Below are positions 1 through 52,498 of a stretch of DNA of 52,498 bases, in pieces. The stretch is taken from NCBI GenBank assembly GCA_937139405.1, contig CAKZPV010000007.1, forward strand, positions 1-52,498, written 5' to 3'. Both the position numbers and the translations under genes were made by a program. This DNA is from an uncultured Nitrospirota bacterium. GTDB lineage: Bacteria; Nitrospirota; Nitrospiria; Nitrospirales; UBA8639. How positions within the stretch are numbered: position 1 is the stretch's first letter; the number at the start of each line of letters is the position of its first letter. Under the pieces are notes generated by a model, which made no database searches, had not been told where the DNA came from, and saw only the letters and a program-made list of their open reading frames with translations.

Positions 1-251
1 GCTTCATAGTAGGACCGTAGCACTGCATTCATCCGGGTTTGATAACCTCGGCCTTGTGCTTTAAACCATTCCAGCATATCTGCGTCATAGCGAACCTTCA
101 CCGCTTCCTTGGGGCTATCGGGATAGACCACCTTTGCCGTCTTCCAAAAGTCTTTGGGTAGAGAAAGACCCTCGGGCGCATTCTCCTGCGTCTGATCTTT
201 CATCTTATTTAGCTCATCACGCGAGACTGTTGTAATACGCTCTTTTTTCAT
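1..251 (-). CDS. brnA: BrnA-type antitoxin, partial at window edge
   Basis: I translated this by eye from the ATG at 251. It starts MKKERITTVSRDELNKM and later reads KVRYDADMLEWFKAQGRGY followed by QTRMNAVLRSYYEA, which is the ribbon-helix-helix DNA-binding signature of BrnA antitoxins. In this family the antitoxin neutralises the BrnT ribonuclease and the pair represses its own promoter. The start lies inside the end of the toxin gene (35-bp overlap), the usual brnTA translational coupling. The frame is still open at position 1, so the last residues and stop codon are outside the window. Confidence 0.85.
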   Translation of the reverse strand, partial: MKKERITTVSRDELNKMKDQTQENAPEGLSLPKDFWKTAKVVYPDSPKEAVKVRYDADMLEWFKAQGRGYQTRMNAVLRSYYE

Positions 252-489
252 TTTGTCCTGCCTTCCGTGCCGAAATAATTCGGCGGTTCTTTCCACGCCA
301 TGTATACACGACGACTAAAAACTGTTCTTCCCAATGACCAATGGCAATAAAACGCTCTTCGCCATAATCTTTCCGATCATCAAGGCGTTCAAGGATCGGA
401 TTGTCAAAAACCTTGGCAGCGCGTACAAAGTCGATGCCGTGATCCTTAATATTGCTTTCCCGTTTTTTTTCAAACCATTCAAAGCCCAT
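217..489 (-). CDS. brnT: BrnT family ribonuclease toxin
   Basis: The product is 90 residues, the normal BrnT length. Family landmarks are visible: FEWFEKKRESNIKDHGIDF at residues 3-21, EERFIAIGHW at 44-53, and the basic strand RRIISARKA at 69-77. BrnT is a RelE-fold toxin that cleaves RNA and slows growth when free of BrnA. The catalytic H17, the basic K8/K9 and R75 region and the final acidic/basic helix all appear intact, so the toxin is probably functional. It is the upstream gene of a toxin-first operon with brnA. An autoregulated promoter should lie just above 489, but I could not pin one down. Confidence 0.9.
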   Translation of the reverse strand: MGFEWFEKKRESNIKDHGIDFVRAAKVFDNPILERLDDRKDYGEERFIAIGHWEEQFLVVVYTWRGKNRRIISARKAGQNEKRAYYNSLA

Positions 490-804
490 ACTTAACTGTA
501 CCTACTATTGTACCCCCATGCAAGGTTTTTGTCAAAAACTGCCTTTTGTGGAAAAAAAGATCGAATACCTTGGCGTTCTCAGCATTCCGATTCATACTTT
601 CAGGATGAGTAGCACGGCATCAATACAATCCATATTTTTTGGAGCGGTTAAATGGCAGGCTTCAAAAAGTGCTCGTCGCACAGGTTGGATATTTACCAAT
701 CCGAAATTTGATTTTTCAGCCTCTATGCCCTTGGCTCAAAAACCCCACGTCCGCAAGCGCACCCGAAAACCCAAATGGGCCAAATAAGCGGTCACCCTTT
801 CACC
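490..804. other. Intergenic stretch without a supported gene
   Basis: Open frames here are short, overlap each other and lack ribosome binding sites or recognisable composition. It should contain the brnTA promoter near 490-540. I see no repeat, RNA gene or mobile element. Confidence 0.4.
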
Positions 805-1161
805 TTAACTATCTTTTTTTATCTTCTGGAATTGCAGGTTCGTGCCAAGCGGGTAAGTAAGAACAACTTCAAAATAGATACCGACTGATTTAAAGGTGCT
901 GACATTCGCACCCTTCGGCTTCAGCAAGCCTTTTAGCGCATGAATAGGATCGTCAAATATCAGGATACGAATCTCGATGTTTTCTACTGTATCTTTTCGG
1001 CTAAGAACAAGCCATCCGGTACCCTTGTCGCCATGTGGCCGGCTTGACTTCCGAAAGGCCTGAAGCTTTTCTGGTAGGGCTAGGAGGCCTCCAAGAAGAC
1101 CTAAAACCGCCACGGGAATACCAACGATTTTTATAATTAGAGTTAAGTCGTCCATAACCAT
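805..1161 (-). CDS. Small membrane-anchored protein of unknown function
   Basis: The 118-residue product is unrecognised. One hydrophobic segment at about residues 6-28 (LTLIIKIVGIPVAVLGLLGG) is followed by a basic stretch and a soluble, beta-rich C-terminal domain of about 80 residues (for example IEIRILIFDDPIHALKGLL). It is probably anchored by its N-terminus with the rest on one side of the membrane. Two ATGs are possible (1161 and 1155); neither has a clear ribosome binding site. A dyad site of the ATGTAAC...GTTACAT type begins at the start codon and a second lies just upstream, suggesting tight transcriptional control shared with the next gene upstream (1242-2288). Confidence 0.6.
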   Translation of the reverse strand: MVMDDLTLIIKIVGIPVAVLGLLGGLLALPEKLQAFRKSSRPHGDKGTGWLVLSRKDTVENIEIRILIFDDPIHALKGLLKPKGANVSTFKSVGIYFEVVLTYPLGTNLQFQKIKKDS

Positions 1162-1188
1162 GTAACACTATAGGCTAATCTGTCACCT
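1160..1188. promoter_or_regulatory. Dyad site 1 (ATGTAAC-N15-GTCACCT), imperfect
   Basis: A 29-bp degenerate copy of the perfect palindrome at 2417-2445. The left arm ATGTAAC is intact, the right arm is GTCACCT, and the core TATAGGCTA resembles AATAGGCTA of the perfect copy. It touches the start codon of the small membrane protein, so a bound protein would block its expression. Confidence 0.5.
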
Positions 1189-1197
1189 TTCCCGGTC

Positions 1198-1226
1198 ATG
1201 TGACACTTTGCTTTCTTCTGTTACAT
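1198..1226. promoter_or_regulatory. Dyad site 2 (ATGTGAC-N15-GTTACAT)
   Basis: The arms ATGTGAC and GTTACAT are separated by 15 bases, the same geometry as the sites at 1160 and 2417. The right arm runs into a T-tract (CTGTTACATTTTT) identical over 13 bases to the site at 2532-2570. It lies in the 80-bp gap between two minus-strand genes, 38 bp centre to centre from site 1. Confidence 0.5.
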
Positions 1227-1241
1227 TTTTTGTAGTCGATT

Positions 1242-2288
1242 TCATTCAAATGCTTCTTTCGGGAAACATCCAGCTTGAGTGCGCGGTAGAAGCCAAGGGA
1301 TGCGACAACGATCACCATGGAAAAGCTCTTCGAGCTTCATGGAGAGGTCCACGGCCGAGTCAACCGCGTCTCGGGCGTGCTCGATACTGATATCGTAAAT
1401 CGCCAACTCTTTGTCTTGCTTGCCTGATATCGGCTTGAAGTGAGGGTCCGGATGTGCGAGGGGATTCCGAAAATACTCCGCTAAATACAATATCTTTTCC
1501 ATCGACGGTGAATTATTCGTTTGAATAGGCGCGTGTTGAGTCTTAAGGATAATTCGTTGAAATTTGAGAATCTTGTCTTTTAGGGAAAGATAGCGTGGTT
1601 GTTGTTTTTCAAAGTTCCATTCTGATAGCACTGATTTTTCCTCATTTGTGAAGGTGCGTTTGGGATCGGCTAGAAAATCAAAGGCCAAACCGTTTACGTA
1701 CGCTTCGAGAAAATAAACTGCCGTACTAATGGTCGCGCGACGAAGAGCATATAGGGTCTTTCGTTCGCGGGGCATGCTCTTTGGATTATCGTCACCAGCA
1801 CGTTCGTTGAGGAGATTCCACAATGCCGACATATCTTCATAAATCGTGGCTTCAAGGATGCGAATACCACGATCTGGATCGCCGTTGGGCCCAGCACCGT
1901 GGTAGTCAAAAGTTATACGAGCATGTGCAGGCCATAGCTTAGAGTTAGGGAATATCATAGAGTAATCGTGAAAGAATTTTCGAACCTCTACGACTCGGGG
2001 CAAGGCTACATGGCCTGGAAGGGTTTCTTGCCCCCATTTCAAAAAATCTAAAAGCTCAGAGGAGCTAGCCACCACACCGTATTGTCGTCTTAAATTCTTT
2101 ATTGTTTCTTCAACACCTTCTATATATTCCCGCAATTCCTTTTTGTTCCAAGAAAGGATTTGAGCACGAATTTTCTCAGCCTCCAATTTGCCCTTCTTGC
2201 CAGCCGGCGAAATTAGAAACTTGAGGGCTAGATTCGCATCAAGCAACTGAAGGGCTTTCGCCCGCAAAAAGTCAGCCCTAGTTTTCAT
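1242..2288 (-). CDS. HEPN-like protein, possible ribonuclease, otherwise unrecognised
   Basis: The product is 348 residues, mostly helical, with no signal peptide. Residues 1-70 are basic and helix-rich. The C-terminal half contains YFLEAYVNGLAFDFL (192-206) and then EYFRNPLAHP (271-280), where R274-N275-x3-H279 matches the R-(N/D/H)-x3-H motif of HEPN RNases. A long helix before the motif and the RNPLAH turn are arranged as in HEPN domains of the RiboL-PSP/MAE type. No nucleotidyltransferase (MNT) partner is adjacent. The upstream region carries two long dyads, and the same dyads recur just downstream in front of the neighbouring gene. The HEPN assignment is inference from the motif; the rest of the protein matches nothing I know. 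Confidence 0.55.
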   Translation of the reverse strand: MKTRADFLRAKALQLLDANLALKFLISPAGKKGKLEAEKIRAQILSWNKKELREYIEGVEETIKNLRRQYGVVASSSELLDFLKWGQETLPGHVALPRVVEVRKFFHDYSMIFPNSKLWPAHARITFDYHGAGPNGDPDRGIRILEATIYEDMSALWNLLNERAGDDNPKSMPRERKTLYALRRATISTAVYFLEAYVNGLAFDFLADPKRTFTNEEKSVLSEWNFEKQQPRYLSLKDKILKFQRIILKTQHAPIQTNNSPSMEKILYLAEYFRNPLAHPDPHFKPISGKQDKELAIYDISIEHARDAVDSAVDLSMKLEELFHGDRCRIPWLLPRTQAGCFPKEAFE

Positions 2289-2416
2289 ATGTACATTTCT
2301 GCATAGGCCAACTAATCGAAATAAACAGATAGCAAAGCATTGGGGTGCTCGCTCTACACTTTTCCTCTTAAATTTGGGAGTCTTTAAGGAATCTCTTTAC
2401 CTATTTTTATCGTCCC

Positions 2417-2445
2417 ATGTAACAGAATAGGCTATTCTGTTACAT
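2417..2445. promoter_or_regulatory. Dyad site 3, perfect 29-bp palindrome
   Basis: The sequence is ATGTAACAGAATAG, one central G, then CTATTCTGTTACAT: 14 bp arms with no mismatch. There is no following T-run, which argues against a terminator and for a protein-binding operator or recombination site. It lies about 130 bp upstream of the HEPN-like start. Confidence 0.7.
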
Positions 2446-2531
2446 ATTAGTGATTCCCCGAGGAATTTTAAGAATTCAAATTCTTTCTGTATCAAATACT
2501 TACCAAGACTCTATGTTTATTGGGTATGGCC

Positions 2532-2570
2532 AAAAATGTAACCGTTCTCTAGCAGAACTGTTACATTTTT
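2532..2570. promoter_or_regulatory. Dyad site 4, 39-bp inverted repeat
   Basis: The outer arms AAAAATGTAAC and GTTACATTTTT are perfect 11-bp complements. After one mismatch a further 5 bp (GTTCT/AGAAC) pair around the loop CTAGC. The spacer between ATGTAAC and GTTACAT is 17 rather than 15. As RNA it would also form a hairpin with T/A tails, so a bidirectional terminator is an alternative reading. Confidence 0.6.
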
Positions 2571-2800
2571 CAAGATTTCATGAAAAATTTCAGAGATTCA
2601 ATTATACGTGATAGAACGAAATAGCTTCTATCTGATCAGTGATGTGCGCAGTCCCTTCTCTGGCGTGGACATGGGTTAAGACCGGCAATTTTTTCCATTT
2701 CTTCCATATTGCTGGAATGCGAATTTCCAGAGCCTTGGTTTGGAGACTTTCAGAGTGGCTCTGTATGGAAAGGGGACATTCCATTAGGTTTGCACAAACC

Positions 2801-4306
2801 CTATGCGATTATTGGGCGAACGGGAAGTCGCCGAATGCCATCGAGGAGAATTCTTGTGGCACGGCAATCATCTTCATTGTAATCTAAGATGCGTTGCTTG
2901 ATTTCCTGATCTCCGCTTTCTACCCACCGATGAAACCATTCAATGGAGGCGGCTCCAGAGGGATGGGTGTCTCGCCAGATAAATCCTAAATATTTCGCCA
3001 GGGTTTTAATGGAATAATCGCGTGTGGGCCATTCGGTGGCTTTGAGAACAACATCAAAATACAGATCGATGGCACGTTCAGGGTTAAAGAGCGTTTCAAT
3101 GTCTTCAGCTGAACAGACCTCGGGGTATTTGGCTTGAAGTTTTCGGTACATGGTCCGTTCATACTTGGAGTAGTAATAAATCTTTGAATTAGAGTGTTGC
3201 CGTAGATAAGCCATCGATTGGGCAAAAGCGTCCTGCTCAGCGTCTGCTGTAGGTGAATCGGCAAAAAACGCAACAAACTGTTCAGTCGTGTTGTCTTGAT
3301 GCATACGTTCAATGAACCCATGGAGATAGGTGTGATCGCGGAGAGGATCGACTTCGATATCAAAGAAAATTTCCGAGTCCTGTTTGGGCAAGCTGATGGC
3401 TTCTCGCAGATAAGGGTGTCCTTGGTCTCCCGCGGACACGAGTTGAGCACGTGCATGAAGTTTGTGGAGGGTTCCTGGACCCATGCCAGGCATGCTTGTT
3501 TTTTTTCCTTGCATGAGCGTGCTGAGATCTGCGGAGGCAAATTCTTGAATGGTTGAAAAATGGGCATTGAGCCCATCGCGTTTGGTGCGGCCCAGTTCGG
3601 GTAACAACGTGAGATCGTAATCTCGTTGAAGGTTAAGTAGGCAGGGTTGGTACCAGTGACACAATTTACAGGTTCCACTGCTATAGGCTGCTTTGGTGAC
3701 ATGACTTTGCTCTAGAATATCCTTTGCACGTTGGTGATACGATTGATAGAGTTCCCACCATGTTTGTGGGGTACGAGTACTTTGAGCTTGAGAGAAATCA
3801 TAGCGCACTTCTTTCCCATGAATATCCCAGATAAATCCCCAGCGGCCCGAGGATACAGCAAGTCGTTCGAGGATGTCGGTATATAAGCCTAATTGTACGG
3901 CGTACGATTTTTTCAATTTCCCGCTGTCAGTGTCCCCCTCTTCCCCTGAGCCGGATTTAATATCCCCTGCAATATAACCCGTACCTTCTTTACGTAGGAG
4001 GTCGGGTTCACCTAACAGATTGTTGATGGAAAGACGTCCGTTATAGATAAGCGAGGTGCCTTGTTCGATGGCTTTCAAGGTTCTTGATTCTTTTTCGTCT
4101 CCGTGATATTTCGAGAGGTCTAAAAATGGGTACTCCAGTGAAGCGATGACTTCTTTTTCAAAAAGGGAGCCTTTCTCCCAAAGAAGTTGAATGAAGGCAT
4201 TAGGCTCGGCGCGCTGTGTGGGATCGCCAAAGGTATCCAAATACAGCCGATGTTCGCAGCTGGTGAGATTATAGAGCATAGAGGCGGTAATAAACGTGGG
4301 TGGCAT
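2801..4306 (-). CDS. TM0106-family RecB-like nuclease with RNase H-like domain
   Basis: The product is 501 residues. The N-terminal half is a PD-(D/E)XK nuclease: GEPDLL at 99-104, GDIKSG at 114-119, QLGLY at 138-142. C17 together with C213, C216 and C222 (CKLCHWYQPC) could bind a 4Fe-4S cluster as in Cas4/AddB-type nucleases. The C-terminal half is a DnaQ-like 3'-5' exonuclease fold with FFDIEVDP at 314-321 and YNEDDC at 476-481. This domain pair defines the TM0106 group of putative nucleases; the biological role is unknown, presumably in DNA processing or repair. It stands alone, without helicase or cas genes nearby. Confidence 0.85.
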   Translation of the reverse strand: MPPTFITASMLYNLTSCEHRLYLDTFGDPTQRAEPNAFIQLLWEKGSLFEKEVIASLEYPFLDLSKYHGDEKESRTLKAIEQGTSLIYNGRLSINNLLGEPDLLRKEGTGYIAGDIKSGSGEEGDTDSGKLKKSYAVQLGLYTDILERLAVSSGRWGFIWDIHGKEVRYDFSQAQSTRTPQTWWELYQSYHQRAKDILEQSHVTKAAYSSGTCKLCHWYQPCLLNLQRDYDLTLLPELGRTKRDGLNAHFSTIQEFASADLSTLMQGKKTSMPGMGPGTLHKLHARAQLVSAGDQGHPYLREAISLPKQDSEIFFDIEVDPLRDHTYLHGFIERMHQDNTTEQFVAFFADSPTADAEQDAFAQSMAYLRQHSNSKIYYYSKYERTMYRKLQAKYPEVCSAEDIETLFNPERAIDLYFDVVLKATEWPTRDYSIKTLAKYLGFIWRDTHPSGAASIEWFHRWVESGDQEIKQRILDYNEDDCRATRILLDGIRRLPVRPIIA

Positions 4307-4520
4307 GGTTAGATTCCTTGGAGGAGTGTAGCAGAGTCGTAGAACAAGCAGGAGGTGGAGGGGACTGGTATCTCAGTTAGGCTGTTGCCACAAAAAAAGT
4401 GGTGTGTGAAATTTCTAGGTGGCCGAAATGAGGATCTTTGGCATTAATCCTTCCCACGGAGTGATCTTTGAAGTTGATGTGGGGTTTACGATGTCATGAA
4501 GTGTGTGTGTCTAAACACCA

Positions 4521-5198
4521 TTAATCTAGAACGCGTAAGGTATCTAGGAGGTTTTCGGTAATAGCCGTTCTTTGAAATCTATAGGCCTCAGAGTCCTTAA
4601 GTCGATATCCCGCCCACGAGGCCAAAGCCTCTAGAGTATCCGTATCCAGGATGCCGGTCGGTTCAAAATGATGGAACTTCATGTCTTTCAGTTGAGATTG
4701 AAGCGTGCGAATCTGTTTTTTTGACAAGAGTGGTTCGGCAATCAGATACCGGCTGCTATTGTTCCAGGGTAATACAAGCACTCTGTCATCTACCTGATAC
4801 ACTTGGACAACGCTTTCTCCTTCACATGTGTAGAGAAAGTTTTTTTCAATTCTCTGATCGCCAGAGCTTAGAGGACTGTCGGTTGGTGGAACATGAATAT
4901 CAGCAAGCATCGGGTCTTTTGTGTTAATCACGTCAGAGGTTGAAGCAAAAATTTTCCAGTGGTCACAGCCCATGCCCTCCATCTGTAAGCCACCCTCATC
5001 GGTGAAAATGATTTCCTGCCCAATTGTTGTCTCCTCAGCCATCATAGGATTAGCTGTGCTGGCAACATCGCTAGCATTACGCATGGTTGCGACAGTATAG
5101 GTTCCTTTGATTGGAGGTTGGGTTAGCAGAACATCGGCCAGAGTCGTAGTCGACAGACAAAAAACTACGCCTAGCGCTAGTAGAAGATGCGTTATCAT
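4521..5198 (-). CDS. Exported protein with C-terminal peptidoglycan-binding-like segment
   Basis: I chose the ATG at 5198 because it has a good ribosome binding site (CAGGAGTGG, 7-8 bases away) and begins a clear signal peptide (MITHLLLALGVVFCLSTTTLA). A longer open frame upstream lacks both. The mature part (about 200 residues) is unrecognised except for residues near the C-terminus, LQSQLKDMKF followed by PTGILDTDTLEALASWAGY, which resemble a PG_binding_1 repeat. One could expect a periplasmic or cell-wall-associated protein. It diverges from the DUF3885 gene at 5481. Confidence 0.65.
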   Translation of the reverse strand: MITHLLLALGVVFCLSTTTLADVLLTQPPIKGTYTVATMRNASDVASTANPMMAEETTIGQEIIFTDEGGLQMEGMGCDHWKIFASTSDVINTKDPMLADIHVPPTDSPLSSGDQRIEKNFLYTCEGESVVQVYQVDDRVLVLPWNNSSRYLIAEPLLSKKQIRTLQSQLKDMKFHHFEPTGILDTDTLEALASWAGYRLKDSEAYRFQRTAITENLLDTLRVLD

Positions 5199-5480
5199 AT
5201 TTTCCACTCCTGAGTTATTAGTGGTGGCTTTTCCTTTTGCAAATTTTATCGCCAGAACTGGAATTGTCATTATTGCCGGTTCATTGAATTGGCGTTCAAT
5301 GAACATCGACCTTTTCACTGTATCACACGAATGATGAACCTCTGAATAACCTAGCTTTCCTTTGTTAATAGAAATATATCGTTCTAAGGCCCAGGGTGTC
5401 GTTTTCCTAAAGATGACCAAGTGGTAGAGTACGTGTGAACCCGAAATCCTTCCCTTGAAGTTTTTTTCGAGAGACTCATC

Positions 5481-6110
5481 ATGGAAATACGTAGGCACAT
5501 TGAAACGATATTTGGTCCGCATGTTTTAATCGGTTCACCCTTCTATGATTATAAGGGTGGATTGAGAGTAAAGCTTTCAGAGGGTGGGCATTACCTCAAA
5601 CAATTTCTGATGGCCCATCGCAAAGGCATGGAAATTTGCGAGAAGGTATTTGCCTCTGAACAAAAGATAGTAGTTTGCCTTAAAATCTTTGGCGATACAT
5701 CCCTTCTATCAACGTTGCCAGTGATAAGAGAGCTCAACGAAATGGGGCTCTTTTTCGGAAAAGAAAAAGAACATTGGACCGCGTTTGAAGAAGATTGGAA
5801 GGATGACGAGGATTATGCCAACTGCCTGTGGCACTATGTCGCCTTCAATGCCCCGTTGGAATTGTTGCCGAATATTCTTTGGTGTGCGTTTTCTTCAGAT
5901 TTCGGTGTGATTCAACCCAATCCTGGCGCCCGAGTCTACCTCTTCAATCTTCAAAAGAAAATCATGGTCTATCCTTATGATGATCGAGGAATGGATATCG
6001 TAGGTCCTAATAAGGTGTTCTTAAAAGAACTCTATGATGCCCTCAATGCGTATTTGCTGGATTATGACCGCGCAGCCATGGATGCCGTATTTTTGAAATT
6101 TTCGCCATGA
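5481..6110 (+). CDS. DUF3885 domain protein
   Basis: The 209-residue product is cytoplasmic in character. Its C-terminal half has the features of the DUF3885 family: AFEEDWKDDEDY near residue 100, then VYPYDDRGMDIVG and LNAYLLDYDRAAM near the end. The function of this family is not known; members often occur singly or in clusters resembling polymorphic-toxin immunity loci, but no toxin gene is visible here. The start ATG follows CGAGAGACTCATC, a modest ribosome binding site. A decayed gene lies immediately downstream. Confidence 0.75.
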   Translation: MEIRRHIETIFGPHVLIGSPFYDYKGGLRVKLSEGGHYLKQFLMAHRKGMEICEKVFASEQKIVVCLKIFGDTSLLSTLPVIRELNEMGLFFGKEKEHWTAFEEDWKDDEDYANCLWHYVAFNAPLELLPNILWCAFSSDFGVIQPNPGARVYLFNLQKKIMVYPYDDRGMDIVGPNKVFLKELYDALNAYLLDYDRAAMDAVFLKFSP

Positions 6111-6139
6111 GAGGGTGAGGCTATTGAGCGGATCACGAC

Positions 6140-6470
6140 ATGACCGCTTCAACTACCGTGACTTCCACCAGGGTGACTTGCAGATTGGAATACGCTGAGT
6201 GAGCTTGACCCAACTGTGGAGAAATCGATGCCGGCTATTTTGTGGGGATTTTCACTTTTTGCGGAGATTAATACATATCTGCGACTCGGCATCGATATGA
6301 CATGGTTTCCCGAAGATGAGATGGAAACTATTTGTTGGTGGTGAAGTGGATTCCATGGAAAAGCACTGAAAAAGGGCAACCGCCTAAAAGAAAGAATTTT
6401 CGACTATACGCAAGCTGTCATCATGTTTGCGCATCAAACACATGATCGAATCGAGTTGGTCAAACAGCTA
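6140..6470 (+). pseudogene. Decayed small gene with frameshift and in-frame TGA
   Basis: From ATG 6140 the frame reads MTASTTVTSTRV and breaks. The adjacent frame continues LADWNTLSELDPTVEKSMPA then ILWGFSLFAEINTYLRLGID, running to ICWW at 6341, hits TGA at 6342-6344, and continues in the same frame SGFHGKALKKGN through KERIFDYTQAVIMFAHQ up to about 6470. The amino-acid composition on both sides of the stop is protein-like, so I read this as one gene of about 110 residues with a frameshift near 6175 and one nonsense codon. It follows the DUF3885 gene directly. The family was not recognised. Confidence 0.45.
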
Positions 6471-6932
6471 GAACAGGCGTTCATTGGTATTACACATTAT
6501 AGAGCGCCAATGAGCCAATCGCGTGAGGGAGATTTCATCCTTTGGATCAATAACCAACGCCTTTTCAAATTCTGAAATATCCTCAGCAATATGCCCCAAC
6601 CAACGATGGGGAGTCGCATCAGCTTCTTCCTTTCCTGCCCACCTAGCCAGCACCTCCTGTAAATAGATTTTCAGGGGGTACGCCATCAATTGATGAATGT
6701 CACTATTCCAAAAATTCAAAGCGGAGAGTTCGACTGCTATTTCCCTCTGTATTTGGATTGATTGCGTTTTGGCAGAGGCGATGAATTTTGTGATGGCAGC
6801 GTTCGCCTGCTTTTTGAGACCTTGTTCTTTAAAAAGACAATATTGTCCAAACAATTCATAACCAGTCAGAGAAGAATACTTCTCCCCAACGTTTTTTAAC
6901 CCCGCAAAATTTTCTTGATTCCAATAGCGCAT
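6468..6932 (-). CDS. Hypothetical protein with helical, TPR-like C-terminus
   Basis: The 154-residue product is of unknown function. It is rich in helices, and residues near 110-140 (HIAEDISEFEKALVIDPKDE) look like a tetratricopeptide-type repeat. No signal peptide is visible, so it is probably cytoplasmic. The stop codon region overlaps the tail of the decayed plus-strand gene. It could be a partial copy of a longer TPR protein. Confidence 0.45.
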   Translation of the reverse strand: MRYWNQENFAGLKNVGEKYSSLTGYELFGQYCLFKEQGLKKQANAAITKFIASAKTQSIQIQREIAVELSALNFWNSDIHQLMAYPLKIYLQEVLARWAGKEEADATPHRWLGHIAEDISEFEKALVIDPKDEISLTRLAHWRSIMCNTNERLF

Positions 6933-6989
6933 GCTTGAAGTGTTATGAGTATGCGCAGATACTGGATTGTGTTTTCACCCTGTCTCTAT

Positions 6990-7526
6990 TTACGAAGAAA
7001 TATTGGGGCACGCCAATTCTTCTTGCAACCCTTGGAACAGTTCTCTCCATTCTTCGTTTTTTTGGATCAGATGGTTTCGTCTATTTAGAAGGTCGTCCAT
7101 GGGAATCGCAGAGTTTTCGGTGAGAAATTTCATCGAATGATTGAGCTTGTTTCTTCCTTGGAAAAGGTAATGGCAAACGCCGGGAGGGGCGGGTGGGGTC
7201 CCTCCGGTCTGCTGGAAGAGGGCTAAGGCACGAAGACCAAGTTCTTGCCCGCGATATAGGTGGGACGCTGCTTGGAATATATTCTTTGCTGTGGATTGTT
7301 CTGTTGTACTCACTAACAGATCAGCCATCATCGCAGCTTTGCCAATTGCGAGGGCTGCTCCTTCCGGGTCGTTTTGCGATGCCAGATCATCCGCCTGTTG
7401 TTCCAGACGATTCATTTCAGCTTCTTCGCCGATACGTTGTGCGGAGGAGTATGGAGTTGTAACCGAAGCGAGACTTAGGATGAGAAAAAAGTTCAGCAGG
7501 AGTTTTGATATGAGCTGCACCTTCAT
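6990..7526 (-). CDS. Exported helical protein of unknown function
   Basis: The 178-residue product has a signal peptide at about residues 1-29 (hydrophobic core LLLNFFLILSLASV, cleavage near SSAQ). The mature part is helical and rich in Ala, Gln and Glu, with a single Pro-rich turn (GTPPAPPG) and two cysteines. It is probably periplasmic. No family was recognised. It belongs to a run of minus-strand genes for exported proteins (6468-10009) but is separated from the HEAT-repeat gene at 7618 by about 90 bases. Confidence 0.6.
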   Translation of the reverse strand: MKVQLISKLLLNFFLILSLASVTTPYSSAQRIGEEAEMNRLEQQADDLASQNDPEGAALAIGKAAMMADLLVSTTEQSTAKNIFQAASHLYRGQELGLRALALFQQTGGTPPAPPGVCHYLFQGRNKLNHSMKFLTENSAIPMDDLLNRRNHLIQKNEEWRELFQGLQEELACPNISS

Positions 7527-7617
7527 CGAATGAATCTGATGGAATCTGTTCTCTGGTACCCTCCCCCCAGCCTTCTCCCTACAAGCGAGAGGGAGTTATT
7601 ATAGGGAGACGATCTCA

Positions 7618-8718
7618 CTATTGGATCTGTCCATCCATGTCGACCATTTTAATTGTCCAATTGGTGGCATCTCGGAGTTCTGTCATTTCTTTAGATGTAT
7701 CATAAATTAACCATACCTTTTCTTCTAATTCTCTCATGGGGGGAATAGAGTTTTCATTTCGAAGCTTCCCTAAACTCCAAACCACTTCAGTTAGCACCGG
7801 AAAATCAATGTCAGCTGAAGTTTTCATGTCTTTCAAGTTTTCAATGAGGTAATCCAGAATCGGCGGTGTAATGGCAGGATCGCCTGTGTGAGCTCCAATT
7901 TCTCCTAATCCTTTTGCCGCTGCTGCTTGAATATGGGATTCTTTGTGGGTTTGAAAGACTTCCGTCAGTAAAGGAATAGCGTCACTTCCAGTTGCGGCCA
8001 AGGCAACGATGGCGGGTTCCGCCATTTCTGGGTCCTGAATAAATTCCTTGAGGTAGGGGAATGCCTTGTGCGATTGCATCTCAGGAAGGAGGGATAAGAT
8101 CTTTAATTTTCTCGTTTTGGTCAGATTAGGGTCTTTGAGTAAGGCAAAAAGACGGGTGTCATGTTCCCATTCGGCTGCCAACATGGCAGGAAAAGCAAAA
8201 GTTTGAAGCTGCTGAGCTAATTGTTCCAGGGCATAGGGCCCAGACTTTGGCGCATTGGCGGCTTTGGCTGCGCTTGCAGGATCCTCAAAATCGGTTCGGA
8301 CTTCTTTCTGCCAACCAAGATCCCTTCCATTCAGGCGGTATGAAAAATGGCAAGCTGGTCCTTTCCATAGCCTAGCTGGAGAATCTATATGGTCGGCATC
8401 TCCACCCGCACGAGTAGTGCCTGTCCATTTTTTCCGTTCTTCACACTTCACTATTAGCATGACATCTGATGGTTGGTCGCGACTGGTAGCCACTTGGTAG
8501 CCGAGGGTGGTCAGCCGTTGTTTGATAATGTCCTGAATGGCTTGACCATCTCCTTTTCCTCGTTCCGTTAATGCCAAGACTTTCACCCAGATGGTTTGAA
8601 TGGCCTGGATTTGAGATTTTTGCTCAGGGGTGAAATACGTTCGCCGAGCGACCGCATCCGCGGTAATCATTTCAAGGCAAAAAAGGGTTATTATCGCGCT
8701 CATCATCCATGCCTGCAT
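7618..8718 (-). CDS. Exported HEAT-repeat protein, copy 1 of a tandem pair
   Basis: The product is 366 residues with a signal peptide ending near residue 25. Residues 30-165 form a domain with the landmarks YFTPEQKSQ, VKCEERKKWTG, and LWKGPACHFSYRLNGRDLGW. Residues 190-340 are HEAT/armadillo-like repeats (FQDP/EPAIVALAATGSDAIPLL and similar), ending in a conserved tail with EEKVWLIYDTSKEM. The neighbour at 8759-9886 is a full-length paralogue, similar from end to end. HEAT repeats usually mediate protein-protein contacts; the N-terminal domain is unknown to me. A periplasmic scaffolding or stress role is conjecture. Confidence 0.75.
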   Translation of the reverse strand: MQAWMMSAIITLFCLEMITADAVARRTYFTPEQKSQIQAIQTIWVKVLALTERGKGDGQAIQDIIKQRLTTLGYQVATSRDQPSDVMLIVKCEERKKWTGTTRAGGDADHIDSPARLWKGPACHFSYRLNGRDLGWQKEVRTDFEDPASAAKAANAPKSGPYALEQLAQQLQTFAFPAMLAAEWEHDTRLFALLKDPNLTKTRKLKILSLLPEMQSHKAFPYLKEFIQDPEMAEPAIVALAATGSDAIPLLTEVFQTHKESHIQAAAAKGLGEIGAHTGDPAITPPILDYLIENLKDMKTSADIDFPVLTEVVWSLGKLRNENSIPPMRELEEKVWLIYDTSKEMTELRDATNWTIKMVDMDGQIQ

Positions 8719-8758
8719 GTAGATTCTCCTCAGAGACTATATGATGTAATAAAAAGTA

Positions 8759-9886
8759 TTAACTGACATGACCATCGAGATCTAATTGCTTATAGGTCCA
8801 ACTGGTCGCTTCGCGAAGCGTGGCCATTTCCTTGGAGTTATCAAAAATCAACCAGACTTTCTCTTGCAGTTTTTTAATCGGCTTGAACGACGCCTCCCAG
8901 CGAGATTTGCCAATAGCCCAGACCACTTCGGTCAAGAGTGGGAAATCAATATCTTCAGATGTTTTGAGTGTCGATAAGACGGTAGAAACATATTGGACTA
9001 AAGGCGGAATAGGGCGAGGGTCACCTGTCTTAGCAGCAATGTTGCCTAAACTTTTGGCAGCCTCAGCTCGGATGCGTGATTCATTACTGGTTTGAAAAAA
9101 GTCGATCAATAAAGGAATAGAATCGATGCCCGCTCCGGCTAATGCATTGATGGTTTCTTGTTGTAGATCAGTTGATTCCAAGAGTTGTGTGAGTTTGGGC
9201 AAGGCTTCTTCAGCATGTAAATCACTCAGTACGGACAAAATTTTGGCTTTTCTGAGAGTGGTGGTCTTGGGATGATCTAAGAGCTTGAGAAGGCGGTCAA
9301 CTTGTCCCCATTCGGCAGAGAGATAGATGGGGAATTCATATTCCGCCAGACGTTGATTGAGTTGTTTTATGGCATACTGACCAGGATTTGTTCCCTGAGC
9401 ATTTTTTGCTGCTTCGCTGGCATCAGGAAAAGAGGTGCGAACTTCTTTTTTCCAATCTAAATCTCGATGTTCCAGCCTATAGGTTAAGAGACAGGCGGGC
9501 CCCTTCCAGAGTCGATCTGGGGCATCTGCCAGGTCCACATCTCCTCCAGTCGCCGACGTCCCCGTCCATGTTTTACGCTCTTCACATTTCACGTGCAATT
9601 CTATGTCATGTGGCTGGGAAGGGTCGGTGATAACCGTGTAGTTAAGTTCCTCTAACCGAGTAGTCATGGTTTGAATAAGACCGGTGGAATCGGCTGGCCC
9701 CTTTTCTGTTAAGGCTAAGGCCCTGACTAAGACTGAATTGGCATTTGCTAATTGTGATTGTTGCTCAGGAGTGAGATAAATTCTTCTAGCCTCGGTTGCT
9801 GAAGGACTCAGGCAGACGAAGAATCCAAGAAGAACAAGAATCCAGCCTTGCTTTGCATTGGCTTTTTGACAAGGAGAATATTCCAT
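8759..9886 (-). CDS. Exported HEAT-repeat protein, copy 2 of a tandem pair
   Basis: I start this gene at ATG 9886, which has an excellent ribosome binding site (AAGGAGG, 9 bases away) and starts a signal peptide (hydrophobic core WILVLLGFFVCLSP, cleavage near TEA). The 41 codons upstream in the same frame lack support. The 375-residue product mirrors copy 1: YLTPEQQSQ, VKCEERKTWTG, LWKGPACLLTYRLEHRDLDW, HEAT repeats with INALAGAGIDSIPLLIDFF, and a tail with QEKVWLIFDNSKEM. Only 40 bases separate the two genes, so they are probably co-transcribed, with this copy first. The divergence suggests an old duplication with separate roles. Confidence 0.78.
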   Translation of the reverse strand: MEYSPCQKANAKQGWILVLLGFFVCLSPSATEARRIYLTPEQQSQLANANSVLVRALALTEKGPADSTGLIQTMTTRLEELNYTVITDPSQPHDIELHVKCEERKTWTGTSATGGDVDLADAPDRLWKGPACLLTYRLEHRDLDWKKEVRTSFPDASEAAKNAQGTNPGQYAIKQLNQRLAEYEFPIYLSAEWGQVDRLLKLLDHPKTTTLRKAKILSVLSDLHAEEALPKLTQLLESTDLQQETINALAGAGIDSIPLLIDFFQTSNESRIRAEAAKSLGNIAAKTGDPRPIPPLVQYVSTVLSTLKTSEDIDFPLLTEVVWAIGKSRWEASFKPIKKLQEKVWLIFDNSKEMATLREATSWTYKQLDLDGHVS

Positions 9887-10095
9887 GGGAAAGAACCTCC
9901 TTAAATGGGGGAAGGGGAAAGTGCTTGTATCGGTTGGATAGCAACCATGAATCGATCTCTCAATATACCTCTCCATGAGAGAGGTGATCAACAACGGAAT
10001 GTCAAACATGGGTATGTATGAGATCCCATTCTCTCTAGAGTTGATTGCTTGGTGTCTCAGTTGAACCCGTGAAAGACCCAGGCTATACTCGCCTC

Positions 10096-10908
10096 ATGAT
10101 CAAAAATTCAAAAATTACATTTCTAGGTGCTGGCAATATGGCGGAAGCCTTGGTGGCTGGCATGGTCAAAAGCAAACTGGCTGATCCAGATTCTCTCTTG
10201 GCCACAGATATTTCTCAGGCTAGATTAACCGTTCTTAAAGATCGTTATCAGATTCAAGTTGGTTCAAAAAATTCTGATGCTGTCTCGTGGGCGGATGTCA
10301 TTATTCTTTGCGTAAAACCTAATGTAATAAATGATGTTTTAGGTGATATTCAACCAGCCCTCACTGAGAAGCACCTCGTCATTTCTGTGGCAGCAGGCGT
10401 ACCTATTTCCAATATTCAGGACAAAATCGGGCAAAAGGTTTCTTTGGTACGTGCAATGCCTAACACCCCAGCCGTTATTCAGGAAGGTGTGACGGCTTTG
10501 TCAGGATGCTCTGGGCTTTCCTCTGAATGTCTAGGGATGGCCAAAAAGATTTTTGGGTCCGTTGGGAAGGTTGTCGTAGTGGATGAATCCTTAATGGATG
10601 CTGTCACTGGTCTCAGTGGGAGTGGCCCAGCCTATATCTATTTGGCCATTGAAGCGTTAATTGACGGTGGGGTAAGAGTCGGACTTCCAAGAAACGTGGC
10701 GCATATCCTAGCCGTCCAAACTGTTCTGGGTACAGCTAAAATGGTGAGCGAAACTGGCGAACATCCAGCAGTGCTCAAAGATCGGGTAACCTCCCCTGGT
10801 GGAACAACGATTGCCGGCTTGCAGCGTTTGGAAGAGGGTGGATTACGCGCAACGCTTATTGAGGCCATTGAAGCCGCAGCGCATCGTTCTCATGAGCTGG
10901 GCGCCTAG
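10096..10908 (+). CDS. proC: Pyrroline-5-carboxylate reductase
   Basis: The 270-residue product (start ATG 10096) begins ITFLGAGNMAEALVAGM, the NAD(P)H-binding Rossmann motif. It later has VKPNVI, RAMPNTPA, GLSGSGPAY and, near the end, DRVTSPGGTTIAGL, all diagnostic of ProC. The enzyme reduces 1-pyrroline-5-carboxylate to L-proline, the last step of proline synthesis. The open frame extends 17 codons upstream, but those residues do not look like ProC and no ribosome binding site supports them. proA lies 2.9 kb downstream on the same strand; proB is not in the window. Confidence 0.95.
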   Translation: MIKNSKITFLGAGNMAEALVAGMVKSKLADPDSLLATDISQARLTVLKDRYQIQVGSKNSDAVSWADVIILCVKPNVINDVLGDIQPALTEKHLVISVAAGVPISNIQDKIGQKVSLVRAMPNTPAVIQEGVTALSGCSGLSSECLGMAKKIFGSVGKVVVVDESLMDAVTGLSGSGPAYIYLAIEALIDGGVRVGLPRNVAHILAVQTVLGTAKMVSETGEHPAVLKDRVTSPGGTTIAGLQRLEEGGLRATLIEAIEAAAHRSHELGA

Positions 10909-10982
10909 TTTCATGACAAATTCAAGATTCTATTTTTTCGGAACTAAGTTTAAATTGTCTTTATTCGAGAAAGGAACCGATA

Positions 10983-11180
10983 ATGCAATATTGGGTAAAG
11001 GTCGTATTTGTTGACAATAAAGAGGTCGAATTTAAGGATGCTGTTCGGCACACCATTAGCGATGATATGGAAATTTTAGAAATTGATACGCCTAAGGAAG
11101 TGACAATTATTCCACTGAAACAAATTAAATATTTCTCCTGTGATGCCACCGTCTTTTCCAGCCAAAAAGCAGGATCCTAG
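10983..11180 (+). CDS. Small protein of unknown function
   Basis: The 65-residue product, starting at an ATG preceded by GAAAGGAACC, reads MQYWVKVVFVDNKEVEF and is mostly beta-strand and acidic (IEILEIDTPKEV-like centre; exact segment MEILEIDTPKEVTIIPLKQI). It has no signal peptide. Length, ribosome binding site and composition favour a real gene. It resembles the small single-domain proteins that regulate or cap a neighbouring protein, but no function can be assigned. It lies 75 bases after proC and could share its transcript. Confidence 0.6.
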   Translation: MQYWVKVVFVDNKEVEFKDAVRHTISDDMEILEIDTPKEVTIIPLKQIKYFSCDATVFSSQKAGS

Positions 11181-11488
11181 GTAATGCCTTTATATTGCTT
11201 CATATCTCAGTATGAATATCCGACATATTAAAGTAGTGGGCATTTCAAACAATTGCCTGATCTTAATGCTCGCAGCATTTTTTTTGTAGGAATTGGCAGA
11301 TTTTTTAGTTATCTAGGGATGAAGCTTAGATTTTCTTGAAATTATGGAAGAACCATACGGAATATGGGCTTGTTTGGATTTGCTAGATATGACATCATTA
11401 TAAGTTCACCATGATCTCGTTGTGGTCCTTTTTGTCAGAATTGTTATATTCGAATGAAAACGTCATGTTTTGATCGGGAGATCTGATC
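11181..11488. other. Intergenic region upstream of the lytic transglycosylase
   Basis: About 300 AT-rich bases with no supported gene. A promoter for the gene at 11489 is expected here, but I could not choose one with confidence. No repeat or hairpin stands out. Confidence 0.35.
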
Positions 11489-12226
11489 GTGCTGGATGCT
11501 TTGAAACATCTTATTCAACAACTGATGGTGGTTCTCCTTTTGATAGGTGGATTTCTCCTGTTATGGGAAATTCCCCATCATGCAGGGAATGCTCATTCCC
11601 ATCATGATCAGGTGCTGCAATTAGGCAATCATTTACCTTCATATGAAATCAAGACCTTTCTCAAGCATATCACCACACGATTACCTTATTATCGAGCCGA
11701 GTTTCAGCAAGCCGAGAAAAATACTGGCATCTCCTGGGTACTACTGGCATCCATGTCCTATCAAGAGTCAAAATGGAATCGCCATGCTATCAGTCCAACT
11801 GGTGTTCGTGGTCTGATGATGTTGACACGCTCAACTGCTGCTGATTTAGGTATCAAGAATCGCTTAGACCCCAAGAAGAGCATTGCTGGTGGGGCTCGCT
11901 ATCTCGCTCATTTGTATAAACGCTTGCCTCAGATCCTTGAAGGACCAGACCGAATGCATTTGGCGTTAGCCTCCTATAATGTGGGAATTGGGCATGTGAA
12001 AGATGCACGATTACTTGGTCGTCGTTTGGGAAAAAACCCCAATCAATGGGATGATCTCAAGGATGTGCTACCTCTCTTGGCCAAGAAAAAATACTACCAA
12101 GATCTTCCCCACCGCTATGCTCGAGGGTGGGAGCCGGTCCAATATGTCAAGCGTATACGAGAATATCGAAAAATCCTTGATCAAGTTGTGAAGCAGGAAG
12201 CCAAAAACCCCAAAGTACAGATCTAA
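11489..12226 (+). CDS. Lytic transglycosylase (SLT/MltF-type catalytic domain)
   Basis: The 245-residue product uses a GTG start with GGGAG ten bases upstream. Residues 12-26 are a membrane anchor. The catalytic domain follows: YQESKWNRHAISPTGVRGLM at 91-110, where E93 is the acid/base, then NRLDPKKSIAGGARYL (124-139) and LALASYNVGIGH. These are the SLT-domain motifs closest to the catalytic half of MltF. The enzyme cleaves peptidoglycan to 1,6-anhydromuramic products in the periplasm. It lacks the substrate-binding-protein-like half of MltF, so it is a membrane-anchored catalytic-only form. A histidine-rich stretch (HHAGNAHSHHD) follows the anchor. Confidence 0.9.
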   Translation: MLDALKHLIQQLMVVLLLIGGFLLLWEIPHHAGNAHSHHDQVLQLGNHLPSYEIKTFLKHITTRLPYYRAEFQQAEKNTGISWVLLASMSYQESKWNRHAISPTGVRGLMMLTRSTAADLGIKNRLDPKKSIAGGARYLAHLYKRLPQILEGPDRMHLALASYNVGIGHVKDARLLGRRLGKNPNQWDDLKDVLPLLAKKKYYQDLPHRYARGWEPVQYVKRIREYRKILDQVVKQEAKNPKVQI

Positions 12227-12401
12227 AACATTCTCTTTTTTGAGGAGAGGAGTATCCACGCCCTCCCTCTCATTTCTTCTTGCCCCATCTAATTTTTCCT
12301 AGAAGAACTACAGGTTTGGTGAAGGACACGTAGCACTGTCAGAACCTTGGAATTGATCGCCCTACCTGCCTCTTAAAGCCAAATCTGTCTAAAAAATCGG
12401 A

Positions 12402-13394
12402 TTAGGGAGTGGTAATTCCAACAGGGTCATCTGGGCTGGCGCGTTCGATTGTGAGGGCTTTGTCGTTGGGAAGGACTTCAGCTTTGATTCGATCTCCATA
12501 ATCAAAGGATTCAGAGATGGTCGTTTTTGGTGTGACCTCGATCCTGATTTCTCCGCTTTTTCCTCGGACGATATATAAGTCTCCATCGACCATGAGAACA
12601 TCTGCCACAATGATTCGATTTGTAGGAGTCTGAGAATCAGGAGCCTCCGAAGTTTCCAGAGGGGTTGGAGTTTTGGCGATGGGTTGAGATATCGAAATAG
12701 AAGGCGTTGGTCGGGAAGTGCCTTCATCGTGAATACCTGGCAGCTCATTTTTTTTTGCTCGTACGACAGAAAGGGCTTTGTCGGCTGGTGTTATACGGGC
12801 TTTGATCCTATCGCCAAATTTAAAGTCCTCACTTAGTTTTGTTTCTGGGGTAATTTCAATTTGAATTTCGCCTTGTTCACTTCGAATAATATAAAAACTG
12901 CTATCAACCATAAGAATGTCTGCAATGATGACGCGGACTTTCGGTACTTCATAGGCTTTATACAAAGGTGACGTTACTTTCAGGTCCTCTTCAGAAGTTT
13001 GGCTTATCTCTGTTGGGGTAGGAGTTGGCGTGGGCTCTGATGGTTCGTTGCTGCTAGTCCCAATTGGCTCATTAGGTCCAGCACGGGTGATAATTTGAGC
13101 CACATCGTTGGGTAATAATACGGCTTTAATACGATCCCCAAATATAAATTCCTCGGAAACCTGCGTATCAGGTGTCACTTCGATTCTGATTTCCCCTCGT
13201 TCCCCACGTACGATATGGAAGTCTCCTTCAACCTCCAGGACTTCCGCGACAACGGTTCTTGTTTTGGGGGAAGAAACTGGTTGGAGATCATCTTCAGCCA
13301 AGAGTAGGCTGTTTGATCCATTACACACCAACAGGACACAGATAAAAAATAATGCGATTTGTGAAGAAAAAGAACGGGTTGTGACCATACTCAT
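12402..13394 (-). CDS. Exported protein with three copies of an ~60-residue beta domain
   Basis: I start at ATG 13394, which has GGGGA seven bases upstream. A signal peptide covers residues 1-33. The mature protein is three repeats at about 46-105, 153-212 and 259-318, each reading roughly R-x-I/V-V/I-A-D/E-V-L-x-V-D/E-G-D-x-x-I-V-R, then GEIRIEVTP and FGDRIKA, ending with a K/Q-AL-x-V-x-RA strand. Pro/Thr/Ser-rich linkers (PSEPTPTPTPTE; PTPSISISQP) separate them. Each unit looks like a small OB-fold-like barrel. The family name was not recognised; a periplasmic or envelope location is likely. It is convergent with the lytic transglycosylase. Confidence 0.7.
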   Translation of the reverse strand: MSMVTTRSFSSQIALFFICVLLVCNGSNSLLLAEDDLQPVSSPKTRTVVAEVLEVEGDFHIVRGERGEIRIEVTPDTQVSEEFIFGDRIKAVLLPNDVAQIITRAGPNEPIGTSSNEPSEPTPTPTPTEISQTSEEDLKVTSPLYKAYEVPKVRVIIADILMVDSSFYIIRSEQGEIQIEITPETKLSEDFKFGDRIKARITPADKALSVVRAKKNELPGIHDEGTSRPTPSISISQPIAKTPTPLETSEAPDSQTPTNRIIVADVLMVDGDLYIVRGKSGEIRIEVTPKTTISESFDYGDRIKAEVLPNDKALTIERASPDDPVGITTP

Positions 13395-13457
13395 GATGTT
13401 CCCCACAAGTAGTAGGGTATTAGTTCATTGGGGGAAGCAGCATTTCCAGTCTAGATA

Positions 13458-13533
13458 TGGTGCCGAGGCACAGAATCGAACTGTGGACACCAGCCTTTTC
13501 AGGGCTGTGCTCTACCAACTGAGCTACCTCGGC
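13458..13533 (-). tRNA. tRNA-Phe (anticodon GAA), CCA encoded
   Basis: On the minus strand the sequence folds as a standard cloverleaf: acceptor GCCGAGG with CCTCGGC, D-arm GCTC...GAGC, anticodon stem CAGCC/GGCTG with loop CTGAAAA (anticodon GAA), variable loop GTGTC, T-arm CACAG-TTCGATT-CTGTG, discriminator A and a genome-encoded CCA. Total 76 nt. The codons read are UUC/UUU. Confidence 0.97.
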
Positions 13534-13783
13534 ACACGATTATTCATCTAAATGAATCGAAACACCTGTGAAGAAAAGGCCAATGTGTGTACCAAGATTT
13601 TACCTATAAAATCAAGCAAAAGGATAGGGTTCATGCCAAGTTTTGTTCCCAGTGATTTCTTGACGGTTTTTATAACTGCCAGGTATTCTCATTCACGGTT
13701 TTGCTTTCTAGATTTATCGTATCAGAAGGCAACTATCTCACATTTTTACTCTTTCATCCTAAATCGTTAAAGGCCTCAAGTAT

Positions 13784-15121
13784 ATGGAAGATAATGTTTC
13801 TGAAGAAGATCTTGAAGTATTAGATGAGTCGAAGGCAGAAGAAGTCGTTGAGGAAGAAAAAGAACTTACTCACGAGGAATATCTCGCTTTGGTGTTACAA
13901 AAGGCCAGAGACGCAGCTCGTCCTCTTAGCGGGATGATTGCGATGAAAAAGAATGCCGCGTTGCTAGCGATGGCAGATGGGCTTGAAGAAGCTGAAGAAG
14001 CATTGCTTGAAGCCAACGAGGAAGACCTGAAAGCATTTGAAGGAGATGAGTCTCGTACAGCTATGGCCGATCGACTTCGCTTAACTCCTGAGCGAATTGC
14101 CGATATGGCCAAGCAAATCCGTGAAATTGCCGCATTGCGAGACCCAGTTGGGGAATCGAAAGGCTTTTGGCCACGCCCGAATGGGATGCGAGTAGGACGA
14201 GTACGAGTGCCTATTGGTGTCATAGGGATGATTTATGAATCGCGTCCAAATGTGACGGCTGATGCTGCAGCGCTATGTTTAAAATCTGGCAATGTCTGTG
14301 TCTTGAGAGGTGGCTCTGAAGCGCTGCATTCCAATGCGGCCATTGCCGAGGTTTTAGGTAAAGCTGCGCAACAATCTGGAATTCCAGATGGGGCGATTAC
14401 TTTTATTGATCGACCTGATCGAGAGGTGGTTTTAGCTTTACTCAAAAGTGAGCAATATATTGACCTTATTATCCCACGTGGGGGTGATGCCCTGATGAAA
14501 ACGGTGAATGAACATGCCACGATTCCTGTGATTAAACATGATAAAGGAGTATGCCACATCTATGTCGATTCCGAGGTCGACCTTTCCATGGCCCAGAGTA
14601 TTTGCGTTAACGCCAAGGTCCAGCGACCTTCAACATGTAATGCCGTAGAAACCTTGCTCATTCATGAGAAAGTGGCCAAAAAACTGTTGCCGGTTTTAGC
14701 CGCGGAACTCGCAGAAGCTAAAGTGGAAATACGGGGATGTGCAAAGACTTGTCATATTTTGCCTGAAGCCAAACCAGCAGAGGATGAGGATTTTGGGCAG
14801 GAATTCTTAGCCTTAATTGTTGCCATCAAAGTCGTGAAGGATATCGATGATGCGATGAATCATATATATCAGCATGGTTCACGTCATACGGAAACCATCG
14901 TGACCAACGATTATGATCGATCCTTACGTTTTCTGAGAGAAGTGGATGCAGGAGCAGTGATGGTCAATGCATCGACCCGTCTAAATGATGGCTATGAATT
15001 TGGGCTAGGGGCCGAAATTGGAATCAGCACTACCCGGATCCATGCCCGTGGACCTATGGGTCTGGAAGATTTGACCTGTTCGAAATACCTCGTCTATGGC
15101 ACTGGTCAGATTCGCGAATAA
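13784..15121 (+). CDS. proA: Glutamate-5-semialdehyde dehydrogenase (gamma-glutamyl phosphate reductase)
   Basis: The 445-residue product contains YESRPNVTADAA (151-162), LRGGSEALHSN, IIPRGGD and the active-site segment RPSTCNAVETLL (C285 nucleophile), plus the C-terminal GLGAEIGIST. It reduces gamma-glutamyl phosphate to glutamate-5-semialdehyde in proline synthesis. ProA is usually about 415-420 residues; here the first 30 residues (SEEDLEVLDESKAEEVVEEE region) are a strongly acidic extension ahead of the normal start. No good ribosome binding site marks the chosen ATG, and a start at M51 would remove conserved ProA residues, so the extension is probably real. Confidence 0.95.
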   Translation: MEDNVSEEDLEVLDESKAEEVVEEEKELTHEEYLALVLQKARDAARPLSGMIAMKKNAALLAMADGLEEAEEALLEANEEDLKAFEGDESRTAMADRLRLTPERIADMAKQIREIAALRDPVGESKGFWPRPNGMRVGRVRVPIGVIGMIYESRPNVTADAAALCLKSGNVCVLRGGSEALHSNAAIAEVLGKAAQQSGIPDGAITFIDRPDREVVLALLKSEQYIDLIIPRGGDALMKTVNEHATIPVIKHDKGVCHIYVDSEVDLSMAQSICVNAKVQRPSTCNAVETLLIHEKVAKKLLPVLAAELAEAKVEIRGCAKTCHILPEAKPAEDEDFGQEFLALIVAIKVVKDIDDAMNHIYQHGSRHTETIVTNDYDRSLRFLREVDAGAVMVNASTRLNDGYEFGLGAEIGISTTRIHARGPMGLEDLTCSKYLVYGTGQIRE

Positions 15122-15237
15122 TTTTCCTTTCTTTCATATTTATTTACTAGTGGCATGACGTCTGTATTTTTCTTCGCCTATTACGCCTTTGTTCTTCTGA
15201 GAAAAGCTGCCGGTCTTTCATTACGATTAATCTCTCC

Positions 15238-17010
15238 ATGAATCTTCAGGCTATTCTGCAGCATCCGGAAGCCATACGGTTCCCCGAAAATCATATCTAT
15301 AAAGATCATTGGCAAACGTCTAAAGGACGAGCAAGAGAGCTGCCCTCTGGACATTGTGTGTTCTATGGGGAACATGGTCAGCGAATCCTGTTGGCTGATC
15401 CAGATGGCCATCCCTTACACGAATGTCTGTGGGACGATCAGATTCACGGTCTTCCACGTCTTATCTCAACTCGAATGCGTTTGGATTGGGGACAATGGGT
15501 GGGCATTAAACCTTGTGGTTTGGTGAATACCATTTCACTGGATCTCTCGAAACGGCCTGGATGGGAGCACCTGACACGAGATGATCTGCGAGAGATGGCT
15601 GCTCGAGCGATGAATGTTGATATCGGAACTATTCGATTTTTTTATCGTGACGTTGACTTAGAGATTTTTTCTGATGGCAAAGCGACGATTCGGCAGGTAA
15701 AAGATGCCTTCTATGTGTTGCAGAATGGCTCATTTGAGAGAGTTAAATTTATGTCTTGTATGAGTCGTATGGAATGGGGACGTATTGATTATTTACCAGT
15801 TGTCGAATTGTTTTTATCCCTACTTCCTGGTACGGGGAGCGCCACATTTGAATTGCTTCGTGGACTCTATGATGACCAACAAGGGCATACACCGCGTTCG
15901 TTGCAATATCGAGGAATTCCGGCCTATCCTTCTGTGGGTGCGTTTCGATTATTTAGTGCGTTTTTTACCCCTCTTGTCAAAACAGGGGAGGCGCCTCAAG
16001 AAGTCTTCTTGGATGTGAATCGTTCGCATGAAGTGGAATGGATGCCTTCATCAGAATATCCCATCCGACATTTTGATGAAGAACAACGGCTGAGTGTTAC
16101 CAGTCATAACCGCAAGATTCATAAAGTCACTCTCTGGGATGATTCAGCTGGGCTCTCATATTTAACCCTGACCGCCTCTGGGGAAACTAGGGCAGATGGG
16201 CGTGGAGCTCAAATCTTGGGGAGGGAACTTCATCTCTATGATGGTGCGGAACATCATATTATGAAGACGAAAGAATCATGGAAACTTGCGTCTCAGGAAT
16301 CTCGGCATGATTGGAAAACTTCTTCTGCATCGTGGCGAGAATGTTTCCCCAAAGGGCTCCCACAAATATCTCCCTCCCGAGCGTTTTCTGCTGTCTTGCT
16401 CTATCCGGATGATTCTCAAATCATTGGTGAAAAAGAAAGCCAACCCTTTATTTTCGATTACCTGGAAGATTTCCTAGAAGAACAGGCAGAATTGCAGCGA
16501 TGTAGAGACATGGCGGAGCATTTATTCTTAGCTCGGTGCGAGGCAAATCTTGGGGCTTGTCTGAAGTATGGACGTCCACAAAGATATACCATCTGGTATG
16601 AGTGGGCGGAGTTTGCTCAAAAATATGCGCAACAGATTTGGAATAGATTAAACCGACAAAACATATTAGCCTGGTTGCCGCATTTTCAATTTTTCCCAAT
16701 AGCGGAAGAGGTAATTACTAAGACTGATTCCCCCTATGATTGGATGAATGTCTGGATTCCGTTCTCTATGTATGGTAATGACCAAGAAGTCCAACAATGG
16801 TGTTGGTTTCTTGCGAATCACCTCGTACCAGGAGGAATCGCTTGTGTGGCTGGTCCAAAAATGATGGGCCAGTTGTTTCAGAAGCAGGGACTTTCTGTAA
16901 TCCACGCAGAGCATGGGGAGTCCTTGCCGACATTTAAAATTCATCAAGCCATACTTCAGTCCAGCCGGCTTCATCCTGAATTGACGATTTGGATTATTCA
17001 ACAATCGTAA
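15238..17010 (+). CDS. Large conserved-looking protein of unknown function
   Basis: The 590-residue product has no signal peptide and no family I recognise. Residues 1-70 contain a compact beta-rich segment (GRARELPSGHCVFYGEHGQR, LLADPDGHPLHECLW). The middle (about 150-360) includes LELFSDG/QVKDAFYVLQNG-like strands. Residues 490-590 look like the end of a methyltransferase or similar Rossmann fold: WMNVWIPFSMYGNDQEVQQW then LVPGGIACVAGPKMMGQLF, recalling the motif after strand 5 of SAM-dependent enzymes, but the glycine-rich motif I is not evident. It precedes the halogenase-like gene by 220 bases on the same strand and might act with it. Confidence 0.7.
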   Translation: MNLQAILQHPEAIRFPENHIYKDHWQTSKGRARELPSGHCVFYGEHGQRILLADPDGHPLHECLWDDQIHGLPRLISTRMRLDWGQWVGIKPCGLVNTISLDLSKRPGWEHLTRDDLREMAARAMNVDIGTIRFFYRDVDLEIFSDGKATIRQVKDAFYVLQNGSFERVKFMSCMSRMEWGRIDYLPVVELFLSLLPGTGSATFELLRGLYDDQQGHTPRSLQYRGIPAYPSVGAFRLFSAFFTPLVKTGEAPQEVFLDVNRSHEVEWMPSSEYPIRHFDEEQRLSVTSHNRKIHKVTLWDDSAGLSYLTLTASGETRADGRGAQILGRELHLYDGAEHHIMKTKESWKLASQESRHDWKTSSASWRECFPKGLPQISPSRAFSAVLLYPDDSQIIGEKESQPFIFDYLEDFLEEQAELQRCRDMAEHLFLARCEANLGACLKYGRPQRYTIWYEWAEFAQKYAQQIWNRLNRQNILAWLPHFQFFPIAEEVITKTDSPYDWMNVWIPFSMYGNDQEVQQWCWFLANHLVPGGIACVAGPKMMGQLFQKQGLSVIHAEHGESLPTFKIHQAILQSSRLHPELTIWIIQQS

Positions 17011-17230
17011 ATTAATGTTCAAAAAGCGAAAGCTTTACACATAGAACATTCAAATGCGTACCATAGTTCTCTGCATTGTATGGAATGTGTCTCTTGAGTG
17101 CGTCAGATTGTCGGTCTATAAGCCTTGAAGGTCACGAGAAAATTACATGAGTATTTCATCCAACCATTCATGAGCTTGAGTCTACTTCGCCTCTTTGTGC
17201 GCGTTTCCACACGTACTGAAATCTAATAAA

Positions 17231-18553
17231 ATGTCTATTAATTGCGATGTGCTTGTGATTGGAGGGGGGCCAGCAGGTTCTGCTTTGGCGACCCTGTTGG
17301 CTGAAAAAGGATGGAACATTCATCTACTCGAAAAAACGTCTCATCCGCGTTTCCATATTGGTGAATCGTTACTTCCCCAATCTGTTCCGATCTTACAACA
17401 ACTAGGGGTCTTGCATGAAATTGAAAAGATAGGGATCAAAAAATATGGGGCCGAGTTAATTTCCCATTACGAGAAGACCTCACAGGTGTTCTATTTCGGG
17501 CGGGCCATTGATGAATCACAGCCCTATGCCTTCGAGGTCAAACGAGATGAGTTTGATGCGGTTCTTCTTCGAAATGCGGAGTCTAAAGGTGCACACATTC
17601 ATGAAGGAGTACGGGCCCAGCATGTGGAGTTTCATTCTGGGATGTCTTCCGTTGTTCATGCACAAAATCAAGCCGGAGCATCCCTGAGCTGGGAAGCTAA
17701 GTTTGTCGTAGATGCCAGTGGGCGTGATACGTTTTTATCAGGACAATTGGGTGGGAAACGTCGCAATCCACAACACAATAGTGGAGCCATCTTCGGTCAC
17801 TTTAAAGATGTCACTCGGTATACGGGGAAAGATGAAGGCAATATTGCTGTGGCATGGCATGATCATGGATGGAGTTGGATCATTCCATTCAAGGATGGTA
17901 CGTCAAGTGTGGGAGTGGTCTGTTGGCCAGATTATTTTCGTTCAAGAAATGTTCCTCTGGATCAGTTTCTCCAAGACACGATAAATTTATCCCCTACTCT
18001 CGCAGAGCGAATGCGACAGGCTAGACCCATTTCTCCAGTCTATGCAGCCGCGAATTTTTCGTACCAACAGCAAGCGATGTCGGGTGAAGGCTATTTGATG
18101 ATTGGAGATGCTTTTTCCTTTATCGATCCTATGTTTTCGAGTGGCGTGCACCTAGCACTCAATAGTGCCTTGCTGGGTGCAGAAGTGGTAGAGGCCCACC
18201 TTCAAGAATCGCCCGACTATGCAAAGTGCCTCCGTGATTTTGAAGCTTCTGTTGAGAGGGGGTTGAAAACTTTTTCTTGGTTTATTCATCGATTTACTCA
18301 ACCTGCATTTCGATCTGTGTTTATTTCCGATCACCCTCCACGCTTTATAGAAAAAGGGGTCCTGTCTCTCTTAGCTGGAGACGTCTTTGGAAAATCACCA
18401 ACCTTTTTTCCCTTGTTACTTTTTAAGTTCTTCTACTATCTTGCCTATGTCACCAATTGGCGAGAGAATCAGGCCGCTTCCCGGCGGCGGAAGCAAGGTA
18501 TGGCCAATACCGCGACCAATCTGAAGGATTATGCGGTAAATCAGGAAACGTAA
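17231..18553 (+). CDS. FAD-dependent oxidoreductase, flavin-dependent-halogenase-like
   Basis: I use ATG 17231 (440 residues), which places the FAD motif DVLVIGGGPAGSALA at residues 6-20. Then come PRFHIGESLLP (39-49), KYGAEL with a candidate lysine at K70/K71, WSWIIP at 214-219 (WxWxIP), and GDAFSFIDPMFSSGVHLA at 292-309 (FxPxSxG-type). WxWxIP, the lysine ahead of it and the F-x-x-P-x-x-S-x-G segment are the marks of flavin-dependent halogenases, which use FADH2, O2 and halide. The geranylgeranyl-reductase group shares the fold but lacks this exact set. A separate flavin reductase is needed and none is nearby. Activity as a halogenase is inference. Confidence 0.75.
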   Translation: MSINCDVLVIGGGPAGSALATLLAEKGWNIHLLEKTSHPRFHIGESLLPQSVPILQQLGVLHEIEKIGIKKYGAELISHYEKTSQVFYFGRAIDESQPYAFEVKRDEFDAVLLRNAESKGAHIHEGVRAQHVEFHSGMSSVVHAQNQAGASLSWEAKFVVDASGRDTFLSGQLGGKRRNPQHNSGAIFGHFKDVTRYTGKDEGNIAVAWHDHGWSWIIPFKDGTSSVGVVCWPDYFRSRNVPLDQFLQDTINLSPTLAERMRQARPISPVYAAANFSYQQQAMSGEGYLMIGDAFSFIDPMFSSGVHLALNSALLGAEVVEAHLQESPDYAKCLRDFEASVERGLKTFSWFIHRFTQPAFRSVFISDHPPRFIEKGVLSLLAGDVFGKSPTFFPLLLFKFFYYLAYVTNWRENQAASRRRKQGMANTATNLKDYAVNQET

Positions 18554-18670
18554 TCTATTGGCTTTAAGATCGTTGAGGAAATTCTGCAGAAATTGCGTTC
18601 AGGTTATTTCTTTATACAGCAAAGGCTACCTGACTGATAAGCAAATGGAGTATATAGAGGAGTCTGCTCA

Positions 18671-18970
18671 ATGAATGAACAGGAAAAACAACTAGTTGTT
18701 ATGGCTCATGCCCTTGCCCATCAAGAGAACGAGATTCAATATCTCAAAGCGTTGCTCGTCGAAAAAACGAATATGAAAATTGAAGAATTTCAAGAAGAAC
18801 AGGATTCATTTTGGGCGAAGAGTAAGCATTACCGAATCTATGAAACCATCAAAAACCTCCAAGCTCTTCACGCAGAAATGGAATCCCTTCCCGAAAATAT
18901 TGATCTTGATATGTATCGGGATCACCTACGCTGGCCCAGTGACCCACCTGAAAGTCCCTTAGCGACATAA
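18671..18970 (+). CDS. Small coiled-coil-like cytoplasmic protein
   Basis: The 99-residue product starts at an ATG preceded by AGAGGAG. It is charged and helical (EQEKQLVVMAHALAHQENEI, then LKALLVEKTNMKIEEFQEE), consistent with a coiled coil over residues 1-75, and ends in a Pro-rich tail. Function unknown. It lies 117 bases after the halogenase-like gene on the same strand. Confidence 0.6.
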   Translation: MNEQEKQLVVMAHALAHQENEIQYLKALLVEKTNMKIEEFQEEQDSFWAKSKHYRIYETIKNLQALHAEMESLPENIDLDMYRDHLRWPSDPPESPLAT

Positions 18971-19646
18971 TTTTTTACTTTCCTGATCTTCTGTGACATT
19001 CCTGTTTTCCTACATTTTCGGAGCTTGTCTTGTGAGGTCTCATGAGAGTTCTAAGATTATGGTAAAACTCAAAAGCAACGAACTAGTCAGGGTGAAGAAC
19101 TAAGAGCGGTTGATCATGGCAATGTGACAAGCTACTTAATTCGGTAACAGAGCAATGAGTACACGTTCATCTGACTTGGTACACACAATTCTTTCTTTAG
19201 ATTCCTAAAATCGAGGACATGGAGAAGGGATTGCACTCTCAGGTTCGGCGGCTATCGGTAGTAGGTCATACGACAATCAAAGATACCACTGCTTTATCAG
19301 AGCCAGAATGGAGAAAATGCATAATTCTACGTGGCAGTGTATGAATACGCTATGGGATGGTCATTTCCAATCGTGGCGCGAATTCTGACGACATTGCGAA
19401 AAATGTGTTTCACGGCTGGCCTTGGCTTTGCTTGAGTTTCGCAAGCCGGGCTGGGCCTTGGAAATTTATACCGACGCGACACAGAAAGCCCGCTATGAAG
19501 GCGAGGTAGGCAATACGATCCCCACCAGGCATTCATTGGACGGTGGCTTGGCAGGTGTTGTTTCGAACCTGCCGGGAACTAGCGCGTGGGTTTTAATTTG
19601 ATGTCCTTTGGTTCCGCAGATAGTAGGTCAAGTTTGTCCCTGACCG
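18971..19646. other. Long stretch without a supported gene, composition change
   Basis: About 675 bases with no convincing coding frame. From about 19365 to 19600 the sequence is visibly more GC-rich than its surroundings (for example CACGGCTGGCCTTGGC and AAGCCGGGCTGGGCC), which is suggestive of a transferred or degenerated fragment. Near 19636-19653 TGTCCCTGACCGTTAATCA resembles the repeat-like sequence at 49179-49208. I could not assign the fragment to any element. Confidence 0.35.
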
Positions 19647-20687
19647 TTAATCAAAAGAAACCGGAGATGAAGGAGGAGGCGTTTGATTTTGAAGGGCAAT
19701 TTCGGCATTGCGTATAAAACCTTCGTATTTTGGTCGTCGGGTTGGGCTCCCCTTCGTCATTGAGCGAAACTCCTCTTCGTTTAATGAGGCTAATTGAGAC
19801 AACTGAGGATGGAGAGTCCATGGAGTAGGTTGAAAGTGAGGTTCTCTTGTTGGCTGAGCGTTGATATTGAAGGGGCAGATATCAAGACAGTCATCACAAC
19901 CAAATATTCGATTGCCCATTTTTTTTCGCAATTCCGGTTCAATGTCTGTTAATGACCCTCGATATTCTATAGTGAGATAAGAAATGCATCGTTCGGCATC
20001 CAGTTGATAGGGTTCCACAATTGCGCCGGTCGGACAGGCTTGAATGCATAGTGAACATGATTCGCAGAGATCAATTGCTGGCTTATCCGCTTCTAATTCA
20101 CTCGTCGTCAAAATTTCTCCCAGCAATAACCACGAGCCATAATCAGTCGAAACCAAATTCGTATGTTTGCCAATCCAACCAATTCCGGCTTCTTGCGCCC
20201 AGGCTTTCTCCATAATTGGTCCCGTGTCCACATAACTCCGTGTCTGAATTTCCGGTATCTGTTCGTGAAGATAATCTTCTAGTTGTTTGAGCCGGGTTTT
20301 CATCAAGTCATGATAATCTTTTCCCCAAGCGTAGCGAGCAATTCGGCCAGCTTGTTTTGATTCATCAGCGACATGGTCGGTGTAATAATTCATCCCGACG
20401 ACAATTATGGATTGGCACCCTGAAAGGACTTTGGTGGGATCTGATCGCCGCTGCGGGTCTCGTTCCAACCAAGTCATGGTTCCGTGGAAGCGTTGCTCCA
20501 ACCAATGAGTTAACCGACGCCATAACCGTTGGGGAAGGGGCGACGAATCAGCGTTAAGTATTGGCGCTTGTGAGGAAGAAACGGGGTCAGAACTTGGATA
20601 AGGAACACGGGCAATGCCAACGGCATCAAAGCCCAATGACTGAGCGTGAGCTTTAATCAAGCTATCAAGAGTCAGCGAGGAAGCCAT
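19647..20687 (-). CDS. queG: Epoxyqueuosine reductase
   Basis: The 346-residue product (ATG 20687 preferred over an upstream GTG, whose ribosome binding site spacing would be one base) contains GMNYYTD, RYAWGKDYHD, YVDTGPIMEKAWAQEAGIGW with the catalytic aspartate, GKHTNLV, and two ferredoxin-type clusters, CESCSLCIQACPTGAI and CDDCLDICPFN with an extra CISY. QueG is a cobalamin-dependent 2[4Fe-4S] enzyme that reduces epoxyqueuosine to queuosine in tRNA, the last step of the pathway. No other que genes are nearby. Confidence 0.96.
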   Translation of the reverse strand: MASSLTLDSLIKAHAQSLGFDAVGIARVPYPSSDPVSSSQAPILNADSSPLPQRLWRRLTHWLEQRFHGTMTWLERDPQRRSDPTKVLSGCQSIIVVGMNYYTDHVADESKQAGRIARYAWGKDYHDLMKTRLKQLEDYLHEQIPEIQTRSYVDTGPIMEKAWAQEAGIGWIGKHTNLVSTDYGSWLLLGEILTTSELEADKPAIDLCESCSLCIQACPTGAIVEPYQLDAERCISYLTIEYRGSLTDIEPELRKKMGNRIFGCDDCLDICPFNINAQPTREPHFQPTPWTLHPQLSQLASLNEEEFRSMTKGSPTRRPKYEGFIRNAEIALQNQTPPPSSPVSFD

Positions 20688-20727
20688 GCGTGTTGACACT
20701 TCCTTCGGTGAAATTCAGGTAAGGAAA

Positions 20728-21168
20728 CTATTTTTGTTGAGGAAAGGCAGGGCTTACGGATGGAACATTACCAGAGCAGTTAAACATGACCGTAAACCGA
20801 CCTGTACATTGTTCTGTCTTGCAGGCTTCGCATGTGCCTACGATGGAGGTTTTCCAATCGGTCTTTTTTTCGTTAAATTGGCAGGATGTGGCCCCTCCTT
20901 TTGAAGCTTCCACCCATGGCTCATCATAGCCTGGAAATTGAGCAACCGTACAACCATCGATAATTGGGACATGACATTCGGCCTTTTTCTCACCCTTGAC
21001 CATTCCAATCGTGCAATTGGATTCGGTTCGTGATTGCGATTCAGCTGCTCCAACTGAATCAACTATGAGGCCTGTCACATTCATCAAGAACATGCTGAGA
21101 GATAGAAATATGAAGAACCGAGGTGTCGGCAGACTTTTCAAAGAAGTTGTTTGATAGGACGTATTCAT
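20728..21168 (-). CDS. Small exported cysteine-rich protein
   Basis: The 146-residue product has a signal peptide (hydrophobic core FFIFLSLSMFLMNVTGLIV, cleavage near GAAES). The mature domain of about 100 residues has eight cysteines, with CTIGMVKGEKKAECHVPII, TSCQF, and GTCEACKTEQC, suggesting several disulfides. It is probably periplasmic or secreted. No family was recognised. It is transcribed away from queG with a 40-bp gap, so both could share a transcript with this gene first. Confidence 0.6.
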   Translation of the reverse strand: MNTSYQTTSLKSLPTPRFFIFLSLSMFLMNVTGLIVDSVGAAESQSRTESNCTIGMVKGEKKAECHVPIIDGCTVAQFPGYDEPWVEASKGGATSCQFNEKKTDWKTSIVGTCEACKTEQCTGRFTVMFNCSGNVPSVSPAFPQQK

Positions 21169-21260
21169 GGGTACCTACTTTGAGAAAAATAAATGATGAA
21201 AGGATGAATGCTTTCGTGTAAAGATATGTTGTACTTATACCATATTCCCAAAACAGCCTG

Positions 21261-21840
21261 TCAAAATTTCTTCGATTCTCCTTCTTTAAAAGAAGGAGGG
21301 GGGAAATGATCAAGGCCCAGCTTTTGACGTTGCTTCATGACTTCTGATTCCCACGCTTGTTGAGCATCAAGCTTTTCTCCATGATTAGTGTCGGTGTCAT
21401 ATTGAAGTTTCAATCTTTGTGCGATTCGTTGCGTTAACTGCAATGTCTGCAATAAATCATCTTGATCAGTCATTGAAAGATTGGCTTGTCTGACGACCAA
21501 ACAGCTAATTATAAAATGCAGTTGTTCGTGAGCTAAGAGATATTTCGACATGCACCAGAGCGCGCTATTTTGTGGAGTGATGAAGTCTGGTTTAACTCAG
21601 GAATGTTTAGAGTCCAACGCAATTGAAAGGCGATGTTGTGGCTGATGATGGAGAAAGCGAATAGCTGTTTCAGCTGCTCGCTCATCCTCTGGCTCTCGCG
21701 TGAGGAAATCGCTCCATTGCGGACGGCAATCTAGCTGATACGAGGGGAGAGGGGAAGGATCTGGAATCCAGGTCAAGGTTGTAGCGCAGCCAACTACGAA
21801 CAGCAAAAAATCCAAGAAGAAGTATTCCCTTAAATCGCAT
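21261..21840 (-). pseudogene. DUF922-like zinc-peptidase gene interrupted by TGA
   Basis: Reading the minus strand in one frame, residues resembling a lipoprotein signal (LLFVVGCATT) are followed by TWIPDPSPLPSYQLDCRP and QWSDFL, then LSIALDSKHS, a TGA at 21599-21597, then VKPDFITPQNSALWC and YLLAHEQLHFIIS. DUF922 proteins have a short domain ending in an HEQLHF-type zinc motif, and the Ser before the stop is typically followed by Trp (TGG). So a single TGG-to-TGA change in an otherwise intact frame is likely. The start is also disturbed: MRFKGILLLGFF from ATG 21840 lies in a different frame from the lipobox. The gene is probably dead, though the C-terminal half could restart at 21551. Confidence 0.65.
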
Positions 21841-21923
21841 GAGTAGCAGCGTACCAGTTGAGAAAAAATAGCTTTTTTCGGATCATAGAATATGGGTAGA
21901 TAAAAACATGCATGCATCACAAA

Positions 21924-21956
21924 AAAACCCTGGAGGGTCGAGCCCTCCAGGGTTTT
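21924..21956 (-). terminator. Strong bidirectional Rho-independent terminator after groL
   Basis: Perfect 14-bp arms AAAACCCTGGAGGG and CCCTCCAGGGTTTT flank the loop TCGAG. Read on the minus strand the hairpin follows groL and is succeeded by a T-tract (the run of seven A at 21921-21927 on the plus strand). It also lies upstream of the interrupted DUF922 gene, separating the two transcripts. Confidence 0.9.
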
Positions 21957-21986
21957 CCATATCCCTACTCGTGAGTAGTAAAAGAT

Positions 21987-23669
<1,683 letters not shown>

Positions 23670-23728
23670 TCATCTGTAATCTGTAAATGGATATTAGGTA
23701 AATTATTTTCTGGCATTTCTTGGAAGGC

Positions 23729-24040
23729 TTAGTTTTCAAACACACCCAAAATATCTTCTTCTTTCAAGATTAAGCAATCATCATTTTCAATCTTGATTTT
23801 GGTGCCTGAATATTTATCGAACAAAACTTGGTCTCCCACTTTCACATTTTCGACATCAGCTCCTGCGGCTTCAATCGTTCCACGTTGTGGTTTTTCCCTG
23901 GCTGAATCAGGCACATAAATGCCACCCGCTGTTCGCTCTAATTCTTCGGTATAGGTTACGAAGACTCGATCTCCAAGGGGACGAAACCCTTTTGCACTGC
24001 TTCCATCTTTGGTTTCTTTTTTTTCCTTTGTGGCTGCCAT
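23729..24040 (-). CDS. groS: Co-chaperonin GroES (10 kDa)
   Basis: I start at ATG 24040, which is preceded by AAGGAGGTAAGC, giving 103 residues. The canonical part begins at FRPLGDRVFV and includes the mobile loop RTAGGIYVPDSA, the KVGDQVLFDKYSG strand and the C-terminal EEDILGVFEN. It has an N-terminal extension of about 17 residues (MAATKEKKETKDGSSAKG) that is Lys-rich and not normally present. GroES caps the GroEL ring. No CIRCE element (TTAGCACTC-N9-GAGTGCTAA) is visible upstream, which fits sigma-32 rather than HrcA control. Confidence 0.97.
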   Translation of the reverse strand: MAATKEKKETKDGSSAKGFRPLGDRVFVTYTEELERTAGGIYVPDSAREKPQRGTIEAAGADVENVKVGDQVLFDKYSGTKIKIENDDCLILKEEDILGVFEN

Positions 24041-24229
24041 GCTTACCTCCTTCAATGGTGTGTGGCTTGTTAATGAAAAATTCTGATAAATAGTTCTTAG
24101 GCCCTATTTGTTCGTGGACCATCTATATAGGCTCACGAGCTTCTTTGCTGAAAGTTTAGATAAGTCCCGTTAAATTGAAGTCAAGAGGGGTTCGGTGAGA
24201 TTTTTCCTAGCTGTTTTGGGAGAAATCTG

Positions 24230-24248
24230 GAGACAGACACCAATTAAG
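24230..24248. repeat. Possible REP-like remnant (GAGACAGACACCAATTAAG)
   Basis: In the rpoH-groS gap the sequence GACAGACACCAATTAA resembles GTCAGACACGAATTAA, read on the minus strand at 49179-49208. Such GGTCAGACACxAATTA sequences look like fragments of a dispersed intergenic repeat. Two short matches are weak evidence. Confidence 0.3.
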
Positions 24249-24298
24249 AAAAATAAATGGCCTGTTTTTTGGAAAGATTTATTTGTTTATAGGTGACA

Positions 24299-25348
24299 TT
24301 ACTTACTAAGTAAGGCGAAATCATGAATGTCATTTTGCATAAACTCTCTTAATTTCTTGATGATTTTTGCCTCAATCTGCCGACTCCGTTCCTTCGTAAT
24401 TGAATATTTTTTTCCCAAATCTTCTAATGTTACTGGGGTCTCAGACAACATCCGGTTCCTTAGAATATCTTCTTCACGTTCAGTGAGGGTTTTGGCAAAC
24501 TCCGCAAGTTTTTTGCGAAAAAGAAGTCGAAGCTGCGTATTAGCAAGCTGATCATCGACAGGCGTTTGAACAGCCGGCAATAAATCATGAAATGTGCCTT
24601 CTCCGTCTTCAGTCATAGGCGAGTCTAATGATAATTCCCAACTGCCTAGCCGTTGATCCATTTCCACCACATCTCGTTCGCGGACATTCAAACGGTCGGC
24701 CAAGAGTTTGGGGTCGGGGACATAACCCTCTCGTTCCAGTTTGGCTTTTTCCTTACGCAGGTTATAAAACAAGCGACGCTGTTCTTGTGTGGTGCCGATT
24801 TTGACTAATCGAAAGTTGTTCAACAAATACCGCAGGACAAAGGCACGGACCCACCACGCCGCATAGGCATAGAATCTAACATTCTTAGTGGGGTCGAATT
24901 TCTTCATGGCTTGTAATAAGCCCACATTCCCTTCTTGAATGAGATCCATTTGATCAAGGCCGGCCAGTCCATATTCTGACGCAATTTTTACGCTCACTCG
25001 CAGGTTGGCTAAGATAAGTTTCACGGCGGCGTCGCGCGTGCCGAGTTGATATTCATGAAAGAGTTGAAGCTCTTCTTCTTTGGAAAGAAAAGGGTAACGC
25101 CTCACTTCTGCAAGATAACGGCTTAAGGTTGTTGTGGGTATCAGCGCTGTAGAGAGATTTTCCCATGTGGTCGTATTCTTCGTAGAATCTTTTGTCGACT
25201 CAGATCGAGCTTCATCAGGTGAAATATCGATGGGCAACAATTCATCCGTTGGAGAGTTGAATTCCTCAGCGGAATCAACGGAATCTGAAGCATGTGCCTC
25301 GACATCGATCACTTCTTGGCTGATTTTTTTAGAGGGTTTTATTCGCAT
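24299..25348 (-). CDS. rpoH: RNA polymerase sigma-32-type (heat shock) factor
   Basis: The 349-residue product has sigma-70 region 2 (DLIQEGNVGLLQAMKKFDP at 135-153, RFYAYAAWWVRAFVLRYLL at 158-176), the RpoH box QRRLFYNLRK at 190-199, region 3 and region 4 (TLTEREEDILRNRM, then LEDLGKKYSITKERSRQIEA). The RpoH box distinguishes it from RpoD. Residues 1-75 are an unusual acidic, Ser/Thr-rich extension absent from typical RpoH (about 285 residues). It lies directly upstream of groS-groL on the same strand, 258 bases away, and probably directs their transcription. A feedback circuit through chaperone titration is established for E. coli and is inferred here. Confidence 0.93.
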   Translation of the reverse strand: MRIKPSKKISQEVIDVEAHASDSVDSAEEFNSPTDELLPIDISPDEARSESTKDSTKNTTTWENLSTALIPTTTLSRYLAEVRRYPFLSKEEELQLFHEYQLGTRDAAVKLILANLRVSVKIASEYGLAGLDQMDLIQEGNVGLLQAMKKFDPTKNVRFYAYAAWWVRAFVLRYLLNNFRLVKIGTTQEQRRLFYNLRKEKAKLEREGYVPDPKLLADRLNVRERDVVEMDQRLGSWELSLDSPMTEDGEGTFHDLLPAVQTPVDDQLANTQLRLLFRKKLAEFAKTLTEREEDILRNRMLSETPVTLEDLGKKYSITKERSRQIEAKIIKKLREFMQNDIHDFALLSK

Positions 25349-25597
25349 TTAGAGTAATGTAATAGCATTATTTCTTAATCATGATTCCAGGATATTGTAA
25401 TGAATTTTATGCTCATGACCAAATTCTTTTTCTTACTTATTATAGTTAAGGGAAGTTTTTTCTTTGTAGTTGGTAGGAATCGGATATTTTTCAGGTTGTC
25501 CTCCTCCTCCAAAATTTTTATAGTGAAAAGTCATTCGCTGTATAGAGTGGATGCTTCATTGTTTGAGAGATAAGACTTTGATTATGTTGAGCCAGCA

Positions 25598-26818
25598 ATG
25601 TTGAGAGAAGGGTGGCAGGCTCTTCGTTCTGGCCATTGGCCAAGTTTACTGGGAGCATGGTTGCATTTTGAAGTCAGCTTTGTGGTCTGGCTTCTGATTG
25701 GGGCTCTCAGTATCCCCATATCCGAAGAATTCGGTCTTTCGGGTTTCGAGAAAGGGGTGTTAGTCGGCATTCCCTTGCTGGGAGGTGCCTTACTTCGCAT
25801 TGTGGTTGGACCCTTAGGTGACTGGGCTGGAGCCAAAACCGTTGGTCTGGGGATTTTAGGTCTGGAAGCAGTCGCGCTTTTCCTTGGATGGCAGTGGGGA
25901 ACAAGTTTTGGAGAAATCTTGTGTGTCGGGCTTATCTTGGGCATTGCAGGGACGAGTTTTGCCATTGCTCTGCCTTTAGCTAGCCAAGCCTATCCTCCCG
26001 CGCACCAAGGGTTAGCCATGGGTATTGCCGCTGTCGGTAATAGTGGCGTGTTGCTGGCATCACTGTTTGCGCCACGTCTAGCTGCGATGTATGGCTGGCA
26101 TCAGGTCTTTGCTCTCATGCTAGTTCCTGTATTAGGAACTGCCGCTCTATTCTTCTGGTTGGTCAAGCCTGCGTCCCCCCAGAATCAGCACAAAAAACAA
26201 ACACAGGCATACTTCTCACTGCTTTCCCAGGGGTTAGAGCAAAAATCAATATTTTGGTTATGTGGGCTTTATGGCGTGACCTTTGGTGGCTTCGTCGGAC
26301 TTTCAAGTTATCTGCCCATTTACTTTCATGACCAGTTTCATTTGGATATGATTACTGCTGGGTCGTTGACCGCTCTTTCTGCCATGGCGGGAAGCATAGC
26401 GCGGCCACTAGGAGGCTTTCTTGCCGATCGATTTGGAGGTCTTATCTTATTACTGGGGTTGTTTGTGATTGTGATGATTTTATGCTTGGCTTCAGTCCAA
26501 TTTCTTACGATTAGTTGGACTCTAGCTATGGTGTTTGGGATTATGCTGTGTTTAGGTTTTGGAAATGGAGTGATCTTTCAAGTGGTCTCTTGTCGATTCC
26601 AAGGTATCATGGGAACCGCCTCAGGCTTGGTCGGAGCAGCCGGTGGGTTGGGAGGATTTCTCTTACCTACCGGTTTTGGGTGGTTGAAAGATTTCACAGG
26701 AGAGTTTTCTGCAGGGTTTTTTGCCTTCGGGGTTGTTTCAGGATTAGCCGCACTTAGTGTTATGATAGTTCAACGTTCAACTCGGTTTGTTCCTCCAAAG
26801 GCGGCTTCGGGAACCTAG
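25598..26818 (+). CDS. NNP-family nitrate/nitrite transporter (NarK-like)
   Basis: The 406-residue product has about 12 transmembrane segments. The family signatures are GIAGTSFAIALPLASQAYPP (115-134) followed by GLAMGIAAVGNSGV, and FGNGVIFQVV with GTASGLVGAAGGLGGFLLP. Arginines R67 (TM2, LLRIVVGPLGD) and R269 (TM8, SIARPLGGFLAD) correspond to the two substrate-binding arginines of NarK. It moves nitrate and/or nitrite across the inner membrane by antiport or symport. It is transcribed divergently from rpoH and precedes the riboflavin genes by 40 bases, so could share their transcript. In a nitrite oxidiser it would supply or export nitrogen oxyanions. Confidence 0.9.
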   Translation: MLREGWQALRSGHWPSLLGAWLHFEVSFVVWLLIGALSIPISEEFGLSGFEKGVLVGIPLLGGALLRIVVGPLGDWAGAKTVGLGILGLEAVALFLGWQWGTSFGEILCVGLILGIAGTSFAIALPLASQAYPPAHQGLAMGIAAVGNSGVLLASLFAPRLAAMYGWHQVFALMLVPVLGTAALFFWLVKPASPQNQHKKQTQAYFSLLSQGLEQKSIFWLCGLYGVTFGGFVGLSSYLPIYFHDQFHLDMITAGSLTALSAMAGSIARPLGGFLADRFGGLILLLGLFVIVMILCLASVQFLTISWTLAMVFGIMLCLGFGNGVIFQVVSCRFQGIMGTASGLVGAAGGLGGFLLPTGFGWLKDFTGEFSAGFFAFGVVSGLAALSVMIVQRSTRFVPPKAASGT

Positions 26819-26857
26819 CGGAGAGTATCGTTCACAAAAATTGTAGGCATTTCACGT

Positions 26858-28087
26858 ATGAAAAACGAGAAAAAGTCAGAAAAAAACTTCCAATTTCACA
26901 CTATCTCCGAAGCTTTGGAGGATTTTAAGGTTGGCCATTGTGTGATTTTGGTGGATGATGAAGACCGAGAAAATGAAGGCGACTTAGTCTTGGCTGCCGA
27001 ACTTGTCACACCGGATGCCATTAACTTTATGGCTAAATATGGACGCGGGCTGATTTGTCTAGCGCTCACTCCTGAACGTGTGGAGGAACTTAAGCTTCCT
27101 CCTCAAGCACAGGAAAATACCGCAACTTTTGGAACAGCCTTTACGGTATCGATTGATGCTGCCAAGAATATCACCACGGGCATTTCAGCTGCCGACCGTG
27201 CGACGACTATTAAATTGGCTGTGGATCCTGCAGCCAAGCCTAACGACTTTGCTCGGCCTGGCCATGTGTTCCCCCTCAAAGCACACAAAGGTGGAGTGCT
27301 CAGGCGTGCTGGACAAACAGAAGGTTCTGTAGATTTAGCTCGATTGGCTGGCCTATTCCCGGCGGCTGTTATCTGTGAAATTATGAATGATGATGGGACG
27401 ATGGCTCGAGTGCCACATCTTCTAGAGTTTGCCAAGCAACATCAATTGAAAATCGTGACAGTCAAAGATCTCATTCAGTATCGATTGCATCGAGAAACAT
27501 TTGTGAAAGAAATGGTTCAAGCCAATCTCCCAACAAATTTTGGGCAGTTCAAGGCCGTGGTGTTTGAAAATGAATTAGATTCCGGGACTCATATTGCATT
27601 GGTCAAAGGCGAGGTTGATGCCAGTCCAACCATGGTTCGAGTACATTCAGGCTGTCTGACAGCTGACGTGTTTGGATCGCTACGGTGTGATTGTCGAGAG
27701 CAACTCCATCGAGCGATGGAACTCATTGAGCAGGAAGGCAAAGGTGTACTCCTCTATCTGAATCAAGAAGGGCGAGGTATCGGATTAACGAATAAAATTA
27801 AGGCCTATCATCTTCAGGATCAAGGCAGTGATACGGTCGAAGCGAACCTACAATTAGGGTTTAAGGCTGACTTGCGGGACTATGGTATTGGGGCGCAAAT
27901 TTTGGTGAATTTAGGTTTAAAAAATATTCGTTTAATAACAAATAATCCTCGAAAAATTGTCGGAATCGAAGGCTATGGGTTAAAGGTCGTGGAACGAGTG
28001 CCCATCGAAATTACTCCGCAAGAGTCCAATGTGCATTACTTGCGTACGAAAAAAGCCAAATTAGGCCATCTCCTCAACAATGTCTAA
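26858..28087 (+). CDS. ribBA: Bifunctional DHBP synthase / GTP cyclohydrolase II
   Basis: The 409-residue product joins RibB (residues about 12-208; [52 protein letters not shown]) and RibA (about 215-405; [20 protein letters not shown] with the zinc-binding cysteines, [18 protein letters not shown]). It makes 3,4-dihydroxy-2-butanone 4-phosphate from ribulose 5-phosphate and opens GTP to start riboflavin synthesis. Both sets of catalytic residues look intact. No FMN riboswitch is visible in the 40-bp gap before it. Confidence 0.97.
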
Positions 28088-28179
28088 GGGAGGACTTGCG
28101 GTTCTCTCAAGCAAGTGGTACACACTGCTATCGTCGTTTCTCTACCAGAATAAGGTCTCTACGAAATCACCAAAACAGC

Positions 28180-28677
28180 ATGAACGTTTTTGAAGGAAAT
28201 CTTGATGGGAAAGATTATTCCATCGGCATTGTTGTCAGTAAGTTCAATGAACCTATTACCAGTCGCTTACAGGCCGGGGCACAGGAAGCATTAGAACAAT
28301 TAGGTATTGCCGCTGAACAGATTCTACTTGTTCGTGTCCCCGGAGCCTTTGAATTACCCCTGGCGGCGAAAGTGTTGGCCCAGACACAGAAGGTTGATGC
28401 CGTTATTTGTTTAGGTTCCGTGATTCGCGGGGCGACTGCTCATTTTGAGTACATCAGTGAGCAGACAAGCCGTGGGATTGGAAATGTGGCTCTGGAAATC
28501 GGCCTCCCTGTTATTTTTGGTGTTCTCACCACTAACACAGTGGAGCAGGCCATGGAACGTTCAACAGCATCTGAACGAAACAAAGGTGCGGAAGCGGCTC
28601 ATACCGCTATTGAAATGATTACGCTCTTGAAACAATTACGTCAATCCAATGTTCGCCCTTCTGGATTTTTGCGATAA
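28180..28677 (+). CDS. ribH: 6,7-dimethyl-8-ribityllumazine synthase
   Basis: The 165-residue product starts at ATG 28180 (MNVFEGNLDG); the longer open frame upstream is not homologous. Motifs: VVSKFNEPIT, VPGAFELPLAAK, CLGSVIRGATAHFEYI with the general-acid histidine, FGVLTTNTVEQA and ERNKGAEAAHTA. It condenses 3,4-DHBP with the ribityl-pyrimidine to give lumazine, the step after RibBA and the pyrimidine branch. It follows ribBA after 92 bases. Confidence 0.97.
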   Translation: MNVFEGNLDGKDYSIGIVVSKFNEPITSRLQAGAQEALEQLGIAAEQILLVRVPGAFELPLAAKVLAQTQKVDAVICLGSVIRGATAHFEYISEQTSRGIGNVALEIGLPVIFGVLTTNTVEQAMERSTASERNKGAEAAHTAIEMITLLKQLRQSNVRPSGFLR

Positions 28678-28687
28678 CTCTTCATTC

Positions 28688-29221
28688 ATGACCATGACGA
28701 TTCCATCAGATGTTCCTCAAGTCCCCTTGTCCAAGGGTGGAGGTTCGTCTCGCCGAATGGCAAGGCAATTAGCATTGCAATTGTTGTTTCAAAAAGAATT
28801 TCAAGCAAAGCATGTCGAGTGGCAGGAGATGTTTTGGCAAGAACATCCGACAACCTCGATCACCGTCAGGACTTTTGCTACCAGCATTCTTGAGGGAGTA
28901 AGCGATCATCAGTCTGATATTGATCAGCTAATCCAACGATATGCGGTTGATTGGTCGATTGCACGAATGCCTGTTGTGGACCGCAATATTCTTCGATGTG
29001 CGATTTATGAATTATTATGGGAGCCCGAAATTCCTGCTGCGGTAACGATCAATGAAGCCATCGAGTTGGCCAAACGTTTTGCGGATGATGAAGCTCAACG
29101 ATTTGTGAATGGGATTTTAGATCACATTTTACGTGACGAAGGCCGTCTTAGTGACAAACGCCAGCAACCCAACATGGCATTGATTCAATCTAAAAAATCT
29201 CAATCGAAGCCTACCTCGTAA
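28688..29221 (+). CDS. nusB: Transcription antitermination protein NusB
   Basis: The 177-residue product starts at ATG 28688, ten bases after ribH. It reads RRMARQLALQLLFQKEF, later DWSIARMPVVDRNILRCAIY and IPAAVTINEAIELAKRFADD followed by RFVNGILDHILR, all family landmarks. NusB with NusE binds boxA RNA to prevent termination, notably on rRNA operons. The ribH-nusB linkage is common in bacteria. The N-terminus carries a short extra tail (PSDVPQVPLSKGGGSS). Confidence 0.96.
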   Translation: MTMTIPSDVPQVPLSKGGGSSRRMARQLALQLLFQKEFQAKHVEWQEMFWQEHPTTSITVRTFATSILEGVSDHQSDIDQLIQRYAVDWSIARMPVVDRNILRCAIYELLWEPEIPAAVTINEAIELAKRFADDEAQRFVNGILDHILRDEGRLSDKRQQPNMALIQSKKSQSKPTS

Positions 29222-29237
29222 ATGTCTCGGTCAGCCT

Positions 29238-30599
29238 ATGATTGAACGGTATACACGACCTCAGATGGGTGCCATTTGGACCCAACAACGAAAATACGAA
29301 AGTTGGCTAGAAGTGGAATTAGCTGTCTGTCAGGCCATGGAACAGAGAGGCGATGTACCCCATGGGATTGCAAAACGCGTGCGCAAAAAGGTGTCGATCA
29401 ACCCTGACCGCATTGCCGAGATTGAAAAAGTCACGAAACATGATGTCATTGCTTTTTTAGAGTTTATTGCGGAACAAGCGGGAAAAGATGCACGTTTTCT
29501 TCACGCGGGTCTGACATCATCAGATATATTGGATACAGCCTTAGCCCTGCAGATGGTAGAAGCCTCACGTTTACTCATGGACGATCTTGAGGCCTTGTTA
29601 CATTCGTTGAAGTATTTGGCGTTTGCTCACCAAGAGACGATGACCGTTGGTCGGTCTCACGGCATTCATGGAGAACCCATTACCTTTGGGTGGAAAGTCG
29701 CCATTTGGTATCAAGAGTTTGAACGTCAACAACAACGCTTAATATCTGCGATTGCAGATATTGCTATTGGAAAACTCTCTGGGGCGATGGGAACGTTTGC
29801 GCACCTATCTCCATCCGTTGAAAAAGCAGTCTGTCAGCAATTGGGCTTAACGCCGGCACCTATTTCCAATCAAATCATTCAGCGGGATCGGCATGCCGCT
29901 TTCCTCTCAGTCTTAGCATTAATAGCTGCCAGCATTGAAAAAGTGGCTACAGAGATTCGTCACTTGCAACGCACGGAGGTCTTAGAAGCGGAAGAATATT
30001 TTGAGCCAGGGCAAAAAGGGTCATCGGCCATGCCGCATAAACGGAACCCTATTGCGTCTGAAAATCTTTGTGGACTTGCCCGCGTGATACGCAGCAATAG
30101 TCTAGCAGCCATGGAAAATGTGGCATTGTGGCATGAACGAGATATTAGTCATTCATCTGTTGAGCGCATTATCATTCCTGATAGCACCATTTTGTTGGAT
30201 TATATGTTGGTTAGGTTAACCAAAGTCCTCTCTAAGCTGGTGGTCTACCCTCAGCAGATGAGGAAGACTCTGAATCAGACTGGAGGTCTCATTTATTCTC
30301 AAAGACTCTTGTTGGCGCTCATACATAAGGGCGCTGTTCGAAAAGTTGCATATGAGCAGGTGCAAAAGCATGCCATGGCTTCTTGGAAAAATCAGGGGAA
30401 CTTTCAATCGCTGATCGAACAGGATCCGTTTATCAGCAAACATTTATCGACAAAGGAAGTAGCCACCTGTTTTAATCCCAAGGCCTATGTTCGCCATCAG
30501 CAACAGATCTTTAGAAGAGTCTTCGGCAAGGTAGAAAAACCAGCAACCAAGTCCTTGTCAAAAAAAAGACGAGTAGGTAAATCTTTAAGTAAAGGATGA
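29238..30599 (+). CDS. purB: Adenylosuccinate lyase
   Basis: The 453-residue product has TSSDILDTALALQM, GRSHGIHGEPITFGWK with the catalytic histidine, and the fumarase-superfamily signature GSSAMPHKRNP with S262/S263. It acts twice in purine synthesis, splitting SAICAR to AICAR and adenylosuccinate to AMP. It lies 16 bases after nusB and 4 bases ahead of purC, so it begins a tightly packed purine run. The C-terminal tail is Lys/Ser-rich. Confidence 0.97.
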   Translation: MIERYTRPQMGAIWTQQRKYESWLEVELAVCQAMEQRGDVPHGIAKRVRKKVSINPDRIAEIEKVTKHDVIAFLEFIAEQAGKDARFLHAGLTSSDILDTALALQMVEASRLLMDDLEALLHSLKYLAFAHQETMTVGRSHGIHGEPITFGWKVAIWYQEFERQQQRLISAIADIAIGKLSGAMGTFAHLSPSVEKAVCQQLGLTPAPISNQIIQRDRHAAFLSVLALIAASIEKVATEIRHLQRTEVLEAEEYFEPGQKGSSAMPHKRNPIASENLCGLARVIRSNSLAAMENVALWHERDISHSSVERIIIPDSTILLDYMLVRLTKVLSKLVVYPQQMRKTLNQTGGLIYSQRLLLALIHKGAVRKVAYEQVQKHAMASWKNQGNFQSLIEQDPFISKHLSTKEVATCFNPKAYVRHQQQIFRRVFGKVEKPATKSLSKKRRVGKSLSKG

Positions 30600-30603
30600 C
30601 ATA

Positions 30604-31308
30604 ATGGAAAAAGGCGACATGCTTTACGAAGGTAAAGCAAAAAAGATTTTTCTCACGGAGAAAGATGACGAGGTCATCCAATATTTTAAGGACGATGCTA
30701 CGGCGTTTAATGCCGAAAAGCGAGGGACTATTTTAGAGAAAGGTGTGGTGAATAATAAAATTTCCACACGCCTGTTTCAGGTGCTCGCCGCTGCAGGTAT
30801 TCCGAGTCATTTCATACAAGAAATTAATGACCGCGAGATGCTGGCACGTCGCGTCAATATTATTATGATAGAAGTTGTCGTGCGAAACCGGGCTACAGGC
30901 AGTATTATTAAACGTCTCGGGCTGGAAGAAGGGCTATTTATTAGTCCTCCGTTAGTTGAATTCTTCTATAAAGATGATTCGTTAGGAGATCCATTAATTT
31001 CCGAAGATCATATTCGGTTACTGAAGCTTGCGACTCCTCCACAAGTGGTCGAATTGCGCAATCAAGCGTTGCAAATTAACGATGTCTTATTACCTTTTTT
31101 TCAGAAACGCGGAATGATGCTCGTGGACTTTAAATTAGAATTTGGATTGTGGAACGGACAAATAATTTTAGCCGATGAAATATCGCCAGATACCTGTCGT
31201 TTTTGGGATATTCAAACAGGAGAGCGGATGGACAAAGACCGTTTCAGAAAAGATTTGGGACGGATAGAAGAGACCTATCAAGAAGTGCTTAAGCGTGTTT
31301 GCAGTTAG
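30604..31308 (+). CDS. purC: SAICAR synthetase (phosphoribosylaminoimidazole-succinocarboxamide synthase)
   Basis: The 234-residue product reads MLYEGKAKKIF, KDDATAFNAEKRGTI, VRNRATGSIIKRLG and LVDFKLEFG with DEISPDTCRFWD, all PurC signatures. It condenses CAIR with aspartate using ATP. Typical length for the short bacterial form. Four bases after purB. Confidence 0.98.
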   Translation: MEKGDMLYEGKAKKIFLTEKDDEVIQYFKDDATAFNAEKRGTILEKGVVNNKISTRLFQVLAAAGIPSHFIQEINDREMLARRVNIIMIEVVVRNRATGSIIKRLGLEEGLFISPPLVEFFYKDDSLGDPLISEDHIRLLKLATPPQVVELRNQALQINDVLLPFFQKRGMMLVDFKLEFGLWNGQIILADEISPDTCRFWDIQTGERMDKDRFRKDLGRIEETYQEVLKRVCS

Positions 31309-31324
31309 GAAAGAGACGTTGTTG

Positions 31325-31570
31325 ATGAAAGCTAAAATCTACATTACCCTCAAGGATGGTATTCATGATCCTCAAGGACGAGCTATCCAACAATCGCTCC
31401 AGACTCTAGGATTTACCACGGCGCAGGATATTCGAGTGGGGAAATTTTTAGAAGTTGAGCTTCAGGATACAGAAAAAGAATCTGCTGAATCCAACATCAA
31501 GAGTATGTGCCAAAAATTACTCGCCAATACGGTTATCGAAGATTTCCGATATGAGATCGTTGAAACCTAG
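31325..31570 (+). CDS. purS: FGAM synthase subunit PurS
   Basis: The 81-residue product starts at ATG 31325 ([18 protein letters not shown]), with [11 protein letters not shown] and VIEDFRYEI, the small PurS fold. PurS bridges PurL and PurQ in the split FGAM synthase found in Gram-positives and many other bacteria. An upstream start at 31295 would overlap purC and adds an unrelated tail. Confidence 0.95.
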
Positions 31571-31587
31571 ATACAAGGCATGATCCT

Positions 31588-32298
31588 TTGAATATCGGTA
31601 TCATCGTTTTTCCTGGATCTAACTGCGATCGGGACTGTGCCCATGTGGTATCTGAAGTCATGGGACATTCTGCGCATCTCATCTGGCATCAAGAACCTGC
31701 TATTCAAGACATGGATGCCGTTATTCTGCCTGGAGGATTTTCCTATGGGGATTATCTGCGGACAGGATCGATTGCCCGCTTCTCTCCCATTATGGAGGCG
31801 GTGTTTGAATTCGTGAATCGAGGAGGATTAGTTCTCGGCATTTGCAATGGATTTCAAATTCTTTTAGAGGCAGGGCTTCTGCCAGGGGCCATGTTGCGTA
31901 ATAAGGCATTATCATTTATTTGCGAGGACACGTACATTCGAATAGAAAATGCCGAAACACCCTTCACAAATTCGTGTGAAGCTGGGCAAGTTATCAAGTT
32001 ACCTATTGCACATGCGGAAGGGAATTATTACACCGATCCTGTCACGTTATCGGCCCTTCAAGCCAACGCTCAGGTTGTGTTTCGTTATTGCGACCAAGAT
32101 GGGAATGCAACCACAATTTCGAATCCGAATGGTTCTCTCGACGATATTGCCGGTATTCGTAACGCCAAGGGAAATGTGTTGGGCCTCATGCCCCATCCTG
32201 AGCGTTGCGCAGAAGCGATCTTAAGCAATCAGGATGGCCATTCTATCTTTAAATCCATGGTATCGTCTCTAATGGGGAAGTCTCCACTTTCCGTGTAA
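31588..32298 (+). CDS. purQ: FGAM synthase glutaminase subunit PurQ
   Basis: The 236-residue product uses a TTG start with AAGG upstream. It contains [32 protein letters not shown] with nucleophile C86, and MPHPERCAE with the catalytic His-Glu. It supplies ammonia from glutamine to PurL. The start codon TTG is unusual, but no ATG gives the conserved N-terminus. Confidence 0.96.
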
Positions 32299-32338
32299 TT
32301 ACCTTGCGTAAATTGGACGCAATAGTTTCAATATAATC

Positions 32339-32587
32339 ATGGAAGTCTTCCCCGGTATTACGATGAAGCCAGATGTGTGTGAGGGCAAGCCTTGTGCATC
32401 GGGCACGTCGGTTGATGTGGCAACAATTGTGGGGACGTTGGGCACAGGCAAATCATTTGAGGATGTGGAAGAAATATTTCAAGTGACTCGAGAACACATT
32501 TTTTCGGCACTTCGTTATGCTTCCTACGTGACCGATCATTTGCCATTAAAGATGCCTCCAGCAAGTTCAAGTTCGGAGACAGGCTGA
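32339..32587 (+). CDS. DUF433-family small protein inside the purine cluster
   Basis: The 82-residue product has the DUF433 pattern: ITMKPDVCEGKPCASGTSV, VATIVGTLGTGKSFEDVEEI and the final helix HIFSALRYASYV. DUF433 proteins are winged-helix-like and many are the antitoxin of a toxin-antitoxin pair with a PIN-domain partner (DUF5615), but no such partner is adjacent here. It sits between purQ and purL in the same orientation, with 40 and 129-base gaps. It could be a stray antitoxin or a small regulator recruited to the operon. Confidence 0.8.
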   Translation: MEVFPGITMKPDVCEGKPCASGTSVDVATIVGTLGTGKSFEDVEEIFQVTREHIFSALRYASYVTDHLPLKMPPASSSSETG

Positions 32588-32716
32588 TCGTTGTTATGAT
32601 AGATTAACAACAAGTGGCATAATCATTTGTCTTGATAAATCGAGCAATATATTTTCGACCTTCCTGAAATCATTCATTCATAGTTTGCTCAGTAGCCAGA
32701 TACGTCAGTTTTTCAT

Positions 32717-35002
32717 ATGAATCAAGATACCGAAGCTTTGCCTCCTCTCAACATTACTCCAGAACTGATTCAGCAACATGGGTTGTCGGAGGAGGAGTAT
32801 CAACAAATTTTGAAACACCTGGGTCGGGAACCCAACTTAACTGAGTTGGGTGTATTTTCGGTGATGTGGAGTGAACATTGTAGTTACAAGAGCTCACGCG
32901 TACATCTCAAGCGGTTTCCGACTGAAGGTCCTCAAGTGGTTCAAGGGCCAGGTGAAAATGCTGGGGCCGTAGACATTGGTGATGGACTCGCAGCGGTGTT
33001 CAAAATGGAGTCGCATAATCATCCCTCGTTCATTGAGCCATTTCAGGGAGCAGCGACAGGAGTTGGTGGCATCCTTCGTGATATTTTTACGATGGGCGCC
33101 AGGCCAATTGCCTTGTTAAATTCGCTACGATTTGGCGAATTGGATTCGACGCAGAATCAACATCTCTTAAAAGGCGTAGTGTCGGGAATTTCTTGGTATG
33201 GCAACTGTATTGGCGTTCCTACCATCGGCGGTGAGATTACTTTCAACGATATTTATTCCAAGAACCCGTTGGTGAACGTGTTTTGCCTGGGTATTGTCAA
33301 AAAAGATCGTCTCTTGCGTGGCCTTGCCAAAGGTGAGGGCAATCAGGTGCTGTATATTGGTGCCAAGACAGGACGTGATGGCATTCATGGCGCCACCATG
33401 GCTTCTGATAGCTTCGACGATGCTTCTGAAAAGAAACGCCCGAATGTCCAGGTCGGAGATCCTTTTTTAGAAAAACTTTTACTGGAAGCATGCCTTGAAT
33501 TTTTAGAACAAGATCTTCTCGTCGGCATTCAAGATATGGGCGCAGCAGGGCTCACAAGTTCTTCATGCGAAATGGCGTCTCGCTCAGGAACGGGTATCGA
33601 GCTTGATGTGGCGAAAGTTCCTCGCCGTGAACCCAATATGACCCCGTATGAAATCCTTCTGTCTGAATCCCAAGAACGCATGTTATTAGTGGCACAACCC
33701 GGAAAAGAAGACGCCGTTCTTGCAGTCTGTCGCAAGTGGGGGATTGATGCTGCCGCTGTTGGGAAAGTCACAGACGATGGGTTACTGCGGATTCGAGATG
33801 GTTCACAAATTGTGGCGGAAATCCCGGCCGATGCCATTGCTGAGGGTGCTCCGCGGTATGAACGACCGTCAGCGCCACCACAATATCAAGAACTTTTGCA
33901 AGCGTTAAATCTGGATACGTTACCAGACGTGAAAGATGCGACCGACGCATTACTGCAATTACTCAATTCTCCAACAATCGCGAGCAAACGCTGGGTGTAT
34001 CGACAATATGATTATATGGTTGGAACCAATACGGTCGTTTGCCCAGGGTCGGATGCGGCAGTAGTGCGCTTGAAAGGGACCGGGAAGGCTCTTGCGATGA
34101 CCACAGATGGCAATAGCCGTTATTGCTTGTTGAATCCATATATGGGTGGAGGTTTGGCTGTAGCAGAAGCCGCCAGAAATTTAGTGTGCTCCGGCGCCGA
34201 GCCGTTAGCCGTGACAGATTGTTTAAATTTCGGCAATCCCGAACGGCCAGACATTATGTGGCAATTCATTATGGCGGTCGAAGGAATTGCCGACGCCTGT
34301 CGTGCATTTGACGTACCTGTTGTGAGTGGCAATGTGAGTTTGTATAACGAAACGAATGGTCTTTCGATTTACCCATCACCGATCATAGGAATGGTCGGGT
34401 TAATCGAACGTGAGGATGACATTACGACTCAATGGTTCAAACAATCTGGTGATCACATTCTCTTGATTGGTGAGACTCGAGAAGATATCGGCGGAACGGA
34501 ATATCTCAAAATCATCCATTCGCGTGAACAAGGTATGCCTCCGTACCTTGATGTTGATCTTGAGCAAGCCGTACAACGCTGTGTCTTGATTCTGATTCAA
34601 AAGGGATGGGTGGAATCTGCTCATGATTGCTCAGAAGGGGGACTTCTCGTTACACTGGCGGAGTGTTGTTTCACTCATCCCTCGACTACGTTTGGAGCAA
34701 CAATCACACTGAATCAAGAGCGGTTACGCCTTGATGCGCTTCTGTTCGGGGAAAGTCCTTCACGTATTGTGATCTCAGTCAAAGAAGATAATCTTCAGCA
34801 CGTCACACAATTTATTCAAGATCTGGGCACGAAGGTGCCGATGAGCGTATTAGGGCAGGTGACTGATAGAGATCGGATGGCTGTGACCGTGCAAAGAGCA
34901 CACGAGAAGCAGGTTCAACAGTTATCTTGGTCGGTGGAAGATTTAGCTAATCGGTGGCAGAATAGTTTGGTTCAGCAACTTGATGCGGCCCAAACTTCAT
35001 AG
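32717..35002 (+). CDS. purL: FGAM synthase large subunit PurL (split type)
   Basis: The 761-residue product is of the small PurL type that works with PurQ and PurS. Motifs: [76 protein letters not shown] and, in the second half, [10 protein letters not shown] and [11 protein letters not shown]. It forms FGAM from FGAR, ATP and ammonia. Confidence 0.98.
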
Positions 35003-35059
35003 GGATGTTGTACGTAATCTAACCCAATCAACTCTTTCATTTTTTACGTCTTGCGCACC

Positions 35060-36511
35060 ATGAAATCCTTGCCCATTATTCAGAATTCTTTCGTTTCTGA
35101 TGCCTTCCATGAAGAATGTGCGGTGTTTGGCATTTCCGGACATAAAGAAGCCGCAAATCTGGCCTATTTAGGTCTCTATGCGTTACAGCATCGAGGGCAG
35201 GAAGGGTCTGGGATTGTGTCTTCCGATGGGGAGCGGTTCTATCAAAAAAAAGGCCTTGGCCTTGTTGCCGATATTTATTCTAAAAAAACATTACGCGGAT
35301 TACCAGGAACCAAAGCCATTGGTCACAACCGATATTCTACGACAGGGAGCGGGGATCTTCATAATGTTCAACCGTTGTCTGTGAATTTTGCGTTCGGCAA
35401 TTTGGCTTTGGCTCATAATGGGAATCTTATTAATGCTGGGGTATTACGGGGAGAGCTAGAAGCCTACGGAGCTATTTTTCAATCAGATTCCGATAGTGAA
35501 GTCATCATTCATTTAATTGCCCATTCCAAAGGGGATACGATTATCAATCGAGTGATTGAGGCCTTGTCCATGGTTAGAGGAGCTTTTTCCTTGGTGCTAC
35601 AAACGGATGAGCATCTCATTGCTGCTCGTGATCCCTATGGTTTCCGCCCCTTATGTTTGGGGAGATATAAAAACAGTTGGGTTGTCGCGTCCGAAACGTG
35701 CGCGTTTGATCTCATTGACGCGAAGTTCGTAAGGGAAGTGGAACCGGGGGAAATTGTTGTTATTGAAGGAACCGAGCTGACCTCCCATCACCCATTTCTG
35801 GAACGTGACCGTGCACAATGTATATTTGAATATGTATATTTTGCTCGACCTGATTCCAAAATATTTGGAACAAAAGCAGTCTATCCCATTCGCAAAGCAT
35901 TTGGACGACAATTGGCGAAGGAATCTCCTGCCGAAGCCGACTTGGTGATTCCTGTTCCTGACTCTGGAGTCCCCGCTGCACTAGGTTATGCAGAAGGTAT
36001 GGGTTTGCCCTTTGAAATCGGTCTCACACGAAACCATTATATTGGTCGAACGTTTATCGAACCCCAACAAGCGATTCGTCATTTTGGCGTCAAGCTCAAG
36101 TTGAATCCTGTGCCTGAAGTGTTAGAAGGCAAGCGAGTGGTAGTAGTGGATGATTCTCTTGTGCGAGGCACGACCAGCCGGAAAATTGTGAAAATGCTTC
36201 GACAAGCTGGGGCGAAGGAAATTCATTTACGTATCAGTTCTCCACCAGTCATCGCTCCTTGTTTTTATGGAATTGATACACCAAGCAAAAAAGAACTCAT
36301 TGGAGCAAAATATTCTCTTGAACAAATTCGGCAATATGTGACCGCAGATAGTATCGGGTATTTAAGCCTTGAAGGGATGTTGACCACCGCGCCGGATGCT
36401 GGACAGCATTATTGCAAAGCCTGTTTTACCGATAACTATCCAATTAGCTTAAGCAAGGCTGAACAAATGCAGCTTGGGCTCTTTGAGCCCAATCCGGTTT
36501 CTTCTTCGTGA
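35060..36511 (+). CDS. purF: Amidophosphoribosyltransferase (Fe-S type)
   Basis: The 483-residue product starts at ATG 35060. A short propeptide ends at FHEE before C20 (CAVFGISGHKE), the N-terminal nucleophile that is exposed by self-processing. It has GHNRYSTTG, DPYGFRPLCLGRY, and the PRPP loop VVVVDDSLVRGTTSRKI. Cysteines AQCIFEY, APCFYG and HYCKACFTDNYP match the four ligands of the 4Fe-4S cluster in Bacillus-type PurF. It makes phosphoribosylamine, the committed step. It is the last purine gene here. Confidence 0.97.
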   Translation: MKSLPIIQNSFVSDAFHEECAVFGISGHKEAANLAYLGLYALQHRGQEGSGIVSSDGERFYQKKGLGLVADIYSKKTLRGLPGTKAIGHNRYSTTGSGDLHNVQPLSVNFAFGNLALAHNGNLINAGVLRGELEAYGAIFQSDSDSEVIIHLIAHSKGDTIINRVIEALSMVRGAFSLVLQTDEHLIAARDPYGFRPLCLGRYKNSWVVASETCAFDLIDAKFVREVEPGEIVVIEGTELTSHHPFLERDRAQCIFEYVYFARPDSKIFGTKAVYPIRKAFGRQLAKESPAEADLVIPVPDSGVPAALGYAEGMGLPFEIGLTRNHYIGRTFIEPQQAIRHFGVKLKLNPVPEVLEGKRVVVVDDSLVRGTTSRKIVKMLRQAGAKEIHLRISSPPVIAPCFYGIDTPSKKELIGAKYSLEQIRQYVTADSIGYLSLEGMLTTAPDAGQHYCKACFTDNYPISLSKAEQMQLGLFEPNPVSSS

Positions 36512-36528
36512 ATCCCACCTTTGTTTTC

Positions 36529-36558
36529 TTGCTGCCCCTAAAAATCCTGTGATATTAT
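36529..36558 (+). promoter_or_regulatory. Candidate sigma-70 promoter for the thioredoxin-like gene
   Basis: TTGCTG at 36529-36534 and TATTAT at 36553-36558 are separated by 18 bases, with TGTGA just before the -10. It would begin a transcript about 80 bases upstream of the start codon. Confidence 0.35.
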
Positions 36559-36644
36559 CTCTTCATGAAGGTTAAGGCGTTTTGCTGAACCTTTTTAAGA
36601 AAGTATTCTTTTCCCATAAAATCATAAAAAAAGGAGGAGAAGCC

Positions 36645-37196
36645 ATGCCGTCACGAATGCGAGTGGGATTCTTGTTCGTCAGCGTTCTTCTTTGTTATTT
36701 AGGAATGGCGCAGGCTGGAAGTTTTTTTAAAGTTGGTGAGCCAGCTCCAAATTTTACGTTAAATTCTCTCAATGGTGCGAAGGTTTCTCTCGAACAATTT
36801 AAAGGAAAAGTTGTTGTACTTGGGCTCTTCCATATCTGTAAGCCATGCTTGGAACAAGGTACGAACTTGCAGAAAGTTTCTGAGGCGACTAAAGGCAAGC
36901 AGGTGGCTGTCGTCGGCATTAATTCCTCAGGGGATTCTCAAAGCAATGTGAGCGAATTTTTACAAACGTTTCCACTCAAAGTCACTTATCCCTATTTATT
37001 AGATCCTGAACAACGTACAGATGAGCTCTATGGTGGTGGAAAATTTATTCCCAACGTGTATGTCATTGATCAACAAGGCCTGATCCGTTGGCAGCGAGTG
37101 GGTAATTTTTTTACTGATGGTACATTAGCTGGGCATGAAATGATCCTCGTAGAAGTGGAAAAACTGTTAGCCGCTTCGATGCCTTCCTCAATGTGA
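36645..37196 (+). CDS. Exported thioredoxin-like protein (TlpA/ResA or AhpC/TSA type)
   Basis: I start at ATG 36645 after a strong ribosome binding site (AAAGGAGGAG). The 183-residue product has a signal peptide (FLFVSVLLCYLGMAQA), then APNFTLNSLNGAKVSLEQF, GKVVVLGLFHICKPCLEQG with the CxxC pair C65-K-P-C68, and FIPNVYVID with the cis-proline. It should be a periplasmic disulfide reductase or a cytochrome-c/heme-lyase-related reductant. No ccs/ccm gene is adjacent. Confidence 0.85.
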   Translation: MPSRMRVGFLFVSVLLCYLGMAQAGSFFKVGEPAPNFTLNSLNGAKVSLEQFKGKVVVLGLFHICKPCLEQGTNLQKVSEATKGKQVAVVGINSSGDSQSNVSEFLQTFPLKVTYPYLLDPEQRTDELYGGGKFIPNVYVIDQQGLIRWQRVGNFFTDGTLAGHEMILVEVEKLLAASMPSSM

Positions 37197-37227
37197 TACG
37201 TTATTTTAAACTTGAAATGATTGGAAC

Positions 37228-37470
37228 ATGATGGACGAATTTGAAGAAGGGAAACAAAAGCTTCTTGAGTTGATTTCGGCTCTTGATCAGACAGTCGAAG
37301 TGGTGATTCCCACCAGCCCTTCACAAAGTCTGTTTAAAATTTCTCTCTCAAAAGGGAGCCATCGAATATTTATTACGGTTCATGAAGACGACATTTTAGA
37401 TCTTCCTGAAGAGACGTCCATCCAAGAAAAAACCAAAACATTTTTACAAGACACTATAGGGGCATTATGA
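37228..37470 (+). CDS. Small protein coupled to the MBL-fold gene
   Basis: The 80-residue product is acidic and helical with a central strand (VVIPTSPSQSLFKISLSKGS). No family was recognised. Its stop overlaps the start of the next gene (ATGA), so the two are translationally coupled and probably act together. Confidence 0.65.
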   Translation: MMDEFEEGKQKLLELISALDQTVEVVIPTSPSQSLFKISLSKGSHRIFITVHEDDILDLPEETSIQEKTKTFLQDTIGAL

Positions 37471-38060
37471 AAGCCCTACTACCGAATATCTGGGAATGGT
37501 CTTGGTTTTCAGAAGAAAAACTACTCAATTTCAATGGCCATTTACTGACAGTGGGCGAGCATCGAATACTGGTTGATCCCCCTCCCATGACAGCTGGTGA
37601 TATGGCGTTCGCCCAGCAAGGAGGTCCTGTCGATTACATTCTTCTGACCAATCGAGATCATGAACGAGAAGCAGCCCAGTTGCGAGAAGCGTTTCACTGT
37701 ACCGTGATCGTTCCCGAATTGGATGGCAAGGAGATGGCTCTCACTGCTGATAAAACCTGTAGAGATGGAGAATTGCTCCCGGGTGGCATATGGGTCGTAC
37801 AACTTGCTCATCAAAAGTCTCCTGGTGAAAGCGCATTATTTTTAGAGACAGGGAAAGGCGTTCTTATTGTCGGAGATGCGATTATTGGACATCCTGAAGG
37901 TTCTCTTCGTCATCTCCCTGCAGAAAAATATGCGGATCTCGAGAAGGCTCGTGAAGGCTTGCGGCGCCTTTTAAAGTATCAATTCGACAGTCTCATCGTT
38001 GGCGATGGAGCATCCATTGTGATTGGAGCCAAATCGATCCTTGAAAAAGTGCTTGCTTAG
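37467..38060 (+). CDS. MBL-fold metallohydrolase-like protein with altered metal motif
   Basis: The 197-residue product follows the metallo-beta-lactamase layout: HLLTVGEHRILVDPPPM, then LLTNRDHEREAAQL where the canonical HxHxDH is replaced by N-R-D-H, then LFLETGKGVLIVGDAIIGHP and VGDGASIVIGA. Loss of the first two histidines suggests a changed or absent metal site. Similar divergent proteins with TNRDHxR are known to me only as uncharacterised. Overlaps the 80-residue gene upstream by four bases. Confidence 0.75.
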   Translation: MKALLPNIWEWSWFSEEKLLNFNGHLLTVGEHRILVDPPPMTAGDMAFAQQGGPVDYILLTNRDHEREAAQLREAFHCTVIVPELDGKEMALTADKTCRDGELLPGGIWVVQLAHQKSPGESALFLETGKGVLIVGDAIIGHPEGSLRHLPAEKYADLEKAREGLRRLLKYQFDSLIVGDGASIVIGAKSILEKVLA

Positions 38061-38135
38061 GCATAAAGAACCCACGTGAAATTTTCTTTATGTATTGTTC
38101 CCTGTCTTGTCAGTTGCTGGTGTGAGTGAGTTGTT

Positions 38136-38939
38136 ATGGTTTGGTCTCAATCTGCTGATCTCAATTCGTTAGGCAATCAACATTTCTCAAAGGGTTTTTA
38201 TACCGAAGCCTTTCAATGCTATTCTCAGGCTCTTGAAGTTGATCGTAAAAATGGAGATCAACGTGCATTGGCCACAACATTAGGTAATCTTGGAAACATC
38301 TGCGCCGTCAGTGGGCGTCGGGAGCAAGCCCGTCTATACTACACCGAAGTTCTCGAACTTCAAAAAATCCTCGGCGAAGATCGAGGCATTAGTACGACAC
38401 TAGCCAACTTAGGCAATCTGTCGGCAGATGCGGGTGAATGGGAACGCGCTCGAGCCTATTATTTGGAAGCGTTAGATATCATGAATCTGTTGTCGGATTA
38501 TGTAAGTAAGGCGGTCTTGCTCTCGGACTTAGGATTGGTGGCACGCGAAACGGGCCAAGAAGCAGAGGCCTTATCCTGTTATCAAGAATCTTTGGTGCTC
38601 ATGCGTCGAGTGGGTAATGACGCTGGACAAGCCGATGTGTTTCGCATGATGGCACGGTTATATTTGAGTCAACACCGCTTTGACGAAGCGCAATCGTGTA
38701 CCTTAACGAGCCTGGATGTGGCACGACGATTGAAGGATGAATTACGCATGGGTGGAGCCTGGTATATTCTTGCGAGTTGCCATGAAGCAAGAGGGGAGTG
38801 GGGAAAAGCTGTCCAATACTTACAGAAAGTTGTGCGCGTTGATGAAAAATATCAACTTCCAAAATTAGCCGAAAATACTCAACGACTACAGGCCTTATCA
38901 TTGCGCTTAGCCCAATCTGCGGAATCTTCTGATGAGTGA
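38136..38939 (+). CDS. Tetratricopeptide repeat protein
   Basis: The 267-residue product has about six TPR units of the kinesin-light-chain style: FYTEAFQCYSQALEVDRKNG, ALATTLGNLGNICAVSGRRE, ARLYYTEVLELQKILGEDRG, and ARAYYLEALDIMNLLSDYVS, with repeated LGNLG and Y-x-E-A-L. It probably binds a partner protein in the cytoplasm. Its end overlaps the next gene by eight bases. Confidence 0.85.
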   Translation: MVWSQSADLNSLGNQHFSKGFYTEAFQCYSQALEVDRKNGDQRALATTLGNLGNICAVSGRREQARLYYTEVLELQKILGEDRGISTTLANLGNLSADAGEWERARAYYLEALDIMNLLSDYVSKAVLLSDLGLVARETGQEAEALSCYQESLVLMRRVGNDAGQADVFRMMARLYLSQHRFDEAQSCTLTSLDVARRLKDELRMGGAWYILASCHEARGEWGKAVQYLQKVVRVDEKYQLPKLAENTQRLQALSLRLAQSAESSDE

Positions 38940-39369
38940 AGCGAACGAAATCTCTCCCCATTGGCAATCGGCTCGGTCTTCACTGCTGCTGGATATTTCA
39001 GGGTGGTTCGACTCTCACGAAACTGAACCCTTGACCCTTTCCTTGCCTGATGAGGATTGGTTATTGGAGATCACTCCAGATGGTCGGCTGGTTTGTGTTG
39101 CTGGATACGATCTGGATGATATGAAAAGTATGCTGTCAGATGGAACAGCTGAGGACTTAGGGAGCGACGAATTAGCAAAGCAAGTGAAATTCTTCCTTCA
39201 ACAAACGACCTCAAAATATCGTCGAAGACTGATGGCTGAAGGGTTTACTGAACGTATGGAAATGAATGATGACTTTGTGGCAGCTCATTATGAGCAAGCC
39301 ATTGACTTGAGCTCTACTCAGGAGATTCGACAAAAAATTCACACCTGCCAATCTTGGTTTCGACCGTAA
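38932..39369 (+). CDS. Hypothetical cytoplasmic protein coupled to the TPR gene
   Basis: The 145-residue product is acidic, with a WLLEITPDGRLVCVAGYD strand and a long helix QVKFFLQQTTSKYRRRLM. No signal peptide and no recognised family. The start overlaps the TPR stop (GATGAGTGA), so the two are translationally coupled and the partner of the TPR protein may be this product. Confidence 0.65.
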   Translation: MSEANEISPHWQSARSSLLLDISGWFDSHETEPLTLSLPDEDWLLEITPDGRLVCVAGYDLDDMKSMLSDGTAEDLGSDELAKQVKFFLQQTTSKYRRRLMAEGFTERMEMNDDFVAAHYEQAIDLSSTQEIRQKIHTCQSWFRP

Positions 39370-39414
39370 TTCGCTATCTGACATTTTAGGATTCTTTCAC
39401 GATTCCACTTTCTA

Positions 39415-40437
39415 ATGCCTCGCAAGCTTTCCATTAACACGTTTAAGCAATTTCGAGATGTGGTCTACAGTTTTCGCTTCTCAAGAATCATTTTTACCGC
39501 ACTCGATCTTGATCTCTTCAATGCGATGGGTGCTAGAACATGGACGATCGCTCAACTATCCAAGAGAATCCACACCAGTCAGCGAGGATTAGACATACTT
39601 TGTCGAAACTTGGCGAGTTCAGGCCTTTTAGTCAAAGTACAAGTTGGGTACGAAATCAGCCCATTTGCAAAGGCTTACCTTCAAAAGAGCAGTAAGAACT
39701 TTCGGGGTGATTATCTGACGCTTATGCAACGGCAATGGCAAGAATGGTCGCGTCTGACTGAAGTGGTGACATCTGGCATTCCCGTCGACGGTCAGGAGCC
39801 GGAAACACCTGAATATCGAAGATCTTTTTCCAGGGCCATGCACCATCGTTCTCAAGAACCGGCACAACAAGTTGCCAAGCAAATCTCAATGAAATCTTCC
39901 CGTTCATTTCTCGATTTGGGAGGTGGTCCTGGAACCTATGCGTTGGCATTTATCCAGCACAATCCAAAATTACAGGCGACGGTTATGGATCGTCCAGCTG
40001 CACTTGAAGTTGCGCGGACCCTAGCAAAAAAATCTTCCGCGGAATCGCGACTGTCGTTTCAATCAGCGAATTTCATTGATGACAATATTCCTGGAAAATA
40101 CGATATTGTCTGGTATTCGAATGTGCTCCATATTTACTCACCATCTGAAAACCTCAGAGTTTTTAAGAAAATTAAACGCGCGCTCAAGCCCGGAGGACGC
40201 CTTCTCATCCAAGATACATTCTTGCAAGATGTTCAAGGTCTTCGGCCGCTTGAGAGCAATCTTTTTGCTGTCACCATGCTGCTCTACACAGAGACTGGTA
40301 ATACCTATTCTTTACCAGCTGTCCGCTCGTGGCTTCACAAGGCTGGCCTGAGTCGAACACGTCTGATCCGCTTGAAAGAAGGAACAGGCGATTGGGAAGG
40401 GCAAATCCTTGAGGCACGTCTGCCAGTGAGTTCCTAA
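39415..40437 (+). CDS. O-methyltransferase-like (acetylserotonin/hydroxyneurosporene type)
   Basis: The 340-residue product has the two-domain layout of this family: a winged-helix dimerisation domain (residues 1-130; FTALDLDLFNAMG, ARTWTIAQLSKRIHTSQRGL) and a SAM domain beginning SFLDLGGGPGTYALAF (about 164-179), with WYSNVLHIYSPSE and ALKPGGRLLIQDTFL. It would methylate a small-molecule hydroxyl; the substrate is unknown. The gene follows the TPR cluster with a 45-base gap. Confidence 0.88.
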   Translation: MPRKLSINTFKQFRDVVYSFRFSRIIFTALDLDLFNAMGARTWTIAQLSKRIHTSQRGLDILCRNLASSGLLVKVQVGYEISPFAKAYLQKSSKNFRGDYLTLMQRQWQEWSRLTEVVTSGIPVDGQEPETPEYRRSFSRAMHHRSQEPAQQVAKQISMKSSRSFLDLGGGPGTYALAFIQHNPKLQATVMDRPAALEVARTLAKKSSAESRLSFQSANFIDDNIPGKYDIVWYSNVLHIYSPSENLRVFKKIKRALKPGGRLLIQDTFLQDVQGLRPLESNLFAVTMLLYTETGNTYSLPAVRSWLHKAGLSRTRLIRLKEGTGDWEGQILEARLPVSS

Positions 40438-40552
40438 GCTTCTGATAGGACTTTGAAGAATCTTATACTGTCTTGTGTGCTCTTCACCGGCATCGAACTG
40501 AAAATTTCAGTTTGTTCTTGAAAAAATAAATGTAAGCTAATAACGAGTTAAT

Positions 40553-41068
40553 TTATGATTCAGCCCCGGTCTGTGCGGTAGATTCTTCGAGATAAGGTCT
40601 TAAATGTTCGTAAGCATTTCGGAGATTTTGTGTGTCATGTTCCCATGCTTCTAAAAAAGCGGAAAATCGACTGCGGTCGTATAACCCTGGCATCCATGCC
40701 ATACCGAAAAGATTTCCAGTTGTTGACCAATAAAAACGGGCGACCTGATTGGCCTTATTCAGAGTATTGAGCACTTCGTATCGCGCTAAGCCACTCGCCT
40801 CCTTCTTTTTCCCTGGAAATCCTGTCTGTAGGCGAATTCCTCCTTGAAAATACGTGATGTAGAGATGAATCTTCGCATGGTGTTGAGCTCGAATACCTTT
40901 CTCCACCAGATCACATTGATACCCCAAAAACTCTAAATGCTCTATGAGCGGGTCCGTGCGGTTAGCCTCCTTGGCTTGGCCAATATGTGGCAAAATACAC
41001 ATGCTTAGCGCGAGCACGAAAATACAGCAGTAGAAATATATTCTCTGGCGGTTTCTTAGATTCATCAT
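40553..41068 (-). CDS. Exported protein, YbjN-like fold possible
   Basis: The 171-residue product has a signal peptide (YFYCCIFVLALSMCILPHIG, cleavage near GQA). The mature part reads LEFLGYQCDLVEKGIRAQHH, then LQTGFPGKKKEASGLARYEV and LNKANQVARFYW, a layout reminiscent of the YbjN/type-III-chaperone-like fold. The assignment is weak. It is convergent with the O-methyltransferase gene. Confidence 0.55.
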   Translation of the reverse strand: MMNLRNRQRIYFYCCIFVLALSMCILPHIGQAKEANRTDPLIEHLEFLGYQCDLVEKGIRAQHHAKIHLYITYFQGGIRLQTGFPGKKKEASGLARYEVLNTLNKANQVARFYWSTTGNLFGMAWMPGLYDRSRFSAFLEAWEHDTQNLRNAYEHLRPYLEESTAQTGAES

Positions 41069-41327
41069 GATCTCCTTTATTTCGCTTAATACTCATCCAC
41101 TTTACACATGAATAATTTTCGAAAGATTCTAAGGTCATTTCTTAGATTCTTTTACTGAAATCTATTCTTTTTGTCTAGAGTATTGAGATCTTATCACAGA
41201 AGAATGAGAACATAGATGATAGCTTAGCCTATTGTTCTGTTTCTTTTGCAAAGAATTCTTTGTAATGGAGAAACGTCTTCAATGAATTGCCGAGTGCAGC
41301 CCCACAGGAATTCTATGTGGCCAGATA

Positions 41328-43508
41328 TCATGATAATGGGGGGGGAGACGGTACAGGCTCTTTTGCTGTCAAAGATGAAGGTGAAACCTGAGAGCCTAAG
41401 CTTGGCAAATTGACAAAAAAGGTGGTGCCACGTCCCTTGAGACTTTGAACTTCAATTCTTCCTCTATGCTCTTGAATGATTTGATGTGCAATAGCTAAAC
41501 CCAACCCCGTCCCTTCATGTTCTTCGCTTAAATGTTTTGTCGTGAAAAATGGATCAAAAATATGTTCAATATCTTCAGGCGCAATGCCTGATCCTGCATC
41601 TTGAATTTCAACTTGGACCCATTCAGATTTTTCATGAGGTCGAAGATGATGAGTGCGAACCGTTAACACTCCGCCATCCGGCAACATGGCTTCAACGGCA
41701 TTAAACAAAAAATTCAGAATGACTTGTTTGAGTTGTTGCCGGTCAGCAAAGATTTTGGGTAAATCCCGCATCAGATTGGTTTCAATCACAATCAGTTCAT
41801 GAGAAGGACGAACTCGTAATGTATACAAACAGGATTCCACAATATCGTTCAGATCTTCTTCTCGTAAGAAAGGCTCCATGGGTTTGGCATAATCCAAGAT
41901 CTCTCGAGTTAATCGTTCGATGCGAAACACATCTTCTTTGACCACTTTGCTAAACCGAGCCAGAAATTGCTCATCATCTTTTCGTTCAGGGGCTAAATCC
42001 ACAAAAGCTTTAATCGATGTGAGAGGATTTCTGATTTCGTGAGCCAACCCTCCTGCCATTGTTTCGAGTGAACGAAGCCGATCCGTTCGGCGCACCAACG
42101 ATTGAGAACGTTTTAATTCTTCATAGAGCAGGGCATTGTCCAATGCAATAGACGCTTCTTGCGCCAAAGTGGTCAATAATTCTAGCTCTTGAGATGTATA
42201 ACCTCCTCCGCTGTTTATGACCTGTCCAAACACACAAAACCCTAATAGCCGATTCTTATTGACTAATGGTAAACAGACTTTCGTGCCAATAGTGGCGAGC
42301 TGAGTGATAACGGCTTGAGCTTGTGGATCTGGCAAAGAATCTTTCAATTCATCAAGAACAAAACACATCGTACCTTGCCGCCACCGATCTTCCAATGAAG
42401 AAACATGGCCGAGCTGCAAGCTAGGAAAATCACTCAACGGTTTTCCGAAGCTAGAAATAGGGTTGTAATCTGGGCTTCCTGTCTTTCGTAAATAGATGGT
42501 TCCCCATTCCAGACCTAAACTTGGACAAATGGATTGAACAATCGTGGACGTCAAATCTTTTAATTCTAAAATGGACACCAAAGATTTTGAAAAATTTAGC
42601 ACCGTCTTATACTGATCATAACGATCTTTAAACAGGGCTTTCGTGATCAATGTGGTGGCCTGTGTCTTCAGCGAAGAAGCGCCAAAGACCAGTAAAAGCA
42701 AGACGAAGAGTTCGACAAGAGAATAGCCAATATTGATTGATCCGAAATACCATTGTTGGCCGAGTAATAAGGTTGGATATGCTGGAAATGCGACTAAGAG
42801 GACTAGTAGGCTTCCTGTCACTCCTCGTTCCAGGGCGGTCCCTAAATCCATGAGTCGATACCGTAACAGCGTATAGGCGACGACAGAGGTGTAGACGGTG
42901 AGGAGAATAACGCCATTGGGTTGAATATTGATGCCATACCATAGGGGGAAAGTGGTTAGGCCTCCGCCATAAGCCATAATGGAACCAATGGCTAACAGAT
43001 AAAAACGGTATCGTTCTGCCCCACTCTTGCTTCGAGCGCCTTGCAACAATAACCACGTCCCATACAGTGAACAGAGACCAAACCAGGGGAGATAGAAATG
43101 AAAGGCTGGTCCTGGTTTCGGCCAAAAACGAAATCCAGCAACCGAATGTACATCAGCCACAAAGTATGGTGTGAAATTAAACAGAAAAAAGATCAGGCCA
43201 ATTCCTGCTAAAAACCACAGCAACCGTTGTTTGCCTTGAATCTTGTCTAATAAGGTCAAGACGTGAAAGAGATAAGCAACAGGTAAGAAGATCGCGCCGA
43301 CCATGAGTAGGCGAACATAAAATAAGGCTGAAGCGTGAGAAGTTGAAATCTGCCAGGCCCAGTAGCCATACCCCCAGGTTGCGGCAGTGAGAGCATAGAG
43401 CCCATAGGCTTGATGTTTAGGGTTAGTCGGATTTCTTGAGTAAACAATAATTCCGGAAATGGTGGCGGCTAGCCCATTGAGAAGTCCGCTGAAAGCGTGA
43501 AAAGTCAC
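41328..43508 (-). CDS. Orphan membrane sensor histidine kinase (7TM-GAF-HisKA-HATPase)
   Basis: The 726-residue product has seven or eight transmembrane helices in residues 1-290 (HisKN_7TM-like), a GAF domain at about 310-460, the dimerisation helix with LAHEIRNPLTSI (H490 phosphoacceptor), and a HATPase_c domain (NFLFNAVEAM, DAGSGIAPEDIEHIFDPFFT, GTGLGLAIAHQIIQEHRG). It would sense a membrane or small-molecule signal and phosphorylate a response regulator. No response regulator gene is visible in the window. The architecture also resembles PEP-CTERM-associated PrsK kinases. Confidence 0.92.
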   Translation of the reverse strand: MTFHAFSGLLNGLAATISGIIVYSRNPTNPKHQAYGLYALTAATWGYGYWAWQISTSHASALFYVRLLMVGAIFLPVAYLFHVLTLLDKIQGKQRLLWFLAGIGLIFFLFNFTPYFVADVHSVAGFRFWPKPGPAFHFYLPWFGLCSLYGTWLLLQGARSKSGAERYRFYLLAIGSIMAYGGGLTTFPLWYGINIQPNGVILLTVYTSVVAYTLLRYRLMDLGTALERGVTGSLLVLLVAFPAYPTLLLGQQWYFGSINIGYSLVELFVLLLLVFGASSLKTQATTLITKALFKDRYDQYKTVLNFSKSLVSILELKDLTSTIVQSICPSLGLEWGTIYLRKTGSPDYNPISSFGKPLSDFPSLQLGHVSSLEDRWRQGTMCFVLDELKDSLPDPQAQAVITQLATIGTKVCLPLVNKNRLLGFCVFGQVINSGGGYTSQELELLTTLAQEASIALDNALLYEELKRSQSLVRRTDRLRSLETMAGGLAHEIRNPLTSIKAFVDLAPERKDDEQFLARFSKVVKEDVFRIERLTREILDYAKPMEPFLREEDLNDIVESCLYTLRVRPSHELIVIETNLMRDLPKIFADRQQLKQVILNFLFNAVEAMLPDGGVLTVRTHHLRPHEKSEWVQVEIQDAGSGIAPEDIEHIFDPFFTTKHLSEEHEGTGLGLAIAHQIIQEHRGRIEVQSLKGRGTTFFVNLPSLGSQVSPSSLTAKEPVPSPPPLS

Positions 43509-43702
43509 CTAGCAGAAAAGCTCCGGGGTGAGACTGACTTATTCCTGTCGTTTGTTTTATGACAGAAGATGCTATTGGACAATAATTACAAGGAGAAGTC
43601 AAAGCTTTCTGTTCCTTTAATCTATTCCTCAGTGATGAATGGCTAGGGATAGACGATGATTATGCCTACCTGTCTTTTTGAGTACTTTGGTCGGAGGGAA
43701 GT

Positions 43703-46024
43703 TTAAGCGGCTTTCATCAAAGCATTGCCCAGGTTGTTTTGATGTTGCAGGAGAGCGTGAGGTTTTTGAGTTGAAAGCCTGGGGATCTGTGTGAAGGATT
43801 CAGGTTTTTCTAAAACAATCAAATAGGCTTGGTTGGAAAACGTAGGATACACCCCCGCATACACACAATTCAGTGCATCGAGAGCCTTCTCCCATTCTGG
43901 CTGATCAAAAAAGCAAAATTGTCCCTCTTTTTCGGCTTGTCGAATTTTCCCATAATTATTCAGAAGTTCTCTAGCTTCAGCTTTCTGCTCTCTTGCCCCT
44001 ACTTGGCTGACCAAACTTTGATAGATACCAGAAAAATCTCCATTAGGCTTAAGGTTAGAGAGTACCATGCGCCCACCGGGAGCGAGAACTCGAAACAATT
44101 CTTGTAAGGCGGCTTGAGGGTTTGCAATATATCCAAGCACTAAATTTGAGACGATCCGATCAAATTGATTATCAGCAAAAGGCAATGGATATTGTAGATC
44201 AACTTGCGACCATGACATTTGTAGAGGGGAGAGCAAAGCAGTTCGGGATTTTTGTTGAGCGTGATAAGCTTGAGTCATCTGAGATTGAGCTCTTCCTAGT
44301 GCTTGATGAATGACATCGATACCGACATAACGAATGGGGGAATCCGAAATCTGTTGCGATTGATTCGCTCGCTTCTGTAAAGATTGTAAGAAGAACAATC
44401 CAACGTTCCCATTTCCACAACCCGCGTCTAAAAACTGTTGGCCAGGAGTAATAGGACCTAAAGCATGAAAGACATGATCTAACAGTTGCACATAGTCCTG
44501 GCAGGATCCGACGGTTTGGAAATTCCCCAAATAATCACTCCAGAATGCTTGTCCGACTTCAGTAGGGAGCTGCTGTTTCAGCATCATTTTCTCTTGGCGT
44601 TTTTGCCTGCCTAGATCTGCGCGATTAGGATCCTGAATGCTACTATTTTTGAGATGGACATCTAAGTGTTCATGACAATGCTGAATGATTTGCTGATATG
44701 CTTTTCGCGCGATTTTGGGATTTTCCTGAAGACGGTGCAATGCTTCGGGAACATCTAGCCACTTGGACAGGTGTGAATCTATCGACTGTTTAAACTTCTC
44801 TAATGCGTGTTTATCTATCCAGGCATCTTTCCCTGCAGAAATATACATGATTGGTGTTTGTAAGGATTGAACATCTTGAAGTGTGGTTTGTAATGTAGAA
44901 AAATTATTTGATAGGGCATCACGTAAAAATTGTTGCCCGACATTAAAACCAATAATATTCGCAGAATCTTGAATCATTCCATTGAGATAGTTCGCAAAGA
45001 CATCATCTTGGTGAACGGTGGCGACTGATTGCTGAACATCAACAATACCAACGAGCGATACCAAAAGCGAAAGAGAGGGCTTTTCAGCTTCCGCTTTCAA
45101 TGCTACGCGAGAAGCTAAACTGGATGCCACACCGATGATTGGGCAACCAGGCCATTGTTGATGTGCAAACTGCGTCATCGCTTGAAAGTCCTGTTTCATG
45201 GAAGAAAGGGTAATATTAAAATGTTTTCCCTGACTTTCTCCAACATGATTAGTATGGTCATAGCGGATCACATGAAAGCCATTGTTCGCAAAATAATAGG
45301 CTAACGTCAGGTAGTCTCGTTTTGTTTCTCCATATCCAGGCGCCAGAACAACGACCGGCAATGTGGAAAGATCTGTGTCGAGTGGATAATCGTGGTAGGC
45401 CATAATCGAATGACTAGAATCATTCTGTATAGACATCTTAGAGCTTTCTATGTGTTGAGCTTTTTGATATGCGCATTTACTTGGATGACTTAAGAGTTTA
45501 TTCGTGGAAGCAACAAGCGGGGCCTCATTAGTTTGTGGATCTATTTCATATGAATCCTCCTCTTTTCCTTCTGTCAATTGACTGATAACAAAACTTCCAA
45601 GCTGGAAAGAATAATTTTGAGCATCATGGCTTGTCTTATGCGCTCCATGTAAACCAGGCAATTCAACAAGAAGAATCGTTGTTCCTTCCCAGGTCGTCGA
45701 GCCTCGTTGAATGTGACTCTGTTGAATAATCCCAGTCTGAGCTTGCATGAGGGAGTCTGACGTTTTTCCAAAACACCGAAACTGCAGTTCTTGTCCAACT
45801 TGAACTGGGGGCATTCCTTGAATGCGTATTTCTAAAGATCTGGTACTCAAAAATTCTATCTGACCATCCCAATTCCCACCCAGACAATGAAGATACAAGG
45901 GGACTGCATGATATTGCTGGATGGTGTTGTTCTCATCTCTCGCAGGCCACGAAGGTTTTTTAGGCATGAATTGCTCAACTCGTTGGGATCGTGATTTCGA
46001 AGAGCCGGTAACCATTCCATTCAT
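43703..46024 (-). CDS. Fusion: PilZ-like + LuxD-like acyl hydrolase + SAM methyltransferase
   Basis: The 773-residue product has a good ribosome binding site (AAGGGGG, 8 bases away). Residues 35-125 are a beta-barrel of possible PilZ type. Residues 215-450 resemble LuxD, the myristoyl-ACP thioesterase of luminous bacteria: VLAPGYGETKRDYLTLAYYF, NGFHVIRYDHTNHVGESQG, GVASSLASRVALKAEAEK, SAGKDAWID and HRLQENP. The likely triad is S302-D400-H430, spaced 98 and 30 residues, as in LuxD (S114-D211-H241, 97 and 30). Residues 490-745 are a class I methyltransferase: FLDAGCGNGNVGLFF, YVGIDVIHQALG, and LAPGGRMVLSNLKPNGD. I see no luciferase genes. A role in making or methylating a fatty-acid-derived product is inference. 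Confidence 0.85.
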   Translation of the reverse strand: MNGMVTGSSKSRSQRVEQFMPKKPSWPARDENNTIQQYHAVPLYLHCLGGNWDGQIEFLSTRSLEIRIQGMPPVQVGQELQFRCFGKTSDSLMQAQTGIIQQSHIQRGSTTWEGTTILLVELPGLHGAHKTSHDAQNYSFQLGSFVISQLTEGKEEDSYEIDPQTNEAPLVASTNKLLSHPSKCAYQKAQHIESSKMSIQNDSSHSIMAYHDYPLDTDLSTLPVVVLAPGYGETKRDYLTLAYYFANNGFHVIRYDHTNHVGESQGKHFNITLSSMKQDFQAMTQFAHQQWPGCPIIGVASSLASRVALKAEAEKPSLSLLVSLVGIVDVQQSVATVHQDDVFANYLNGMIQDSANIIGFNVGQQFLRDALSNNFSTLQTTLQDVQSLQTPIMYISAGKDAWIDKHALEKFKQSIDSHLSKWLDVPEALHRLQENPKIARKAYQQIIQHCHEHLDVHLKNSSIQDPNRADLGRQKRQEKMMLKQQLPTEVGQAFWSDYLGNFQTVGSCQDYVQLLDHVFHALGPITPGQQFLDAGCGNGNVGLFFLQSLQKRANQSQQISDSPIRYVGIDVIHQALGRAQSQMTQAYHAQQKSRTALLSPLQMSWSQVDLQYPLPFADNQFDRIVSNLVLGYIANPQAALQELFRVLAPGGRMVLSNLKPNGDFSGIYQSLVSQVGAREQKAEARELLNNYGKIRQAEKEGQFCFFDQPEWEKALDALNCVYAGVYPTFSNQAYLIVLEKPESFTQIPRLSTQKPHALLQHQNNLGNALMKAA

Positions 46025-46501
46025 CGTCTATTCCCCCTTATTCACCTAAATGAATTTACTTATAGTTCAGAGCAAACGATTCCTCGGATTCAGAAGAATC
46101 CCAATCAGATTCGCTGAACAGGATGACTCTGTTTAAAAATGAATCGGAGAAGGCGATGTGACAGGGGAGGGGGTTGCCTGAATGATATAACTGAATTCAG
46201 GGTGCCTTCTGATTCATCTCATTCTATTGACTAGAGCAACCTGGATGCCAAATCGGCTTTACTCTCAACGCCTCTGAGGAAAAAGAGAGATAGCGTTTGA
46301 AATACTAGGAAAAATTTTCCGAAACACGTAAAACCCCGATGGACAAAGTCCTGTTACAAGTGAAGACGAACTGTCGAGCGACTGACAGGGCTGCCATGAT
46401 TGCGTAGAGATCCCTGACACTCTTTGCTTCTTATGCATTGACTCGGGATCTTTGGCTACCTAGAATTCACTCACCACCATCAACATCACGAGGAGGTTCG
46501 T
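46025..46501. other. Long leader region upstream of the EF-G paralogue
   Basis: About 475 bases between divergent genes without a supported coding frame. It contains small dyads: CTGTC/GACAG near 46370 and AGATCCC/GGGATCT (46408-46414 with 46445-46451, 30-base loop). There is no T-tract, so no terminator. These could lie in the 5' untranslated leader of the gene at 46502. Two promoters are expected here but not resolved. Confidence 0.35.
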
Positions 46502-48592
46502 ATGAAACACGGCACCATCCGCAATGTTGTCCTGGCCTCCTATCCTGGAGCCGGAAAAACCAGTGTCACCGAAGCCATCGCTTTTTCGACCGGAATCATT
46601 CCCTCAATGGGTAGCGTCCTACAGGGAAATACCATTGGTGATTTTGAACCAGAAGAAGTTCATCGTCATCATTCCCTGAGCATGGCGCTGATTCAGTTAG
46701 AATGGCAGGGGACACGGATAAATATACTAGACACGCCAGGAATGATGGACTATGGAGTGGAAGTCCAATCCGCGTTGCGGGCGGCTGATGGTGTGATTCT
46801 TGTCGTGGGAGCTGGGACAGGGCTTCGCTCAGAAATTGAACGCGTATGGGAATATATTCAAGATCATGAATTGCCGTGTTTGCTCTTTATTAATGAATTG
46901 GATAAAGACGGCACTGATTTTAATGAGATCTTAGGAGAATGTGAAAAGACATTAGAGCTAAAAGGCGTACCGCTCACTATCCCAGCTATGCAAGATGATC
47001 AATTAATCGGAGTCTTTGATCTATTGTCACGCCAACTGGTGACGTCCAATGTTCAATTTGCAAAAATAACGCAAGACGACATTCCAACAGAACACAAAAC
47101 TTTAACCACAGAACATCGTCGGCGCCTCACGGAATTGGTGGCCGAAACAAATGATCAACTCGTCGAAAAATATCTTACCGACGGAGAGTTATCAGACGAA
47201 GATCTTATTGATGGCTTAATGATAGGAGCGCTAGAGCGGAAAATTGTGCCCGTACTCTGTGGCTCGGCAACTAGTCACGTTGGGATGGCAAGTCTTATGG
47301 AAGCCATCAAGCGATTTCTCCCTTCCCCTGAAGATCGTGCTAGCCTTCACCCTTTGGCAGGAATACAGCCGCAAACACACGAAGTATGTCAACGAGAGCC
47401 GGATGCGCAGGCTCCATTTTCAGGGTTAGCGTTCAAAACGACAATCGATCCCTTTATGGGGCGCCTCACCTATGTCCGAATGTTATCTGGGACGTTACAC
47501 GCCGATTCTGGTTTTTTGAATGCTTCTCGACAGACCAAAGAAAAGGGTGGGCACCTCTTTTTTTCGATTGGGAAGAAACATCAACAAGTCGATCACGTCT
47601 GTGCCGGAGATATTGTCGCCATTGCCAAGCTCAAAGATACACAAACAGGGGATACCATTTGTGATGACAAGCATCCTATCGTGTATCCAGGTCTCAATAT
47701 TATGAAACCTGTCATGTCTTATGCTTTAGAAGTCAAAAGTAGTAAGGAAATCGACAAGGTCAGCTTAGGGTTACATAAATTGGTTGAAGAAGATCCATCT
47801 TTAGAGTTTCTGAGGAATGACGAAACCAAAGAAATGCTTTTGAGTGGAGTCGGCCAGGTGCATATCGATGCCACATTGGAAAAATTGCGACGGAAATATG
47901 GAGTTGACGTCAATTTACATATGCCCAAAGTGCCATATAAAGAAACCATCCATAGGATGGCACAAGCACAGGGAAAATATAAAAAACAAACAGGTGGGCA
48001 TGGACAATTTGGAGATTGTTGGCTGAAAATTGAGCCGTCACCTCGCGGCAAAGGGTTTGAATTTCACAATAAAATCGTAGGTGGAGCGATCCCTCGAAAC
48101 TTTATACCTGCGGTAGAAAAAGGTGCGTTAGAAGCCATGCAGCATGGCATTATAGCCGGTTTTCCTGTTATCGACATTCAAGTCACAGTCTATGATGGCT
48201 CCCATCATCCGGTGGACTCCTCAGAAATGGCGTTCAAGGTGGCGGCATCCATAGGGTTGAAAAAAGCCATGGAATCAGCACAAGCTGGATTGTTGGAGCC
48301 GGTGATGGTGGTAGAGGTGACGGTACCGGATGATCTAGTCGGAACCGTTATTGGCGATCTCAATTCGCGACGTGGGCGTATTCAAGGTATGGAGGTCAAA
48401 GGCCATAATGAAATTCTAAAGGCACATGTGCCTTTAGCAGAAATGCTCAGCTATGCGCCGACACTGACGTCGCTCACAGCTGGAAAAGGGAGCTATCGTA
48501 TGGAATTCTTTGGCTATGAGGACGTGCCTCAAGAAATGATTAATCGCATTGTGGAAGAATACAAAAAAGAAGCCGTGGCATCGGCTTCATGA
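46502..48592 (+). CDS. Elongation factor G paralogue (EF-G-like GTPase)
   Basis: The 696-residue product has the EF-G domain order. G1 is SYPGAGKTS (13-21) instead of the usual HIDAGKTT, G3 is LDTPG, and G4 is NELD (canonical NKMD). Domain II follows (FKTTIDPFMGRLTYVRMLSG), then domains III, IV (GGHGQFGDCWLKIEP, PVDSSEMAFKVAA) and V (GDLNSRRGRIQGME). A ribosome binding site GAGGAGG precedes the ATG. It is not the main EF-G but a divergent paralogue of the FusA2 kind. Possible roles are ribosome recycling, translation under stress, or ribosome protection. Confidence 0.88.
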   Translation: MKHGTIRNVVLASYPGAGKTSVTEAIAFSTGIIPSMGSVLQGNTIGDFEPEEVHRHHSLSMALIQLEWQGTRINILDTPGMMDYGVEVQSALRAADGVILVVGAGTGLRSEIERVWEYIQDHELPCLLFINELDKDGTDFNEILGECEKTLELKGVPLTIPAMQDDQLIGVFDLLSRQLVTSNVQFAKITQDDIPTEHKTLTTEHRRRLTELVAETNDQLVEKYLTDGELSDEDLIDGLMIGALERKIVPVLCGSATSHVGMASLMEAIKRFLPSPEDRASLHPLAGIQPQTHEVCQREPDAQAPFSGLAFKTTIDPFMGRLTYVRMLSGTLHADSGFLNASRQTKEKGGHLFFSIGKKHQQVDHVCAGDIVAIAKLKDTQTGDTICDDKHPIVYPGLNIMKPVMSYALEVKSSKEIDKVSLGLHKLVEEDPSLEFLRNDETKEMLLSGVGQVHIDATLEKLRRKYGVDVNLHMPKVPYKETIHRMAQAQGKYKKQTGGHGQFGDCWLKIEPSPRGKGFEFHNKIVGGAIPRNFIPAVEKGALEAMQHGIIAGFPVIDIQVTVYDGSHHPVDSSEMAFKVAASIGLKKAMESAQAGLLEPVMVVEVTVPDDLVGTVIGDLNSRRGRIQGMEVKGHNEILKAHVPLAEMLSYAPTLTSLTAGKGSYRMEFFGYEDVPQEMINRIVEEYKKEAVASAS

Positions 48593-48617
48593 GCGAAAGC
48601 GAGAAGTTCTTGTCAGG

Positions 48618-48878
48618 CTACATGTCATTGGGCAAAGGCGAGCTTGAACGCTGTTGTTGAGTCATACGCCACATAATGGCACCCCAAAACCATCCACCGA
48701 TTGGAAATAGAACAATGGCCATGGATAGGTACACCCAGAAAGGCCCAGGGGGGCCCAACCAAGCCATGGCAACCGACCATAGAATGGCAGTTGTTATGCC
48801 CCAACCGAAAACTCCAATGTTGAGAATAAACCGACGTCGTTCCTCGGAGATGGTAGTGGGGTCGGGAGGTGAAGTCAT
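48618..48878 (-). CDS. Small two-transmembrane-helix protein
   Basis: The 86-residue product has a short cytoplasmic N-terminus (TISEERRRFILNIGVFGW), helix 1 (about 22-42) and helix 2 (WVYLSMAIVLFPIGGWFWGA). It fits the 2TM-domain family of small membrane proteins of unknown function. It ends within 30 bases of the EF-G-like stop, in convergent orientation. Confidence 0.65.
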   Translation of the reverse strand: MTSPPDPTTISEERRRFILNIGVFGWGITTAILWSVAMAWLGPPGPFWVYLSMAIVLFPIGGWFWGAIMWRMTQQQRSSSPLPNDM

Positions 48879-49275
48879 AGAATGGGTATCGGCTCTTGCG
48901 CCCTAGAAGTTGAGGACAGTAACTTTTCCCTTCAAAGAACGATCACTTCCCATAGAAAAAACAGTTAGCGAAGGGAATTTTGGGGCTACCAAGAGGTACC
49001 CAAGGAAAGTAATCAATCGTGCTGTCGAAGGACACAAAAAAGCGATGCCTCTCTAACTTCTTAAAAATAGGGGGAAAACAACAAATCTCAAATACTGTGC
49101 TTCCTTAGATTTCAATCCAAGGATTTTCGATCTCTTGTTGTAAGCTAACAATAGTGGTTGAAGTAAATGATGAGCCTAAATTAATTCGTGTCTGACCCTT
49201 AATTAATTATTCTTACTTATATGTGTGCTAAAATATTCGCATACAGGCAAACAAGCGCGAAGTCATTTTTAATTT
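48879..49275. other. Intergenic region with an AT-rich repeat-like motif
   Basis: Almost 400 bases without a gene. It holds the repeat-like sequence at 49179-49208. The section 48950-49130 has no clear structure that I can see. The promoter for the gene at 49276 should be near its right end. Confidence 0.4.
49179..49208. repeat. REP-like palindromic sequence
   Basis: AATTAATTCGTGTCTGACCC followed by TTAATTAATT. The flanks AATTAATT/AATTAATT form an inverted repeat around GTGTCTGACC. The core resembles GGTCAGACACxAATTA pieces seen elsewhere in this window (24230-24248, and weakly 19636-19653), so it could be a dispersed intergenic repeat. Confidence 0.4.
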
Positions 49276-50106
49276 ATGATAGCAGAATACATTGAAGCTT
49301 TACTGACGCCTGCGCCTAAATGGGCGAAGCACATGGAGCTTCTCAATGAAGCGATCGCAATATCGGCACGGGCGAAAAGATGCTGTGAGGCTTGGGCACC
49401 GCATCAGCAACACACGAAAGAAGCTATAATCGATGCGATGGAAGCTTGTGACCAACATCGAATAGTTTTGGTCGTTGGTTCCGGATCATGTCTGGATATC
49501 CCCCTTGCGGAGTTAGCCAACAAATTCAAACAAGTCATACTGATTGATGTCGTTCATCCTTTGAAATCAAAACGACATGGCTGGAATCATGTGGTTCAGA
49601 TCACACAGGATATTACGGGACAATTGGAAACCCTTTATAACCATCCGGAAACATTACCGGAAATGTATGCGCCAAATATTTATCATGATGTTCCTGAGAT
49701 AGATCTTGTCCTATCGGTGAATCTTGCTAGTCAACTACCCATTATGCCTCTAAAGTATCTGGCAGACAAAATGTCTCATGATGAAAAAGAATTAAACAGG
49801 TTTGCCAAAAACTTAATAAGGGCTCATTTTACATGGTTATCCGGCTTTACATGTACTACCGCTCTTATCTGTGACCAAGCTTGGGAAAGGCTGGATGCAA
49901 CCGGAAAACTCATTGAGTTGGATGATCCGCTGTATGGTCTCATATCACAAAAAACCACCAGGGAGTGGTATTGGGACGTGGCACCAACACATGAGACGGG
50001 GACTGATTTTTCGCACCGAAACCATGTGGGTTATTGGGCAAATTTTCTATTTGTAGCTTCTGATGATCTATCTGCCAATCCAAACTGTATCTATGCGCAG
50101 TCGTAG
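49276..50106 (+). CDS. Orphan protein with a Rossmann-like motif
   Basis: The 276-residue product is unrecognised. Residues 63-85 (VLVVGSGSCLDIPLAELANK) look like a nucleotide- or SAM-binding turn, with IDVVHP 15 residues later, so a divergent methyltransferase-type fold is possible. The C-terminal third is aromatic (REWYWDVAPTHETGTDF). No signal peptide. The gene follows a repeat-like region and precedes a small secreted protein, in an accessory section of the window. Confidence 0.65.
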   Translation: MIAEYIEALLTPAPKWAKHMELLNEAIAISARAKRCCEAWAPHQQHTKEAIIDAMEACDQHRIVLVVGSGSCLDIPLAELANKFKQVILIDVVHPLKSKRHGWNHVVQITQDITGQLETLYNHPETLPEMYAPNIYHDVPEIDLVLSVNLASQLPIMPLKYLADKMSHDEKELNRFAKNLIRAHFTWLSGFTCTTALICDQAWERLDATGKLIELDDPLYGLISQKTTREWYWDVAPTHETGTDFSHRNHVGYWANFLFVASDDLSANPNCIYAQS

Positions 50107-50261
50107 AGAATTGTAATTATCGGTAAATAGTCTTTCGCTTTAAGGGCTTCACTCGAAGAGAAACGAGAGAGGATGAAGATGAAGACAAGTGTGTTCGTTA
50201 CACCATTCTTTCAGACGGTTTCCTTAGCTTTTGTCTCTCACCCTAAAAATGGAATAAGTGG

Positions 50262-50591
50262 ATGAAATTAATCCTCTTGGGAACAGCACTCTGGCTAATG
50301 ATGTTCACTGGGTTTGCTTTGGCTAATCTGCTTGAAGTCGCGAAAGCCGTGGAGGGCGCCCAGTGCAAAAAATTGGCGACAGACTATGCGAACGATCCCG
50401 GTGCGTCTACGGTACAAGCCATTGCGCAACTACAGATCTGCCTGGCTCAAACTTTAAAAGCGACAACCTCACGTGCCATACCAAGAAATTTTGACATTCA
50501 ATCTCCACGTCCTTCGAAAAACAACGTCGACTCCATGCTCCCGAGACTACCAACGCCTCCTACACCTCCTAGTTCAATAAAAATTCGATGA
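50262..50591 (+). CDS. Small exported protein of unknown function
   Basis: The 109-residue product has a signal peptide (LILLGTALWLMMFTGFALA). The mature part is 90 residues with two cysteines (QCKKLA, QICLAQ), probably one disulfide, and a Pro-rich C-terminus (PRLPTPPTPPSS). No family was recognised. Confidence 0.5.
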   Translation: MKLILLGTALWLMMFTGFALANLLEVAKAVEGAQCKKLATDYANDPGASTVQAIAQLQICLAQTLKATTSRAIPRNFDIQSPRPSKNNVDSMLPRLPTPPTPPSSIKIR

Positions 50592-50885
50592 GGACAGTAT
50601 TAGACTAGAGTTCGAAAGCTCTCACAAAACTTTTGTTAACGAAAACTGGGCATATTTATCTAGCAAAATCTGTAGTTGGAAATAGGCATGGATATTTGAT
50701 CTAGGGGGCGACGCAGGATTCGGGAATTATCGTACGCTAAGCTCCGGGAAATGGCCTTAGATCGCGGAATTGCCTGGGTTTTATCTTATTACGATGCTGC
50801 TCACTGTCCCAGTTTATCTATAGTCTAAATAGGACAACAATGGAGCCTATAAAAATAAGGCGTTGCGGGCTATTTTTTCGTAGAG

Positions 50886-50993
50886 GTTCAATTGGGACAG
50901 CGAACAGCCATCTATTACCGGGTAGCGCGTGATCTGGGTATCAGCAAAAACACGGTCATGGACAATGTGAAGAGGACGCGTGATGTTGCTTAA
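50886..50993 (+). pseudogene. Transposase-like HTH fragment
   Basis: In one frame the 35-residue remnant reads VQLGQRTAIYYRVARDLGIS then KNTVMDNVKRTRDVA and a TAA stop. RVARDLGISKNTV is a typical helix-turn-helix of IS21- or IS30-like transposases. There is no start codon and nothing of the catalytic domain, so it is a remnant. Confidence 0.35.
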
Positions 50994-51054
50994 TCGAACA
51001 CATCATGCTTCTCTATAGCGGACATTCGTGTGACCTAAATTATACCTTCGAAAC

Positions 51055-51080
51055 CTTCCGCAGTCGGCCAAAAGCGGACA
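51055..51080. repeat. Direct repeat left of the PIN-like gene
   Basis: CTTCCGCAGTCGGCC followed by AAAAGCGGACA. It matches 52412-52437 at 23 of 26 positions in the same orientation. Confidence 0.7.
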
Positions 51081-51131
51081 CTGAACACGTTCTCAAAGCA
51101 CTAAACATAAGCATAATTTGTTGCTCAATAT

Positions 51132-52286
51132 TTATTTATCTGCCTTGATCTGATCCATAATTTCATGTGTTCTTTTCAATATTCTCTTGTCTTCTTCAGG
51201 GTCCCTGGGCTCTGGTTTTCTTTCAGCATCCTTACGCCAATTTGGCTCAAGGTCGCCATATACTTGATCATATAAACGTGAAACCAAAAAATCACCTTCT
51301 CTGGGGGGCCACGCTGCATAATTCCTAGTTCCTGTTTTTTTCACTTCCTCAGGTAAACTCTCGTAATACTCCGTGAGTGCAGCCATGTCTTTTTTTAATG
51401 CAGGCTGCTCAATAAACCGCTGATCTTCTCTTAGAAGAAGCGGGGCCATCTGTTTATGGAGCTTATCATTTGATGTGAAAAACGTTGTAAAAGGCAGGTA
51501 ATAAAAATACGTGAAGTCTATTTTATGAGAGGCTCTTTGGTCGGAGATTAGACGGCGAGTTATCAGAAAATTAAAAAACAAATCAACTTTCAACACATAA
51601 GCAGCATATGGGGCAAATTCAGGCAATGGTCGCCGGCCGAAATGCTGCCATCTAGCTAAAATACGTGCATGGTGATTTGAAGGCACACCGAGATACTGTA
51701 GAGCCATAAGAAGGATTTTGTATGCATCATTCCCCAGAGCTTTGTCTATAAAAGCTAAAATTTCTTCTGGCGTTTTTAGGTTCTTGATATGACTTTCTGC
51801 CCACTTCATGGATTGGCTGATTGCTGAAAGATCCAATTCTTCAAGGGTATCCTGCCACTCAGCTGCCATTTCATGCTCCAAGGCATTAAAATCGCCCTGC
51901 TGCCATAGGCGTAATGCTTTTGACTCTGGCATGTCCTCAAAGAACACCCCATAGCTGCCATCACTATGTTGCACTCTTTTGCCGCCGCCCAAATATGGTT
52001 TTCCATTCATCTCCACTTGCTCGTGAACCAAGTCCCCAATGACCAGTTCTTTATAAAACATGTTAGGAGTGATGGCATAGTTAGGGATCTTGGCTGCTAA
52101 AATAGCCACCTCTTCCTCAGGCTTTTTCCCTCTCTTTGACTCCTTCTTGAGATTACCAAGCACCTCCATAAAAAGAGTTGGTGTAAGAACAACGTGAAAG
52201 TGATGATGAAGCCAATCAGCTTCCTTTGCTGTAAGGCTTTGCAGGGTCGACTTATCGTAAATTAAAGTGGGGCCATGGCTCATCAT
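51132..52286 (-). CDS. PIN-like domain nuclease with large helical insert
   Basis: The 384-residue product has the four acidic positions of a PIN domain in order: D11 in LIYDKSTL, E41 in TPTLFMEVLGNL, D257 in HKIDFTYFYYLPF, and D274 in FTSNDKLHK. About 200 helical residues (45-250) are inserted between the second and third, unlike the 130-residue toxins of VapC type. PIN enzymes cleave RNA with Mg2+. There is no adjacent antitoxin, and the gene is bounded by direct repeats. A role in defence or stress is a guess. The C-terminal tail is charged (RKPEPRDPEEDKRILKRTHE). Confidence 0.65.
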   Translation of the reverse strand: MMSHGPTLIYDKSTLQSLTAKEADWLHHHFHVVLTPTLFMEVLGNLKKESKRGKKPEEEVAILAAKIPNYAITPNMFYKELVIGDLVHEQVEMNGKPYLGGGKRVQHSDGSYGVFFEDMPESKALRLWQQGDFNALEHEMAAEWQDTLEELDLSAISQSMKWAESHIKNLKTPEEILAFIDKALGNDAYKILLMALQYLGVPSNHHARILARWQHFGRRPLPEFAPYAAYVLKVDLFFNFLITRRLISDQRASHKIDFTYFYYLPFTTFFTSNDKLHKQMAPLLLREDQRFIEQPALKKDMAALTEYYESLPEEVKKTGTRNYAAWPPREGDFLVSRLYDQVYGDLEPNWRKDAERKPEPRDPEEDKRILKRTHEIMDQIKADK

Positions 52287-52411
52287 ACCTTAAACACTGT
52301 GCTCCTTCACTACACTATATAAACGTCTGCTTTGGGTCGATTTGCGGCAAATTCGTTATAGCTTCTAATGACCGCTTTTTCGTTAGCCGACTTTCAACCT
52401 AAACAGTTCTA

Positions 52412-52437
52412 CTTCCGGCATCGGCCAAAAGCGGACA
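52412..52437. repeat. Direct repeat right of the PIN-like gene
   Basis: CTTCCGGCATCGGCC followed by AAAAGCGGACA. The same direct repeat as at 51055-51080, 1.36 kb away. The sequence GTCTGCTTTGGGTCGAT near 52327 also resembles this family of repeats in its GC-rich core. The window ends 61 bases later without another gene being visible. Confidence 0.7.
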
Positions 52438-52498
52438 TCTGAGATGACAAAAGGGAGTGAAAGTATATTACCTCCACTAGAGCATTCCGAGGGAGGAG

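Follow-up and report, generated by a model that had tools for sequence, protein, structure and literature searches.

The window, a 52,498-nucleotide stretch of DNA from an uncultured Nitrospirota bacterium, carries on its minus strand an open reading frame of 773 residues, at the place where the earlier note had put one, in which a domain of the LuxD family is joined to a class I SAM methyltransferase (Table 1). The plus-strand frame over the same interval is riddled with stops. An AlphaFold model of the fusion protein had a mean pLDDT of 75, with values of about 90 in the hydrolase core and a probably flexible linker of low confidence between the N-terminal barrel and the hydrolase domain. 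The gene is followed by that of a sensor histidine kinase with a HisKA_7TM (7TM) input module. This neighbour lies outside the interval on which the earlier note had commented and was missed there, and it proved to be the decisive context for the fusion.

Table 1. Features of the fusion gene and of the adjacent sensor kinase gene, with positions in the window.
Feature	Position	Strand	Size or remark
LuxD–methyltransferase fusion gene	43703..46024	(-)	773 aa
Putative PilZ-derived barrel, N-terminal, aa 41-121	45662..45904	(-)	six strands; without c-di-GMP motifs
Linker, probably flexible, aa 125-186	45467..45652	(-)	low confidence, pLDDT <50
LuxD-family alpha/beta hydrolase domain, aa 192-457	44654..45451	(-)	
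Ser302 codon	45119..45121	(-)	nucleophile position
Asp400 codon	44825..44827	(-)	
His430 codon	44735..44737	(-)	
Helical connector between LuxD and methyltransferase domains, aa 458-525	44450..44653	(-)	conserved
Class I SAM methyltransferase domain, aa 526-691	43952..44449	(-)	
SAM motif I, DAGCGNG, aa 533-539	44408..44428	(-)	
Partner sensor histidine kinase gene	41328..43508	(-)	726 aa; 194 nt downstream of fusion
HisKA_7TM (PF16927) input module of kinase, aa 15-222	42843..43466	(-)	
GAF domain of kinase, aa 316-456	42141..42563	(-)	
HisKA and HATPase_c of kinase, aa 481-702	41403..42068	(-)	

The other surroundings of the pair are less constant. An EF-G-like factor (46502-48592) is encoded divergently to the fusion gene and is conserved as its neighbour in the window's family only. 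The O-methyltransferase, TPR and metallo-hydrolase genes at 37467-40437 were rejected as parts of a pathway, as they are syntenic within the family only and were absent beside the fusion–kinase pair in the other families that we looked at. Three open reading frames of the window, at 49276-50106 (276 aa), 51132-52286 (384 aa) and 40553-41068 (171 aa), had no Pfam match.

Consistent with the LuxD-like middle domain proposed in the earlier note, residues 202-449 matched PF02273 (Acyl_transf_2) at 104.6 bits (E = 7.7e-30; Pfam cut-off, 20.3), whereas generic models scored lower on this domain (Hydrolase_4, 56.2 bits; Abhydrolase_1, 21.7 bits). The nearest PDB chain by sequence was 1tht (E = 1.4e-20), which is V. 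harveyi LuxD, a myristoyl-ACP thioesterase; a monoglyceride lipase came second (1.6e-5). 1tht also ranked first in a Foldseek search with the AlphaFold model, and it topped the VIA-align list with a Z score of 28.2 and an rmsd of 3.0 over 277 residues (model residues 192-486), ahead of runners-up with Z scores of up to 26.4 over about 240-257 residues. The rankings by Pfam, by PDB sequence search and by fold rule out a generic alpha/beta hydrolase identity. The LuxD equivalog was the top NCBIfam match as well, but its 107.4 bits did not reach the cut-off of 420, and a score so far under the cut-off makes the domain a relative of LuxD rather than LuxD itself.

In the phmmer alignment to 1tht, S302, D400 and H430 fell on the nucleophile, acid and base regions of LuxD, and we confirmed the LuxD-style spacing of 98 and 30 residues that had been claimed for this triad. 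Among the relatives, counted non-redundantly, 53 have the serine, and every one of them has the other two triad residues as well. Because the match to 1tht runs full-length, the triad residues are likely to lie together in one site. The earlier note had reported no lux genes around the fusion, and a search of the genome found no LuxE and no convincing match for LuxC, the single LuxC hit (24.9 bits; cut-off, 21) lying within a 1006-aa frame. With LuxE absent and LuxC unconvincing, we rejected the Lux aldehyde-forming pathway as an explanation. Our literature search found nothing on LuxD in Nitrospira or on LuxD joined to a methyltransferase.

The C-terminal domain was a class I SAM methyltransferase, as had been noted earlier (residues 526-691; Methyltransf_31, 59.6 bits), and its nearest folds were RebM, Coq5 and CouO. 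As these include C-methyltransferases, C-methylation by the fusion is possible on the basis of the model; the fold search was uninformative for naming the methyl acceptor, O- and C-methylation being indistinguishable by fold. At the other end of the protein, Pfam gave no PilZ match, and the AlphaFold model placed six strands in residues 41-121. Profile–profile comparison (hhalign) of the N-terminus of the window's genus with the PilZ domains of relatives gave an E value of 2.6e-5 and a probability of 75%, and PF07238 domains occupy the same place in related families at up to 70 bits. The region is therefore a putative PilZ-derived barrel, in agreement with the PilZ-like barrel of the earlier note. 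The c-di-GMP control suggested along with it did not hold: a motif search of residues 1-191 found neither RxxxR nor [DN]xSxxG, whereas deep relatives keep both motifs, about 26-33 residues apart and often twice. Since these motifs are missing, the barrel has probably lost the ability to bind c-di-GMP, a function that we discarded for the window protein, and control by c-di-GMP is unlikely in the window's species.

Nor is the fusion an oddity of one genome. It was present in 39 of 60 relatives. Of 147 genomes from the order, 89 had a PF02273 match, compared with none of 14 control genomes; the fusion is a conserved family that spans the Nitrospirales. A contig scan placed its relatives almost only in Nitrospirota, that is, in Nitrospirales MAGs and many Nitrospira, with N. 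moscoviensis and Ca. N. defluvii among the carriers; the matches beyond this phylum were one Omnitrophota and bacterium Cli_8. A survey of 285 genomes, with carriers in 2/285, added a second Omnitrophota. What recurs is two parts of the three-part architecture first described. The joining of LuxD to the methyltransferase is constant across the Nitrospirales and the two Omnitrophota, whereas the N-terminus is variable and consists of a degenerate PilZ, PilZ–PilZ, REC–PAS–PilZ–PilZ, SRPBCC or PilZ–SRPBCC arrangement, or of no extra domain at all. The fusions of L103 and L104 carry SRPBCC lipid-binding domains on their N-terminal side.

The pairing with the sensor kinase is conserved as well. A kinase gene lies downstream of the fusion on the same strand in the window's family and in the families f3 and f2, among which the remaining neighbours differ. 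At 80 further loci the same order was found with few exceptions; the gap between the two genes is often -4 to 48 nt. In L104 the partner has kept the 7TM module and GGDEF has replaced the kinase, which indicates that what stays constant in the pairing is the sensing module. Relatives without the fusion also lack the cognate kinase. Three such genomes (G001, G013 and G031) gave 7TM-kinase matches at paralogue level only, and synteny confirmed that the G031 kinase (L195) is a paralogue. Two partner kinases of about 1000 aa (L044:10842-13850 and L046:1404-4421) showed tandem matches to the 7TM query, that is, a duplicated 7TM input.

In deep Nitrospirota branches the operon goes on with an NtrC-type (sigma-54) regulator and a REC-HD-GYP protein. 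L094 and L096 combine an intact triad, canonical PilZ, a 7TM kinase and both NtrC and HD-GYP response regulators, a gene set that is ancestral-looking. No response regulator adjoins the pair in the window's family, and a search of the window's own genome for the cognate regulator returned 24 NtrC-like candidates, none of which stands out.

The two Omnitrophota loci place the fusion among genes of fatty acid synthesis. The L103 genes for the fusion, for a pair of 7TM kinases and for a REC-HD-GYP protein are flanked by plsX-fabH-fabD on one side and by fabG-fabF on the other. The L200 operon encodes the LuxD–methyltransferase, a 7TM kinase, a REC protein, two KAS enzymes, ACP, FabZ and a PlsC-type acyltransferase, together with a fusion of SRPBCC to an acyl-ACP reductase (6jzz, E = 1.4e-29). 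These neighbours tie the LuxD domain to acyl-ACP. The reductase, encoded at L200:7792-9363, is of the cyanobacterial long-chain type. We did not find an enzyme of this type in 59 of the 60 relatives, the remaining one giving a weak match, and we rejected it as a general partner of the fusion.

We then compared the state of the triad with that of the partner, counting loci non-redundantly (duplicates between collections were removed) and scoring the partner only where it was visible. Among 53 sequences with an intact S-D-H triad, a 7TM module was found at every one of the 49 loci with a visible partner. Among 54 sequences with aspartate at the nucleophile position, the corresponding number was 0 of 51. 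L166, which at first looked like an exception, is a single open frame that holds both the fusion and the 7TM kinase. The remainder of the triad was also lost, wholly or partly, in 53 of the 54 nucleophile-Asp sequences; the other, L100, keeps the acid and the base. On the tree, triad and 7TM module were lost together in two independent events, one in a large Nitrospira clade and one in L100. The association is suggestive of a coupling between an intact triad and a 7TM partner; with two independent events only, a sign test on the co-loss was not significant, and we do not regard concerted loss as statistically proven. A group within f2 (g16) has asparagine in place of the serine and still has the 7TM kinase (L045 and L099, which are the same locus). 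At this locus a PilZ–ketosynthase III fusion (L045:7158-8756) is encoded between the Asn-bearing LuxD–methyltransferase gene and the 7TM kinase gene.

The degenerate copies do not look like decaying genes. Asp302 was present in 53 of 53 sequences of the degenerate Nitrospira clade, and the RYDHxxHxGxSxG region was kept; this fixation and retention suggest selection for something besides serine hydrolysis, and the wide retention of these copies together with a kinase points to a second, non-catalytic use of the protein. From its sequences, the clade looks like a neofunctionalised pseudoenzyme with a fixed aspartate. L100 (L100:1-2424), in which serine has changed to aspartate, Asp and His remain and the kinase is already without the 7TM module, is an apparent intermediate. 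Asp-Asp-His sets are known from dehalogenases and epoxide hydrolases. Members of the degenerate clade of about 1400 aa (L036-L043 and L106-L153, Nitrospira) have kept canonical twin PilZ domains. In N. moscoviensis (L134:5424-10535), the degenerate LuxD–methyltransferase continues in frame into the regulator's sigma-54 activator domain, and the kinase and receiver are missing in a deletion-like manner. N. defluvii has an intact copy of the fusion as well as a degenerate one.

Judged by its domains, the fusion is an enzyme that needs acyl-ACP and SAM, and the 7TM module of its membrane-embedded partner occurs only beside copies that seem active or close to it; the best explanation in our view is a synthase–receptor pair. 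We propose that the fusion and the 7TM kinase form a lipid-signal circuit, in which a predicted acyl-ACP-consuming synthase of a methylated signal is encoded next to its receptor, and we judge the chances for and against this proposal to be evenly balanced. The methylated acyl signal put forward in the earlier note, if not its c-di-GMP control in the window protein, is plausible, is still the leading idea and gains support from the gene context. As its family and triad suggest, the LuxD-type domain would draw an acyl chain off acyl-ACP through Ser302 and release or transfer it. The fused methyltransferase would methylate the released acyl group with SAM, most simply at the carboxylate; the fatty acid methyl ester that would result is the simplest guess at the product, although a doubtful one, and C-methylation or another O-methylation could take place in the same step. 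The hydrophobic product would enter the membrane, where the neighbouring kinase may detect it with its 7TM module, as the genomic coupling suggests. The kinase would then signal to a response regulator; in deeper relatives this role would fall to the sigma-54 NtrC-type protein and the REC-HD-GYP c-di-GMP phosphodiesterase encoded directly after it, and in those relatives the N-terminal PilZ domains, sometimes with REC or PAS, may gate the synthase.

The degenerate copies invite a different explanation, in which the fusion acts in the cytoplasm as a sensor or adaptor: it would use its LuxD and methyltransferase folds as modules for ligand binding, take up acyl-ACP or a fatty acyl group and control the neighbouring kinase through contact. 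Roughly one half of the family is without the triad (S to D, with acid and base gone) and has an eroded SAM motif, these copies retain the adjoining kinase and the REC, PAS and PilZ domains, and the fixed Asp302 resembles the outcome of selection rather than decay. We nevertheless consider such a role for the family unlikely, because the triad and the SAM motif are invariant in every lineage with the serine and the 7TM kinase, because the 7TM module is gone exactly where catalysis appears to be lost and because the intact form in Omnitrophota is accompanied by genes of acyl-ACP biosynthesis. Those same genes could instead mean that the fusion makes a methylated product, either a structural lipid or a secondary metabolite, whose production the two-component pair merely regulates according to the state of the membrane. 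The L200 operon, with its KAS, ACP, FabZ, acyl-ACP reductase and PlsC, does resemble a dedicated product pathway, and the PilZ–KASIII fusion beside L045 could be read in the same way. The Nitrospirales pairs, however, are as a rule without such biosynthetic genes, the near absence of the L200-type reductase from the 60 relatives fits poorly, and the sole constant companion of the fusion is the 7TM partner, so this too seems improbable to us. A BioC/BioH-like pair in one chain, in which the methyltransferase would mask a carboxyl group until the hydrolase stripped the methyl ester, would make use of both domains. BioH is also an alpha/beta hydrolase, and BioC models give weak matches to the methyltransferase (35.5 bits; cut-off, 185), but the clear preference of the hydrolase domain for LuxD, the lack of any biotin genes seen around the fusion and the constant sensor partner, which this arrangement leaves unexplained, make it very improbable indeed.

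The proposed synthase–receptor circuit resembles several known systems in part. With LuxD (PF02273; 1tht) the fusion shares the domain family, the fold and the triad with its spacing, and LuxD is its closest solved structure both by sequence and by fold. It differs in having only about 20% identity to LuxD, below the equivalog cut-off, in its methyltransferase, putative PilZ-derived barrel and tie to a sensor kinase, and in belonging to a genome without LuxE or a convincing LuxC. In the Phc quorum-sensing system of Ralstonia, the PhcB methyltransferase produces methyl 3-hydroxymyristate, which is sensed by the PhcS kinase (PMC8578825). The likeness to Phc lies in a SAM methyltransferase, here with a fatty acid methyl ester as its proposed product, that is encoded beside a sensor kinase; unlike Phc, the fusion adds a LuxD acyl-release domain, and its kinase is of the HisKA_7TM–GAF type. 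Deep relatives of the fusion also recall the Rpf/DSF system (RpfF, RpfC and RpfG) in that a predicted acyl-ACP-consuming enzyme, a sensor kinase and a REC-HD-GYP protein adjoin, but a LuxD–methyltransferase stands in place of RpfF, which is a crotonase-fold enzyme, and an NtrC-type regulator is added. By analogy, our best reading is that the fusion–kinase pair would work like Phc or Rpf, and we claim membership in neither. The partner kinase also matches the model of PrsK (TIGR02916), from the PrsK/PrsR system of XrtA/PEP-CTERM, at 140 bits, below the cut-off of 300; we know of no LuxD–methyltransferase in that system.

Both in natural settings and in wastewater, Nitrospira-type bacteria rank among the major nitrite oxidisers. 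A broader version of our proposal, towards which we are slightly more sceptical than not, is that they have an undescribed type of cell–cell signalling, in which the LuxD–methyltransferase makes a methylated acyl signal and the 7TM module senses it and drives either a histidine kinase or a diguanylate cyclase. On this view, the synthase of many Nitrospira would later have become a non-catalytic regulator, with the change from serine to aspartate fixed, and the kinase would have lost its receptor. If true, these nitrite oxidisers would have lipid signalling of a new class, and LuxD would have a function beyond bioluminescence. It would also mean that the ligand of a HisKA_7TM receptor can be found through the neighbouring synthase, and that what 7TM kinases sense becomes directly testable with just two genes placed in a laboratory strain.

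A second 7TM kinase in the window's own genome (G000:C34:90357-91736) is likewise encoded near a SAM methyltransferase gene. This cluster (L189:3963-9737, contig 34) comprises the paralogous 7TM kinase, which has a weak HisKA match, a PAS–HK–REC hybrid and a SAM methyltransferase of 321 aa. The arrangement was syntenic in 6 of the 7 genomes of the family that we looked at, and the cluster is a possible second circuit.
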